DNA of 54,858 nt, from the NCBI GenBank assembly GCA_030426605.1, contig JAUHXM010000007.1, positions 1-54,858 on the forward strand. The letters are read 5' to 3'. The position numbers were made by a program, and so were the translations under genes. Each line of letters begins with the position of its first letter. The first letter of the stretch is position 1. Below, one piece after another: positions 1-54,858 of this stretch. The notes under the pieces are model-generated. The model was not told the origin of the DNA. It saw nothing but the letters and a program-made list of their open reading frames with translations, and did no database searches. The stretch comes from Phycisphaerae bacterium. Its GTDB lineage: Bacteria; Planctomycetota; Phycisphaerae; Phycisphaerales; UBA1924.

Positions 1-117
1 GAGTCGTCCGAGTTCATCCGCGCCAGGGTGCAGGCGGACGCGGGCGTCGTCGTCCTGAACGCGGCGAACCAGAACGCCCGGACCGTGCTGGACCTGCTGG
101 GCGGCTCGGACGACTGA
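1..117 (+). CDS. Flagellin, C-terminal end only (partial at window edge)
   Basis: The first 38 codons are open and end at a TGA at 115-117. The peptide is an amphipathic helix rich in Ala, Gln, Asn and Val that ends NQNARTVLDLLGG. This is the usual pattern of the flagellin C-terminal D0 helix (compare the NQNANAVLALI end of the complete flagellin at 1260-2099). The 5' part lies outside the window, so length and start are unknown. A strong hairpin with a T-run follows 27 bases after the stop. The family call rests on this short helix and on the neighbouring flagellin gene. Confidence 0.6.
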   Translation, partial: ESSEFIRARVQADAGVVVLNAANQNARTVLDLLGGSDD

Positions 118-144
118 TCGGACGCGAACGCCGCAACCGGTGAA

Positions 145-172
145 GCCCCGGGCCCGGTCGCCCGGGGTTTTT
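145..172 (+). terminator. Rho-independent terminator of the upstream flagellin gene
   Basis: CCCCGGG (146-152) pairs with CCCGGGG (161-167) around an 8-base loop and is followed by TTTTT at 168-172. It ends the partial flagellin gene and separates it from the PEP-CTERM gene at 369. Confidence 0.8.
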
Positions 173-368
173 CGTGCGCCCACACCGCCCTCCGTCCGGC
201 GGGGTTCGGGTCGTGCGGGCGGCGCGGGCGGCGCGGGCAACCCGAGACGAATCCGGCACACCGATGACGCGATCGGCGGGTGCGGGCCCGTCGGCGTGGC
301 AGTGTTGCGTTGACCGCGTGCCCGCCGTTCGGGCGTGCGACCACAAGAGAGAGACGAGAGAGGAAGAC

Positions 369-1091
369 ATGATGAAGACTCAGATCACGCTGCTCGCGCT
401 CGCCGCGGCGGCCGGCATCGCCGGTGCCCAGACGATCACCTTCGACGAACTCCAGAACGGCGAGGTCGTCAACACGCAGTACCAGGCGTCGCACGGGGTC
501 ACGATCGCGGCGTACAACGCGAACCGCAAGTTCGACTACGCCGTGGCCTTCGACACCACCGCGCACAACACCCGTGACCCGGACCTGCAGGATCCGTGGG
601 CCGTGGGCAACCTGCCCTCGAACACCAACATGGGCAACGCGCTGATCCTGCAAGAGAACGACATCGGCATCGGCGACGGGGTCGCGGATTACCCGGACGA
701 CGAGGGCGGGCGTCCCGCCGGCAACATCACCTTCGGGTTCGACCAGGGCATCAGCCACATGGGCTTCGACGTGATCGACCTCGAGGGGTTCACCGTCGAG
801 ACCTCGTTCATCGACTTCTACAAGGACGGCTCGTTCATCGGCGTCCTCGGGTTCGACCAGTTCGAGTCTGGCGGCGCGCTCGACCAGGGCGCCGTCTACG
901 GCAACAACTCGCTGAACCGCATCGGCATGCTCGACCTGGTGGACCTCTTCGGAGCGGCGCCCGACCGCGCCACGTTTCTCCTCGGCGGTTCGATGGCGAT
1001 CGACAACGTCACCTTTCGCAACGTCCCCGCGCCCGCGACCGCGGCGCTGATGGGGATGGGTGGGGTCGCCTGCCTGAAGCGCCGGCGCTGA
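369..1091 (+). CDS. PEP-CTERM sorting-domain protein, secreted
   Basis: A 240-residue secreted protein. The ATG at 369 is chosen because it follows a GAGAGGAAG ribosome site and opens a signal peptide (MMKTQ, Ala/Leu-rich core, cleavage near AGAQ). An open frame further upstream is Arg-rich and unconvincing. The body is a beta-rich domain without recognised catalytic residues. The C-terminus VPAPATAALMGMGG plus KRRR is a PEP-CTERM-type tail: short motif, transmembrane helix, basic end. Such tails are handled by an exosortase, which is not in this window. The function beyond cell-surface or matrix export is unknown. The gene has its own terminator at 1119. Confidence 0.85.
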   Translation: MMKTQITLLALAAAAGIAGAQTITFDELQNGEVVNTQYQASHGVTIAAYNANRKFDYAVAFDTTAHNTRDPDLQDPWAVGNLPSNTNMGNALILQENDIGIGDGVADYPDDEGGRPAGNITFGFDQGISHMGFDVIDLEGFTVETSFIDFYKDGSFIGVLGFDQFESGGALDQGAVYGNNSLNRIGMLDLVDLFGAAPDRATFLLGGSMAIDNVTFRNVPAPATAALMGMGGVACLKRRR

Positions 1092-1118
1092 GCACGCACT
1101 GATTCTCTCGCACTCTGG

Positions 1119-1153
1119 CGCCCCGGGGACTTCCTGCCCCGGGGCGTTTGTTT
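1119..1153 (+). terminator. Rho-independent terminator after the PEP-CTERM gene
   Basis: A perfect 10-bp stem, CGCCCCGGGG (1119-1128) with CCCCGGGGCG (1137-1146), is followed by TTTGTTT. It isolates the PEP-CTERM gene from the flagellin gene at 1260. Confidence 0.85.
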
Positions 1154-1259
1154 GCGCGGTCCCCGCGAACCGGGGGCAAACCGGCGCCACCCGCGCCGCT
1201 CGTGCACACCCAACCCGATCAGCGTTCGGACAGGCACGCCGCACACCGATGATCGGGGC

Positions 1260-2099
1260 ATGATCCCCGGGCTCGGATTCGGCGGCACCACCTCGGCCCT
1301 GCGCTCCTACGGGCTGACGCAGCAGGGGATCGCCGACTCGATCGAGCGCCTCGCGACGGGGCAACGCATCAACCGCGCGAGCGACGACCCCTCGGGCATG
1401 CAGGCGGTCACGCGGTTCGACGCGGACATCGCGCGACTCGAGGGCGCGATCAAGAGCCTGGAGCGTGAGAACCACTGGCTCGCCGCGCGCGAGGGCGGGT
1501 TCGCGGCGCTGGGCGAGATGATGATCGAGCTGCAGAGCGCCGTGGTCGCCGGCGCGAACACGGGCGCGCGGTCCGAGGAGGAACTCGCGGCGCTCCAGCT
1601 GCAAGTGGACGGCATCCTCGCGGGCATGGAGGACGTGCTGCTGACAGGATCGTTCAACGGGCAATCGCTCTTTGGCGAGACGCTGCGCAGCTTCGGGTCG
1701 GTCGGCGGCGGGGGCGATGACGACGACGCGCCGCGGTGGACGCTCGCCAACATGAAGTCGGGCGGGGCGCTGAGTCTCACGGGGGGCAACCTCGAGAAGA
1801 CGCAGGAGCTCGTGGACGGCGCGGTGAACGCCGTCGCGTCGCAGCGGGCGGCGATCGGCGCGAAGATGAACGCGAACCTGTCCGAGATGGACGCGAAGGC
1901 GGCGGAGCTCGAGGCGCTCACGGGCGTTCGCAGCGGGATCGAGGACACGGACTTCGCGGCGGAAACCGCGAACCTGGTGCGCAACCAGATCCTGCAGCAG
2001 GCCCAGCTCGCGTCGATGCAGATCGGCAACCAGAACGCGAACGCCGTGCTCGCGCTGATCGACTCGGCGACGCCCGCGAACACGGGCGTGTTCGATTGA
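1260..2099 (+). CDS. Flagellin (short form)
   Basis: A structural subunit of the flagellar filament, 279 residues, much shorter than the roughly 500-residue E. coli protein. The N-terminal helix carries the classic D0/D1 signature (IERLATGQRINRASDDPSGM, residues about 28-47). The C-terminal helix ends with IEDTDFAAETANLVRNQI and QIGNQNANAVLALI. The central variable domain is reduced to a small loop that includes a GGGGDDDDAP stretch near residue 155. The ATG at 1260 follows GGGGC, a weak ribosome site; longer in-frame starts give Arg/Pro-rich sequence unlike flagellin. The neighbouring flagellin end at 1-117 shows that at least two flagellin genes sit together. The stop codon abuts the stop of convergent cysN. 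Confidence 0.92.
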   Translation: MIPGLGFGGTTSALRSYGLTQQGIADSIERLATGQRINRASDDPSGMQAVTRFDADIARLEGAIKSLERENHWLAAREGGFAALGEMMIELQSAVVAGANTGARSEEELAALQLQVDGILAGMEDVLLTGSFNGQSLFGETLRSFGSVGGGGDDDDAPRWTLANMKSGGALSLTGGNLEKTQELVDGAVNAVASQRAAIGAKMNANLSEMDAKAAELEALTGVRSGIEDTDFAAETANLVRNQILQQAQLASMQIGNQNANAVLALIDSATPANTGVFD

Positions 2100-3404
2100 T
2101 CAGTCGTTCGAGCCCGTGATGAGCCCCGCGCCGGCGGTGACGTTGGTCGCCTCGTCGATGATGATGAAGCTGCCCGTCTGCCGGCAGGTGCGGTAGGTGT
2201 CGCACAGCAGGGGCTTGGTGATCCGCAGGTTCACGCGTCCGATCTCGTTGAGGCCGAGCTCGGTTGCGCCCTCGTCGCGCTGCAGGGTCTGGATGTCCAT
2301 GCGGTAGGCGAGGTCCTTGATGACGCACCGGGCGGAGTTCGTCGTGTGCTTGATCGCGTACTTCTTGCCCGGCACCATCGGGGTCTGGTGCATCCAGACG
2401 ATCATCGCGTTGAGGTCCTGCGTGACCATCGGCTTGTTGCCGGGCTTGCAGATCATGTCGCCGCGCGAGACGTCGATGTCGTCGGCGAGCTGCATGGCGA
2501 CGGACATGGGCGGGAAGGCGCTCTCGACGGGCTCGCCCCCGATGTCGATCGACGCGATCGTCGTGGTGAGCCCGGACGGCAGCGCCATGACCTCGTCGCC
2601 CGGGCGGAAGACGCCCGACGCGACCTTGCCCGCGCACCCGCGGTAGTCGTGGAACGCGTCGGACTGCGGTCGGATGATCCACTGCACGGGCATGCGCGGG
2701 TCGATCAGGTCCCGGTCCGAGGCGATGTGCACGTTCTCGAGATGGTGCAGGAGGCTGGGCCCGTCGTACCAGGGCGTGTTGTCCGAGCGGTCCACCACGT
2801 TGTCGCCGTTGAGCGCGCTCATGGGGATGAAGGAGATGTCGGTCGTTTCCAGGCGGGCCGCGAAGCCCTCGAAGTCGTCGCGGATTTTCTCGAAGACCTC
2901 TTCGTCCCAGTCCACCAGGTCCATCTTGTTGACGCAGACGACCATGTGCGGGATGCGCAGCAGGCTCGCGATGAAGGCGTGCCGGCGTGTCTGCTCGATC
3001 ACGCCGTGGCGGGCATCGACCAGGATCAGCGCGAGGTTCGCCGTGCTCGCGCCGGTGACCATGTTGCGCGTGTACTGCACGTGCCCGGGGCAGTCGGCGA
3101 TGATGAACTTGCGCCGCGGCGTCGCGAAGTAGCGGTACGCCACGTCGATCGTGATGCCCTGCTCACGCTCGGCGCGGAGGCCGTCGGTCAGCAGCGCGAG
3201 GTTGACGCGCTCGTCGCCGCGGTTCAATGACGCGACCTGGGCGGCTTCGAGCTGGTCCTCGAAGATGGACTTGGAGTCGTAGAGCAGGCGTCCGATGAGG
3301 GTGGACTTGCCGTCGTCCACGCTGCCGCAGGTGAGCAGGCGGAGGAGGTCCATGTCGAGGTAGGACTCGGAGTCGAAGGCGGCGGCGGGGGAGGGGGCGG
3401 CCAT
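2100..3404 (-). CDS. cysN: Sulfate adenylyltransferase, GTPase subunit CysN
   Basis: The regulatory GTPase subunit of ATP sulfurylase. With CysD it makes adenosine 5'-phosphosulfate (APS) from ATP and sulfate, driven by GTP hydrolysis, in the cytoplasm. The 434 residues match an EF-Tu-like GTPase: G1 GSVDDGKST at about 27-35, G3 DCPGH at about 104-108, G4 NKMD at about 159-162, then two beta-barrel domains. It is a little shorter than E. coli CysN (475) and carries no CysC domain, agreeing with the separate cysC at 5405. The start ATG shares one base with the cysD stop (TGATG), so translation is probably coupled. It converges with the flagellin gene with no spacer. Confidence 0.95.
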   Translation of the reverse strand: MAAPSPAAAFDSESYLDMDLLRLLTCGSVDDGKSTLIGRLLYDSKSIFEDQLEAAQVASLNRGDERVNLALLTDGLRAEREQGITIDVAYRYFATPRRKFIIADCPGHVQYTRNMVTGASTANLALILVDARHGVIEQTRRHAFIASLLRIPHMVVCVNKMDLVDWDEEVFEKIRDDFEGFAARLETTDISFIPMSALNGDNVVDRSDNTPWYDGPSLLHHLENVHIASDRDLIDPRMPVQWIIRPQSDAFHDYRGCAGKVASGVFRPGDEVMALPSGLTTTIASIDIGGEPVESAFPPMSVAMQLADDIDVSRGDMICKPGNKPMVTQDLNAMIVWMHQTPMVPGKKYAIKHTTNSARCVIKDLAYRMDIQTLQRDEGATELGLNEIGRVNLRITKPLLCDTYRTCRQTGSFIIIDEATNVTAGAGLITGSND

Positions 3405-4327
3405 CAGAAGTACCCCTCCTTCTTCCGGTCTTCCATCGCGGCTTCGTTGGTCTTGTCGTCCATGCGGGCACCGCGCTCGGAGGCTCGGGCGCCGGCGACC
3501 TCGGCGATGATGTCGTCGATGTTGCTCGCCGGGCTCTCGGTCGCGGCGGTGCAGGACATGTCCCCCACCGTGCGGAAGCGGACGGTCTTGTTGTACTCGA
3601 CGGGCTCACCCTCGCGCGCCTGGAACGGCGCATCGCCCACGGGCATGAGCTGGCCCATGCGCGTCACGACGTCGCGCTGGTGGGTGAAGTAGATCGAGGG
3701 GACGTCGATGTTCTCGAGCTTGATGTACTGCCAGACGTCCATCTCGGTCCAGTTGGAGATCGGGAAGACGCGGATGTGCTCGCCCATGCGGATGCGCCCG
3801 TTGTAGAGGCTCCACAGCTCGGGCCGCTGGTTTTTGGGGTCCCACTGGCCGAACTCGTCGCGGAAGGAGTAGATGCGCTCCTTGGCGCGGGCCTTCTCTT
3901 CGTCGCGGCGGGCACCGCCGAAGAGGGCGTCGAACCGGTGGGTCTCGATCGCCTTCAGGAGGGTCGGGATCTGGGCCCGGTTTCGGCTGGGCCACTGCCC
4001 GGGGTCCTCGACGGCTTCGCCGGAGTCGATGAGGTCCTGGACCTTCGCGACGATGAGGCGTTCGTCCAGCCGCTTGACGAGGTCGTCGCGGAACTGGAGG
4101 GCCTCGGGGAAGTTGTGCCCCGTGTCAACATGGAGAAGGGGGAAGGGGAACTTGGCGGGGCGGAAGGCCTTCTCGGCCAGGCGGACCATGACGATCGAGT
4201 CCTTGCCGCCGGAGAACATGAGGGCGGGTGACTCGAACTCCGCGGCGACCTCGCGCATGATGTGAATCGCCTCCGCTTCCAACTGGCGGAGGTGATTCGT
4301 CCGGTAACCGTGTGGGGCGTTCGTCAT
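3404..4327 (-). CDS. cysD: Sulfate adenylyltransferase, catalytic subunit CysD
   Basis: The catalytic subunit of ATP sulfurylase and first gene of the cysDN operon. Its 307 residues match the family length (302 in E. coli). It belongs to the PP-loop ATP pyrophosphatase fold: SGGKDS at about 39-44, then FPLLHVDTGHNFPE, FGGARRDEEKARAKER and the C-terminal FRTVGDMSCTAA typical of CysD. The ATG at 4327 reads away from the divergent sulfotransferase/cysC operon, with a 157-base shared control region between them. The context (cysC, sulfotransferase and cysQ but no PAPS reductase) points to sulfation more than to cysteine synthesis, although PAPS reductase could be elsewhere in the genome. Confidence 0.96.
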   Translation of the reverse strand: MTNAPHGYRTNHLRQLEAEAIHIMREVAAEFESPALMFSGGKDSIVMVRLAEKAFRPAKFPFPLLHVDTGHNFPEALQFRDDLVKRLDERLIVAKVQDLIDSGEAVEDPGQWPSRNRAQIPTLLKAIETHRFDALFGGARRDEEKARAKERIYSFRDEFGQWDPKNQRPELWSLYNGRIRMGEHIRVFPISNWTEMDVWQYIKLENIDVPSIYFTHQRDVVTRMGQLMPVGDAPFQAREGEPVEYNKTVRFRTVGDMSCTAATESPASNIDDIIAEVAGARASERGARMDDKTNEAAMEDRKKEGYF

Positions 4328-4357
4328 CGATGCGGGCGTGCCGTGGGGGTCGCGGGT

Positions 4358-4385
4358 TTGAGAGCGGGGTGGGTCGTGATACTAT
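4358..4385 (+). promoter_or_regulatory. Candidate sigma-70-type promoter for the sulfotransferase-cysC operon
   Basis: TTGAGA (4358-4363) and TACTAT (4380-4385) are separated by 16 bases, about 100 bases upstream of the GTG at 4485. The -10 lies inside an interrupted inverted repeat (GGGTC at 4371-4375, GACCC at 4386-4390) that could be an operator. The same 157-base gap must also hold the divergent cysDN promoter. Matches are imperfect; this is a prediction. Confidence 0.35.
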
Positions 4386-4484
4386 GACCCCCCCTTGTGC
4401 CGCGGCGGGACGCGGTCAGACCGAGTCTATGCTAGCGGCGCCCCCGCCGATCCGGGGGGTGCGTATCACCGCGTGAGGAGCAGG

Positions 4485-5408
4485 GTGACCGGCGACCACT
4501 CAGAGTTGATCCCGCCCGTGCTCGTGATCGGCTCGACGCGATCGGGCACGAGCATGCTCGTCAGGCTGCTGGGTGATTCGCCCGGCGCCGAGGCGTGGTA
4601 CGAGGCGCAGACCGTCTGGAGGATCGGGCACGCGCGGCGTTCGCACGAGCGCGCCACCCGCGAGGACGCCACGCCCGGCGTGCGACGCAAGATCCACGAC
4701 CTCTTCCTCCGCAAGCAGCACGAGTACGGCGGCAAGCGCGTCATCGAGAAGACGCCCAGCAACGTCCTCCGGATCCAGTTCGTGCACGAGGTCTTCCCGG
4801 ACGCCAAAATCGTCCACATCGTCCGCGATGGGCGGGCGTACCTCCTCAGTCAGCTCGAGAAGCTCGCGGGGAACTACAGCTACAAGCTCACCTCATCCGA
4901 CACGCGCCACCACCTGCGTCGGCGCTTGCGTGAGACGCCGTGGTGGGAGTGGGGCGCGTACCTGCCGCGCGTGATCGAGGGTGTGTACCACCGGCACATC
5001 CGCCGGAAGTCCGGCACGCCCTGGTTCGGGCTGCGCTACCCGGGGTGGGAGGACGACCGCTCGCGCCTCACGCCCGCGCAGATCTGCGCGACGCAGTGGA
5101 CATGGGCGATCGAGACGGCGACCAACGACCTCGAACAAATCCCCCAGGACCGGTGGTTGCAGGTGCGCTACGAGGACTTCGTCGCCAACCCTCGGAAGCA
5201 CCTCGGCGAGATCTACGAGTTCTGCGAGCTCGAGGGCGACGAGGCGTTCGTGGACTCGATCGCCGCGAAGGTGCGCACGAGCAGCGTCGAACGCTGGCGC
5301 TCGGACCTGACCAGGCAGGCCCTCGACGAGGCGATGCCCATCATGGCGCCCTGCCTTGAGATGCTCGGGTACCAGTCCGAGCACGCGATGTCCTCGGAGG
5401 ACGCGTGA
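4485..5408 (+). CDS. Sulfotransferase family protein (PAPS-dependent)
   Basis: Transfers a sulfuryl group from PAPS to an acceptor that cannot be read from sequence. The 307 residues carry the 5'-phosphosulfate loop [12 protein letters not shown] (about 14-25) and the 3'-phosphate site [11 protein letters not shown] near residue 110, followed late by the common [13 protein letters not shown] at 4485 is chosen because GAGGAG (4475-4480) precedes it by four bases and the protein then starts just before the P-loop-like motif; an upstream ATG at 4395 would add an unrelated Gly/Arg-rich stretch. The cysC start overlaps the stop (GTGA), so acceptor modification and PAPS supply are probably co-translated. 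The acceptor may be the polysaccharide made by the locus downstream. Confidence 0.88.
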
Positions 5409-6016
5409 CCCGCGACCCCAACATCGTCTGGCACGAGGGGGCCGTCCCCCGCGGCATGCGCCGCGAGAAGCTCGGCGCCGTTGGCTGCACCGTCTGGATG
5501 ACCGGGCTCTCGGGGTCGGGCAAATCCACGATCGCCAGCGCGCTCGAGCACGCGCTCGTCGGGCGCGGCGTGTTCGCCTACCGCCTGGACGGGGACAACG
5601 TCCGTCACGGGCTGAACGCGAACCTCGGGTTCTCCGCAAACGACCGAGAGGAGAACATCCGGCGCATCGGCGAGGTGAGCAAGCTCTTCGCCGACGCCGG
5701 GGTCGTCGCGATCACGAGCTTCATCTCACCGTACCGCGCGGACCGGGCCAAGGTGCGGGCGCTGCACGAGGCGGCGGGGCTGCCCTTCGTCGAGGTCTTC
5801 GTGGACACGCCGATCGAGGTGTGCGAGTCGCGCGACCCCAAGGGGCTTTACAAGAAGGCCCGCGCGGGCGAGATCAAGGGATTCACGGGCATCGACGACC
5901 CGTACGAGGCGCCCGAGGCGCCCGAGGTGACGCTGCCCACGGCGGAGCTGAGCATCGAGGAGTCTGTACAAGTCATACTTGAGAACTTGGAGAAAGCGGG
6001 AATACGCACCCGATAA
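5405..6016 (+). CDS. cysC: Adenylyl-sulfate kinase CysC
   Basis: Phosphorylates APS at the 3' position to give PAPS, the sulfuryl donor. The 203 residues match E. coli CysC (201). The P-loop is GLSGSGKST at about 34-42, followed by [13 protein letters not shown] and [16 protein letters not shown], and later the [20 protein letters not shown] segment that marks APS kinase. The GTG start at 5405 overlaps the TGA of the sulfotransferase, so the two form a coupled pair. The substrate APS is provided by the divergent cysDN operon. Confidence 0.97.
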
Positions 6017-6081
6017 GCGCATTAGGGCGTGAGATCGGCTAGGCGAGAGAACTCGGGAGCAATTCCGACGTATAACAGGGC

Positions 6082-6432
6082 ATGGCAGAATCATTGCGAC
6101 ACATCTTGCGAGGGGTTGGGTCTTCGCTGGAGTTCTGGCCGGAGTGGGACACTCTGCACGCTGACTTTCGAAAGGTCCTTCAGAGGATGAGAGAGGACCG
6201 CCTCTCAGACTCTGAGATGGTGTTGTCTGACATGCGACGAGTCATGATCTCGCATTTGGATACACTTCCCAAGCATGAGCGAGACGCCCTCGAATCCAGA
6301 ATCCAACCCAACGCGAAGTTCAGCTTCGAAAAGCGACTCGACTTCGGACCCGGTCGATTCGGGTTTGATGACGCCGCACAGCTCCGATTCGCATTCGACG
6401 AGCGGGGAAACGAATCCTGCGCCAGTCGGTGA
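6082..6432 (+). CDS. Small hypothetical protein overlapping the DUF2335 gene
   Basis: An unrecognised 116-residue protein, probably helical and charged (LHADFRKVLQRMREDRLSD near residue 28), with no signal peptide or membrane segment. It begins at ATG 6082, preceded by a weak purine stretch. Its last 158 bases overlap the beginning of the DUF2335 gene in another frame. Either the overlap is real or the downstream start is later (ATG at 6368). The DNA here is visibly less G+C-rich than the flanking cys genes and codon use is less biased, which suggests later acquisition together with the next gene. It could also be a non-coding frame; certainty is moderate. Confidence 0.5.
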   Translation: MAESLRHILRGVGSSLEFWPEWDTLHADFRKVLQRMREDRLSDSEMVLSDMRRVMISHLDTLPKHERDALESRIQPNAKFSFEKRLDFGPGRFGFDDAAQLRFAFDERGNESCASR

Positions 6433-6847
6433 AGGCTCATTCATCGCGGTAGCAGGCTGGTCGGGTCCCCTTCCGTCGCCAGGCACGCTCGCGGCTTTTG
6501 ATGAAGTCGTACCTGGCCTAGCGCGACGCATCGTCGATCAGATGGAGGCGGAGCAGGCGCACCGACACGACCTCGATCAGAAGTCGGTTGCAGCAGCGAT
6601 TCGCGATCAGCGCGATCATCGTGCTGAACGTCGAATCGGGCAAATGATTGCCGCGGGTGCACTGTTACTTCTGACTACGGCAGGAGTGTGGGTCACTTTA
6701 AGCGGCGAGCCGTGGGTTGGAGGCGTCGTCTTTGGGTCAACTGTCGGTGCAGTCATAGCGGCGTTTGCCATCGGCCGGACCAAAGTCGATGAGGGCACAA
6801 GCCCTCCCGACACAAAATCCGCGCAACAGCCGGATCCGGCTCAGTAA
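6275..6847 (+). CDS. DUF2335-family membrane protein
   Basis: A predicted inner-membrane protein of up to 190 residues. The first 50 or so residues are a Ser/Pro/Thr-rich linker. Then comes WSGPLPSPGTLAAFDEVVPG, a helix with EQAHRHDLDQKSVAAA, a charged stretch, and two hydrophobic helices (about 122-142 and 147-167). This order (SGPLPxP motif, QxxHRHxLE helix, double TM hairpin) is what I know of DUF2335. The biological role of the family is unknown. ATG 6275 lacks a clear ribosome site; ATG 6368 is an alternative that trims the linker. The last bases overlap the 3' end of the convergent pseudopilin gene. Lower G+C than its neighbours. Confidence 0.7.
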   Translation: MSETPSNPESNPTRSSASKSDSTSDPVDSGLMTPHSSDSHSTSGETNPAPVGEGSFIAVAGWSGPLPSPGTLAAFDEVVPGLARRIVDQMEAEQAHRHDLDQKSVAAAIRDQRDHRAERRIGQMIAAGALLLLTTAGVWVTLSGEPWVGGVVFGSTVGAVIAAFAIGRTKVDEGTSPPDTKSAQQPDPAQ

Positions 6848-7629
6848 TCCACGCCCTTCACCCCGCCCGGCGTGTTGTGCAGGCGGCGGTCGTCGCCGAA
6901 ACGGAGCCCGTTCGCGACGCCCTCGCGTGCGTCGAGCGGGTTGCGCGTCTCGGCGTGCCCGTCGGCGAAGGCCATGGGCGTCGGGGCGTTCCAGTGCCCG
7001 TCGCGCAGCTCGGGACGCCTGGTCAGGTACGCCAGGTGCGTGTCCCAGAGGAGGACCTTGCTCGCGCCGAAGGTGACCTCCTGGCGGCGCACCGCGCGGT
7101 GCAGCGCCGGGTCGTCCTGCGGGTTGTCCACGTCCCAGATCTCGGGGTCGCCCAGGAACGCCGAGGACAAGCGCCAGGAGATCTGCTCCTCCGCGGGCTC
7201 GCGGTCGTCGTCAGAAAAATCGGGCGGCTCCTCGGGCAGCGCGGTGTCGCGTCCGGGCGAGACCCAGACGGGGTAGTGCTCCTGCCAGGGCGCGACGGAC
7301 TTGAGCGCCGCGGGCCACGCCCACTCGAGCGTGAACAGATCCGAATTGCCGATGTACGACGTCTCGGGCCACCATTGGAAGAAGATCGCCTCGCCGCTGC
7401 CGGGAAAGTGCAGGTCCTGCTGGAGCGGGATGAACGGGTACGTCTCGTCGTTCTCGTTGAGGTACTCGTCGAAGCTCAGCGCAACGGTGCGCGCATTCGC
7501 GAGCGCGACGGTCCGGCGCGACGCGGTGCGTGCCTTGCCCAACGCGGGCAGCAGGATCGCGAGCAGGATGCTGATGATCGCGATGACGGTGAGCAGCTCG
7601 ACGAGCGAGAACGCGCGGGTGTGCTTCAT
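6841..7629 (-). CDS. Type II secretion/type IV pilus-like pseudopilin
   Basis: A 262-residue protein with a prepilin N-terminus: a short basic leader, then FSLVELLTVIAIISILLAIL (residues about 7-26), the methylation/cleavage signature with Glu at mature position 5. It is cut by a prepilin peptidase and held in the inner membrane before assembly. The large globular domain ends with FADGHAE, matching the H-X9-DG type domain common in planctomycetes, where such proteins occur in large families. It starts two bases after the stop of the membrane-anchored protein at 7632-8642, so both are probably one operon. An upstream in-frame ATG at 7746 is rejected because the leader would be far too long. 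Confidence 0.88.
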   Translation of the reverse strand: MKHTRAFSLVELLTVIAIISILLAILLPALGKARTASRRTVALANARTVALSFDEYLNENDETYPFIPLQQDLHFPGSGEAIFFQWWPETSYIGNSDLFTLEWAWPAALKSVAPWQEHYPVWVSPGRDTALPEEPPDFSDDDREPAEEQISWRLSSAFLGDPEIWDVDNPQDDPALHRAVRRQEVTFGASKVLLWDTHLAYLTRRPELRDGHWNAPTPMAFADGHAETRNPLDAREGVANGLRFGDDRRLHNTPGGVKGVDY

Positions 7630-7631
7630 GG

Positions 7632-8642
7632 TCAGCCTCCGTTCCGAGCGCTGGCCGACGCGCGCTCGAACGCGTCCGTCGCGGCCTGGGTTTCGAGCGT
7701 GATGCGCATCGCGATCGGCGCCCAGGTGCGCCGGTCGGCGTTCCACGTCATGAACGTCGCGATCCCCGCGTCCGCCGATTGGCGGTCGCCCGAGCGCAGC
7801 GACGCGGGCACCCAGATCTCGACCGTCGGCGCGCCCGCCTCGGACGCGCCGGCCGCATCGGCGAACAGGTTCTGCAGCGGGATGGACACCGCGCGGCGCT
7901 CGGTCCGCACCCCGTTCTCCTCGTTCGCCAGCACCATCACCATCGTGGGGATGCCGTCGCCCGTCTCGACGCCGGGCATGCTGGGCACGCTGGGCACGTC
8001 CATCCGGTCGGCGGGGTCCGCCCGGCGCGTGGTGGACGCCGCCCAGTCGATCACGGCGCCCGCGAGGAACCCGGTGAGGCGGTCGTACAAGCCGGCGGCG
8101 GGCCCTTCGAGCAGCGTCCCGTCCGCCGCGGCGGACGCCACGCCCCCCAGCGTCGTCACGGCGTTCGCGAACGCGACGGGATCATCCGCGACCAGCGGCC
8201 GCGTGAACCGGCGCCACGACTCGACGAGCGAGAGCTTGGACGCGCCGCCGAGCGCACCGAGGTCCTTGTCGCGTGTCACGATCTCTTCAAGGACGCCCGA
8301 GCCGACGTCGAGCGCCTCGCCCGCCGCCTCGGCGTCCGCGACGCGCTCGAACGACCACCCGGCCTCTGGAGCCCGGGCGGGCTCCATCCAGGCGGGCATC
8401 TGCATCTCCGCGCCGCCGGGCCCGAGGACGACGCGCTCGCCGCCCGCGGGAACGTCGATATCGATGTCGCCCGGCTCGCCCTCGGGGGCGTTCGGGGCGT
8501 CGTCGCCCGTCGGTGTGCCACGCGACGCGGCGCTGGCGGACTGGGCGCTGTTGCCCCCGCCCAGCTGGCCCGAGATCACCCACCCGGCGACGCCCACGCC
8601 GACCAGCGCTGCCAACCCGGCAGCGATCACCTTCGCGTCCAT
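7632..8642 (-). CDS. Membrane-anchored hypothetical protein, operon partner of the pseudopilin
   Basis: An unrecognised 336-residue protein. One hydrophobic helix (residues about 4-25, VIAAGLAALVGVGVAGWVI) anchors it. A low-complexity Gly/Ala/Asp/Pro linker follows (about 30-75), then a mixed soluble domain without cysteines or known motifs. The ATG at 8642 has GGAAGGGGG upstream. It directly precedes the pseudopilin gene with two bases between them, suggesting a role at the inner membrane in the same secretion or pilus-like apparatus. That role is inferred from position only. Confidence 0.7.
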   Translation of the reverse strand: MDAKVIAAGLAALVGVGVAGWVISGQLGGGNSAQSASAASRGTPTGDDAPNAPEGEPGDIDIDVPAGGERVVLGPGGAEMQMPAWMEPARAPEAGWSFERVADAEAAGEALDVGSGVLEEIVTRDKDLGALGGASKLSLVESWRRFTRPLVADDPVAFANAVTTLGGVASAAADGTLLEGPAAGLYDRLTGFLAGAVIDWAASTTRRADPADRMDVPSVPSMPGVETGDGIPTMVMVLANEENGVRTERRAVSIPLQNLFADAAGASEAGAPTVEIWVPASLRSGDRQSADAGIATFMTWNADRRTWAPIAMRITLETQAATDAFERASASARNGG

Positions 8643-8780
8643 ACCGCGCCCCCTTCCGATTCGGGCAGTCGCCCGGCAAGCCCGGGCGTTGAGATGCCCA
8701 CCCGGACGCCCCGCGTCCGCGGGCCCGTCGCGAATTTACATCGAATTCAGCCCGCCCCGCCGGCCCGCCAATGATCCGCC

Positions 8781-9809
8781 ATGACCGACTACGCCAAACT
8801 CGCCGAAGCGGGGCGCGACGCCGTCGTCGCCGCCTCGATCGTCTGCAACGAAGTGCAAGCCGTGCTCGACAAGGTGCGCCAGATCACCAAGGACGACCGC
8901 TCGCCCGTCACCGTCGCGGACTTCGCCTCGCAGGCCGTCGTCGCGTACGCCCTGCGCGAGCGCCTCGGGACCGTCAAGCTCGTCGCCGAGGAGACGAGCG
9001 GGTTCCTGCGGGACCCGGCGCACATCCCGCACCTCGAAGCCGCCGTCGCCGCGGCGGGCGCGGTGTGGGAGGGCGTCACCGAGTCCGATCTCCTCGAAGC
9101 GATCGACCTGGGCGACCACGAGCCGGGCAGCGCCCCCTTCTGGACCCTCGACCCCATCGACGGCACCAAGGGTTTCTTGCGCGGGCAGCAGTACGCCGTC
9201 GCGCTCGCGTACATCGAGGACGCGACGCCCGTCGTCGGCATCATGGGGTGCCCGAACCTGCCGACGGACATGTCCGAACCCCTCGACGTGCCCGACGACA
9301 AGGGCTGCCTCTACTGGGCGATCCGCGGCGACGGCGTGTACGAGTCCTCCCTCGAATCCGCGCACGACGCATCAACCCGCCTCACGCGCCTCGACCACGA
9401 CGAGGACCAGGAGATCTGCATCACGGCGTCCGTCGAGAAGGCGCACTCGAACGTCTCCGACACCGACCGGATGCTCGAGTGGATCGAACGCGAGACGGAC
9501 CACCCCGTGGGTGAGCCCGTGCGGATCGACAGCCAGTGCAAGTACGCCGTCGTCGCACGCGGGCAGGCGGACGCCTACCTGCGCCTGCCGGCGAAGAAGG
9601 GGTACGTCGAGCGGATCTGGGACCACGCGGCGGGCGCGCTGATCGCCGCCGAGTCCGGCGCGGCGGTCAGCGACATCTTCGGCCACGAGCTCGATTTCGG
9701 GCACGGGCGCGGGCTTGAGAAGAACAAGGGGATCGTCTGCGCCCCGCCGCGCGTGCACGGGCTCATGCTCGCGGCGATCAAGGCGCTGGGGATCGGGCGG
9801 GACGGATGA
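8781..9809 (+). CDS. cysQ: 3'(2'),5'-bisphosphate nucleotidase CysQ
   Basis: Hydrolyses adenosine 3',5'-bisphosphate (PAP), the by-product of sulfuryl transfer from PAPS, to AMP; PAP inhibits sulfotransferases if not removed. The 342 residues belong to the lithium-sensitive inositol-monophosphatase fold. Visible metal-site motifs are VAEETSG (about 72-78), WTLDPIDGTKGFLRG (about 122-136) and the late WDHAAGALIAAESGA. The length is nearer to HAL2-like enzymes than to the 246-residue E. coli CysQ. Its presence next to cysDNC and a sulfotransferase completes the sulfation route. An inositol phosphatase remains possible, but the WTLDPIDGTKGF form and context favour PAP. Confidence 0.92.
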   Translation: MTDYAKLAEAGRDAVVAASIVCNEVQAVLDKVRQITKDDRSPVTVADFASQAVVAYALRERLGTVKLVAEETSGFLRDPAHIPHLEAAVAAAGAVWEGVTESDLLEAIDLGDHEPGSAPFWTLDPIDGTKGFLRGQQYAVALAYIEDATPVVGIMGCPNLPTDMSEPLDVPDDKGCLYWAIRGDGVYESSLESAHDASTRLTRLDHDEDQEICITASVEKAHSNVSDTDRMLEWIERETDHPVGEPVRIDSQCKYAVVARGQADAYLRLPAKKGYVERIWDHAAGALIAAESGAAVSDIFGHELDFGHGRGLEKNKGIVCAPPRVHGLMLAAIKALGIGRDG

Positions 9810-9823
9810 TCGACGCGATCGCT

Positions 9824-11347
9824 TCAGTCGCAATCGATCAAGAAATTGCTGATAAAGCAGTCAATGTCGTCGAGATTGAGCGTTCCGTTGCGGACACAAT
9901 CTGCGACAAGGTCGCCGGCCAGGAAAGCATCCACGAACGCCTGGACATCGTCAATGTTGATGACAGCGTTCGGATCGACATCGGCGTAACACGTCCAGAT
10001 CAGCTGCACCTCGCCTGGGGCGTCCCTCGCGATACGGAACAGCGAGTCGCCGATGACCGGAAGATCCAGATCGTCAAAGTGACCCGATACAACATTTGAA
10101 ACGACCGTGAATCGATCGCCGAAGTTCGGGATGTACCCATCCTTGAGACGGGCACGGAGCGTGCCACCAACGGTTGTCGGGCCGCCCGTGATCTTGTCGT
10201 ATTCAGTGAGTGAGAACACATCGATATCGAGAACGGAACTGTCGGCGAGAATCAGGCCACTTGAGTTGTTGTCGATGGTCCCCGCATCAGTGTCAGAGCC
10301 TGGAGCTACCGTGCCGTCAATGGACGTCCAGTTGCCGCCAATACGGCCGGTGCCTCTGACTGTGCTTGTTGAGCCGATTATCGCAGAGTCGCTAACACCG
10401 ATACCCCCCACTAAGAAAGCGCGTGATGCGCTTGGTGCATCGAGTGTAATGTCGGCGTTGTGGATCGTGACGCCATCTAGGACCCGAAGAATACCTGGAT
10501 TGGTGATGAAGTCGCCTTGAACGCGGATGGGGGCGGTGTAGGTATTTCCGTGGCCGAGGTTGAGTGAGTTGTCGGGCTGAACCGTGAGCGCGCCTTCAAA
10601 GGCGAGATTCGTTGCAGTCACGGCGTGAAACTCAAGAATCCCTGTCGGCGAGCATTCGAGAGTTCCTCCGTTGATGGTCAGGGATTGACTTTGGAGAACG
10701 CCGTTGTTGTCAGTTCGAAGCTTGCCGGTTGCACTTTGAGACAACTCGCCCCCAGGGTTGAAGAGAACGATGTGATCGTCGGGGTTGCTGACTGTGATCA
10801 GGCCCTCGTTATTCCAGAGCCCTATCAGGCCGCCGCGGCCTGAAACCGTGGCGTCGGAGCCAATCGTAGCTATTTCTCCCGGCACGGTCGGGCCAAAAAG
10901 ATGGCCCATGATCGGGCCGGCGAGGTCGTCATTGAGCATTATGTTTGTGTTGATGATCGTTACTCCGTCGAGAACGAACAGTGTGCCACTGTTGACATCG
11001 GCATCGATGATGATGCGACCTGGGCCAATCACACTTGATGACACGGTTAGCTGTCGCCCGGCTTGAATTCGGAGGGATGCCGAGCTGTTCGAAATTGACA
11101 GTTCCGCAATCTCACGGAAAACATCGAAAGTGACTTCGTAGCTGCCGGGCGCTGCGATCGATGCTGCGTCTAGAAATGTGCCCGCGCCGGGGGAACCGGC
11201 CGGGCTCCAATGGCTTGTGTCTGACCACAGCCCGTTTCCCGCGGTCCACGTGAACGTGGTCTGCGCGTGGCTGTCGCCCGCGGCGAGGCCTGCGATCGTG
11301 ATAAATGCGGCCGCACGCGCAGCGCTCGTGATTATCCGATGATGCAT
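9824..11347 (-). CDS. Secreted beta-helix protein with GC-type dockerin tail
   Basis: A 507-residue exported protein. A signal peptide covers residues 1-28 (cleavage near SHAQ). The next segment, FTWTAGNGLWSDTSHWSPAG, is the W-G-W start common in planctomycete and verrucomicrobial autotransporter-like beta-helix proteins. Repeated strand motifs (VLDGVTIINTNI, VLDGVTIHNADI) then indicate a parallel beta-helix. The last 55 residues hold two Asp/Asn loops (DVDPNAVINIDDVQAFVDAF and NGTLNLDDIDCFISNF), matching a GC-type calcium-binding dockerin-like repeat. The gene is about 50 % G+C in places against about 70 % around it, suggesting foreign origin or strong expression drift. A surface or matrix protein is likely; the ligand is unknown. 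Confidence 0.8.
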   Translation of the reverse strand: MHHRIITSAARAAAFITIAGLAAGDSHAQTTFTWTAGNGLWSDTSHWSPAGSPGAGTFLDAASIAAPGSYEVTFDVFREIAELSISNSSASLRIQAGRQLTVSSSVIGPGRIIIDADVNSGTLFVLDGVTIINTNIMLNDDLAGPIMGHLFGPTVPGEIATIGSDATVSGRGGLIGLWNNEGLITVSNPDDHIVLFNPGGELSQSATGKLRTDNNGVLQSQSLTINGGTLECSPTGILEFHAVTATNLAFEGALTVQPDNSLNLGHGNTYTAPIRVQGDFITNPGILRVLDGVTIHNADITLDAPSASRAFLVGGIGVSDSAIIGSTSTVRGTGRIGGNWTSIDGTVAPGSDTDAGTIDNNSSGLILADSSVLDIDVFSLTEYDKITGGPTTVGGTLRARLKDGYIPNFGDRFTVVSNVVSGHFDDLDLPVIGDSLFRIARDAPGEVQLIWTCYADVDPNAVINIDDVQAFVDAFLAGDLVADCVRNGTLNLDDIDCFISNFLIDCD

Positions 11348-11473
11348 GATGATTGTCTCCCTCTCGCCCTGATCACCGGAAGTTATCAGACGTTAGTGGG
11401 CGACACAAGGGGTTGGCGCAGCCCTTGGATCGGGTTCAGGGGCGGGCCCTGAACGCCCGATACCCTTGATCCG

Positions 11474-13282
11474 ATGCCCCCGAGCCCTCCAGACTGGCAC
11501 GCCTGGCTGACGGGCCTGCTCATCCTGGCGATGGTCGCGACGCTCGCCGTCGGCAGGTTCGGCGCGGACATCGTGATGATGGGCGCTCTGCTCGTCCTGC
11601 TCGTTGCCGGCGTCGTCCAGCCCGACGAGGCCGTCGCCGGGTTCGCGAGCCCGGGCGTCATCACCGTGGCCTTCTTGTACATCGTCGCGACGGCGATGCG
11701 CGAGACGGGCGCGATGAACATGCTCACCGCCCGCGTGCTGGGCAGGCCCAAGACCGTCCGCGAGGCCCAGGCCCGGCTCGCCCTGCCCGTGGCAGGCCTG
11801 AGCGCATTCGTGAACAACACGCCGATCGTCGCGATGTTCCTGCCCACCCTCGACCGGATCGCGCGCCGCAACATGCTGCCCGCGTCCAAGCTCTTCATGC
11901 CGCTGAGCTTCGCGAGCATCCTGGGCGGCGTCTGCACCCTCATCGGCACGAGCACGACGGTCGTCGTCGCCGGCTTGCTCGCGCAGCACGCGAATGCGAA
12001 CCCGGACGCCAACGTCGGCACCATCGGCATGTTCACCCTCGCGTGGGTGGGCGTGCCCATCGCGGTGGTCGGCGTGGCATACATGCTGATCTTCGGGCCC
12101 AGGCTCCTGCCCGACCGCGCGCCCAAGGACGGCGATGCGCCGGGATCACGCGAGTACTACGCGACCCTCAAGGTGCGCCCGAACTCGCCCATCATCGGCA
12201 AGACCGTCGAGCAGGCCGGACTGCGCCACCTGCCGCGGCTGTTCCTGTCGCGCATCGAGCGCGAGGGCGGGCCCGTGCTGGCGGTCGCGCCCGGTGAGAT
12301 CATCCGCGAGGGCGACGTCCTCGCCTTCGTCGGGGCGCTCGAATCGGTCGTAGATCTCCAGCAGATCAAGGGGCTCGAGCCCACGGGCAACCAGGGCATG
12401 GAGTACCGCCCGAACCTGCGCCTGATCGAGGCGGTCGTCTCGAACGAGTCCCAGCTCGCCGGGCAGACCGTCCGGCGCAGCGGCATCCGCACGAAGTACG
12501 GAGCCGTCATCGTCGCCGTGCACCGCGCCGGGCATGCGCTGGAAGGCAAGATCGGGGACATGCGCCTGCGCCCGGGCGACACCCTCCTCATGGAAGCGCC
12601 CTCGGGGTTCGCCGAGCGGCACGGGTCGTCCAACGACTTCCACCTCGTCACCGAGCGCCGCGACCCCGCAACGCTGCGCCACGACCGGGCGTGGATCGCG
12701 CTGATCATCCTCGCGTTCCTCGTCGTCGCGATCACGGCGGGGGTCGTCACCCCCATGGTCGGCGCGATGGCGGCCGCTGGCGGGATGATCTTGTTCCGAT
12801 GCTGCACGGGCCCGCAGGCGCGCTCGGGGGTGGACTGGCAGGTCCTCGTCGTCATCGGCGCGGCGTTCGGCATCAAGGCGGCGATGGAGAACTCCGGGCT
12901 CGCCGCGACGATCGCGCACTCCGCGGTCGAGATCACGCACGGGTCCGCGCCGTGGGTGCTGCTCGCGGTGATCTACGGCCTGACGCTCGTGTTCACGATG
13001 TTCATGACGAACAACGCCGCGGCCGTCCTCATGTTCCCCATCGCCCTGAGCGTGACGAGCGAAGCGGGCCTGCCCCTGCTCCCGTTCGCCGTCGCGATCG
13101 CGATCGCCGCGAGCTGCGAGTTCTCCACGCCCATCGGCTACCAGACCAACCTGATGGTCATGGGCCCCGGCGGGTACCGGTGGTCCGATTACACGAAGTT
13201 CGGCGGGCCCCTGACGATCCTCGCGGGGATCATCACGATCGCTCTGGTGCCCCTGGTGTTCGGGTTCGGAACCGGTGCATGA
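11474..13282 (+). CDS. SLC13-family permease with two RCK_C domains, probable sulfate transporter
   Basis: A 602-residue inner-membrane transporter of the divalent-anion:Na+ symporter group. TM segments occupy about 1-205 and 405-600. Each half has the hairpin signature, FVNNTPIVAMFLP near residue 115 and MFMTNNAAAVLMFPIAL near 515. Between them are two TrkA-C (RCK_C) regulatory domains (about 225-310 and 315-395). This architecture is found in proteins annotated as sulfate or sulfur-starvation permeases. Its place between cysQ and the polysaccharide genes supports sulfate as substrate, although citrate or other dicarboxylates cannot be excluded. The ATG at 11474 gives a short cytoplasmic start before TM1. 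Confidence 0.85.
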   Translation: MPPSPPDWHAWLTGLLILAMVATLAVGRFGADIVMMGALLVLLVAGVVQPDEAVAGFASPGVITVAFLYIVATAMRETGAMNMLTARVLGRPKTVREAQARLALPVAGLSAFVNNTPIVAMFLPTLDRIARRNMLPASKLFMPLSFASILGGVCTLIGTSTTVVVAGLLAQHANANPDANVGTIGMFTLAWVGVPIAVVGVAYMLIFGPRLLPDRAPKDGDAPGSREYYATLKVRPNSPIIGKTVEQAGLRHLPRLFLSRIEREGGPVLAVAPGEIIREGDVLAFVGALESVVDLQQIKGLEPTGNQGMEYRPNLRLIEAVVSNESQLAGQTVRRSGIRTKYGAVIVAVHRAGHALEGKIGDMRLRPGDTLLMEAPSGFAERHGSSNDFHLVTERRDPATLRHDRAWIALIILAFLVVAITAGVVTPMVGAMAAAGGMILFRCCTGPQARSGVDWQVLVVIGAAFGIKAAMENSGLAATIAHSAVEITHGSAPWVLLAVIYGLTLVFTMFMTNNAAAVLMFPIALSVTSEAGLPLLPFAVAIAIAASCEFSTPIGYQTNLMVMGPGGYRWSDYTKFGGPLTILAGIITIALVPLVFGFGTGA

Positions 13283-13290
13283 CCGATCTC

Positions 13291-13385
13291 AGGGAGCCGC
13301 GAGCGTGAGCGACCGGCTCTTCGCGTCATGGTGAACAAGGACAGGATGGGTCCGAAGAACCAGTCGCGCACGCTCCCGGCTCCTT
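13291..13385. repeat. Inverted-repeat element (95 bp, MITE-like)
   Basis: A 25-nt arm at 13291-13315 (core GGAGCCGCGAGCGTG) is matched inversely by 13361-13385 with 21 of 25 positions identical. The 45-bp interior (13316-13360) is less G+C-rich. It begins eight bases after the SLC13 stop and lies upstream of the epimerase gene. It could be a small non-autonomous element or a strong transcript-end hairpin. No transposase is present. Confidence 0.6.
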
Positions 13386-13482
13386 CCCCCGCGCTCCTCG
13401 GATCCCGACTCAGGACGAACCCGCGCGGGCCGATTACGGTACTGGTGATCCCGCCATGCTCCGGGCGGGCAGGAGAGCAGCT

Positions 13483-14544
13483 GTGAAGATCCTCGTCACC
13501 GGCGGGTCCGGGTTCATCGCGTCCTACTTCCACCGCGATCTCGACGCGCTCGGGCACGACACCACCACCCTCGACCTCATCTCGCCCGAGGGCGGGCTCG
13601 CCGCCGACCGCCCGCACCTGCAGGGCGACGTCCGCGACAAGGCCGCCTGCGTGCGCGCCCTCGAGGGCGTGGACCTCGTCGTCCACCTCGCCGCGGCCCA
13701 CCACGACTTCGGCATCGAGGACGCGACGTACTACTCCGTCAACGAGACGGGCACCCAGACCCTCCTCGACGCGATGGACGAGGTCGGCGTCCGCTCCGTC
13801 GTCTTCTACTCCACCGTCGCGACCTACGGCGACGCACCCGAGCCGCACCACGAAGAGGCCCCCACCCAGCCCAACTCGCCGTACGGCGGGTCCAAGCTCG
13901 CCGGCGAGAAAGTCCTCGAGACCTGGACGCACAAGGGCGACGGGCGCAAGGCGCTCGTCATCCGCCCCACCGTCACGTTCGGCCCGGACAACTTCGCGAA
14001 CATGTACTCGCTCATCCGCCAGATCGACTCGGGGCGCTACCTCCGCTTCGGCGCGGGCACGAACATCAAGTCGCTGTCGTACGTCGAGAACATCGTGGAC
14101 GCCACGCTCTTCCTGCTCGGGCTGAACGCCGCGAAGCCCAACCGCGAGCTCGCGCCCTTCGAGGTCTTCAACTACATCGACAAGCCCGATTTCACAAGCA
14201 CCCAGATCTCGGATGAGGTGAGCAAGCACCTGGGCAAGAAGCCCGCCCCGGGCGTGCCCTACTGGTTCGGCATGCTCATGGGCCTGCCGTTCGATGTCGC
14301 CATCAAGCTCACCGGCAAGAACCTGCCGATCTCGACCGCTCGCATCCGCAAGCTCTTCAAAACCCAGACCAAGTTCGAGGCGGACAAGCTGCTCAACGCG
14401 GGCTACCAGCCCAAGGTGAGCCTCGCCGAGGGCATCAAGCGGATGGTCGATTGGTACCAGGCGGGCGGGAAAAACAAGGACGCGACCTGGCACACCCCCC
14501 CCGCCGAGACCGTCTACATGAACCCAGCGCCGCAGCCGGCGTGA
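13483..14544 (+). CDS. NAD(P)-dependent sugar epimerase/dehydratase (extended SDR)
   Basis: A 353-residue Rossmann enzyme. The N-terminus VKILVTGGSGFIASYF holds the GxxGxxA nucleotide loop, and the catalytic pair is S/T near YSTVATYG with YGGSK (Tyr-x-x-x-Lys). The C-terminal half resembles the 3-beta-HSD/epimerase branch. GTG at 13483 is preferred because AGGAGAG lies at 13471-13477 and the protein then starts directly at the first beta strand; the ATG at 13456 would sit upstream of that site. It is the first gene of the polysaccharide region and probably converts a nucleotide sugar; the exact substrate is not readable. A 12-bp-stem terminator follows. Confidence 0.85.
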   Translation: MKILVTGGSGFIASYFHRDLDALGHDTTTLDLISPEGGLAADRPHLQGDVRDKAACVRALEGVDLVVHLAAAHHDFGIEDATYYSVNETGTQTLLDAMDEVGVRSVVFYSTVATYGDAPEPHHEEAPTQPNSPYGGSKLAGEKVLETWTHKGDGRKALVIRPTVTFGPDNFANMYSLIRQIDSGRYLRFGAGTNIKSLSYVENIVDATLFLLGLNAAKPNRELAPFEVFNYIDKPDFTSTQISDEVSKHLGKKPAPGVPYWFGMLMGLPFDVAIKLTGKNLPISTARIRKLFKTQTKFEADKLLNAGYQPKVSLAEGIKRMVDWYQAGGKNKDATWHTPPAETVYMNPAPQPA

Positions 14545-14567
14545 GCGTCCGACCGCGCCGCGCGCAC

Positions 14568-14606
14568 AAACGCGGCCGAACCCAAAGAGAAGGCTCGGCC
14601 GCGTTT
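14568..14606. terminator. Bidirectional terminator hairpin
   Basis: Perfect 12-bp stem, AAACGCGGCCGA (14568-14579) with TCGGCCGCGTTT (14595-14606). It lies between the convergent epimerase and PEP-CTERM genes and can serve both strands, with short T-runs. Confidence 0.7.
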
Positions 14607-14628
14607 CAGAGAGAAGAGTGTCAGCCGC

Positions 14629-15273
14629 TCAGCGACGCCGACGCGTGCCGACGATGCCCAGACCCGCGAGCGCCAACGCGCCCGCCGGAGCGGGCACCAG
14701 CGTCGCGTTGATCACCAGACCCGGCGCGCCCTGCGAGTAGCCCGTGTACCAGCCGGGGGTCGGGTTCGCGGTATTCGTGTTCCCGTTCAAGACCGGGGTG
14801 TCCTGGCTCGAGGCGACCCACACCGCGTCGATGAGCGCGGGCGAGTCGGACTCGGCGACGATCCAGTACGTCTGCCCCGCCTCGAGCAACACATTGAGCG
14901 CCGAGGTCTGCGTCTCGAGGATGGGGTTCCACCCGATCGCCGCGGTCTGAACGTCCCACGACTCGAGGACCACGCCCGAGGGGCCCTCGGGGCCGACGTC
15001 CGCCGGCCCGGAAGTCTGGACCGAGACGGTGTAGGGCGCGCCCGCGAAGTCGAAGTTGTTGTTCATCATCCACAGCCCGACGCTGTCGAGCGTGTAGTCC
15101 TGATCGACGGTGAACGCGACACCGACCGACTGGCCCTCGAACACGTCGTACCCGAAGAACCCGAAGAACCCGGGTTCGGGGGTGCCGGTGTTGAAGATCT
15201 CGCCGCCCGTCGCCGCGCCGCACGCGACGACCAGTGCCATCGTCCCGCACGCCGCACTCTTGAGGGTGTTCAT
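14629..15273 (-). CDS. PEP-CTERM sorting-domain protein
   Basis: A 214-residue secreted protein. The ATG at 15273 opens a signal peptide (MNTLKSAACG, hydrophobic core, cleavage near ATGG). A longer upstream frame exists but lacks any sensible start. The body is beta-rich with aromatic residues and matches no family I recognise. The C-terminus VPAPAGALALAGLGIVG followed by TRRRR is a PEP-CTERM-type tail. It lies beside the polysaccharide locus, as is common for PEP-CTERM substrates thought to join the extracellular matrix. Confidence 0.82.
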   Translation of the reverse strand: MNTLKSAACGTMALVVACGAATGGEIFNTGTPEPGFFGFFGYDVFEGQSVGVAFTVDQDYTLDSVGLWMMNNNFDFAGAPYTVSVQTSGPADVGPEGPSGVVLESWDVQTAAIGWNPILETQTSALNVLLEAGQTYWIVAESDSPALIDAVWVASSQDTPVLNGNTNTANPTPGWYTGYSQGAPGLVINATLVPAPAGALALAGLGIVGTRRRR

Positions 15274-15456
15274 GGTCTCGCCTTTCTGCTCCGCCCGGCA
15301 AGCCCGGGCTGTCTCGTCTCTGGTGCGCCGGCACACGCCGCCGCGCGGGATCGCGTCCCGATGGTCCGAGTTGTACCGGCACCCGGACACCTGTTCAAGG
15401 AAGTTTCCTAGAAACTGCCAAGAAATATCTGGCGCGGCGTCGCCCAACGTGGTAGC

Positions 15457-16746
15457 ATGCCCGCCCCGCCTCAGGAACCCCTGAAGCCCGATTCTGCCCC
15501 GAGGACGCCGCTCGTGCCCGTAAACGCCCCTTCCAACTCCAGCCGCGAGGACGCGACCCTGGAGCTTCGCATCACCCAGACGGGGGATGCACTGCTCGCC
15601 GGGCTTGCCAAGGTGCTCGAGCAAGTCCCCGGGTCGGACGCCGGCCCCCAGCGGCTCGCGACCGAGCTCGGGGTGGACAAAGTCCTCGCGTCGCGTCTGC
15701 TCAAAGCGGTCCGCTCGCCGGACGCCATGAGCGCCATGCACCGCGCCCCGGGCCCGGACCCGCTGCGGCGTGTGCTCAAGGCGAGCGAGCGCCTGGGCGT
15801 CGCCGCGCCGGACCTCGCCGCCGCCCACGCCGCGATCGATCGGTTCGAGTCGCTCATCCGCTCAGACCTGGGCGACCGCAGCGCGCTCGAGGCGGTCCTC
15901 AGCGCCTGGGTGCCCGAGGCCCGGCGTGAGTTCGAGCTCCGTCGGATGCAGACCGCGTTCCGCGCGATGAGCCAGCTCAAGGGCGTCGAGGCGGACGTCT
16001 TCGCCGAGGCCGCGATCTTCTGGCCCAACGACGACGGGGACCACATCGATGTCGTCTGGATCAAAGCGGTCCGCGGCGTTCGCCGATTGCGCCCGGGCGT
16101 CACGGTCAAGTTCACGTCGCACCGCTCGGTCGAGGCGCCGGGCGCCCGGCGCCCGCTCACGCTCGCGGGCGAGCCGGTCGAGTCGGTGCCCTCGACGGTG
16201 GTCCCGGAGTTCAGCACCGAGCCGGTGCCGACGCTCGCGGGTCACGTGGTGGGCGAGCACACGCACTACCTCCTGGAGGGCATCGGGCTGGGCGAGCCGG
16301 CGGACGTTGTGACATGCGAGGTGAACCGGGCCGAGATCCCGCGGTACCTCCCCCGCTCGCGCGCCCGCCGCGCCTGGGCGTCCTCGGACATCGCGATCCC
16401 CGCGAAGAAGTTCCAGCTCGACGTCTTCGTTCACCCGGACGTCTTCCCCGACGAGCACCCCGATCTGCGCGTGTACGACTCGACCATCCGCGGCACCGCC
16501 GACCGCAACGACCCCTCGCGCGACATCGATCAGTTCGACCTGCTCGCGAGCGTCGAGCACCTCGGGCAGGGCGCGACGCGGTTCGGGTCCGACGCGGTCC
16601 GCCGGTACCGCTCCCTCATCGAGCACGTGTGCCAGAGCGTCGGGTTCGAGAGCGACCAGCTCCGCGGCTACCGCGTGCGGGCCGACTACCCGATCTACGG
16701 CTCGCAGTACACCATGAGCTTCCGCACGACCGACCCGCCGGCGTGA
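15457..16746 (+). CDS. Hypothetical protein with N-terminal HTH-like region
   Basis: A 429-residue soluble protein that I do not recognise. Residues about 40-95 look like a winged-helix or HTH segment (GLAKVLEQVPGS, then LATELGVDKVLASRLLKAV), like regulator N-termini. The C-terminal 280 residues form a mixed alpha/beta domain with no obvious catalytic motif (conserved-looking HVVGEHTHYLLEG and FQLDVFVHPDVFPDEHP). There is no signal peptide or TM helix. It could be an intracellular ligand-sensing regulator of the adjoining polysaccharide genes; this is a guess from domain order. It ends just before a palindromic repeat and the convergent deacetylase gene. Confidence 0.75.
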   Translation: MPAPPQEPLKPDSAPRTPLVPVNAPSNSSREDATLELRITQTGDALLAGLAKVLEQVPGSDAGPQRLATELGVDKVLASRLLKAVRSPDAMSAMHRAPGPDPLRRVLKASERLGVAAPDLAAAHAAIDRFESLIRSDLGDRSALEAVLSAWVPEARREFELRRMQTAFRAMSQLKGVEADVFAEAAIFWPNDDGDHIDVVWIKAVRGVRRLRPGVTVKFTSHRSVEAPGARRPLTLAGEPVESVPSTVVPEFSTEPVPTLAGHVVGEHTHYLLEGIGLGEPADVVTCEVNRAEIPRYLPRSRARRAWASSDIAIPAKKFQLDVFVHPDVFPDEHPDLRVYDSTIRGTADRNDPSRDIDQFDLLASVEHLGQGATRFGSDAVRRYRSLIEHVCQSVGFESDQLRGYRVRADYPIYGSQYTMSFRTTDPPA

Positions 16747-16750
16747 GATT

Positions 16751-16790
16751 TCTCCCTCTCCCCGCCGGGGAGAGGGCTGGGGTGAGGGTG
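16751..16790. repeat. Palindromic intergenic repeat, probably also a terminator
   Basis: CCCTCTCCCC (16754-16763) pairs perfectly with GGGGAGAGGG (16767-16776) around a 3-base loop, then GCTGGGGTGAGGGTG follows. This sequence type is a widespread dispersed repeat in many bacterial genomes. It exactly fills the gap between the convergent genes ending at 16746 and 16792. Confidence 0.7.
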
Positions 16791-16791
16791 T

Positions 16792-17646
16792 TCACTTCGG
16801 CGGGTTCGCTTCCAACAGCTCCGCCATCGTGCACCATTTGAAGTCGCTCAGCAAACGCTCGAACCGCCCGTCGCACGCGCGCAGGTGGTTGTAATGCCGG
16901 AACGCGTGCGACTTCTTCAGCCCCGTCATCCGCGGCTGGCCCGCGTCGATCTCCCACGGGTGGATGTAGAACACGTACGGCGACCCAGACTTGAGCACCC
17001 GCTTCACGCCCCACTTGAACATCGGGTAGGGGTAGAGGCGGAAGTACCCGCCGCCCGCCCAGGGCAGGCCCTTGGGCCCGATGTTCACGACGGAGACGCA
17101 CGCCTCGGTGAACCCCGGGCGGATCTCCTGGATCGGCACGCCCGGCTTGAGCCCGGTCAGCTTCCCGTACCGGTCGTGCGCCACCGTCGGGAACGCGCTC
17201 GAGTCGTACGTGAACCCGAGCTCCTGCAGGATGTCGATCGCCCAGTCGGTGATCGAGAAGCTGGGGGCGCGGTAGCCTCGAATATCAGCCCCGGTGATGT
17301 CCTGCACGATCCCGACGCCGCGCTTCATGTCCTCGCGGAAATCGTCGTGCGAGAGGGTGTAGATCAGGTCGTGCCCGTACCCGTGGCTCGCGATCTCGTG
17401 CCCCGCGTCCGCGATCCGCTTGATCAATGCCGGGCACTTCTCGGCGACCCACCCGAGGATGAAGCACGTGCACGTGACGCCCGCGGCGTCCATCAGCTCG
17501 AGCATCCGGTCCGTGTTCCGCTCGACGCGCAGCTCGCGCTCGTCCCACGTGTCACGCGCGACGACGGCTTTCAGGTTCTCGACCTGGAACCAGTCCTCGA
17601 CGTCGATGGACATCGCGGCCGAGTTGGGTGCTTGCTGGAACGCCAT
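16792..17646 (-). CDS. Polysaccharide deacetylase, PEP-CTERM locus type (DUF3473)
   Basis: A NodB-fold deacetylase of 284 residues, predicted to remove N- or O-acetyl groups from an exopolysaccharide. Motifs are SIDVEDWFQ (catalytic/metal Asp pair, about 13-21), SHGYGHD (metal His pair) and RGYRAPSFS. The C-terminal third with GGGYFRLYPYPMFKW and YIHPWEID matches DUF3473, which marks the subfamily found at PEP-CTERM/exosortase polysaccharide loci. No signal peptide, so it may act in the cytoplasm or be exported otherwise. The ATG at 17646 lies one base from a repeat arm (17648-17728) that supplies its only upstream AGGA ribosome site. Confidence 0.93.
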   Translation of the reverse strand: MAFQQAPNSAAMSIDVEDWFQVENLKAVVARDTWDERELRVERNTDRMLELMDAAGVTCTCFILGWVAEKCPALIKRIADAGHEIASHGYGHDLIYTLSHDDFREDMKRGVGIVQDITGADIRGYRAPSFSITDWAIDILQELGFTYDSSAFPTVAHDRYGKLTGLKPGVPIQEIRPGFTEACVSVVNIGPKGLPWAGGGYFRLYPYPMFKWGVKRVLKSGSPYVFYIHPWEIDAGQPRMTGLKKSHAFRHYNHLRACDGRFERLLSDFKWCTMAELLEANPPK

Positions 17647-17647
17647 C

Positions 17648-17728
17648 GAGAGTCCTGAGTCTTGAGGCTTGCGTCCTGAGTCTTCGCTTGCCGACCCCAG
17701 GCCTCAAGCCTCAGGTCTCAAGCCTCTC
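17648..17728. repeat. Gene-less inverted repeat related to the 21939-22391 cassette
   Basis: Two 30-nt arms (17648-17677 and 17699-17728) match inversely at 24 of 30 positions and enclose a 21-base loop. Each arm is made of degenerate copies of a 14-nt unit resembling GAGGCTTGAGTCCT, as in the terminal repeats at 21939 and 22355. On the minus strand the element starts within the stop codon of the formyltransferase and ends one base before the ATG of the deacetylase. Confidence 0.75.
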
Positions 17729-18512
17729 AAAGCATCCGATGCCCGAGCTTCCGCAGCTTCTTCACGTCCGCCGGCTTGGGGAAGCTGAAGTACTTCTTCT
17801 CGCTCATGTCGATCGGCGTCGCCTGGATCGACCCGGTGCGCAGGCGGTCCAGCACGGAGATCATCAGGCGGGCACCCCCCCGCTTCGTCTCGACGATCAG
17901 GCGATCGAGCGCGTCGCCCCCCTGCGAGATCGGCCTGATGGGTACCTCGAGCGTGTCCAGGATGCCGCCCGCGTCGAGCTTCTCGACCATCTCGTGCACC
18001 GTGACTGTCGCGCAGGGCTCCTCGTGCAGCAGCTGCCAGAAGTTGGGCATCATCCCGCGGTAGACCGGCAGCCGCCCCGAGTGAATGTTCACGCACCCCA
18101 GGCGCGCCGACTCGAGGATCCCCTTCTTGAAGATCTCGGGCGCCGCGACGGACACGATCACGTCCGGGTTCATCGCCCGCACGCGCTCGATGTACCCGGG
18201 GTCGTTCACGCTCGTGCACGGGACTTCTTTCACGCCCGCGTTCGTCGCGAGCGTCAGGATCGAGCGCCGGCTGAGCTTCGCCATCGCGAAGCGCATCCCC
18301 ACGCGGACGAAATCCACCGGCCCGTAGAAGCCCCACATCCGGCGCGCGGTCTTGGTGATCGGCTCGTGGAACGCCTCATCCACCGTGATGCCGATGAGGT
18401 CGAACCGGTCCTTGGGGTATTCCGCGAAGAAGACCTCGAAGAACTTGATGACGTACAGCGGGTCGTCCTCGGTGACGATCAGCACGCGCAGCTTGTGGTC
18501 ACCATCGCTCAC
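17727..18512 (-). CDS. Sugar formyltransferase-like protein
   Basis: A 261-residue protein of the formyltransferase fold, likely moving a formyl group from N10-formyl-tetrahydrofolate to an amino sugar for the polysaccharide. The active-site segment VNIHSGRLPVYRGMMPNFW carries the Asn-His pair and LPxYRG, and LDAGGILDTLEVPI gives the conserved Asp. It lacks the C-terminal domain of tRNA-Met formyltransferase, so a sugar substrate is preferred. GTG at 18512 overlaps the stop of the upstream glycosyltransferase by four bases (GTGA), showing an operon. Its stop codon lies at the edge of the repeat element 17648-17728. Confidence 0.85.
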   Translation of the reverse strand: MSDGDHKLRVLIVTEDDPLYVIKFFEVFFAEYPKDRFDLIGITVDEAFHEPITKTARRMWGFYGPVDFVRVGMRFAMAKLSRRSILTLATNAGVKEVPCTSVNDPGYIERVRAMNPDVIVSVAAPEIFKKGILESARLGCVNIHSGRLPVYRGMMPNFWQLLHEEPCATVTVHEMVEKLDAGGILDTLEVPIRPISQGGDALDRLIVETKRGGARLMISVLDRLRTGSIQATPIDMSEKKYFSFPKPADVKKLRKLGHRML

Positions 18513-19855
18513 GACGCCATCTCCTCGGTCGGGATGTCCGACGCGCCGAGGCGCTCCTTGAGCCTCGCCCGGCGAGCCGTGCGCTCGGCGCCCGTCGCGT
18601 TCGGGTCGGCGAGGCGCAGGACCTCCTCGTACTTGCTCGCCGACGCCTCGCGGGTGTATTCGAGCTCGAACAGGCTGCGCGCCCGCTCGCCCATCGCCGC
18701 CGTGCGCGCGGGATCGTGGATCAGCTCGCGGAGCTTCGCCGCGAGCCCTTCCGCGTCGCGCAGCTCGGCCCACACGCCGCAGTCGGCCGCCTCCACCTTC
18801 TCGCGCAGCTCGGACCAGTCCTCGCTGATCGCCACGATCGCCTTGCCCACCGCGAGCGAGGTGTACAGCTTGCTCGGGAAGCTGATCCCCTCGATGCCCT
18901 CGGCGATCGTCACGAGCGACGCGTCGCACGCGTTCAACGAGTCGTTGAGCGTCTCGAACGGCTGGTAGGGCAGCACCGTCGTGTTGGTCAGGTTGCGTTT
19001 CTCGACCTGCTCGACGACGTCCGCCTTCTTGCCCCCGCCGCCGACGATCACGAGTTTGAACGGTTCGTCCTTGAGCAGCTCCGCCGCCCCGAGCACGGTC
19101 TCGAAGTCGTAATACAGCCCCATGTTGCCGGAGTAGAGCAGCACGAAGTCGTCGTTGAGCCCCTGCTCGCGCGCAAAGTTCGTGTCCTGCTTCGCGACGG
19201 GCTCGAACCCCGGGGGCGCCCAGTTCGCGATCGGGTGCACGCGCTCGGGATCGATCGGGTAGTTCTCGCAGACCAACCGCTTGGCCGCCTTGCACAGCAC
19301 GATCGCTTCGCTGGCGCGCCCGTAGAAGAACCGGTTGACCCCGTGCCAGACCTTCTCGATCAGGCTGCCCTTCTTGAACGTCCCGACCCACGTCGCGAGC
19401 TGCGGGTAGCTGTCATACAGCAGCGTCACGTACCGGTGTCGGCGGACGAGCCCGACCATCGCCCCCACGATCGCGCCGTAGGGCGGTGCGGTCGAGTAGA
19501 GGTACACCGTGTCGTGACGCGACCCGAAGAGCATCCGCACGCCGAGCTGAAGGAGGAAGACCCCGTCCTTCATCGCCCGCCCGGCGAGGACGTTCTTGCT
19601 GACCCTGGGCACCCAGACGCGCTTGAACGTCGCCCCGCCCTCGACCTGGACCTTCGGGCAATCGACCCACGAGTCCTTGTCGCCGTACGAGGGCTGGGTG
19701 GTGAGCACTTCGACCTCGAGCCCGCGCCCGGCGAGCTCGATCGCCAGGTCGTGGATCAGGTGGCCCGTGGAGGCAACGTCCGGGTAGCAGTACTGGTTCA
19801 CCAGCACCACGCGAAGGGGGCGATCGGGGGAGGTTGGGTCGGTCTGAGGCGGCAT
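18509..19855 (-). CDS. Glycosyltransferase family 4 (GT-B)
   Basis: A 448-residue cytoplasmic or membrane-associated glycosyltransferase. The N-terminal domain begins VVLVNQYCYPDVASTGHLIHDLA, the acceptor-side pattern of WbuB-like enzymes. The C-terminal donor domain has LLYSGNMGLYYDFE and the EGIEGISFPSKLY segment that stands for the E-x7-E motif. It is the first gene of a minus-strand operon with the formyltransferase and, beyond the repeat, the deacetylase. Divergent to the acyltransferase at 20005, with about 150 bases for both promoters. Sugar donor unknown. Confidence 0.9.
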   Translation of the reverse strand: MPPQTDPTSPDRPLRVVLVNQYCYPDVASTGHLIHDLAIELAGRGLEVEVLTTQPSYGDKDSWVDCPKVQVEGGATFKRVWVPRVSKNVLAGRAMKDGVFLLQLGVRMLFGSRHDTVYLYSTAPPYGAIVGAMVGLVRRHRYVTLLYDSYPQLATWVGTFKKGSLIEKVWHGVNRFFYGRASEAIVLCKAAKRLVCENYPIDPERVHPIANWAPPGFEPVAKQDTNFAREQGLNDDFVLLYSGNMGLYYDFETVLGAAELLKDEPFKLVIVGGGGKKADVVEQVEKRNLTNTTVLPYQPFETLNDSLNACDASLVTIAEGIEGISFPSKLYTSLAVGKAIVAISEDWSELREKVEAADCGVWAELRDAEGLAAKLRELIHDPARTAAMGERARSLFELEYTREASASKYEEVLRLADPNATGAERTARRARLKERLGASDIPTEEMAS

Positions 19856-20004
19856 CGGCTCTCTGGTTGGTCGCGGGCGGCGATCCTACGCCGGGGGTGT
19901 CCGGACGCCCCCGCCGCTTGCCCGGTTCGCACTGTTCGATAGGATCGTCCCCTCACGCGGGCGGGTTCAGGAGCACCCCCCAACCGCCCGCGGACGGGGC
20001 ACCC

Positions 20005-20622
20005 ATGACCGACCCAGCCGACACCAACCCGCCACCCGCCGCGTCAGACGACGCCGAGGCGTTGGTCATGCCCGCGGCGAAGCCCAACATGGTCTCGCCG
20101 CACTCCACCAAGCAACGCCTGGGACGCATGCTCTGGGGGCTCGTGCAAAACACCCTATTTCGGTGGTCCCCCCGCCCATTCCACGGCTGGCGGGTCATGC
20201 TCCTCAAGCTCTTCGGGGCGGACGTCGCCTCGAACGCCCGCCCGTACCCCGGCGCCAAGATCTGGGCCCCCTGGAACCTCACGCTGGGCGAGTACGCGAC
20301 CCTCGCCGACGACGTGATCGTCTATTGCGTCGGGCGGATCACCGTCGGCAAGCGGACGACGATCAGCCAGTTCACCTACCTCTGCGGCGCGACGCACGAC
20401 TTCGAGCACCCCAACTTCCCGCTGACGCCCTTCGACATCACGATCGGCGAGCACGCGTGGGTCGCGGCGGACTGCTTCGTCGCGCCGGGCGTGACCATCG
20501 GCGACGGCACCGTCGTCGGCGCGCGATCCAGCGTCTTCCGCGACCTGGGCGCGTGGAAGGTCTGCGCCGGGTCGCCCGCGAAGGAACTCCGCGACCGCGT
20601 CATCCGGGAGGCGGACGCGTGA
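20005..20622 (+). CDS. WcaF-like acyltransferase (left-handed beta-helix)
   Basis: A 205-residue hexapeptide-repeat enzyme, predicted to O-acetylate a sugar of the polysaccharide from acetyl-CoA. Visible are GAKIWAPWNLTLGEYATL, then imperfect hexapeptides through YLCGATHDF (catalytic His), TIGEHAWVAADCFVAPGVTI and the late CAGSPAKELRDR typical of WcaF/putative colanic acid acetyltransferases. ATG 20005 is chosen since upstream frame sequence is Pro/Arg-rich intergenic DNA. The next gene starts inside the last codons (GTGA overlap). Confidence 0.9.
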   Translation: MTDPADTNPPPAASDDAEALVMPAAKPNMVSPHSTKQRLGRMLWGLVQNTLFRWSPRPFHGWRVMLLKLFGADVASNARPYPGAKIWAPWNLTLGEYATLADDVIVYCVGRITVGKRTTISQFTYLCGATHDFEHPNFPLTPFDITIGEHAWVAADCFVAPGVTIGDGTVVGARSSVFRDLGAWKVCAGSPAKELRDRVIREADA

Positions 20623-21956
20623 TCGAACGCGAGTGCTCCATCCGGCGCGTCACGCCCGATGACGGGCTGCACTATTGGTTCGGGTACTACGACAAGTGCC
20701 CGTGGGACAGCTCGGGCACCAAGCTGCTCGTGCACCGGACCAACTTCGTCGATCGGTTCCCTGAAGCGAGCGACCCCGCCGAGATCGGATGGGTGGACCC
20801 GACGGCGCGCAAGCCCAAGTTCCACAAGGTCGGCACGACCCGCGCGTGGAACTGGCAGCAGGGCGCGCATCTCCGCTGGTGGAAGGACGTGGACGGGTTC
20901 GAAGGCGTCATGGTCAACGACCGTGATTCCAAAGGGAACCTGTACACCAAGATCCTCGACCTCGAGGGCGACGAGGTGCACCGCATCCCGCACCCCCTCG
21001 TCGCCGTCACGCCGGACGGGCGCACGGGGCTGACCCTCAGTTTCGGGCGTCTGACACGCCTGAAGCGTGAGTACGGCCTGCCCGGCGTCGCGGACCCGAA
21101 CCCCAAAGCCGCCTCCCCGAAGGACGACGGCGTTTTCAGCGTGGACGTCGGCACGGGCGAGCGGAAGCTGCTCATCGATATGTTCCGCCTGGACCGGACC
21201 GTCGCGCCGGGCGAGCCGAGCCCCGCCGCGGGCGACCTGCACCAGCACGTGAACCACATCATGCTCAACCCGTCGGGCACGCGGTTCTGCTTCATGCACC
21301 GCTTTGCGCGCGCCGACGGCATCCAGCAGTCGCGCCTGTTCACGCTGCCCCTGGAGGGCGGCGAGCCGCGGCTGCTGTTCGAGGGGCTCTGCTCGCACTA
21401 CGACTGGAAGTCCGACAAGCAGATCCTCGCGTGGGCGGGCAAGCGGACGCTCTTGGGAACCGGCACGCAATCCAAATCACCCGTGCAGCACGCGATGACG
21501 CTGGCGCGCAAGACGCTCAAGCCGATCTACTACGCGCTGGGCAAGCCGCGCATCCTGATGAACAAGATCATGAAGGACAGCTACCTGCTGATCCCCGACG
21601 CCGAGGACGCGCCGATCCTGTCGTTCGCGCGCGGCGAGCTGATCACCGACGGGCACTGCACCTTCAACCGCGGCGGCCGCGAGCCGGGACGCTGGGTGCT
21701 CACCGACGGGTATCCCGACATGAAGAACCGTCAGCCGCTCTTCTTGTGGGACTGCCGCGAGGACCAGGGGTACGAGATCGGGCGGTACCCGACGCCCAAA
21801 GAGCTGGACGGCGAGCTCCGGGTGGACCTGCACCCGCGGTTCAACGCGGACGCAACGAAGGTCTGCATCGACTCGGCGATGACGGGCAAGCGGGGGGTGT
21901 ATGTCGTGGATGTCACGGGGGTGACCGCGGCGAGGGCGGAGAGGCCTGAGACCTGA
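20619..21956 (+). CDS. Predicted beta-propeller protein of the polysaccharide locus
   Basis: A 445-residue protein with no signal peptide. Repeated segments ending in paired aromatic or Asp residues (NLYTKILDLEGDEVHRIPHP, VFSVDVGTGERKLL, SRLFTLPLEGGEPRLLFEG, VYVVDVTG) suggest a TolB/WD-like propeller of six or seven blades. YWFGYYDKCPWD near residue 19 is an unusual aromatic cluster. It may bind or cleave a polyuronide-like sugar chain, as oligogalacturonate lyases share such a fold, but no catalytic set is proven. GTG 20619 overlaps the acyltransferase stop, so the pair is coupled. Its last five codons and stop lie inside the left terminal repeat of the cassette at 21939. Confidence 0.75.
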   Translation: MIERECSIRRVTPDDGLHYWFGYYDKCPWDSSGTKLLVHRTNFVDRFPEASDPAEIGWVDPTARKPKFHKVGTTRAWNWQQGAHLRWWKDVDGFEGVMVNDRDSKGNLYTKILDLEGDEVHRIPHPLVAVTPDGRTGLTLSFGRLTRLKREYGLPGVADPNPKAASPKDDGVFSVDVGTGERKLLIDMFRLDRTVAPGEPSPAAGDLHQHVNHIMLNPSGTRFCFMHRFARADGIQQSRLFTLPLEGGEPRLLFEGLCSHYDWKSDKQILAWAGKRTLLGTGTQSKSPVQHAMTLARKTLKPIYYALGKPRILMNKIMKDSYLLIPDAEDAPILSFARGELITDGHCTFNRGGREPGRWVLTDGYPDMKNRQPLFLWDCREDQGYEIGRYPTPKELDGELRVDLHPRFNADATKVCIDSAMTGKRGVYVVDVTGVTAARAERPET

Positions 21957-22391
21957 GTCCTGAGGCTTGAGTGGGGAGCGCGCGTTGAGCCGTGATCATC
22001 GCAAGCTGAGGGCGTTTGAGCTTGCAGATGGACTCGCGGTCGAGGTCTACCGAATCACGCGGGGGTTTCCTCAAGACGAGCGGTTCGGGCTCGTGAGCCA
22101 ACTCCGTCGGGCAGCGGTTTCTGTGCCCACAAACATCGTTGAAGGGTGTGGGCGAGCGTCCGAGCGTGATTATGTGCGGTTCTTGCATACCGCCTTCGCG
22201 TCGCTCCGAGAGGTCGGGTACCTGCTCGATCTGTCCGAGCGACTCGGCTTTCTGCCCCACGAGGAAGCCCGAGCGATCCTTGGTCGCCACGACGAATGCT
22301 CCCGCGTGCTATCTGGCCTCATCTCGTCGCTCGGTCGAGCCGACTAGCCTCAGGCCCACTCAGGACTCAAGCCTCAGGACTCAAGCCTCTC
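21939..22391 (+). mobile_element. S23 four-helix-bundle cassette with 37-nt terminal inverted repeats
   Basis: Terminal arms at 21939-21975 and 22355-22391 are inverted copies with 31 of 37 positions identical. The right arm, read from its outer end, contains two exact tandem copies of GAGGCTTGAGTCCT; the left has shuffled variants of it. Both arms begin GAGAGG outside and end GAGTGGG inside. The only gene between them is the S23-family protein. The element supplies the stop codon of the upstream beta-propeller gene and ends exactly at the ATG of the next glycosyltransferase. No target duplication is obvious. Resemblance to 23S rRNA intervening sequences (S23 gene inside a long stem) is structural inference. 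Confidence 0.65.
21985..22347 (+). CDS. Four-helix-bundle protein, S23/rRNA intervening-sequence family
   Basis: A 120-residue all-helical protein. Family hallmarks are RKLRAFELADGLAVEVYR, FGLVSQLRRAAVSVPTNIVE, GCGRASERDYVRFLHTA and ILGRHDECSRVLSGLISSL. Relatives form pentameric positively charged barrels; the family includes proteins encoded by intervening sequences in 23S rRNA genes and is distantly related to the Avd protein of diversity-generating retroelements. The cellular role is unsettled. TTG 21985 is chosen: GGGGAG at 21973-21978 lies six bases before it and length then fits the family. A TTG at 21967 is possible but lies inside the terminal repeat. Confidence 0.88.
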   Translation: MSRDHRKLRAFELADGLAVEVYRITRGFPQDERFGLVSQLRRAAVSVPTNIVEGCGRASERDYVRFLHTAFASLREVGYLLDLSERLGFLPHEEARAILGRHDECSRVLSGLISSLGRAD

Positions 22392-23249
22392 ATGCCCGTC
22401 TCCATCTTCATCCAGACCCTCGACGAGGAGGACAACCTCCCCGGCTTGTTCGACTCGCTGAAGGGGTTCGACGATGTCGTCGTGCTCGACTCGCTGTCGA
22501 AGGACCGGACCAAGGAGATCGCGCTCGAGCGCGGGGCCCGCTGGTTCGAGCGTGCGTACGACGGGCGCGGCCCGCACCAGAACTGGGCGATGGACAACAT
22601 CGAGTTCAAGCACCGGTGGGTGTTCTACCTCGACGCCGACGAGCGGATGACGCCCGAGCTGCGAGCCGAGATCGAGCGAATCGCCGACGGGTGGGACGCG
22701 GGCGAGATGAGCAAGGACAAGGGCTCGCCCGTCGCGTACTGGTGCGGGCGCAAGAACATGTTCCGCGGCCGATGGCTCAAGCACGCCATGCCGCCGGGGC
22801 ACATCATGCGGTTCTTCCAGCCGCCCCACATCCGGTTCGCGCGCCTGGCGAACCCCGTACCCACCGTGGACGGCGAGACCGGGTACCTCAAGGAGCACTT
22901 CATCCACTACAACTTCAGCAAGGGGCTGAACGAGTGGATCCAGCGGCACAACCGCTACTCGACGTACGAAGCGAAAGAGACCATCCGCGCGCTGAACGAG
23001 CAGCCTTTGAAGCTCGGCAATCTCTTCAGCGGCGACTCGATGACACGCCGGCTCGAGCTCAAGAACCTCTCATTCCGCGTGCCCTTCCGCCCGACGCTCA
23101 AGTTCCTATACTTCTACGTCTTCAAGCTCGGGCTGCTCGACGGGCGCGCGGGGTACACGTACTGCCGCCTGCAGCAGATGTACGAGTGGCAGATCGTGAT
23201 CAAGGTGCAGGAGATGCAGCGCGAAGCGAAGGGCCTGCAGGGGAGCTGA
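22392..23249 (+). CDS. Glycosyltransferase family 2
   Basis: A 285-residue GT-A glycosyltransferase. It opens with VSIFIQTLDEEDNLPG, continues VVVLDSLSKDRTKEIALERGA, and has the metal-binding YLDADER near residue 77. The shape matches WaaE/KdtX-like enzymes that add a sugar from a nucleotide donor to a lipid- or polymer-linked acceptor. The start ATG directly follows the right terminal repeat of the S23 cassette, so the natural leader has been replaced; the nearest ribosome-site candidate, AGGA at 22376-22379, is 12 bases away and inside the repeat. Low translation or readthrough from the cassette gene is possible. Confidence 0.9.
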   Translation: MPVSIFIQTLDEEDNLPGLFDSLKGFDDVVVLDSLSKDRTKEIALERGARWFERAYDGRGPHQNWAMDNIEFKHRWVFYLDADERMTPELRAEIERIADGWDAGEMSKDKGSPVAYWCGRKNMFRGRWLKHAMPPGHIMRFFQPPHIRFARLANPVPTVDGETGYLKEHFIHYNFSKGLNEWIQRHNRYSTYEAKETIRALNEQPLKLGNLFSGDSMTRRLELKNLSFRVPFRPTLKFLYFYVFKLGLLDGRAGYTYCRLQQMYEWQIVIKVQEMQREAKGLQGS

Positions 23250-23252
23250 CCC

Positions 23253-24404
23253 TTACGTACGCCGTGTCTTCGCCTGCTCGTCGCAGTACCGGATCGCCTG
23301 CTCGAACCCGTCGGCCATACGCTGCACGGTGAACCGCCGCGTCGCCGTCTCGTGCGCCGCGGCGGCCATTTTTGATCGTGCCGATTCGTCCGAGACAACC
23401 TCGCGGATCGTGCGCGCCAGCGCGTCGGCGTCCAGGTGCGGGTAGAGCCGGCCGTTCTCGCCGTCGCGGAGGGCCTCGATCTCGGGGTTCTGCGTCTCGG
23501 TGCGGTCCGAGGTGATCACCGGCACGCCGTAGCCCATCGCGTGCAGGATGCTCAGCCCGATGTTCGCGGGGTACACGAACGCGTGGGACGACAGGTACCA
23601 CGGCGCGATGGCGTCCTCGCCCCAGATCGCGCCGGGCATGACAACGCGGTCGGCGACGCCCAGCGCCTTGGCCTTCGCGCGGAGGTCGTCCTCGGCTTCG
23701 CCGCTGCCGACGATGATGAACTTCGACCGGGGCAGGTCGTCCTTGAGCCGCGCCGCGGCGTCAACCATCAGGTCCGCCCGGTTCTCGGGGAGCAACCGGC
23801 TCACGAAGATGATGTTGGGCCCATCGCCCAGCCCGTGCTCGCGTTTGAACGCGTCGAGCTTGGCGGGTTCGGCGAGCCACGCGTCGCGGGCGGACTGGAT
23901 CGGCGTCTGGTCGAGCGCGTTGAGCGCCACGAACGCGCGCTCGTCGGCGAGCCAGCCCTCCGATACGCTCCGGTCGCGCACCGTGTGGTTGTAGAAGATC
24001 ACGCCGTCCGCCTTGGTGGACATCCAGCGCCGGATCTTGGCGCGCCACGGGCGTTCGTTCTTGGAGTACCCGTGCCCCCACAGGAAGGTGCCGATGCCGT
24101 GCCGGCGCGCGTGGCGCATCGCGGGGAAGACCGACAGGAAGTACGGGTTCCACGGCAGGCAGACGACGTCGGCCGCGCCGCGCGCCGTGTGATCCAGATG
24201 CGGCGCGTACCACTGCAGCCCGCCCGGCAGGCGCTTGATCGGCACAAACTCCGCCTCGAACCCCTCGGGCTCGACGTTCCGCACGCCGGGTTGCTCGGCG
24301 TAGATCAGCTTGAAGTCGATGCCCGGGCGGCTCGCCAGCTCGCGGAAGACCGCCACGCGGTAGTAGGCGAGCGACGGCTGACACATGACGAACCGGATGC
24401 TCAC
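23253..24404 (-). CDS. Glycosyltransferase family 4
   Basis: A 383-residue GT-B enzyme. Domain one begins IRFVMCQPSLAYYRVAVFRELA; domain two has NIIFVSRLLPENRADLMVDAA, KFIIVGSGEAEDDL, and the donor-site stretch YPANIGLSILHAMGYGVPV, where the conserved E of the E-x7-E motif is partly replaced. It likely adds one sugar to the repeat unit on the cytoplasmic face. The ATG at 24404 is 16 bases after the stop of the glycosyltransferase at 24421-25617, giving a two-gene operon. It converges on the GT2 gene with three bases between stops. Confidence 0.88.
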   Translation of the reverse strand: MSIRFVMCQPSLAYYRVAVFRELASRPGIDFKLIYAEQPGVRNVEPEGFEAEFVPIKRLPGGLQWYAPHLDHTARGAADVVCLPWNPYFLSVFPAMRHARRHGIGTFLWGHGYSKNERPWRAKIRRWMSTKADGVIFYNHTVRDRSVSEGWLADERAFVALNALDQTPIQSARDAWLAEPAKLDAFKREHGLGDGPNIIFVSRLLPENRADLMVDAAARLKDDLPRSKFIIVGSGEAEDDLRAKAKALGVADRVVMPGAIWGEDAIAPWYLSSHAFVYPANIGLSILHAMGYGVPVITSDRTETQNPEIEALRDGENGRLYPHLDADALARTIREVVSDESARSKMAAAAHETATRRFTVQRMADGFEQAIRYCDEQAKTRRT

Positions 24405-24420
24405 GCGGCGGCTCCCGGTC

Positions 24421-25617
24421 TCAAACGGTCTGCGGCGCGGGCGGCAGCGGCGCGAGCTTGCCGCTCGGGAAGCCCGCGATCATCTCGTCCACGCAGTCGG
24501 CCATGTGAGCCCCGATCGCCGACCAGCTGAACCGCTTGATGTTCTCGACGCCCTTGCGACGCAGCTCCTCGGCCTTCGCGGGATCGGTGAGCACCTCGTG
24601 CAGGCGGTCCGCCAGCGACGACATGTTGTCCATCGGGACGAGCGACGCCGCGTCGGCGCACACCTCGGGGTGGGCGCAGCAATCCGAGACGACGACCGGC
24701 GCGCCGTAACGCATCGCCTCGATCGCCGGGATGCCGAAGCTCTCGCACACGCTCATCAGGCAGAACACCTTGGCGTTCTGGAGGCACTCCTCGACGCGCT
24801 CCAGGGGCACGCGGCCCTCGATCACGACGCGGTCACGCACGCCCGCGGCGTCCGCCACACCCTCCAGGTACGCCCGGTAGTCATCCGGGCAGTTGCCCAC
24901 GATGCGGTAGATCACACCATCCATCCCGGGCTTGGCGAACAGCCTCGGCAACGCCTTGATCACCAGGTCCTGGCGCTTGTGCGGGTTCACGTTGCTGAGC
25001 GAGAGGATCTCCATCGGGCGCGAGTCCCAATCGGGCAGCCCGGCCTCGGCCGCGGTGATCCACTCCTCGGGCACGCCGTTGTAGAACACCACCGACTGCT
25101 CGGGCCAGGTGTTCCAGTGCCCGCAGATCAGGTCGCGGAGGTACATGCTCGTCCACCCGCACATCGCGGCGCCCTTCAGGCTCGCGCGGTTCGCACGACG
25201 CTTCAGGAACGTGAGGATCTGACCGCGGATGCCCGGCGGCCAAGCCTCCCTGCGGTAGGGCATCGGGTCCTGGAAATGCGCGAGCGTCGGGCAGCTGAGC
25301 CCGGGGACCAGCTGCGCGTTCAGCTGCACCACCGCGTCGATCTTGTTCGAGTTCACCCACTGCGCGAGCGGGCCGCGCTCGTACTTCACCCGCGGGCGGA
25401 TCGCCTTGCATTCCTCGGGCGCCCACTCGAGCCGGCAGTTGCCGGGCAGGTCCTCGGCTTCGAGCTCGTGGTGGAGCTTGTGCCCCCGGATCAGGTACAT
25501 CGTGACCGTCCAGTCCGGGCGGGCCTGGGCGATGGTGCGGAAGAGCTCCTTGCCGACGGTGTACCCGCCGCCGGTGCCGATGGACAGGCCGTTGATCAGG
25601 ACGTGGCGGGCGGGCAT
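24421..25617 (-). CDS. Glycosyltransferase family 4 (GT1-like)
   Basis: A 398-residue GT-B enzyme. The nucleotide-loop region is INGLSIGTGGGYTVGKELFR, with the donor domain showing ILSLSNVNPHKRQDLVIKAL and VCESFGIPAIEAMRYGAPVVVSD, a clear E-x7-E (ESFGIPAIE) motif. ATG 25617 follows GAGGATG at a fair distance; an upstream frame from 25689 is intergenic in character. It is the first gene of the minus-strand pair and divergent to the polymerase gene at 25908, with a 290-base control region between them in which no strong promoter could be named. Confidence 0.9.
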   Translation of the reverse strand: MPARHVLINGLSIGTGGGYTVGKELFRTIAQARPDWTVTMYLIRGHKLHHELEAEDLPGNCRLEWAPEECKAIRPRVKYERGPLAQWVNSNKIDAVVQLNAQLVPGLSCPTLAHFQDPMPYRREAWPPGIRGQILTFLKRRANRASLKGAAMCGWTSMYLRDLICGHWNTWPEQSVVFYNGVPEEWITAAEAGLPDWDSRPMEILSLSNVNPHKRQDLVIKALPRLFAKPGMDGVIYRIVGNCPDDYRAYLEGVADAAGVRDRVVIEGRVPLERVEECLQNAKVFCLMSVCESFGIPAIEAMRYGAPVVVSDCCAHPEVCADAASLVPMDNMSSLADRLHEVLTDPAKAEELRRKGVENIKRFSWSAIGAHMADCVDEMIAGFPSGKLAPLPPAPQTV

Positions 25618-25907
25618 CTCGAAGGCATCCTCTCGGGTCGTACGGCCCCCGCGGGGGGAGGCCAGTCTAGGGGCTCTCGTCCCCTCCATCGGGCCGAGCG
25701 AGCGGGCCCTTTCGGGCGATCCCGGCCCCGGGCGGACCCGCAGTACGCCGCCGGGCGGCGTGGCGTTCGCATCGAGAATCCGCCGATTCCCGGCGAACCC
25801 CGGCGCTCATCGGGCCGATACGGTTATGGGATGACCCGATCCGGGGTCGCCCTGAGCGTCGGGACCGTCCCGGGCTCGCCCCCCACGCCGACCCGACGAG
25901 GCTTCGC

Positions 25908-27335
25908 TTGGCATTCGCGTCTCTGCTGCTCGTGGCCCTGACGCTCTTCATCGGCTGGGTCATGCTGCGCGACACCCTGACCGGTCGCGGCGACATGCTC
26001 TCGATCCGCAACTTCTTCTTCCTCGGGTTCCTGCTCTTCCAGTGTGTCTCGGGGCTCTGGGCGATCGTGCCCGGCGACTTCGGCGACTACTCGCTGCGAT
26101 ACCCCGACCGGACCTCGATCATCTTCGCGGTCTCGTCGTGGGCCTTCATCCTGATCTTCATGGGCGTCTACGGGCACGGCTTCATCGTCAAGACGCTCGC
26201 GCACAAGCTCCCGGGCGAGAACGCCGCGCCCGCGACGGCGAGCCTGCTCATCCTCGCGGCGATCATGCTGGGCTCGGGGATCCTCTTCAAGCAGGTGCTG
26301 ACATTCGTCCCGATCTTCGGCCCGCTGAGCGACAAGATCGGCGGCGCGCAGCTCGCGCTCGCCGTGGGCCTTGCGATGTGGGCATGGGCGCCGCGGCTGC
26401 TGAACCCGATCGTGGCGGCCTACGCCGGGGCGATCATCCTCGTCGCGATCGCGACCTCGCTCGTGGGCACGTACGGGCGCCGAGACCTCGTCTCCGTGCT
26501 CGCCGCCGTCCCCTGGGCGCTCTACCACGCGTGGTGGAAGTCGGGCGGGTTCGCGTTCGCGTTCAAGCGGATCGCGGTCTTCGGTGCGGGCGGGCTGATC
26601 GTGCTCGCGGCGTACACCGCCGTCCGCACGCACAAGGCGGAAGGCGCGAGCCTGTCGGGCATCGCCAAGGCAATGACCAGCGCCGACATCGGCGAGGGCA
26701 TCAACGCCATCGCGTCCGGTCAGCTCAGCGCCAACATCTCGATGTGGATCATCGAGACCCGCCCAGAGCCGTACTCCTACGACACACTCCACGCGGGTCA
26801 CTTTTTCTCGACGATGATCGTGCCGCGCCAGTTCTACCAGAACAAACCGATCGGGCTCGGGCTGATCGTCCCCCAGCAGATCGAGCTTGACGGCAAGGGC
26901 GAGGACTTCAACGTCGGGCCCGGCGTCGTCGGGCACATCTTCAATGACAACCCGTGGATCGCGATGTGGCTCTACCCCGCGGTCTTCGCGCTCTTCATGC
27001 GCTTCGCCGATGAGGCGATCCGCTCGCGCTACTACAGCCCGTTCATCATCCTGCCCATGGGCGCGGCGCTGGGCGAGCTCGCAGGGCTCGCGCGCGGCGA
27101 CATCGGGCTCTTCGGGTTCAACATCGTCATCAGCGTCATCGCGGCGTACGTGACGATGGTCGTGATCCGCGTCGTGCTCTCATGGTTCGGGTGGCGCCCC
27201 GTCTACGAAGACGCCGAGGGCGCCGACTGGTTCGACGAGCACAACCCCTGGGGCCACCACGAGTCCTCGTACGACGACTACGCAGATTACAGCGACGACT
27301 ACGACGACTACGAGGATGACTCGCAGGCCGCCTGA
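25908..27335 (+). CDS. Wzy-like polysaccharide polymerase candidate, multi-pass membrane protein
   Basis: A 475-residue inner-membrane protein with roughly ten hydrophobic helices. A long extracytoplasmic stretch between helices (about 235-345) holds RPEPYSYDTLHAGHFFSTMI and NVGPGVVGHIFNDNPW. That layout is like O-antigen polymerase (Wzy) and related repeat-unit polymerases, which diverge strongly in sequence. The start is TTG 25908 with GACGAGG seven bases upstream. The C-terminus is peculiar: after the last helix an acidic Tyr/Asp tail with repeated DDY units of about 25 residues. Flanking glycosyltransferases and an epimerase support the polymerase role, but a flippase or exporter cannot be excluded. 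Confidence 0.7.
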   Translation: MAFASLLLVALTLFIGWVMLRDTLTGRGDMLSIRNFFFLGFLLFQCVSGLWAIVPGDFGDYSLRYPDRTSIIFAVSSWAFILIFMGVYGHGFIVKTLAHKLPGENAAPATASLLILAAIMLGSGILFKQVLTFVPIFGPLSDKIGGAQLALAVGLAMWAWAPRLLNPIVAAYAGAIILVAIATSLVGTYGRRDLVSVLAAVPWALYHAWWKSGGFAFAFKRIAVFGAGGLIVLAAYTAVRTHKAEGASLSGIAKAMTSADIGEGINAIASGQLSANISMWIIETRPEPYSYDTLHAGHFFSTMIVPRQFYQNKPIGLGLIVPQQIELDGKGEDFNVGPGVVGHIFNDNPWIAMWLYPAVFALFMRFADEAIRSRYYSPFIILPMGAALGELAGLARGDIGLFGFNIVISVIAAYVTMVVIRVVLSWFGWRPVYEDAEGADWFDEHNPWGHHESSYDDYADYSDDYDDYEDDSQAA

Positions 27336-27339
27336 CCGA

Positions 27340-28353
27340 TCACTCGGCCCGCACGAACGTGACCAGCACCGCCTCGTGGTCCGACCCGGCGCTGCCGAGC
27401 GTCTCCCACCCGACAACCGCGAGCTCCGGCGTGTGCCAGGCGTCGTCCAGCGCGATCCGCGCGGGCCAGGGCAACGCCGCGGGGTACGTGCCCGCGGGCG
27501 TCAGCAGCGGCTTGGCGGGCGTGAGCCCCGCCCGCCGAAGGATCTGGCCCCGGTGCGCCGCGGGCGTCGCGTTCAGGTCTACGCACAGCACCGCGGGCCG
27601 CCCGGGCTCGTGCAGCTCGGCGACCCACTCGGCCTGGAGCGCCGCCTCGCGGTTTCCCAGCGCCCACCGCGCCGCGCTCCGCGGCGAGCGCGGCTGCCCC
27701 GCCGCGAGCGCCACGGGCCCGATCGCCGACTCGACTTCCACGCCGATCAGGAACCGCGCCTCATCCGCCGGATAGTCGGGTTGGATCACACGCATGGGAA
27801 GGCGCGACAGCACGATGATCGGCGACACCGTCCGCCGCACCCACGATCGGGTCGCCATGTGGGGGTAGTCGTCCTGCAGCGAGAAGTCCCACCGGATCGC
27901 CCGGCTGAAGTCGATCTCTGGCTCGATGAGCACGACGATGTCCGCGTTCGCGCGCTCGATCAGGTCGTAGCACGCCTCGGGCTGCTCGTTGAGGGCGTAC
28001 GGGTTGAAGACCAGCACCGTGAGCGTGGGCGTGCCGGGCGGTGGCGGACCGTCCTCCGTGAGCGTCCGTCCGCCCGCCAGGCCGACGCTCCCCAGCACGA
28101 TCGCGATCAGCGCGAAGCACACGCCCCCCCACGCCCGGAGGGCGAGCGAGACCGCCAGCACCACGCCCGCCGCGGCGACCGACTGGAACGTGAACGATGC
28201 GAGGACGTCCACCAGCCACGTGTGGTGGCTCGGCGCCCACGAGGCGCAGCACAGGCACAGCACGACGGCGAGACACACGCACGCCCAGCCCGCGGCGCGC
28301 CGAGCGCGCCCGGGGCGGGCCCGCGTCAGGCGTGCTGCGTCATCCACGCCCAC
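27340..28353 (-). CDS. Membrane-anchored endonuclease/exonuclease/phosphatase (EEP) family protein
   Basis: A 337-residue protein. The first 105 residues contain about three hydrophobic helices (WACVCLAVVLCLCC; VAAAGVVLAVSLAL; VCFALIAIVLGSVGL), placing the catalytic domain outside the membrane. The EEP motifs are LVFNPYAL (Asn), IVVLIEPEI (Glu), CVDLNAT (Asp, Asn) and GSDHEAV (Asp-His). Substrates of such anchored enzymes range from nucleic acids to phospholipids; not decidable here. GTG 28353 overlaps the end of the epimerase gene by 28 bases; GTG 28347 is an alternative. A paralogue lies at 49016-50077. Confidence 0.82.
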   Translation of the reverse strand: MGVDDAARLTRARPGRARRAAGWACVCLAVVLCLCCASWAPSHHTWLVDVLASFTFQSVAAAGVVLAVSLALRAWGGVCFALIAIVLGSVGLAGGRTLTEDGPPPPGTPTLTVLVFNPYALNEQPEACYDLIERANADIVVLIEPEIDFSRAIRWDFSLQDDYPHMATRSWVRRTVSPIIVLSRLPMRVIQPDYPADEARFLIGVEVESAIGPVALAAGQPRSPRSAARWALGNREAALQAEWVAELHEPGRPAVLCVDLNATPAAHRGQILRRAGLTPAKPLLTPAGTYPAALPWPARIALDDAWHTPELAVVGWETLGSAGSDHEAVLVTFVRAE

Positions 28354-29303
28354 TGGCGCTCGATCCCTTCGCGGATGGAGGTCGTCGGCTTGTACCCAAG
28401 CTCGGCGTGCGAGCGCGTCTGGTCCGCCCAGGTGCGCTCCACATCGCCCGCCTGCATCGGTTCCTTATGGACGATCGGATCGCGCCCCGTCACCGCGCCG
28501 ACCGTGTCGATGAGCTCGCTGAGCTTGGTCGGGTGGTCGCCGCCCAGGTTCCAGACGCGGTACCCGAAGTCGGGCGTCTTGTCGTAGGCCGCGAGGACGC
28601 CCGCGACGATGTCGTCGATGAAGGTGTAGTCGCGGCTGGTCGAGCCGTCGCCGAACATCCGGATCGGCTCGCCCGAGCCGACCTTTCGGAGGAAGAGTCC
28701 GATCGCCAGGTCCGGGCGCTGCCGCGGGCCGAAGACGGTGAAGAACCGCAGCATGCTCACCGGCAGCCCGGTCAGGTGGTGGTGCGTGTCGCCCACGAGC
28801 TCGCACGCCCGCTTCGTCGCGGCGTACGGGCTGATCGGGTGCTCGACCGGGTCGTCCTCGCTGAACGGCGTCTTCTCGTTGTTGCCGTAGACCGACGACG
28901 ACGACGCGCACACCACGCGGTCGCACCCGTGCCTGCTCGCCTCGCTCAGCACGACCTGCGTGCCCAGCACGTTCGCGCGGACGTACCCCGCGGGGTCCTC
29001 GATGCTGGGGCGCACGCCCGCCTTCGCGGCGAGGTGGATCACGCCCGTGGCGCGCCCATCGGCGAGCGCCGACGCGAACGCCGGCGCGTCGCACAGGTCC
29101 GCCTCGACGAACATGAACTCGGTGCCCGAGCGCTCGGCGGTGTCGCGCACCTCGGCGAGGTTCCGCTCCTTGAGCGCCCGGTCGTAGAACGGGTCGAACG
29201 AGTCGTACCCGAGGACGCTGTCGCCGCGCGCGAGCAGCGCCTCGCAGACGTGCGACCCGATGAACCCGGCGGCGCCGGTGACGATGACCCGGTGGGAGCC
29301 CAT
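28326..29303 (-). CDS. NAD-dependent nucleotide-sugar epimerase (GalE/UDP-glucuronate epimerase-like)
   Basis: A 325-residue extended SDR enzyme. RVIVTGAAGFIGSHV gives the GxxGxxG nucleotide loop, ASSSSVYGNNEKTPFSE the catalytic Ser, and SPYAATKRACE the Tyr-x-x-x-Lys. LRFFTVFGPRQRPDLAI is typical of UDP-glucuronate 4-epimerase and related CapI-like enzymes. It would supply a uronic acid sugar, a usual component of acidic matrix polysaccharides. ATG 29303 starts right at the first strand; upstream in-frame sequence crosses a terminator hairpin and is rejected. Last recognisable gene of the polysaccharide locus. Confidence 0.9.
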   Translation of the reverse strand: MGSHRVIVTGAAGFIGSHVCEALLARGDSVLGYDSFDPFYDRALKERNLAEVRDTAERSGTEFMFVEADLCDAPAFASALADGRATGVIHLAAKAGVRPSIEDPAGYVRANVLGTQVVLSEASRHGCDRVVCASSSSVYGNNEKTPFSEDDPVEHPISPYAATKRACELVGDTHHHLTGLPVSMLRFFTVFGPRQRPDLAIGLFLRKVGSGEPIRMFGDGSTSRDYTFIDDIVAGVLAAYDKTPDFGYRVWNLGGDHPTKLSELIDTVGAVTGRDPIVHKEPMQAGDVERTWADQTRSHAELGYKPTTSIREGIERQWAWMTQHA

Positions 29304-29396
29304 GCGCGAATCCTGACAGTCGAAGAGGCGGAGCGGCCCCACGCCGGGGCACCCGAGGATTACGCCCTCAGCGGGCTCGCGGGGCGCTCGGCGCAC

Positions 29397-29432
29397 AAAA
29401 AAGCAGGGCGCCATCGTTGGACAGCGCCCCGC
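29397..29432 (-). terminator. Rho-independent terminator/attenuator on the minus strand
   Basis: GCGGGGCGC (29432-29424, minus) pairs with GCGCCCTGC (29411-29403), eight of nine positions paired, followed by six T. It lies about 95 bases upstream of the epimerase start and downstream of no recognised gene. Confidence 0.7.
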
Positions 29433-29570
29433 TGGAGGAGAGAGAGATCAATTTCACATTATGACAACATCGGCGTTTGTGCTCGATCCGGCATGATTCT
29501 TCCACATAGATTTCCCGTCTTAACGGCAAAAAACGCCCCCCGGCCTGCAAAAATCACCCAAACAGGGCAG
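29433..29570 (-). other. Gene-free AT-richer stretch between two minus-strand terminators
   Basis: This and its borders make up the 356-base gap between the epimerase (start 29303) and the protein ending at 29660. The stretch is clearly less G+C-rich than its surroundings, has no convincing coding frame, and is bounded by terminators on both sides in the same direction. A small RNA of roughly 130-160 bases transcribed on the minus strand, or a leader with attenuator for the epimerase gene, would fit. On the minus strand it contains CTCTCTCTCCTCC, which could pair with ribosome sites. Confidence 0.35.
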
Positions 29571-29614
29571 GAAAAAGAGGCCGGCCCACGACATCGAACG
29601 CGTCGCGGGCCGGC
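29571..29614 (-). terminator. Rho-independent terminator of the gene at 29660-30517
   Basis: A stem of 13 pairs with one mismatch (29580-29592 with 29602-29614) is followed on the minus strand by CTCTTTTTC. The hairpin begins 45 bases after the stop codon. Confidence 0.8.
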
Positions 29615-29659
29615 GGGGCTGGCTTGACTTTGTGTCAGATTCTGGGGCGCTGACGCGGT

Positions 29660-30517
29660 TTACAGGCCTTCGGGTTCCGGAACATCGACGCTGTCCATGT
29701 CCGGCGCACGCCGATCGCGGCGCTGCCGGCGCTGAGGCTCGTCGCGCCCTTCGCCGTTCGGCTCGCGCATCTCGGGACGCTCGCGCTCATCGGCGCGGCG
29801 CTTGAGATTGTCGCCCACGATCCGGCGCTGCTCCTCGGTCAGCACGTCCATCACCGCGCCGAGCACGGCCGAGGTGTCCGGCCCTTCCTTCATCAACTCG
29901 CGCCACTGCTTGAGCGCCTCGAGCTGCTCGGCCGTGGGCTCGGGACGGTCCGGGCGCACGGTGCGCGCGCGATCCCGGGTGCTCTGCGTGTCGCGTGCGG
30001 GGCGATCATCGTCGGTCATGCGGCGGCGCTCGGGTGCGCCGTCGCTGCCGCGTTGGCGCGGGCCGCGCGCGCGGCCCTGCGTGGAGCGCTCTTCCTGGTC
30101 CGGTGCGAGCTCGCCAAGCACGGCGCGCAGCTCGGCGAACGCCTCCTCGTGCTTCTCCATGTACGCGCGGCGGTCCTGCTGGTACGACCGGGCGATCGCC
30201 ATGATCTCGCGCCCCTGGTCTTCGGTGAGCTGTGCCGATTCGGGCACGGCCCGCCCGCGCAAGGACCGGACCTCGCGGAGCACCGCGCCGAGCTTGAGCC
30301 CGTCGGCGCCGGGCCGCCCGTCGTCCTCGCCGAACGACGCCCGGCGGTCGGGCCTGGCGTCCTGGGGCGCGTCGGGCCCGCGCAGGATGTCGGCGCCCGG
30401 GGCGCGGTCCGGCGGGGGCGGGGGGTCGAACGCGTCCGTCTGAGCATTGGCGCCCAGCGTGGATCCCGCGAGGATCAACACGCCGAGGGCGGTCCTGATG
30501 GTGGTTTGCTTCGTCAC
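29660..30517 (-). CDS. Secreted Arg/Asp-rich protein of unknown function
   Basis: A 285-residue exported protein. The GTG at 30517 follows AAGGAGCACCCC and opens a signal peptide (VTKQTTIRTA, hydrophobic core, cleavage after GANA). The mature part is highly charged and mostly helical, with LTEDQGREIMAIARSYQQD and LTEEQRRIVGDNLKRRADE. That pattern resembles the LTxEQ helices of Spy/CpxP-like periplasmic proteins, alternating with Arg/Asp/Pro-rich linkers, but the match is weak. The last 45 residues are mostly Arg, Asp and Glu. Divergent from mrp. A periplasmic chaperone or structural role is only a guess. Confidence 0.7.
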   Translation of the reverse strand: MTKQTTIRTALGVLILAGSTLGANAQTDAFDPPPPPDRAPGADILRGPDAPQDARPDRRASFGEDDGRPGADGLKLGAVLREVRSLRGRAVPESAQLTEDQGREIMAIARSYQQDRRAYMEKHEEAFAELRAVLGELAPDQEERSTQGRARGPRQRGSDGAPERRRMTDDDRPARDTQSTRDRARTVRPDRPEPTAEQLEALKQWRELMKEGPDTSAVLGAVMDVLTEEQRRIVGDNLKRRADERERPEMREPNGEGRDEPQRRQRRDRRAPDMDSVDVPEPEGL

Positions 30518-30652
30518 GGGGTGCTCCTTTCGTCCCACGCCGAACGCGGTACACGCCAGAGGATTGCACGCCCCGCGGGATTCGTGGTCGCACCGTCTAA
30601 GATCGCCTGTTCGAGACCGGGGCCTGCTGGTTTTCGGGCGAAGGAGGATGCG

Positions 30653-31801
30653 ATGGGCGCCACCAAGGACCAACTCACCCAAGCCGCCCGCGCGGTGCCC
30701 CACCCCGATGGCGGGGCCCTGGGCGACGGCGTCGTGAACATCGCCGCGTGCGACGGCGTGATCTCCGCCTGCGTCTCGCTGGGCGAGACCGCCGGGCAGA
30801 AGCAGCGCCACGCGACGGGCGAGCGCCTGATCCACGATCTCATCAACACCTCGCGTGAGCACGGGCAGGACGTCGAGACCTGCACGATCGAGTTTGTCGA
30901 TCACGATGGCGACGTGATCGATCGCGTCGTGGCGGGCAAGAAAGAGCAGGCGGGCCCGCCGCAGGACGTCCCAGCGGCGCCCAAGGGCGATTCGCTGCCC
31001 GGCGTGAAACACATCATCGCGGTCGGCGCGGGCAAGGGTGGTGTGGGCAAATCGACGGTCGCCGTGAACGTCGCGGTCGGGTTGGCGCGCAAGGGGCACG
31101 CGGTCGGGTTGCTCGACGGGGACATCTACGGGCCCAGCCTGCCCACGATGCTCGGGCTCGACGCGCTCGACCAGCAGGCGATCGAGGGGCGGCTGCAACC
31201 CTTCTACGTCCACGGCGTGAAAGCGGTGACGATGGGCAAGCTCGTCGAGCCCGACAAGCCGCTCATCTGGCGCGGGCCGATGGCGCACGGGGCGTTCAAC
31301 CAGCTGACCGCGCGCACGGACTGGGGCGAGCTCGATTACCTCATCATCGACCTGCCCCCGGGCACCGGCGACGTGCCGCTGACGATGGCGCAGTCGCTGA
31401 GCCTGGCGGGCGCGGTGATCGTGTGCACGCCGCAGAAGGTTGCGCAGGACGACGCGTCCCGGGCGGCCAAGATGTTTGCGCAATTGGGTGTCGATGTGCT
31501 GGGGGTCGTCGAGAACATGTCGTTCTTCATCGGCGACGACGGTAAGGAGTACGACCTGTTCGGGCGTGGCGGGGCGCAGAAAATGGCCCAGCGCCTCGGG
31601 CTGCCCTTCCTCGGGTCGATCCCGATCAACACCGCATTGCGCCAGAACGGCGATTCGGGTGACCCCGTGAAGAACTTCGAGCCCGAGCACGCCGGGGGCG
31701 AGTCGTTGCCCCGCGCCCTGGAGGGCGTGGTCACGCAGCTCGAGTCGCAGGTGGCGCTCGCGACGATGGGCAAGTCACGCCCGACGCTCTCGATCAGCTG
31801 A
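30653..31801 (+). CDS. mrp: Mrp/ApbC-type P-loop ATPase, Fe-S cluster carrier family
   Basis: A 382-residue cytoplasmic ATPase. An N-terminal MIP18-like region (about 1-90) precedes the deviant Walker A GAGKGGVGKST near residue 126, then LLDGDIYGPSLPTMLG, DLPPGTGDVPLTMAQ and CTPQKVAQDDASRAAKMF, all typical of Mrp/NBP35. The usual CxxC after ENMS is absent: the sequence reads ENMSFFIGDDGKEYDLFG. That motif normally bridges a cluster between two subunits, so this protein may bind clusters differently. ATG 30653 is preceded by AAGGAGG at 30641. Confidence 0.92.
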   Translation: MGATKDQLTQAARAVPHPDGGALGDGVVNIAACDGVISACVSLGETAGQKQRHATGERLIHDLINTSREHGQDVETCTIEFVDHDGDVIDRVVAGKKEQAGPPQDVPAAPKGDSLPGVKHIIAVGAGKGGVGKSTVAVNVAVGLARKGHAVGLLDGDIYGPSLPTMLGLDALDQQAIEGRLQPFYVHGVKAVTMGKLVEPDKPLIWRGPMAHGAFNQLTARTDWGELDYLIIDLPPGTGDVPLTMAQSLSLAGAVIVCTPQKVAQDDASRAAKMFAQLGVDVLGVVENMSFFIGDDGKEYDLFGRGGAQKMAQRLGLPFLGSIPINTALRQNGDSGDPVKNFEPEHAGGESLPRALEGVVTQLESQVALATMGKSRPTLSIS

Positions 31802-31804
31802 GCG

Positions 31805-32638
31805 TCAGCGCCGGCGGCGCGCGGCGAGGGCGACGCCCCCCACGAGCACCGCCGACCCCGCCGGCGCGGGGACGCGTGTCGCGAGCAGTCGGATCTGCTG
31901 GGGGTTCAGATTGCCCCCGGTGCCGCGGTTCTCCGTGAGGAGGACCGCCTCGAACGAGTCGGCGCCCGTGACGCGGAGATCGCCCAGCAGGTTCGCGTTC
32001 ACGGAGTAGTCGCTGCCGTCGTATGTCTCGAACGCGTCGGGGACGTTGCGCCGCTGCACGCGGAAGCCGACGCGATCGGCGGTCTCGAACACGCCCTGGT
32101 AGAAGACGCCCGACGAGCCCATCGTGAGGCGCAGCAGGTCATCGGTCACGCTCAAGTCCGCCGTGTCGGCGGACGTGCCCGTGATCGCGCCGGTCTGCGG
32201 GTCGATCGATTGCACCACGACGTCCCACGCGCCGGCGAGCGCCGCATCGCCCGCCTCGCGCGACTCGATGGATGTGATGAACTCCGAATCCGTGAACGGG
32301 GCACGCCAGATGTTGGATGTGAAGACAGACCCGCTGAACGCGAGGTCGAACGTGGCACGGTTGGCGTTGGCGAACAGGCCCGACCCGCCCGTGGTGGCGG
32401 TGGTATCCCACGCGGTCGTGCCGTCCATCGCGATCTCGCCGCGGTAGGGGACGGCGCCGCGGAGGTCCGAGAACTCGTAACGCCGGTCGCCTGGCTGCTC
32501 GACGATCTGGATCCACTCCCACCCGTTGAACGGGCCGGTGTAGTTGTGGAGGAAGACGCCGCGCGGGTCGATCGAGGCGGGCGAGGGGGGGGCGGCGAGC
32601 GCGAGCGTCCCCGCGACAACAATCAGCGTTCGGATCAT
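31805..32638 (-). CDS. PEP-CTERM-like secreted protein
   Basis: A 277-residue exported protein. The signal peptide covers residues 1-22 (MIRTLIVVAG, cleavage near SPAS). The body is beta-rich with many Asp, Thr and Gly and no known catalytic motif. The C-terminus VPAPAGSAVLVGGVALAA plus RRRR is the PEP-CTERM form of tail. Divergent from the AraC regulator at 32781, which could control it. The stop lies three bases from the stop of convergent mrp. Confidence 0.8.
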   Translation of the reverse strand: MIRTLIVVAGTLALAAPPSPASIDPRGVFLHNYTGPFNGWEWIQIVEQPGDRRYEFSDLRGAVPYRGEIAMDGTTAWDTTATTGGSGLFANANRATFDLAFSGSVFTSNIWRAPFTDSEFITSIESREAGDAALAGAWDVVVQSIDPQTGAITGTSADTADLSVTDDLLRLTMGSSGVFYQGVFETADRVGFRVQRRNVPDAFETYDGSDYSVNANLLGDLRVTGADSFEAVLLTENRGTGGNLNPQQIRLLATRVPAPAGSAVLVGGVALAARRRR

Positions 32639-32780
32639 GTCGAGATCTCCGTGGGCAACACTGCATGTTGTGGCCCAAACGGGGCGTCGGGGCTTTCAGA
32701 TCCGTGCGCGCGCCGGTCAGAAACCCTTGATTGATCCCGATCTCGAAACCCGGCGGGCCTCCGGGCGTATCGAACCGCTC

Positions 32781-33749
32781 ATGCGGATGGGCACGAATTC
32801 AGAAGCGGGACCCCGGGAGGCGGTCCGTCGGCACGCGATCCCCGCCGACGGGCTCGCGTTCGTGGACACACCCCTGCTCCGCGTCGGACGGAGGCTCGCC
32901 GGGCCGAACGCGGGCTACTGCGGGACGAGCCAGACGACGGGCGAAACGCCGATCGTCGCGTTCACGCACGCGCCGATCCGCGTGCGGTTCGAGGCGGACG
33001 ACCCCGTGGTGCTCACCGGCGCGACGCTCGCGACGCCGGGCGGTCGGCACGAGTACATCACGCAGCCTTTGACGGACCGGGGCGAGGCGACGACGTTCAT
33101 CGGGTTTTCCGACGACTCGATCGCGCGGATGTGCGCCGAGCACGACCCGTTGGCGGCGGACCGCCCGGACCGCCCGGTGTCGTGGACGATGTCGCCGGCA
33201 GACGAACGCGCCGCCGCCGCCGCGTGCCGGCTGACGCGCATGATCTTCGGGCACGATGAGCCGATCGATCGGACGTGGCTCGAAGAGTCGGTGCTGACGA
33301 TCGTGCACCGATCGATCGACGCTTCGTATCGGTCGCGCGGGGGGGCCGTGCTCCCGAAGGACGACCCGATCGGGGGTGAGGCGGTCCGCGCGGTGTGCGC
33401 GCACATCGGTGCGCACTACGGGCAGCCGCTGGGTGTTTCGGACCTCGCGGCGATCGCGGGGTACTCCCCGGGTTACTTCTGCCGCAAGTTCCGCAAGCAC
33501 ACGGGCATGTCGATCCACCGGTATCTCTTGCGTGTCCGGATGATGGCCGTCGTCGAGCGTCTGCCCGAGCGCGAGGGCCAGATCGCCCGTCTGGCGCACG
33601 AGACCGGGTTCGCGAGCCACGCGCACCTCACCAGCGCCTTCCGCCAGGCGATCGGCGCGACGCCCTCGCGTGTGCGCGAGCGCGGGCTCGCGTGGTGGCA
33701 CGAGCAGCTCGGGCGTTCGCTCGAGCGGGCGCGGGCGGGCAGCGTCTAG
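32781..33749 (+). CDS. AraC-family transcriptional regulator
   Basis: A 322-residue regulator. The C-terminal 100 residues form two HTH motifs: LGVSDLAAIAGYSPGYFCRK (first) and GQIARLAHETGFASHAHLTS (second), ending FRQAIGATPSRVR as in the AraC/XylS signature. The N-terminal 200 residues hold a sensor domain resembling the AraC cupin group (RHAIPADGLAFVDTPLLRVG). ATG 32781 is used; ATG 32787 is close and equally possible, while upstream frame sequence is intergenic. Divergent orientation makes the PEP-CTERM gene at 31805-32638 a candidate target. Confidence 0.9.
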   Translation: MRMGTNSEAGPREAVRRHAIPADGLAFVDTPLLRVGRRLAGPNAGYCGTSQTTGETPIVAFTHAPIRVRFEADDPVVLTGATLATPGGRHEYITQPLTDRGEATTFIGFSDDSIARMCAEHDPLAADRPDRPVSWTMSPADERAAAAACRLTRMIFGHDEPIDRTWLEESVLTIVHRSIDASYRSRGGAVLPKDDPIGGEAVRAVCAHIGAHYGQPLGVSDLAAIAGYSPGYFCRKFRKHTGMSIHRYLLRVRMMAVVERLPEREGQIARLAHETGFASHAHLTSAFRQAIGATPSRVRERGLAWWHEQLGRSLERARAGSV

Positions 33750-33763
33750 CACGGACGAACAGG

Positions 33764-33802
33764 CCCCCCACGCCGCCAGGGGAGTTTGCGACGCGGGGGG
33801 CT
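33764..33802. terminator. Possible bidirectional terminator hairpin
   Basis: GCCCCCC (33764-33770) pairs with GGGGGGC (33796-33802), extended by CGC/GCG after a one-base bulge. It lies between the convergent araC-type and SDR genes. There is no T-run. Confidence 0.35.
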
Positions 33803-33825
33803 CTGTGAGGGGGTGACGTTTTCTG

Positions 33826-34596
33826 TTACTGCGCGGTGAACCCGCCGTCCGCCGCGATGGTCTGCCCGGTGACGAAGCTCGACTCATCGGAGAGCAGCCA
33901 GAGGACGGGCTCGGCGATCTCTCGGGGCTGCCCGAATCGCCCGATCGGGTGCAGGGCCGCCATCTGGGCGCGTGCCTCGTCCGATCCGCCGGAGAATCGG
34001 TCGAACATCTCGGTCTCGACCACGGCGGGCGCGATCGCGTTGACGCGGACGCCCAGCGCGGACGCCTCGAGGGCCGCGGCCTTGGTGAGCCCGATCACGG
34101 CGTGCTTGGACGCCGCGTACAGCCCGGCGTTGGGCATCGCGACGAGACCCATCGCCGAGGAGTTGTTCACGATCGACCCGCCGCCCGATTCGCCCACGGT
34201 CCGCATGATCGCGGGGATCTCGTGCTTCATCGCGGCGGCGACGCCCCAGACGTTGATGTCGAACACGCTGCGGTAGTTCTCGTGCATCGCCTCGATGATC
34301 GGGCCGAGGACGCCCTCGGTGCCGGCGTTGTTGAACGCGCCGTGCAGCCCGCCGAAGGCACCGACGGTCTCGGCGACGGTACGCCGGGTGTCATCCTCGC
34401 TGGCCGCGTCCGCCTGGATGTACAGCGCCTTGGTGCCGATCTCCTTCAATTCGCTTTCCAAGGCCTTGCCCCGCTCGGCGCGGCGGCCTGTGAACGCGAC
34501 GTTTGCGCCGCGCGCCGCGAGTGCCTGTGCGGTGGCGCGACCGATGCCGCTGGTCGCGCCGGTGATGAGGTATGTCTTGCCTCTGAGGCTGCTCAT
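33826..34596 (-). CDS. Short-chain dehydrogenase/reductase (classical SDR)
   Basis: A 256-residue NAD(P)-dependent oxidoreductase. TGATSGIGRATA (about 13-24) is the nucleotide loop, FNNAG follows, and the catalytic set is Ser in NNSSAMG with YAASK (Tyr, Lys). The C-terminus GQTIAADGGFTAQ is the usual FabG-like end. TGRRAER after strand two suggests NADP preference. The ATG at 34596 lies 39 bases after the stop of the thioredoxin gene, so both may be on one transcript. Substrate unknown. Confidence 0.92.
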   Translation of the reverse strand: MSSLRGKTYLITGATSGIGRATAQALAARGANVAFTGRRAERGKALESELKEIGTKALYIQADAASEDDTRRTVAETVGAFGGLHGAFNNAGTEGVLGPIIEAMHENYRSVFDINVWGVAAAMKHEIPAIMRTVGESGGGSIVNNSSAMGLVAMPNAGLYAASKHAVIGLTKAAALEASALGVRVNAIAPAVVETEMFDRFSGGSDEARAQMAALHPIGRFGQPREIAEPVLWLLSDESSFVTGQTIAADGGFTAQ

Positions 34597-34635
34597 GGTG
34601 TGTTGCCCCTGCGCGTGTGCGCTTGTGCGTGCGAA

Positions 34636-34959
34636 TCAGGCGGCGCCGGCGCTGGCGAGCGCCTGCTCGTAGTCGTCCTTCTGTCGCAGCCCGACGAGGC
34701 GATCGACCTCCTTGCCGTCCTTGAAGACGATGACCGTCGGGATCGACGAGACGTTGAACTGTGAGGCGACATCCTTCGCCTCGTCCACGTTCACCTTCGC
34801 GACGAGGGCGTTTCCCTCCTGGTCGCTCGCGAGCTGATCGATCGTCGGCGTGAGGGCCCGGCAGGGGGGGCACCACTCGGCCCAGAAATCCACGAGCGCG
34901 ACGCCCTTGGTTTCGAGGACCTGGGTCTTGAATTCCTGACTGGTGAGCTGGGTCGTCAT
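34636..34959 (-). CDS. trxA: Thioredoxin with WCPPC active site
   Basis: A 107-residue cytoplasmic disulfide reductase of normal thioredoxin length. VALVDFWAEWCPPCRALTPT (about 20-39) holds the active site, and SSIPTVIVFKDGKEVDRLVG contains the conserved cis-Pro loop. The dipeptide between the cysteines is Pro-Pro instead of the usual Gly-Pro, which should change redox potential. ATG 34959 is preceded by AAGGAGAAC. The neighbouring SDR gene is downstream in the same direction. Confidence 0.93.
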   Translation of the reverse strand: MTTQLTSQEFKTQVLETKGVALVDFWAEWCPPCRALTPTIDQLASDQEGNALVAKVNVDEAKDVASQFNVSSIPTVIVFKDGKEVDRLVGLRQKDDYEQALASAGAA

Positions 34960-35117
34960 GCGTGTTCTCCTTGACAGCGGGGGGCGCTGACACCAAGAGA
35001 ACAGGTAGACCGGTCGGTCTATTCGTGGGCCGCGGAAAATTCTCAAATCGGCCCTGGAGCGCAAGAAACAGGGATGATACCGGCCTTGGGTGGGCTCAGG
35101 CGGGCATGGACCTGTGC

Positions 35118-36419
35118 TCAGTCGTCGATGTTCATCGGGCGCGGCAGGATCACGATCGTCTTTGTCTGGCCGTCGCGCCGGACTTTGAGGCGCAGCGTGG
35201 CGCCGTCCTCGATGCTCTCGCGGATGACCTCGAGCGGGTTGGTGTCGAGGTCGAATCTCCGCCCGTTGGCGCTGATCAGCTCGTCGCCGACGCGGAGGCC
35301 CGCCTCGTGCGCGGGCTTGCCCTGGGGCACCTGTACCGCGGCGAGGACTTCGCCGCGCGGGCTCTCCTCGACGCCGAAGCCGATGCCGATCGAGTAGTTG
35401 GGCGTCGGGAGGTCCTCGACCAGCCCTTCGAGCGCGAGCCCGAGCGGCTCGAGCGCGTACCCGTTGATCGGGTCGGACGTGTTGCAGTTCACGTAGAACC
35501 GGTCGCCCGGGCCGTAGTTGTAAACGGTCTCGAACCCGTACATGTTTCCGTTGAAGTAGACACCGCTGGAGGGGTAGAGACCCACGACATCGTCCGACAG
35601 GAGCACGCCGGCGTCGATGGCCTGGTGGAACTTGTGGAGGTCGCCGGTGGTGCCGACCATCCCGCCCGAGCCCATGACGAGCCAGGACGTCTCGTTCCAG
35701 TGAGACGGCGCGTTGATCTCGCCCCAGGAGCGCGGGCCGTACCCGACTGCGATGCGCTCGCCCTCGAAGGTGTCGCCGTGGAACCCGGTGCGTGTCATGC
35801 CGGCGGGGCCGAGCACATGCTCGCGGATGTACTCGGGGTAGGGCTGCCCGCTGGCGACCTCGACGACCGCCGCGAGCACACCCCACGCCCAGTGCGAGTG
35901 CACGCGGTCCGTCCCTGGGCGGAAGAGGAGCTCGGCCCGCTGCGTGCGCTCGATGAGCTGCTCGCGCGACAGGGGCGAGTGGTCCGGGTCGGGGTCGATC
36001 GCGGGGTCGTTCGGGAAGTCGGGCAGCCCGGACCGGCCCGAGCGCAGGTGCTCGATCGTGATCCGGGCGTGCTGGCCCTCGAAGCCGTCGAAGTGCTCGC
36101 TGAGGCGATCGTCCAGGCTCAGTTTCCCCGCGTCGAGGAGCTGCAGGATCGCGACGTGCGTGAAATCGATGGGGGTGGAGCCGAGCGCGAAGATCGTGTC
36201 GGGCGTGTTGGCGATGCCCTTTTCGCGGTCGGCGAGCCCATAGCCCTCGTTCAAGAAGACCTCGCCGTCGCGGATCAGAAGCACCGCCCCGGCGAACCCG
36301 TCGCGCTCCTGCTCGGCGATCACGTCCCGGATCGAGTCCCACCCGGGATCGGTCTGCGAGGCGTGGGCGGGCGTTGTGAGGGCGGTGAGCAGGGCGGTGC
36401 TGGCGATGAGCGTGCGCAT
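35118..36419 (-). CDS. Serine-hydrolase/beta-lactamase-fold protein with degenerate active site and C-terminal PDZ
   Basis: A 433-residue exported protein. A signal peptide covers 1-20 (cleavage after AHA). Residues 30-330 follow the class C beta-lactamase/penicillin-binding layout (FAGAVLLIRDG, LDDRLSEHF, SGLPDFPN, SGQPYPEYIREHVLGPAGM). The SxxK motif reads GSTPI (Ser81, Lys replaced by Ile) and the YxN motif reads HSH (174-176). A PDZ domain follows (about 345-430: GKPAHEAGLRVGDELISANG). The enzyme core is therefore probably inactive and used for binding. ATG 36419 is preceded by GGAGACC. Divergent to the regulator at 36527 across an AT-rich control region. Confidence 0.85.
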   Translation of the reverse strand: MRTLIASTALLTALTTPAHASQTDPGWDSIRDVIAEQERDGFAGAVLLIRDGEVFLNEGYGLADREKGIANTPDTIFALGSTPIDFTHVAILQLLDAGKLSLDDRLSEHFDGFEGQHARITIEHLRSGRSGLPDFPNDPAIDPDPDHSPLSREQLIERTQRAELLFRPGTDRVHSHWAWGVLAAVVEVASGQPYPEYIREHVLGPAGMTRTGFHGDTFEGERIAVGYGPRSWGEINAPSHWNETSWLVMGSGGMVGTTGDLHKFHQAIDAGVLLSDDVVGLYPSSGVYFNGNMYGFETVYNYGPGDRFYVNCNTSDPINGYALEPLGLALEGLVEDLPTPNYSIGIGFGVEESPRGEVLAAVQVPQGKPAHEAGLRVGDELISANGRRFDLDTNPLEVIRESIEDGATLRLKVRRDGQTKTIVILPRPMNIDD

Positions 36420-36480
36420 GACGGTCTCCTGGAATGGTGCCATACCGGGATGCGCCCGGGCCAGGCGCCGGGCAGCATAA

Positions 36481-36509
36481 TTCAAAAAAATGCATCTTAT
36501 TGATATAAA
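36481..36509 (+). promoter_or_regulatory. Sigma-70-type promoter for the winged-helix regulator
   Basis: TTCAAA (36481-36486) and TATAAA (36504-36509) with an exact 17-base spacer, in an AT-rich island unlike the rest of the window. Transcription would start about ten bases before the GTG at 36527, giving a very short leader. The divergent hydrolase promoter probably overlaps. Confidence 0.55.
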
Positions 36510-36526
36510 CAAGGGTACGCTCCCGC

Positions 36527-37117
36527 GTGGACCGGGTGTTCGAGATCAGGACCGCCGATCAGCTCCGGGTGCTGGGCTCGCCGGCCCGGCGTGACATCTT
36601 CGAGGCCCTGCTGGGCATCGCCGAGCCCGGCGCGGGCGTCCCGGCGCGCGAGATCGCCGAGTGGGCCGGGCTCAGCGTCGAGTCCACGCACTACCACCTC
36701 GGCAAGCTGACGCGGATCGGCCTGGTCACCCAGACCGGGCAGCGCGACACCGGCGGCCGCCCCGAGATGCTCTTCGCGCCCGCGTTCGATGAGATCGAAC
36801 TCAAGCGTGGCAAGCGCGGCCCGACCTACGTCCGCGAGCTCGTCCGCGTCGTCCGGCTGCTCCTGAACCGCGTGGAACGCGACTACGCGCGGGCCGCGCC
36901 TGAGGGCGCGTTCGCCGCACGCCCGAGCGTCTCGCGCGCGATCGGGTGGATGACGCCCGACGAGGTCGAGTCCGCCCGGAAGCTCACCCACCAGCTCGAG
37001 CGGCTCGTCCGCACCGCCGACGACCGGGCCCGCGCCGGGGGGCTCGCCGGGCGCGAGCGGGTCTCGATCACGACGGTCCTCACACCGATCGAGGCACGGG
37101 ATCCCGCCGATTCATAA
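36527..37117 (+). CDS. Winged-helix transcriptional regulator (ArsR-like HTH)
   Basis: A 196-residue DNA-binding protein. RTADQLRVLGSPARRDIFEA starts a winged-helix domain of the ArsR type, with the recognition region AEWAGLSVESTHYHLGKLTR and the wing TQTGQRDTGGRPEMLF. The C-terminal half is helical and may dimerise; no metal-binding cysteines are present. GTG 36527 lies ten or so bases behind a predicted transcription start. As the gene is divergent from the degenerate hydrolase, autoregulation and control of that gene are likely. Confidence 0.85.
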   Translation: MDRVFEIRTADQLRVLGSPARRDIFEALLGIAEPGAGVPAREIAEWAGLSVESTHYHLGKLTRIGLVTQTGQRDTGGRPEMLFAPAFDEIELKRGKRGPTYVRELVRVVRLLLNRVERDYARAAPEGAFAARPSVSRAIGWMTPDEVESARKLTHQLERLVRTADDRARAGGLAGRERVSITTVLTPIEARDPADS

Positions 37118-37224
37118 CCAATCGGTGCGCGTTTTCGATGGTGTTCGGGAATCTGAATGGATCCGCGGACAAAGGACGCGAACAATCGAGGGGTTTGCGC
37201 CGCGTGCGCAGAAAGGCGGGTCCG

Positions 37225-38088
37225 ATGGAATCGCCAAAGATCATTCTGGTCGGCACAGATTTTTCGCCCGGCTCAGTGTCCGCGGTCGCGCAGGCGGTCC
37301 GGCTTGCCGAGCATGCCAACGCGGCGTTGCATGTCGTGCACGCGACGCGTTTCGAGCGGATTGAAGAGCTCCACCGTATCGCCCCAGAAGCGGACTCGGA
37401 GATCGCGTCCATGCTCCGCGAGCAAGCGCAGGAGCGGCTCGGCGGGCTCGATTTGCCTGAGGGCGTCACGATCCACTCGCGCGTGGGCAAGCCCGCGGCG
37501 GAGATCATGAAGCTCGCGGAAGACCTCGGCGCGGACCTGATCGTTCTTGGTGCGACCGGTTCGGGCGGGCACCGGATGGGCTCGGTCGCGGGCCGGTGCG
37601 TGCGCCTGAGCCCGACGCCGCTGCTGCTCGTGCCTCCGAACCGCGCCGGCGCGTTCCGGCACGTGATCGCGGCGGTTGACCTGACGCCCGAGGCCGTCCG
37701 GCTCGTGCGGTCCGCCACGTGGTTCGCGGCACTCGACAACGCCGACTGCACCGCCGTGCACGTGTACGAGGTCCCGTGGGAGCGTGCCCGCTGGGGCGGG
37801 TCGCCCGCCAACAGCGGCGACCTGCACCTCAAGATGGAAGACCTCCTGACCCACAAGCTCAGCGCGATCGTGTCCGAAGCAAACTCGGACGTCGAGGTTC
37901 GGCGCGAGCTCGTCGAGTCGATCAACTACGCCAACGCGATCATCGACCGCTCCAAGAGCTACCACGCCGACCTGATCGTGACGGGCACCGCGTCGCGGAC
38001 GAAGCTGGGCTACTTCATGCTCGGCACCACCGCGGAGAAACTCATGCGCGACTCGGACTGCGCCGTGCTGGCGATCCACGAGCCCTGA
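37225..38088 (+). CDS. Tandem universal stress protein (UspA family)
   Basis: A 287-residue cytoplasmic protein of two Usp domains (about 1-140 and 145-287). The first begins KIILVGTDFSPGSVSAVAQA and ends LIVLGATGSGGHRMGSVAGR; the second begins HVIAAVDLTPEAVRLVRSAT and ends LIVTGTASRTKLGYFMLGTT, followed by AEKLMRDSDCAVLAI. Both keep the G-2X-G-9X-G-like ATP loop. ATG 37225 follows GAAAGGCGG. It stands alone between a regulator and a convergent ubiX. Confidence 0.93.
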   Translation: MESPKIILVGTDFSPGSVSAVAQAVRLAEHANAALHVVHATRFERIEELHRIAPEADSEIASMLREQAQERLGGLDLPEGVTIHSRVGKPAAEIMKLAEDLGADLIVLGATGSGGHRMGSVAGRCVRLSPTPLLLVPPNRAGAFRHVIAAVDLTPEAVRLVRSATWFAALDNADCTAVHVYEVPWERARWGGSPANSGDLHLKMEDLLTHKLSAIVSEANSDVEVRRELVESINYANAIIDRSKSYHADLIVTGTASRTKLGYFMLGTTAEKLMRDSDCAVLAIHEP

Positions 38089-38094
38089 GGGGTG

Positions 38095-38787
38095 TCACCC
38101 GTTCGTCCACCGCGTGTCAAGCGTGTGGTTCACGCCCAGCAGGTCCAGCACCTTGCCCGCCACAAAGTCGATGATGTCGTCCACGCTCTCGGGCAGCAGG
38201 TACAGACCCGGGTTCGTCGGGCAGATCACCGCGCCGGCGAGCGTCAGCGTCCGCATGTTCTCGATGTCGATCAGGCTCAGCGGCGTTTCGCGGTGGCAGA
38301 CGATCAGCGGGCGGCGTTCCTTGAGTGTCACCATCGCCGCGCGCGTCAGCAGGTTGCTCCCCGCGCCCGTCGCCATCGCACCGAGGCTGGTCGATGAGCA
38401 CGGCACCACCGCCATCCCGTGGTGCAGGAACGATCCGGAGGCGATGACCGCGCCGACGTCCTTGTTCGGGTGGCAGATGAGCCGGCGCTCGTAGACCTCG
38501 CCCCACGCGGATTCCGCGAGATGGGGGAGGAGTTGCTCCAGTGTCACACGCCGAGCACCCCGCTCGTCGAACAGGAGGCGTTGCCCGTACTCGCTCACGA
38601 CCAGGTGCACCTCGGCGCCAGACAGCAAGAGCTGTTCGAGGACGCGGCAGGCGTAATCCGCCCCGCTCGCGCCCGAGACGCCGATCACGTACCGCCGATC
38701 CGTCTCACGCGGCGGGCCCTCGACGGGCGCCCGACGGCGCTGGGGGTGGGCCGTCGCGGTGGGGTCGGATGTGCCGGACTCGGTCAC
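38095..38787 (-). CDS. ubiX: Flavin prenyltransferase UbiX
   Basis: Makes prenylated FMN, the cofactor of UbiD-type decarboxylases. The core begins YVIGVSGASGADYACRVLEQ, and MAVVPCSSTSLGAMATGAGS and LIVCHRETPLSLIDIENM are the flavin and prenyl-phosphate sites. The family is about 190-200 residues long; with GTG 38787 this one has 230, including a 30-residue polar N-terminal extension. The start is uncertain because the frame is open far upstream and no good ribosome site is seen. No ubiD is present in the window, so the partner decarboxylase must be elsewhere. Confidence 0.9.
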   Translation of the reverse strand: MTESGTSDPTATAHPQRRRAPVEGPPRETDRRYVIGVSGASGADYACRVLEQLLLSGAEVHLVVSEYGQRLLFDERGARRVTLEQLLPHLAESAWGEVYERRLICHPNKDVGAVIASGSFLHHGMAVVPCSSTSLGAMATGAGSNLLTRAAMVTLKERRPLIVCHRETPLSLIDIENMRTLTLAGAVICPTNPGLYLLPESVDDIIDFVAGKVLDLLGVNHTLDTRWTNG

Positions 38788-38874
38788 GGATGAGTCTAGG
38801 GGGCGCGGCGTATCCGCCCGGCCGGGCACGGGTTCGGGCTCGCGCTTAGAGTGGTGCGTCGGGAGGCGACCACC

Positions 38875-39645
38875 ATGGGCACGAGCAGCATTCGTCGGAT
38901 CGGACATACCTTCGGATTCGCCCGGTTTGGGCGTTCGGGCGCAGCGATCTCGGTGCTCGCCGGGCTCCTCGTCGCCGGCGGGTGCGCGAGCTACGCGAAC
39001 GTCCCCGAGCCCGAGTCGCCCACGTCCGTCACGAGCCCCAACCGCCGCCAGCCCAAGGCGGTCATGAAGGCCGCGTTGACGCGCGTGCTCAACCAGTACC
39101 CGCCCGGCACGAGCCGGTACGCCGTCGGCCTGCCCGAGGGTGTGAGCCTCGAGACGATCCAAGAAATCCTGACCGCGCTGGGCCCGGGCGCCGAGCTCGC
39201 GAGCGCGGGCACGAGCGACCTGCCGACCTACGCGATCGGGCGCATCTGGATCCGCACGGGCAAGTCGAAGGTGGACATCTTCCGCCCCGTTGTCGAGCTC
39301 GGGCGGCGCGCCGACGGCACCTACGAGCGCCAGGCGATCACCGTATGGCTCGAGGGCGGGCTCGACCCGTGGCACGTCACACGCACGCAGCGGTGGGCGG
39401 TCGGTGCCTTCCCACGCCCGGACGTCGCCGACTGGCCCGAGGCACCCCTGTCGGAAGAACCCGAGTCGCTCGCGGCGGAGCGCGTCGAGGAAGAGGCCCG
39501 CGCCCCCGACACGCCGCAGCAACCCGCCGTTGAGTCCGAGCCTGTCGAGGCCACGCGCCCGCTGCCCGCGGAAGAATCCCAGCCCGAGCGCCGGGCTGAG
39601 GTGCAGGACAACGGCGTGATCCGCATCGAGCCGGTGAACGATTGA
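38875..39645 (+). CDS. Lipoprotein of unknown function, upstream of pyrB
   Basis: A 256-residue protein. ATG 38875 follows GGGAGG. The N-terminus has Arg-rich residues, a hydrophobic core and the lipobox LVAGGC, giving a lipid-anchored Cys near residue 36. The mature domain (QPKAVMKAALTRVLNQYPPG, then beta-rich IWIRTGKSKVDIFRPVVE) is not one I recognise. The last 60 residues are a Glu/Pro-rich disordered tail. The stop overlaps the pyrB start (TGATG), so the two are coupled although no functional link is evident. Confidence 0.8.
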   Translation: MGTSSIRRIGHTFGFARFGRSGAAISVLAGLLVAGGCASYANVPEPESPTSVTSPNRRQPKAVMKAALTRVLNQYPPGTSRYAVGLPEGVSLETIQEILTALGPGAELASAGTSDLPTYAIGRIWIRTGKSKVDIFRPVVELGRRADGTYERQAITVWLEGGLDPWHVTRTQRWAVGAFPRPDVADWPEAPLSEEPESLAAERVEEEARAPDTPQQPAVESEPVEATRPLPAEESQPERRAEVQDNGVIRIEPVND

Positions 39646-40658
39646 TGACCCGATCGCCCGACACAACCCGGGCGACCAAGGCGGGCCGATCGCCCGCACC
39701 TGACGGCGTGAGGACACCGACCACCAACGTGTGGCATGGCGCGGATTTGCTGGGCACACGGGGCGTCCCAGCGGAGCGCCTGCGCGAGCTCCTCACCCTG
39801 GCGCGCGCGAGACGCGAATCGCCCGCGAAGTCTCTTGCGGGGCGCACCGTCGCGACGGTCTTCTTCGAGGACTCGACGCGGACCAGGTCGAGCTTCACGA
39901 TCGCTGCCCAGCGTTGCGGGGCGGACGTCGTGGACCTGTCCTCGAAGGCGTCGTCCGCGAACAAGGGCGAATCGCTCGCCGACACCGCCCGGGTGATCGA
40001 GGCGATGGGCGTCGCGGCGATCGTCGTTCGCACCAGCCGGGCAGGCGGCGCGAAAATGGCGGCGGACGCCGTCGCGTGCCCCGTCATCAACGCGGGCGAC
40101 GGCGCGCACGAGCACCCCACACAGGCCCTTGCGGACGCCCTCGCGCTCGACGACGCCTGGAACCTCGCCGGCTCGTTCGACTTCGGGGGCAAGCGGATCG
40201 TGATCGTGGGTGACCTATCGCACTCGCGCGTCGCGCGGTCGAACGCGGCGAGCCTGACCACGCTCGGCGCCGAGGTCGTCTTCGTGGGCCCGCCCGCGAT
40301 GGCGCCCAGGTCGCTCGGGGGTGCCCTGGGCGTGCGCGTGTCGCACGATCTGGACGCCGAACTCGCGGAGGCGGACGCCGTGATGGCGCTGCGGATCCAG
40401 CTCGAGCGCGGCGCGGGGGCGATGCTGGCCTCGTCGCGCGACTACCGATCCGCGTATGGCGTGACCCAAGCCCGCGCCGACGCGATGAAGCCGGGCGCTC
40501 TCGTGATGCACCCGGGCCCGATGAACCGGGGCGTGGAGATGGACCCCGCCGTTGCCGACGGCCCGCGTTCGATCGTGATCCGCCAGGTCGCCGCGGGCGT
40601 CGCGGTTCGCGTCGCGGCGCTCGAAGCGGTGATCGGCTCGACCGCGGGCAACGCCTGA
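39645..40658 (+). CDS. pyrB: Aspartate carbamoyltransferase catalytic subunit
   Basis: Joins carbamoyl phosphate and aspartate in pyrimidine synthesis. The 337 residues hold the carbamoyl-phosphate site FFEDSTRTRSSF, the Ser/Lys loop SKASSANKGES, GDGAHEHPTQALADAL, GDLSHSRVARSN and a late HPGPMNRGVEM, all standard for PyrB. An N-terminal 28-residue extension precedes the family core. ATG 39645 shares its A with the preceding stop. No pyrC or pyrI follows; gmk is next after 22 bases. Confidence 0.96.
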   Translation: MTRSPDTTRATKAGRSPAPDGVRTPTTNVWHGADLLGTRGVPAERLRELLTLARARRESPAKSLAGRTVATVFFEDSTRTRSSFTIAAQRCGADVVDLSSKASSANKGESLADTARVIEAMGVAAIVVRTSRAGGAKMAADAVACPVINAGDGAHEHPTQALADALALDDAWNLAGSFDFGGKRIVIVGDLSHSRVARSNAASLTTLGAEVVFVGPPAMAPRSLGGALGVRVSHDLDAELAEADAVMALRIQLERGAGAMLASSRDYRSAYGVTQARADAMKPGALVMHPGPMNRGVEMDPAVADGPRSIVIRQVAAGVAVRVAALEAVIGSTAGNA

Positions 40659-40680
40659 TCCCGCCGGCTACCCTGCGGGC

Positions 40681-41295
40681 ATGATGACCGAGACCGCCCG
40701 CCATCCACGCCTTCCGACCGACACCGACAACGGGCTGCTCGTCATCATCTCGGGCCCGTCGGGCGTCGGGAAGACCACGATCACGCGCGGCGTCGAGCGT
40801 TCGTTCGCCGACTCCGTCTTCTCCGTCTCCGTCACCACCCGCGCCAAGACGGACGCGGACGTCGAGGGCGTCGATTACCGGTTTATCGACGATGCGACGT
40901 TCGACGCCATGATCGAGCGCGACGAGCTGCTCGAATGGGCCGACGTCTTCGGCAAGAAGTACGGCACCCCCCGCGCGTGGGTCGAGGAGCAACTCGCACG
41001 CGGGCGCCTCGTCATCCTCGAGATCGACGTGGACGGCGCGCGCCAAGTGAAGGAGAAGCTGCCCGACGCGCTGGGCGTCTTCATCCTCCCGCCGTCCGAG
41101 GAGGTCCTGCTCGAGCGGCTCCGGGCGCGCAAGCGCGAGAGCGAGGAGCAGATCCAGAAGCGATTTGCCGAGGCCCGCCGGGAGATCGCCGAGGCGAAGG
41201 ACTCGGACGTCTACGACACGTTTGTCGTGAACGACGACCTGGAGCGTGCGATGAACGAGGCGGTCGAAACCGTGCGCCTCGCCCGGAGGGGGTAG
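40681..41295 (+). CDS. gmk: Guanylate kinase
   Basis: Phosphorylates GMP to GDP. The 204 residues match the family (207 in E. coli). P-loop ISGPSGVGKTT (about 23-33), SVTTRAKTDADVEGVDYRFI for GMP binding, and LVILEIDVDGARQVKEKLPD are diagnostic; the lid region ERLRARKRESEEQIQKR is intact. ATG 40681 or 40684 start equally well. It follows pyrB closely, so nucleotide genes may share a transcript. Confidence 0.96.
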   Translation: MMTETARHPRLPTDTDNGLLVIISGPSGVGKTTITRGVERSFADSVFSVSVTTRAKTDADVEGVDYRFIDDATFDAMIERDELLEWADVFGKKYGTPRAWVEEQLARGRLVILEIDVDGARQVKEKLPDALGVFILPPSEEVLLERLRARKRESEEQIQKRFAEARREIAEAKDSDVYDTFVVNDDLERAMNEAVETVRLARRG

Positions 41296-41336
41296 CGACG
41301 GCGCGTGCGGCTCACCGAAGCCGCCGGCCCAATCGC

Positions 41337-44300
41337 TCACGCGCCCTTGTTGGCGTACTTCCGACGCCCGTCGTCCTTGTTGAGCTCGACCGACATCCCG
41401 CCCGTGAGCGTGACGGACCCCTCGCCGAGCGAGGCGGTGAGTTCCTTCACGATTGCCGGTTCCAGCCGAACGGCACGCGCACGCCTGGGCTCCATCGCGA
41501 CCCAGGCGTCCTCGGTCTCGACGACGAGTTCGACGGGGCGCGGCCGCTCGCCGTGCGACTCGAGACCCTCGGGCGCGGGCGGCTGGGCCTCGATGAGATC
41601 GACCACGCCCCTGAGGACCGCCGGCCCGGACCCGTTCACGCGCTCCGCCTTGACCATCACACGGACCCGGCCCTTTTCGAGGGGGCACCCATCGATCGGG
41701 ACGAGCCGATCGACGACGATCTGCGCGTCGCCGCGCCCGCGATCGACGCGGCCGAGCACGAACACGGCCGTCCCTTCCTCGGCGAGATGCCCGAACTGCG
41801 CGTAGACGCTCGGGAACATGACCGCCTCGGCCTGCCCGGTCAGGTCCTCGACCGTCAGGATGCCCATCTTCTGACCCGCCATCCGCCCGTTGCGGGTCAC
41901 GATGATGCGCGTGGACGAGATCAGCGCGGGCAGGATGACGCGCTTGTCGGTCGGCTCGTCCTTGAGTTTCTCCGTCGTCAGACCCGTGAACGTGCGGGCC
42001 CAGTCCTGCCACGCGACGAGCGGGTGCGAGGACACATAGAACCCGAGCGTGTCCTTCTCCTGGGCGAGCATCTCCGCTTCGGACCACGGGTCCATGCGCG
42101 CGAGGGGTGGGTCTGCCGGCGCCGCGGTGGTCGCCCCGTCGTCGCCCCCGAACCCGAAGAGCGCGCCCTGGCCCGCGGCCTTGTCCGCCGCGGCTTTCTG
42201 CCCCGCGCTCACGGCCTGCTCGATCGACGCGACCATGGCGGCGCGCTCGTCGCGCGTGTGCACGCCGTCGAACGCGCCCGACTTGATCAGCGCCTCGATC
42301 GTGGCCTTGTTGACGGTCCCCGGGGGGACGCGCTCGCAGAAGTCGAAGATCGAGGTGTAAGGCGTGCGTTTCGCATCGTCATCGCCGTCGTGCGTGTCGC
42401 GTTCGTTGATGATCGCGTCGATCGCCTTGGCGCCGGCGCCCTTGATCGCCTTGAGCCCGAAACGGATGTGCCCGCCGGAGGCACGCGGCGTCTCGTTCGC
42501 CTCGTAGACCACGCTGAAGTCTGCCTGCGACAGGTTCACGTCCGGGGGCTTCACCTCGATGCCCTGCTTGACCACCTCGCCCGAGGTCGGGTCGATCACG
42601 CGCGTGCGCCGGCAGTCTTCCAGGTACGGGATCCAGTCCGCGACCTTCTGCGCCTGCGACTCGAAGGTCAGGAACGCCGCCATGTAGTACGCGGGGAAGT
42701 AGGTCTTGAGGTACGCCGTCTGGTACGCCACGATCGCGTACCCGGTCGAGTGCGACTTGTTGAAGCCGTAGCCGGCGAACTTGAGGATCAGCTCAAAGAG
42801 GTTCTCCGCGTCCTTCCTGGCAAGCCCCTTCTTGCCCGCGCCCTCGACGAACAACGGCCGGTTCGCGTCGATGACCTTGGCCTTCTTCTTGCTGATCGCC
42901 TTGATGAGCGTGTACGCGCTGCGCAGCGGGATGCCGCCCAGCTCGTGCACGATCTGCATGACCTGCTCCTGGTAGACCATCACGCCGTACGTCTCGGCGG
43001 TGAACCGGTCCACGATCTCGTGGACCTTGGGCACGGCGTCCTGCCCGTGCTTGCGCCGGTTGTAGTCCGGGATGAGGTCCATGGGGCCCGGTCGGAAGAG
43101 CGCGTTGGCGGCGATGAGGTCTTCGAGGCGGTCGGGCTTCATCTCAACCAAGAGCCGCCGCATCCCGCCCGACTCAAACTGGAACACGCCCGTCGTGTCG
43201 CCGCGCCGAAACATGTCGAACACGCGCTGGTCGGTGTACCCGATTCGGTCCAGATCCAGCGGGTTGGGCCCGCCGTCGTCCTTGGCGCGTCCGACGGCGT
43301 CCCAGATCGCGTCCTCGGGCAGGGTGCTCATGATGAGCTGTCGGCACCGCTCGACGATCGAGAGCGTGCGCAACCCCAGGAAATCCATCTTGAGAAGGCC
43401 CATCTTCTCGCACGTCGGGCCGTCCCACTGCGTCACGATCTCGTGCTCGCCCGCGCCGCTCGCCTTGTACAGCGGCACCACCTCGTGCAGCGGCCTCGTC
43501 GCGACGATCACGCCCGCGGCGTGCACGCTCGCGTGCCGCGCCTGCCCCTCGAGCACGCGGGCCGTGTCGATGATGCGCCGCACCTCGGGCTCGCTGTCGT
43601 AGCGCTTCTTGAGGTCCGGCTCCTGCTCGAGCGCCATGTCGAGCGTGATGTTGAGCTGCTCGGGGATGAGCTTGGCGAGCTTGTCCGTCTCGCCCAACGG
43701 GAACTCGTGCACACGCCCGACGTCGCGGATCGCGGCCCGGGCCTTGAGCGTCCCGAATGTGATGATCTGCGCGACGTGCCCGTACTTCTCGCGCACGTAG
43801 TCGATCACGGCGCCGCGCCCGTCCTGGCACAGGTCGATATCGATATCGGGGTACTCCGACCGATCCGGGTCGGTGAACCGCTCGAAGAGCAGCCCGTAGT
43901 GCACCGGGCACGCGTTGGACAGGCCCAGCACGTACCCCGTCATCGTGCCCACGCCCGAGCCACGCGCGATGGCGGGGATGCCGCGCTGGCGCCCCCAGTT
44001 CACGAAGTCCCACACGATCAGGAAGTACGCGCTGATGAGTTTGTCGGCGAGGATCTTCAACTCGCGGTTCAACCGCGCCCATTTGCGCCAATCCTCGGTG
44101 GCGCCCTCCGGTTCGTCGCCGTCGCCCTCGACCACCTCGTGGCGCGACTTCATGATGTCGGGCCCGTAACGCCAGACCATGCCCGCCTCGCACAGCAGGC
44201 GCAGCGCCTCGTCGCACTCCTTGGTCAGGCTCGCCTGGTCGAGCCCCGGGTCGTTCGCCGGCTCGAGCTCGAACGCGGCGCAGAAGGCCTTGAACCACGC

Positions 44301-45329
44301 GGTCAGGTCGCCGCCAAACCGCTCCTCGTCATGCCGAGGCAGCTTGCCCGCTTCGGGCACGCGCACCACGACGACCGGCGCGTGGTTCGCACCGATCGGC
44401 AGCTCCACGTTGCACCGGTCCGCGATCGCGCGCGTGTTCGCGAGCGCTTCCTTGCCCGCGTCCCCCCACTCCTCGGTGTTGAACCCGGGCGCCTCGAAGA
44501 GCCCGACCATCTCTTCGGGGCTCTTGACGTAGAGCTCGGGCGTGTACCGCATCCGCCCCTCGTCCGCCTTGAACTTGCCCGTCGAGATGCAGATGAGCGT
44601 GTCGTGCGCGTCGTGGTCTTCGGCGCGCAGGAAATGGCTGTCGTTGTCGCACACCAGTGGCAGGTCGAGCTGGCGGGCCAGCTTGATGAGATGCGGGTTG
44701 ATGATGTTCTGCTCGTGGACGTGGTTCTGCATCTCCACGTAGAACCGCGGCCCGGTGCCCTCGTCAACAAACACCCGCTTGTGCCACTCTGCCGCCTCGA
44801 CCGCTTTATCCCACGCGCCCCGGTCGTTGTTCTGCTCCATGGCGAGCAGGTGCTCGCCCAGTTCGCTGCCCAGGTGCCCGTTGATCGCGATCAGCCCCGA
44901 GTGGTGCGCCTCGATGATCTCCCGGTCCATCCGCGGCTTGAAGTAGAACCCCGTGAGATACGCCTCGGAGCACAGGTACAGAAGGTTCTGCCATCCCGTC
45001 TCGTTCTCCGCCAGCAGCACGAGGTGGTACCCGCCGTCCGACACGCCCGTGTAGGTCCGGTCGCGCCGATCGCCCGCGGCGACATACGCCTCGACGCCCA
45101 GGATCGGCTTGATGCCCGCCGCCCGGGCCTTCTCGTAGAACGAGACCGCCGCGTGCATGTTGCCGTGGTCCGTGACCGCCACGGCGTCCATCCCGAGCTC
45201 CTTCACCCGCTTGACGAGCTTGTCGAGCCGGTTCCCCCCGTCCAGCAGCGAATACTCGCTGTGGAGGTGCAGGTGCACAAACCGCGGGTCGATCGCAGGT
45301 CCTTGTGTGTCAGGGGTTTGGATGCTCAC
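41337..45329 (-). CDS. dnaE: DNA polymerase III alpha subunit
   Basis: The replicative polymerase, 1330 residues (E. coli 1160). The PHP domain starts FVHLHLHSEYSLLDGGNRLD with AVTDHGNMHAAVSFYEKA. The palm holds GSGVGTMTGYVLGLS and the catalytic Asp triad in EYPDIDIDLCQDGRG, followed by HASVHAAGVIVATRPL. C-terminal parts include the tandem HhH and OB domain (RIIVTRNGRMAGQKMGILTV). The PHP His/Asp residues look intact, so proofreading by PHP is conceivable. GTG 45329 is chosen as the first start before the PHP strand; longer frames are open but read intergenic DNA. Confidence 0.97.
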   Translation of the reverse strand: MSIQTPDTQGPAIDPRFVHLHLHSEYSLLDGGNRLDKLVKRVKELGMDAVAVTDHGNMHAAVSFYEKARAAGIKPILGVEAYVAAGDRRDRTYTGVSDGGYHLVLLAENETGWQNLLYLCSEAYLTGFYFKPRMDREIIEAHHSGLIAINGHLGSELGEHLLAMEQNNDRGAWDKAVEAAEWHKRVFVDEGTGPRFYVEMQNHVHEQNIINPHLIKLARQLDLPLVCDNDSHFLRAEDHDAHDTLICISTGKFKADEGRMRYTPELYVKSPEEMVGLFEAPGFNTEEWGDAGKEALANTRAIADRCNVELPIGANHAPVVVVRVPEAGKLPRHDEERFGGDLTAWFKAFCAAFELEPANDPGLDQASLTKECDEALRLLCEAGMVWRYGPDIMKSRHEVVEGDGDEPEGATEDWRKWARLNRELKILADKLISAYFLIVWDFVNWGRQRGIPAIARGSGVGTMTGYVLGLSNACPVHYGLLFERFTDPDRSEYPDIDIDLCQDGRGAVIDYVREKYGHVAQIITFGTLKARAAIRDVGRVHEFPLGETDKLAKLIPEQLNITLDMALEQEPDLKKRYDSEPEVRRIIDTARVLEGQARHASVHAAGVIVATRPLHEVVPLYKASGAGEHEIVTQWDGPTCEKMGLLKMDFLGLRTLSIVERCRQLIMSTLPEDAIWDAVGRAKDDGGPNPLDLDRIGYTDQRVFDMFRRGDTTGVFQFESGGMRRLLVEMKPDRLEDLIAANALFRPGPMDLIPDYNRRKHGQDAVPKVHEIVDRFTAETYGVMVYQEQVMQIVHELGGIPLRSAYTLIKAISKKKAKVIDANRPLFVEGAGKKGLARKDAENLFELILKFAGYGFNKSHSTGYAIVAYQTAYLKTYFPAYYMAAFLTFESQAQKVADWIPYLEDCRRTRVIDPTSGEVVKQGIEVKPPDVNLSQADFSVVYEANETPRASGGHIRFGLKAIKGAGAKAIDAIINERDTHDGDDDAKRTPYTSIFDFCERVPPGTVNKATIEALIKSGAFDGVHTRDERAAMVASIEQAVSAGQKAAADKAAGQGALFGFGGDDGATTAAPADPPLARMDPWSEAEMLAQEKDTLGFYVSSHPLVAWQDWARTFTGLTTEKLKDEPTDKRVILPALISSTRIIVTRNGRMAGQKMGILTVEDLTGQAEAVMFPSVYAQFGHLAEEGTAVFVLGRVDRGRGDAQIVVDRLVPIDGCPLEKGRVRVMVKAERVNGSGPAVLRGVVDLIEAQPPAPEGLESHGERPRPVELVVETEDAWVAMEPRRARAVRLEPAIVKELTASLGEGSVTLTGGMSVELNKDDGRRKYANKGA

Positions 45330-45462
45330 GGGGTACCAGATCTCGGGGCGATGGTCGTCGTATCCGCAACAACGAGTGTACCCGCCGCGGCGTGCCACCT
45401 GGCGCTTCCGACACCCCGCGCCCGCGCGAAATCGAACCCACCCCGCCCCGTAGGATTCCCCG

Positions 45463-45792
45463 GTGACCCAGCCCTCCGGCCCATTCCGCGTTGTCTTCAC
45501 CCAGGCGGGCACCGGTGCCCACCGCGCCGTCCGATTCGCGAGCGATCAACCGAGCTGGCTCGTGCGAGCCGCGGCGTGGGCGGTCATGCTCGCGATCGGG
45601 CTCGTCGCGTTCGTCGTCGTCCTGCCGATTCTCATCCTGGCGTTCGCGCTCTTCGCGGTGCTGGCGCTGGTGGGGTGGGTGCGGTTCAAGCTCGCCGGCG
45701 CTCGTTCGCCCAACGGCCCCTTGGATGGGCGTCGGAACGTGCGGGTCGTGCGACCGGGTGGCGGCGGCCCGCCGGTAGACTCGCACCCATGA
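45463..45792 (+). CDS. Small membrane protein, unknown
   Basis: A 109-residue protein with one long or two short hydrophobic helices (about 34-68: AAAWAVMLAIGLVAFVVVL, then ILILAFALFAVLALVGWV) and an Arg/Gly/Pro tail. GTG 45463. The stop overlaps the next start (ATGA), making it the first of four membrane-protein genes in a row. I do not recognise the family. Confidence 0.65.
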   Translation: MTQPSGPFRVVFTQAGTGAHRAVRFASDQPSWLVRAAAWAVMLAIGLVAFVVVLPILILAFALFAVLALVGWVRFKLAGARSPNGPLDGRRNVRVVRPGGGGPPVDSHP

Positions 45793-46421
45793 CCGAGGAG
45801 CTCGAATTCCAGCTGACCCGCGAGGACCTCGAGCGCGCCATCGACCACACCTGCAAGCGTTCCGAGGCGCTCGCGCCGGCTCGGGCCAATCAGCGATGGA
45901 TGGGCGTGTTCGCGATGGCGCTCGGGCTGGGTCTCCTCGCCCTGCTCCTCTTTGCAAACCCGGAGGCGGCGCGCGGCGCGGCCATGGTCCTCGCCGGGAT
46001 TGCGGCGGTATTCGGGCTGTTCATGATCCCCGCGGGCCGATCGCTCGCGAAAGGTGCCCGCGCGGCGCTCGCATCGCACGACGCCCGGCTCGCCACTGGC
46101 CCGACACGCGTGCGCTGGGTCGATGGGGGCTTGCTGTGCGAATCGCTGTATCTCGCGACACTGCACCGCCCGGGCTCGCTCGATGGGGTGCTCGAATCCG
46201 ACGACGCCGTGCTGCTCGTCCGGGCGGACCGGTCGATCATCGTCGTTCCGCGCGCCGCGTTCGAGTCCCCCGCCGACGCGACCGCGTTCGCGGCGCGCGC
46301 CGAATCGCTCACGCGCGGCGTCACCACACCCGCGCCGGACGCGCCCGAGCTCGCGGGCGATCTCGCGTACCAGTCGAACGCCCAGCACCCGCCGACCACG
46401 CGCCCCGCTGCGGAGTCATGA
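45789..46421 (+). CDS. YcxB-like membrane protein
   Basis: A 210-residue protein. The start (LEFQLTREDLERAIDHTCKR) and two adjacent TM helices (about 38-57 and 60-80) are followed by a short beta domain with VDGGLLCESLYLATLHRPGS and VLLVRADRSIIVVPRAAFES. This is the layout of YcxB-like proteins, whose role is unknown. It overlaps both neighbours by four bases (ATGA), so it is part of a tight operon. Confidence 0.7.
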   Translation: MTEELEFQLTREDLERAIDHTCKRSEALAPARANQRWMGVFAMALGLGLLALLLFANPEAARGAAMVLAGIAAVFGLFMIPAGRSLAKGARAALASHDARLATGPTRVRWVDGGLLCESLYLATLHRPGSLDGVLESDDAVLLVRADRSIIVVPRAAFESPADATAFAARAESLTRGVTTPAPDAPELAGDLAYQSNAQHPPTTRPAAES

Positions 46422-46882
46422 CGGCGCCCCCCCAACCCGAGCCGCGCCTCTGCCCATGGTGCAAGTACGACCTCGCGTCGATCAACCCGACCGACGGCAC
46501 CATCACCTGCCCCGAGTGCGGACGCACCTGCACGCCGGCCGAAGCAACGGGCGCCGCGAGCACGCGCGCCGAGCGCCCAGCCGCGTTCACCCGCGAGGCC
46601 GTGCTCGGCGGCAGCGTCGGCGCGGCCCTCACCGCCTTCGGCGCGTTCCTGCTCTGGGTGCTCAACATCCGCACGGGCTGGATCGTCGCGCTCGACCTCG
46701 GGCTGTGGGCGCTCTCGATCGCGCTCGGCGCGGCGGGCTGGTTCGTCGCCGCCCACCGCACCCGCGATCGCGGCAGCCCGCTCTGGCTGCTCGCCGCGAG
46801 CTCGGCGGTGCTCGGGTGGATCGCGGTGGTGCACGCCGTGGTCGCGGTGGTCGTCGTCATCGTGATCGCGGCGCGGGTTTGA
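46418..46882 (+). CDS. Zinc-ribbon membrane protein
   Basis: A 154-residue protein. Two CxxC knuckles, LCPWCKYDL (about 11-19) and ITCPECGRTC (about 29-38), form a zinc ribbon at the cytoplasmic N-terminus. Three or four hydrophobic helices follow (about 60-85, 88-110, 122-150). The function is unknown. The ATG overlaps the YcxB-like gene's stop, and the next gene repeats the same architecture. Confidence 0.75.
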   Translation: MTAPPQPEPRLCPWCKYDLASINPTDGTITCPECGRTCTPAEATGAASTRAERPAAFTREAVLGGSVGAALTAFGAFLLWVLNIRTGWIVALDLGLWALSIALGAAGWFVAAHRTRDRGSPLWLLAASSAVLGWIAVVHAVVAVVVVIVIAARV

Positions 46883-46900
46883 TCGAACTTATGATCGATT

Positions 46901-47311
46901 GTGCCCCAACTCCGGATGAAATGCCCACGGTGTGGATACAGCCTCGAAGGGCAACCCGGAGAGATTCGATATCTATGTCCTGAGTGCGGTACCGAGAGTT
47001 CGCGAACGCAGCTGGAAGCGTGGTTCTATCGCGATCGAGCACGAGCCAAGTCATTCTCGAAGTTCAGCACAATCATCGGCGGCGTGCTGCAACTGACAGC
47101 ACTGTGTGCCGGCACGACGTGGTCACCGCTAGTCTTTCTTTGGTTGGTTGGCGCTGCGTTGATCCTGACCGGCGCGCTGCGGACCACACACACAGATCGT
47201 GAAAGGCATGTCGTCCCGTGGTGGGTCCGAGGAATCGGGCAGGGTGTTCTGTGGATCCTGATAATCCATCTTCCGATCATTCTACTGATCTTGGTCCTGC
47301 TGCTGTTCTAA
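46901..47311 (+). CDS. Zinc-ribbon membrane protein, second copy of the architecture
   Basis: A 136-residue protein. MKCPRCGYSLEGQ and YLCPECGTESSRTQ give a CxxC/CxxC zinc ribbon (about 8-30), followed by two or three membrane helices (about 58-90 and 112-136). The order is the same as in the protein at 46418, but identity is low and the DNA is noticeably less G+C-rich. GTG 46901 is the start; 18 bases separate it from the preceding stop. Its end overlaps the convergent aminotransferase gene by four bases. Confidence 0.7.
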   Translation: MPQLRMKCPRCGYSLEGQPGEIRYLCPECGTESSRTQLEAWFYRDRARAKSFSKFSTIIGGVLQLTALCAGTTWSPLVFLWLVGAALILTGALRTTHTDRERHVVPWWVRGIGQGVLWILIIHLPIILLILVLLLF

Positions 47312-48207
47312 CGGGTAGATTCGAGTGCACCCCGCACCCGCTTCGTGGTCTCCCCCACCACCCCGTCCCCGATCGCCTCGGCTTCCACCTTCACCACGGG
47401 CAGCACGCCGAAGCTCGAGTTCGTCAGGAAGACTTCGTCGGCGTCCAGCAGGTCGTTCACGCTCAGCATGCGTCGCTCGACCTCAAGCTCTTGGGCGTGC
47501 GCCGCCTCGATCACCGCCCCACGGGTGATGCCGGGCAGGACGGGCGAGGGGAGCGACGCCTTGCCCCCCACCATCTCTTCTTCGCCGCGCGCGATCGGGG
47601 TGTGCAGGCGTCCCTCCTTGACGAGGAACAGGTTGCTCACGCACCCGCCGGCGAGGTGGTTGGTCACCTGGAGGACGATCGCCTCGCCCGCGCCCTTCGT
47701 CGCGGCTGCTTGCAGCTCGCGCAGACGCCACCAGTAGTTGAGCGTCTTGTGGCTCGTCGTCGGATCGAGCGGGTTCGCGCGCGCGTCTGCGATCGTGACC
47801 GCGACGCCGCGCTCGAACATCTCGTCGGGGTACGCCGTCGCGGGGGTGGCGGAGATCAGGATCGTCGGGCGGTGCTGCGACTTGCCGCCCGTTTCGAGCA
47901 GGTTCAGGTCCCCGCCCGTCACCGTGAGGCGAACGCGGGCGCGCTCGTGCCCGGCGCGTTTGACGGTCTCGAGCGCCGCTTCGCCGATGGGCCCGGCGTT
48001 GAGTTCCTTCGCGAGCCCGAGGGCGCTCGCGGACGTCGTGAGGCGTTCGAGGTGCGCATCGAGGCGTTCGATCGCGGGTGTACCGTCGGCGATCGAGCCC
48101 GTCATGGTCTCGAAGAGTCCGACGGCGTGCTGCATCCCGGCGTCGAACGCACCGACGCGCGCGTCGTCGCGGTCCACGAACGCCCCGTTGAGGAAGACCT
48201 GGGTCAT
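47308..48207 (-). CDS. Class IV aminotransferase (PabC / branched-chain type)
   Basis: A 299-residue PLP enzyme. FLNGAFVDRDDARVGAFDAG starts the fold as in all class IV enzymes. The PLP lysine lies in TTSHKTLNYWWRLR and the cofactor loop in LAGGCVSNLFLVKEG; RMLSVNDLLDADEVFLTNSS is near the end. Length and TSHKTLNY fit both aminodeoxychorismate lyase (folate synthesis) and D-amino-acid or branched-chain transaminases; I cannot choose. ATG 48207; an open frame extends much further upstream through the structured block but is not protein-like. Confidence 0.88.
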   Translation of the reverse strand: MTQVFLNGAFVDRDDARVGAFDAGMQHAVGLFETMTGSIADGTPAIERLDAHLERLTTSASALGLAKELNAGPIGEAALETVKRAGHERARVRLTVTGGDLNLLETGGKSQHRPTILISATPATAYPDEMFERGVAVTIADARANPLDPTTSHKTLNYWWRLRELQAAATKGAGEAIVLQVTNHLAGGCVSNLFLVKEGRLHTPIARGEEEMVGGKASLPSPVLPGITRGAVIEAAHAQELEVERRMLSVNDLLDADEVFLTNSSFGVLPVVKVEAEAIGDGVVGETTKRVRGALESTR

Positions 48208-48229
48208 GGGCGAGGGTAGGGGCGCGCAC

Positions 48230-48260
48230 AAAACAGGCCGCGGCACACGCACGCGGCCTG
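48230..48260 (-). terminator. Rho-independent terminator on the minus strand
   Basis: CAGGCCGCG (48234-48242) pairs perfectly with CGCGGCCTG (48252-48260), followed on the minus strand by TTTTG. No protein gene ends shortly before it on that strand, so it may end the RNA proposed for 48261-48990. Confidence 0.7.
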
Positions 48261-48990
48261 CTCAGCCGTCGGCGGATCGCGGACGCCGACGGAGAATGCT
48301 CCCGGCTCAGCTGTTCCCTCTGGGGACGAGGGACCGGGAGCGATTGCCTCGGAGTCCGACCGGGTCGGGGAGGGGAGAGACGCCGCCCGACCGGGCACGC
48401 CGAGGGTCCTACCCACCCGGCGAGAGGCCAAAGGCGTCGGCCCCACGGGCACGGCGGGGCCGACGCGATCCCGGGTTGCCCGCTCGCCGCGACCGGGGGA
48501 TCGCGCGGGGCCGGCATGCCCGGGTTCAGCGCTCGGCACGCGCGCCACTCCTCAGGCGCGTGCACGAGCGAATGCTGCAACGACCGCCCTGGGCTCTCGC
48601 CCGGGGATGCTCGACGTGTGGGTCCTTCGAAACCGACGCACCGGAGAATCCGCACACAACTCGCGGCCGGCCCGGACTGGCTTGAACGCCAGTCACCCCT
48701 CCATACGCGGACCGATTTCCCCCAGTTCCGCGGTTTCACCAACTCGTTGTGCCGGGGCGGATGGGCCCTCTGGGCAGCCAGAACGCAGATTCTGACGTCG
48801 GGCTGTCATCGGACCTGCGTTTTCGGTAGGGTGGCCCGGTTCGGGCGGCCCCAATCGCCCGACGCGCGCCCCACTCGGGGTGCCGCACAGCCTCAGGTCC
48901 CAGCCGCTCCAGCCGCGGCTGGGACAGGGGGGTGGGCTGTGCCCGAGCCCCCGAGGGAAGGGCGTGGGTTCTCAGCAACCGCCGCAGCCG
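48261..48990 (-). other. Gene-free hairpin-rich block, candidate structured non-coding RNA
   Basis: About 800 bases (48208-49015) carry no convincing gene. Several perfect stems are visible: 48434-48444 with 48456-48466 (11 bp), 48897-48907 with 48915-48925 (11 bp), 48675-48681 with 48688-48694 (7 bp), and a bulged double stem 48298-48305/48334-48341 enclosing 48315-48320/48328-48333. With a minus-strand terminator at 48230 this suggests one or more structured RNAs transcribed from the minus strand. I could not match it to RNase P RNA, tmRNA or SRP RNA by their conserved cores. It may instead be the long 3' region of the EEP gene. Confidence 0.4.
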
Positions 48991-49015
48991 CCGCACACGC
49001 GCGGCCGCGGCGCGC

Positions 49016-50077
49016 TCACTCCACCACGAACTCGGCCCACACCGGGCGGTGGTCCGACCCGAACCGCTCACCCACGCCCGCGCCGACGGGCCGCAGCGAC
49101 CCGCGCCACGTCACGTGGTCCAGGTCGATCCCCGGCGCCCACCCGAGCACGCCGCCGGGCGACCACGTCGCGCCCCGACCACGCCCCGCGACGCGGTGGG
49201 CATCACGCAGCCCCGCCACGCGCAGCTCGCGCAAATGCCCCGTCCCGAACGGTGCGTTGAAATCGCCCGCGAGCACGAGCGCGTCCGGGGCGTCGTCGGA
49301 TGCCATGCGGTCTGCCGCCCGGCGCGCCAGCGCGATGACCATCCCCCGCTGCTCGCGGACCAGGTCCCGCCCGCTCGGCGGCAGCGGGTGCACGTTCCAC
49401 ACACCGATCCGCCGGCCCCCGAACTCGACCTCGAACTCCAACTGCGGCACCCGCGCCCGTTCGCCCACCCACCACAGCGTCGGCTCCTCAACGAACGCGA
49501 GCCGGCTGAACACCGCCTGCCCGAACGCGTCGGACTGCGGCCACGTCCGCGCGTGCGGGTACCGATCGCGGAGCAATCGCTCCAGTTCGTCGTGCAACCC
49601 GGGCGCGAACTCCTGCAACACCACGATGTCCGGATCCGACGCGTCGATCTGCGAGATCAGATCGGCGGCGCGATCGTTTCGGTAGAGGATGTTCGCGCTG
49701 AAAACGCTGAGCGTCTCACCCTGGGGCTCGTCGGGCAGCGGGCGCACGCACGACCACACCGCGGGCCCGATCGTCCACACGAGCGCGGGGACCAGCGCGA
49801 GCAGCGTGCGGGGCATCCGGAAGATCACCGAGACCAACGCCAGCCCGACCAGCGCGATCCCGGTGTGGAACGCGAACGCCTGCACAACGAGCGCCCCGAA
49901 CGCGAGGATCGATTCGAGATCGGACATCCCCGCCCCGCCCGCGCGCCACGCCCACCCGAACGCGAGCACGCAGTATGCCGCGGCCACGCCGGCACCGACG
50001 AGCCCGCGGACGCGGCGGATGACCCATTTCCGAACCCCCCGTGCTTGCCCGCCCCCGTTCCCGCCCGCATCGCCCAT
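49016..50077 (-). CDS. Membrane-anchored EEP-family protein, second paralogue
   Basis: A 353-residue protein. Three hydrophobic helices (about 28-45, 57-80 and 85-105) precede a catalytic EEP domain with VFSANILYRN (Asn), IVVLQEFAPG (Glu), VLAGDFNAPFG (Asp, Asn), LDHVTW and GSDHRPVWAEF. The catalytic set is complete. It shares order and length with the protein at 27340-28353, so they are probably paralogues. The domain should face the periplasm. Substrate unknown; sugar-lipid, nucleotide and nucleic-acid phosphodiesters are all possible in this superfamily. Confidence 0.82.
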   Translation of the reverse strand: MGDAGGNGGGQARGVRKWVIRRVRGLVGAGVAAAYCVLAFGWAWRAGGAGMSDLESILAFGALVVQAFAFHTGIALVGLALVSVIFRMPRTLLALVPALVWTIGPAVWSCVRPLPDEPQGETLSVFSANILYRNDRAADLISQIDASDPDIVVLQEFAPGLHDELERLLRDRYPHARTWPQSDAFGQAVFSRLAFVEEPTLWWVGERARVPQLEFEVEFGGRRIGVWNVHPLPPSGRDLVREQRGMVIALARRAADRMASDDAPDALVLAGDFNAPFGTGHLRELRVAGLRDAHRVAGRGRGATWSPGGVLGWAPGIDLDHVTWRGSLRPVGAGVGERFGSDHRPVWAEFVVE

Positions 50078-50275
50078 GGCACGCCATACGCCGGCGTGCG
50101 GCGCGGGTTCGGCCCCGCACCCGGACGATCACGATCCGAGCCGATGCGTGGTCCGGCGCGCGCGATTTTCTGCATTTACACCGCAACGCGCGTGAGCGGC
50201 GCCGGGCGGCCACGCTCTCCACGGGCAACCACACGCAGGAACCCCGATGGGGGGTTGTTCGAGGAGAACCACACC

Positions 50276-50935
50276 ATGAAGAGCCACACCACAGCACTGT
50301 TCGCCGCGGCGTTCGCCGCACCGGCCGCCTTGGGGGCGGTCGATTTCTACGATTCCCGCGCCGCGTTCGACGCGGTCATCACCTCGCAGGCGATCGAGAC
50401 CTTCGAGTCCGAATCGACCGGTGACCTCACCCCTCCGACCCTCTTCGACTCGGGCCTCACCGTCGGCCTGACGTCGGGCGCCGTCTCGAACTACATCGCG
50501 ACATCGTCGCCGTACGGGTTCGAGAACACGACCGCGGGCGGCGAGAACTTCCTCGCCTTCGGGCGCAACCCCGCCGCGGGCGGGACCGAGACCGGGTCGT
50601 ACACCGTCCAGTTCACGTTCGGCGCGAGCGTCACCGGCTTCGGCTTCGACCTCTCCGGGTTCGAGTCCCCCGCCGACGGGTTCAACGTCACGATCCTCAA
50701 CGGCGGGCAGATCGTCGATGACTTCTTCCAGCCGTCCGACCAACTCTTCGGAGTGCGGTTCTACGGGTTCGTCTCGGACGTGTCGTTCGACGAGTTCCGC
50801 GTGAATGTCCCCGTCCTCACGGGCGGAACGGCGGACTACGTCGCGTTCGACGACGTGACCTGGGGCGTGCCCACGCCGGGCACCGCGGCGCTGCTGGGCC
50901 TGGGCGCGATCGCGGGCGTCCGCCGGCGCCGCTGA
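50276..50935 (+). CDS. PEP-CTERM sorting-domain protein
   Basis: A 219-residue secreted protein. ATG 50276 follows GAGGAGAACC. Signal peptide residues 1-20 (MKSHTTALFAAAFAAPAALG). The body is beta-rich with FGASVTGFGFDLSGF, an edge pattern seen in several PEP-CTERM proteins, and contains YVAFDDVTWG before the tail VPTPGTAALLGLGAIAG plus VRRRR. An extracellular or matrix role is likely; no catalytic residues are seen. A strong terminator follows. Confidence 0.85.
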   Translation: MKSHTTALFAAAFAAPAALGAVDFYDSRAAFDAVITSQAIETFESESTGDLTPPTLFDSGLTVGLTSGAVSNYIATSSPYGFENTTAGGENFLAFGRNPAAGGTETGSYTVQFTFGASVTGFGFDLSGFESPADGFNVTILNGGQIVDDFFQPSDQLFGVRFYGFVSDVSFDEFRVNVPVLTGGTADYVAFDDVTWGVPTPGTAALLGLGAIAGVRRRR

Positions 50936-50956
50936 AATTGCGGATCTCCTGATCGC

Positions 50957-50986
50957 AGGATGGCCCGCCAAACGGCGGGCCATCCT
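50957..50986. terminator. Bidirectional terminator between PEP-CTERM gene and clpB
   Basis: AGGATGGCCCGCC (50957-50969) pairs perfectly over 13 bp with GGCGGGCCATCCT (50974-50986) around AAAC. It lies between convergent genes and can serve both. Confidence 0.8.
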
Positions 50987-51008
50987 CGTTACAAGTCACA
51001 GGATCATG

Positions 51009-53726
<2,718 letters not shown>

Positions 53727-53894
53727 CGCGAACCTCCCGGGTGCCCGCGCCGGCACCCAGACGGGTGGAGGCAATCCGCGCGCCACGATCCCACCCCGCC
53801 TCAGAGCCCCGCAGGGCCCAAAACAGGCACGGCCCCTGCCAGCTTGACACCGGCAAGGGCCGAATCGGCAGTGGGTTGTGAACGTCCGGACCGG

Positions 53895-54089
53895 TTACGC
53901 GGTGACGTCGATCCCGCCCCGGGCGGCCGCCGCGGCGGTCCGCTGGGCCTGCTGGCCCGCGTCCCCGGCGTCCTTGATCATCTGAGCGATCTGATCGCCC
54001 TGGGCCTTCTGGCCGTCCAGCGCCTGCTTGGCGACGGCGATCGAGACCGAGCTTGAGACGTCAGCGTTGGCGATGGCGGAAGTGCTCAT
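53895..54089 (-). CDS. YjfB-family putative motility protein
   Basis: A 64-residue small protein. The pattern (VSSSVSIAVAKQALDGQKAQ, then GDQIAQMIKDAG near residue 39) matches the YjfB/putative motility protein family: a short N-terminal stretch, then a helix with KxALDxQKxQG. ATG 54089 is chosen because it gives the family length; an upstream in-frame ATG at 54149 adds a Gly-rich segment. The family is linked to flagellar regulons, which fits the flagellin genes at the other end of the window. Confidence 0.7.
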   Translation of the reverse strand: MSTSAIANADVSSSVSIAVAKQALDGQKAQGDQIAQMIKDAGDAGQQAQRTAAAAARGGIDVTA

Positions 54090-54480
54090 GCCCCCCACAT
54101 CGACCCTGGCACCACCCGGGCCCTCGCCGAATCCGTGGGTTCTGAGCAAAAAGCGACCCGCGGCGCGTCGTCGCAGGCCGACGGGCTTGCTCGAAACCCC
54201 AGATCAAGGTGGGTGCTCTATGGACGGAACCCGGCGATCCCCTCGTCGGAGGCTTGGCCATCGTCCGCCCCTCGAGCTCCCTCTGGAGTCGAATAAGGGT
54301 TCGAGCAATGCAACGTCGAGCTGCGGCGTCACGCCGCGGGTCGGCCGCAGAATACCACGCACCCGCCCCGGCCCACCAGCGAATCCGACGGATCGCGCAA
54401 GGTTTCACGATCTGTTGGGATCGTGGGGAACACCGGGCGTGAAGCGCCCGAATATCGCTCCCGAGCGCGCCCGGGGGAGA
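54090..54480. other. Gene-free region between yjfB-like gene and the terminal lipoprotein gene
   Basis: Together with 54481-54662 this is a 573-base gap. No convincing coding frame is present. Visible are a small hairpin CGGGCG/CGCCCG (54434-54450) and a distant inverted pair GAGCAA (54144-54149) and TTGCTC (54187-54192). It probably holds the divergent promoters of the two flanking genes; nothing else is recognised. Confidence 0.5.
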
Positions 54481-54509
54481 TTGACCGGCCGCGGCCGGTC
54501 CGGTACAAC
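54481..54509 (+). promoter_or_regulatory. Promoter with overlapping perfect 18-bp palindrome
   Basis: TTGACC (54481-54486) and TACAAC (54504-54509) are exactly 17 bases apart. GACCGGCCGCGGCCGGTC (54483-54500) is a perfect palindrome covering the end of the -35 box and most of the spacer, the place where a dimeric repressor would block polymerase. The start of the lipoprotein gene lies 153 bases downstream. Confidence 0.5.
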
Positions 54510-54662
54510 GCCACCCGGCGTGGACGCGCCGGCCCCCCGACGGGGCTCGCCCCAGGACGGGCACCCCCTACCATGCCGGCACGCCCGGCAGGGCCGAACC
54601 CCACCGCACGACACCTCCGGGCACCGACCGACGGGCCCGACGATCCAGAAAGGTTGTGACGC

Positions 54663-54858
54663 ATGGCATCTCTCAAGACCCGTCGAGTCCTCGCCCTGTC
54701 ATCCGCGGCGCTCATCGCGAGCGGCGCGTTCCTCGCGGGCGGCTGCTCCACCGGTGCCCGCGGCGAGGACCACCACGCCGGCGACATCAGGGCGCTCCGC
54801 AAGGACCCCTCGCCCGCGATGGAATCGCTCAGCAGCCGCGCCGCCGACAAGCGCAACC
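54663..54858 (+). CDS. Lipoprotein, N-terminal part (cut by window end)
   Basis: The first 65 codons of a protein that continues beyond the window. ATG 54663 follows GAAAGGTTGTG. The N-terminus MASLKTRRVL, a hydrophobic core and the lipobox FLAGGC near residue 30 indicate a lipid-anchored protein. The visible mature part is polar and charged (RALRKDPSPAMESLSSR). Function unknown. A promoter with an operator-like palindrome precedes it at 54481. Confidence 0.75.
   Translation, partial: MASLKTRRVLALSSAALIASGAFLAGGCSTGARGEDHHAGDIRALRKDPSPAMESLSSRAADKRN

Follow-up and report, generated by a model that had tools for sequence, protein, structure and literature searches.

The window, that is, the entire stretch of 54,858 nucleotides analyzed here, contains a polysaccharide operon in which a small cassette occupies the junction of two forward-strand genes, an upstream operon gene (20622-21956) and a downstream glycosyltransferase family 2 gene (22392-23249). 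The cassette is bounded by two arms, at 21939-21975 and 22355-22391 (no strand assigned), which match as inverted copies at 31 of 37 positions (84% complementary) with 379 nt between them. The inverted pair was recovered at exactly the coordinates given in an earlier reading of this DNA from its letters alone (the sequence-only reading). That reading described the right arm as a tandem 14-nt unit. The right arm is indeed a tandem array, with the units CTCAGGA, CTCAAGC, CTCAGGA, CTCAAGC and CTC, but its true period is 7; the apparent 14-nt unit consists of the alternating heptads GAGGCTT and GAGTCCT, and the left arm is an array as well (GAGGCCT, GAGACCT, GAGTCCT, GAGGCTT and GAGTGGG). The arm score of 16.5 was reached at 0 of 1,881 other window positions with the same spacing. 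This score and the permuted-pair controls across loci described below rule out chance pairing of the arms.

The only gene between the arms lies at 21985-22347 on the + strand. Its product (MSRDHRKLRAF...) matches PF05635, 23S_rRNA_IVP, with an E value of 3.6e-31 and 107.9 bits (cut-off 33.8), and also TIGR02436, four helix bundle protein. The AlphaFold model shows four helices with a pLDDT of 96, and the best PDB matches to the fold are 2gsc (Xcc0516) and 2rld (BT_0352), followed by Avd of diversity-generating retroelements. Profile matches and predicted structure agree with the earlier identification of the sole enclosed gene as an S23 four-helix bundle, and the proposed relation to Avd holds at the level of the fold. 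The gene likely starts at TTG 21985, after a probable ribosome-binding site, GGGGAG, read from the sequence at 21973-21978 on the + strand. The upstream gene ends inside the left array, with its stop codon TGA at 21954-21956, and array-encoded residues take the place of the C-terminal tail seen in a genome of the same genus (G001). The ATG of the downstream gene at 22392 directly abuts the right array. Both the upstream stop and the downstream leader are hence supplied by the cassette, as had been claimed. The cassette has a strong predicted hairpin (z -4.8).

No transposase was found between the window arms, and no reverse transcriptase was found at the window S23 locus; the only RVT_1 match of the genome (G000) is on contig C46, not C158. 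The genome has two Y1 matches and one S23 gene. A comparison of the window locus with Rfam gave no match. PADLOC, which covers defence systems, gave no match either, and S23 as a defence system was rejected on this ground.

Filled and empty junctions

The junction occupied by the cassette is empty in three relatives. In G001, the sole other member of the genus compared, no S23 gene is present anywhere in the genome and the two flanking genes are adjacent, with 83% DNA identity on each side; what lies at the junction there is the upstream gene's end, followed by a spacer of 28 nt. The flanking genes of two family members also lack a cassette between them, being 7 nt apart in G032 and overlapping in G005. 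Given three empty relatives against one filled, a gain is the simpler reading, though absence alone gives no polarity. On these alignments the cassette is an insertion between previously adjacent genes, as the sequence-only reading had proposed; the gene and repeats standing in place in all relatives, without empty sites, would have argued against it, and this is not what was found. A target duplication was not resolvable in the comparison with G001. Apart from the cassette, the alignment of the window to G001 breaks in an intergenic region at about 16747-16797.

Filled and empty pairs were also found at junctions of other genomes. A Trb-type conjugation operon of cyanobacterial plasmids, about 97% identical between filled (L173/L244) and empty (L245-L247) copies, carries the S23 gene in Trichormus and Scytonema plasmids and lacks it in those of Aulosira, Nostoc and Tolypothrix. 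The filled site is AAAAAGTAAT, the element and GTAATTAAC. Set against the empty site, AAAAAGTAATTAACAAATAA, it reads as AAAAAGTAAT-element-GTAATTAACAAATAA; the insertion is clean and comes with a duplication of 5 bp, GTAAT, which from this alignment is a probable target duplication. It is the one filled/empty pair with a clean target duplication. A candidate duplication at L258, TTCTA, is doubtful, since a different element (L176) also has ATTCTAG at its right end. For the remaining pairs, presence and absence were confirmed and either no duplication was readable or spacer DNA had been lost. At the cas6-cas4 junction of a type I-D CRISPR operon, S23 elements are located at L177:2498-2857 and L254:1237-1605, whereas the junction is empty in Pseudanabaena ABRG5-3 (L252). 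IVP genes have been found in cas loci and listed as CRISPR-associated (PMC3936711); the empty junction suggests that these genes are insertions. Further pairs include an integrase operon (filled in L170, empty in L249-L251), the nrdB-nrdA junction of a Nostoc plasmid with an antisense S23 element at L175:2486-2854 (empty in L253), and the TraM operon and others. In the G047 lineage (L051, G047:C83), an antisense S23 cassette replaces a 165-333 bp spacer of paralogous modules; the cassette sits in one of these modules, which are numerous in the genus and roughly 90% identical, with an inter-gene spacer that varies by copy. No transposition event was observed.

Heptad hairpins without a gene were found as well. 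One lies in the window at 17647-17730 (84 nt, no strand assigned), where inverted heptad arrays enclose an 11-nt loop between co-directional - strand genes, a formyltransferase-like and a polysaccharide deacetylase gene; its RNA fold has a z of -6.1, and the same junction measures 13 nt in G001. Another inverted heptad pair, L021 (G000 C161, about 20080-20250), spans about 173 nt versus about 39 nt in G001, and codons resembling an S23 start (TTGAGC, then CGATCA) lie between its arrays. The two hairpins look like internally deleted, non-autonomous copies of S23 elements. Further heptad arrays of G000 were located at C13:32274, C44:22080, C159:3080 and C161:49864; gene-less arrays in this genome were located by pattern search only. 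A Nostoc plasmid (C052, L248:1540-1690) has a heptad array of like type without S23 at the junction that is filled by an S23 element in Trichormus. Judged by its position and type, we take this array to be a decayed or non-autonomous copy.

Arrays beside S23 genes across bacteria

A scan of species genomes yielded 80 S23 loci from Planctomycetota, Myxococcota, Proteobacteria, Bacteroidota, Verrucomicrobia, Hydrogenedentota, Spirochaetota and others, and these together with S23 loci from relatives made up a first test set of 104 loci. The best match at a lag of 7 was 0.645 beside the S23 gene versus 0.435 at 600 bp, and other lags did not rise beside S23 genes in this set, except slightly at 8. 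Inverted arms were called at a score of at least 14, with arms swapped between loci and far flanks as controls. They were present in 69% of the 104 loci, as compared with 5% of permuted pairs and 0% of far flanks. Similar values were obtained for 25 Gammaproteobacteria loci (68%, permuted 3%) and 25 Spirochaetota loci (60%, permuted 3%), and for 60 loci of ten genomes, a set that also covers the divergent 2rld-like S23 branch, the values were 89% and 68% in two bit-score classes (permuted 1%). The sequence-only reading had called for a search for related cassettes, and the same anatomy was recovered at unrelated junctions in many phyla. That the arms are 7-nt arrays, and that such arrays are general among S23 genes, escaped that reading.

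Among 184 loci, the period of the array beside the S23 gene was 7 in 111, 8 in 26 and another value in 4; far-flank controls had arrays in 13 of 179, scattered over periods. Loci with 8-nt units include L297, L304, L307-L309, L315, L317, L331, L332, L337, L346, L349, L352 and L353. A detectable array was absent at about a quarter of the S23 loci, and at some loci (about 10%) the arrays were direct instead of inverted. On the S23 strand, 83% of the upstream arrays were rich in purines, and the dinucleotide AG recurred in most array units. For loci with clear neighbours, as judged by ORF-based gene calls, 36 S23 genes were sense at co-directional junctions, 6 were antisense, 6 were convergent and 5 were divergent. 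The neighbours differed by locus and included glycosyltransferases, cas genes, nrd, Trb and integrase. There was no rRNA among the loci screened, and the possibility that the S23 elements sampled here are embedded in rRNA was rejected on that basis. A search of 50,697 phage records for S23 returned no match. The closest relatives found for the window protein were from a Polyangiaceae MAG (71%) and Phycisphaeraceae (68%). Array-flanked S23 genes look like a family of transposase-less mobile elements that is widespread and has gone unrecognised until now.

The similarity of arrays climbs with the identity of the S23 proteins, from 0.43 below 35% identity to 0.63 at 70-95%, and array and protein are correlated with a Mantel r of 0.36 (0 of 1000 permutations). 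The S23 tree groups loci by their unit length, 7 or 8, with 15 changes required as compared with a shuffled mean of 24.2 (0 of 500). For the 60 loci of ten genomes, array similarity was 0.437 within and 0.429 between genomes; sharing a genome does not make arrays more alike, which indicates that the host does not set the array sequence. As far as these comparisons go, array type and unit length go with the S23 protein and not with the host genome. Shared ancestry feeds both the array similarity and the protein similarity, so that co-inheritance is established and binding is not; an action of S23 on the arrays is inferred from correlation only, without binding data. S23 copies within a single genome are at most 64% identical and never nearly identical, which suggests that movement is rare and horizontal transfer frequent. 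We saw no sign of recent intragenomic bursts.

Proposed element and rival explanations

We consider it probable that these loci represent a family of small selfish foldback elements of about 0.4-0.5 kb, with the S23 gene in the loop and inverted 7/8-nt arrays as stems, which lack a transposase and are moved by host enzymes. The element is well supported, with its anatomy, its recurrence, its insertion between previously adjacent genes, arrays that are inherited along with the protein and not the host, and gene-less derivatives that vary among close relatives all being observed; the mechanism is inferred. At the gene junctions that it occupies, mostly in the same orientation as the operon, the array gives the upstream gene its stop codon, and the S23 gene is presumably expressed from host transcription. 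An S23 oligomer, which is Avd-like and forms a pentamer in the solved relative 2gsc, may then bind the units of the array, either in single-stranded DNA or in the RNA hairpin, and the hairpin may be passed to host replication and repair enzymes and copied into a new junction by foldback or template switching. Heptad hairpins without a gene could be mobilised in trans, and an rRNA IVS would be an element of the same kind that landed in a 23S rRNA loop. Binding, copying and dependence on S23 are not demonstrated and remain inferences.

The arrays could instead be pre-existing repeats, prone to slippage or forming G-quadruplexes, into which S23 genes land or recombine. Heptads without S23 are common, several being present in G000, and two Xanthomonas genomes have 70-75 inverted pairs each (PMC4692102). 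At the Trb and operon junctions that are empty, however, there is no array at all, which largely refutes this possibility; it also does not fit with the array type, which goes with the S23 protein and varies among the loci within a genome, or with arms that are inverted around the gene and share a polarity, the purine-rich arm being upstream. We regard this explanation as quite improbable. Much the same low weight is given to the idea of a domesticated regulatory module, in which S23 binds heptads in the transcript and tunes the neighbouring genes, and the spread is ordinary horizontal transfer. Whereas the operon-junction sites, the coupling to stop and start codons and the strong predicted hairpin would suit such a module, the unrelated neighbours among loci, the antisense and convergent cases and the frequent empty sites would not.

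Two other explanations retain mobility and assign it to an enzyme acting in trans. In the one, a trans-acting reverse transcriptase has S23 as its Avd-like partner and movement proceeds via an RNA hairpin. S23 shares the Avd fold with a TM of about 0.78 and matches the Avd model weakly (20 bits), and G000 does have its reverse transcriptase, albeit on a different contig. The sense bias of 36 versus 6 at co-directional junctions fits an RNA step; it may equally stem from selection for expression or for harmless insertion. On the other hand, antisense insertions are known (L175, L051 and L255), and a reverse transcriptase was not detectable in 28 of 41 S23-bearing relatives or in 9 of the 13 genomes with at least five S23 genes. 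A need for a co-resident reverse transcriptase finds no support, and we think the retroelement route unlikely. In the other, a Y1 transposase of the RAYT/IS200 type mobilises the element in a REPIN-like manner and S23 is a passenger. The gene-less hairpins look like REPINs, and S23 and Y1 counts show a weak rank correlation (rho 0.27, p 0.035), but the arms are tandem heptads rather than REP palindromes and 11 of the 41 S23-bearing genomes have no Y1 match, including G053 with its ten S23 genes; this route appears very unlikely. An obligate partner of either kind, reverse transcriptase or Y1, was rejected for want of a reliable association with S23 across genomes. It is the lack of a catalytic gene in the element, taken with the genomes that lack a reverse transcriptase or Y1, that favours the foldback element moved by host enzymes.

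Relation to known elements and heptamer repeats

RNase III cuts the intervening sequence (IVS) of 23S rRNA out of the transcript, and the ends are not rejoined. To our knowledge, many genomes of bacteria encode S23 proteins, annotated as 'four helix bundle protein' or 'S23 ribosomal protein', for which no function has been given since 1993, and the heptamer repeats of bacteria have been described several times and not explained. One element could explain S23 proteins, heptamer repeats and CRISPR-associated IVP genes alike. Should S23 drive movement while lacking a catalytic domain, this would constitute a novel mode by which DNA spreads. The matching of protein to repeat unit opens a direct biochemical test. 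The broadest form of this proposal is that S23 elements are a pan-bacterial class without transposase in which a non-catalytic four-helix-bundle oligomer reads a 7/8-nt code in the foldback arms and has host enzymes copy the element, with the heptamers of Xanthomonas, cyanobacteria and Beggiatoaceae as non-autonomous offspring and rRNA IVSs as copies in rRNA; it is tentative, and we hold it at somewhat less than even.

Several known elements resemble the cassette in part. The rRNA IVSs of Coxiella and Leptospira have an S23 ORF of about 120 codons within stem-forming terminal inverted repeats, measure about 430 nt, occur sporadically and are thought to be selfish (PMC4990558), and IVP genes are also present in rRNA insertions of CPR bacteria (PMC11270868). 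The window cassette likewise has an S23 ORF within inverted repeats that make a long stem, whereas it is located in a protein operon and not in an rRNA gene. The S23 loci here further have tandem 7/8-nt arms and gene-less derivatives; we have no data on the period of IVS arms. Avd has the same four-helix-bundle fold (4dwl, 8ub7), but the window protein scores 20.2 bits against a curated cut-off of 80 and has no adjoining reverse transcriptase. REPIN/RAYT and MITE-type elements are similar in that short hairpin copies seemingly rely on a protein whose gene lies at another place in the genome; unlike in REPIN/RAYT systems, the protein is S23 and not a Y1 transposase, and the units are tandem heptads. 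The eukaryotic foldback transposons Tetris and Galileo appear alike in their long, internally tandem terminal inverted repeats and differ in having, or being derived from elements with, a DNA transposase; no homology is claimed. Compared with a classical insertion sequence, the cassette has no transposase between its terminal inverted repeats.

The heptamers GGGAATC and GGGGA(C/T)T make up tandem arrays between aligned ORFs; many of those in Xanthomonas form inverted pairs that hug stop and start codons, those in Nostoc are mostly unpaired (PMC4692102), and TAACTGA heptads occur in Beggiatoaceae, cyanobacteria and Bacteroidetes (PMC4679880). Such repeats were interpreted as quadruplex-forming or regulatory, and S23 or IVP is mentioned in neither text (PMC4692102, PMC4679880). 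No literature linking S23 to heptads was found in open-access papers; subscription journals and preprints were outside the scope of the search, and a prior description is possible. The window cassette resembles the Xanthomonas-type repeats in its tandem 7-nt units, arranged as an inverted pair between co-directional ORFs. In a locus of Gammaproteobacteria, L280, GGGAATC arrays flank the S23 gene on both sides, which ties the S23 of rRNA IVSs to the heptamers of Xanthomonas and Nostoc.
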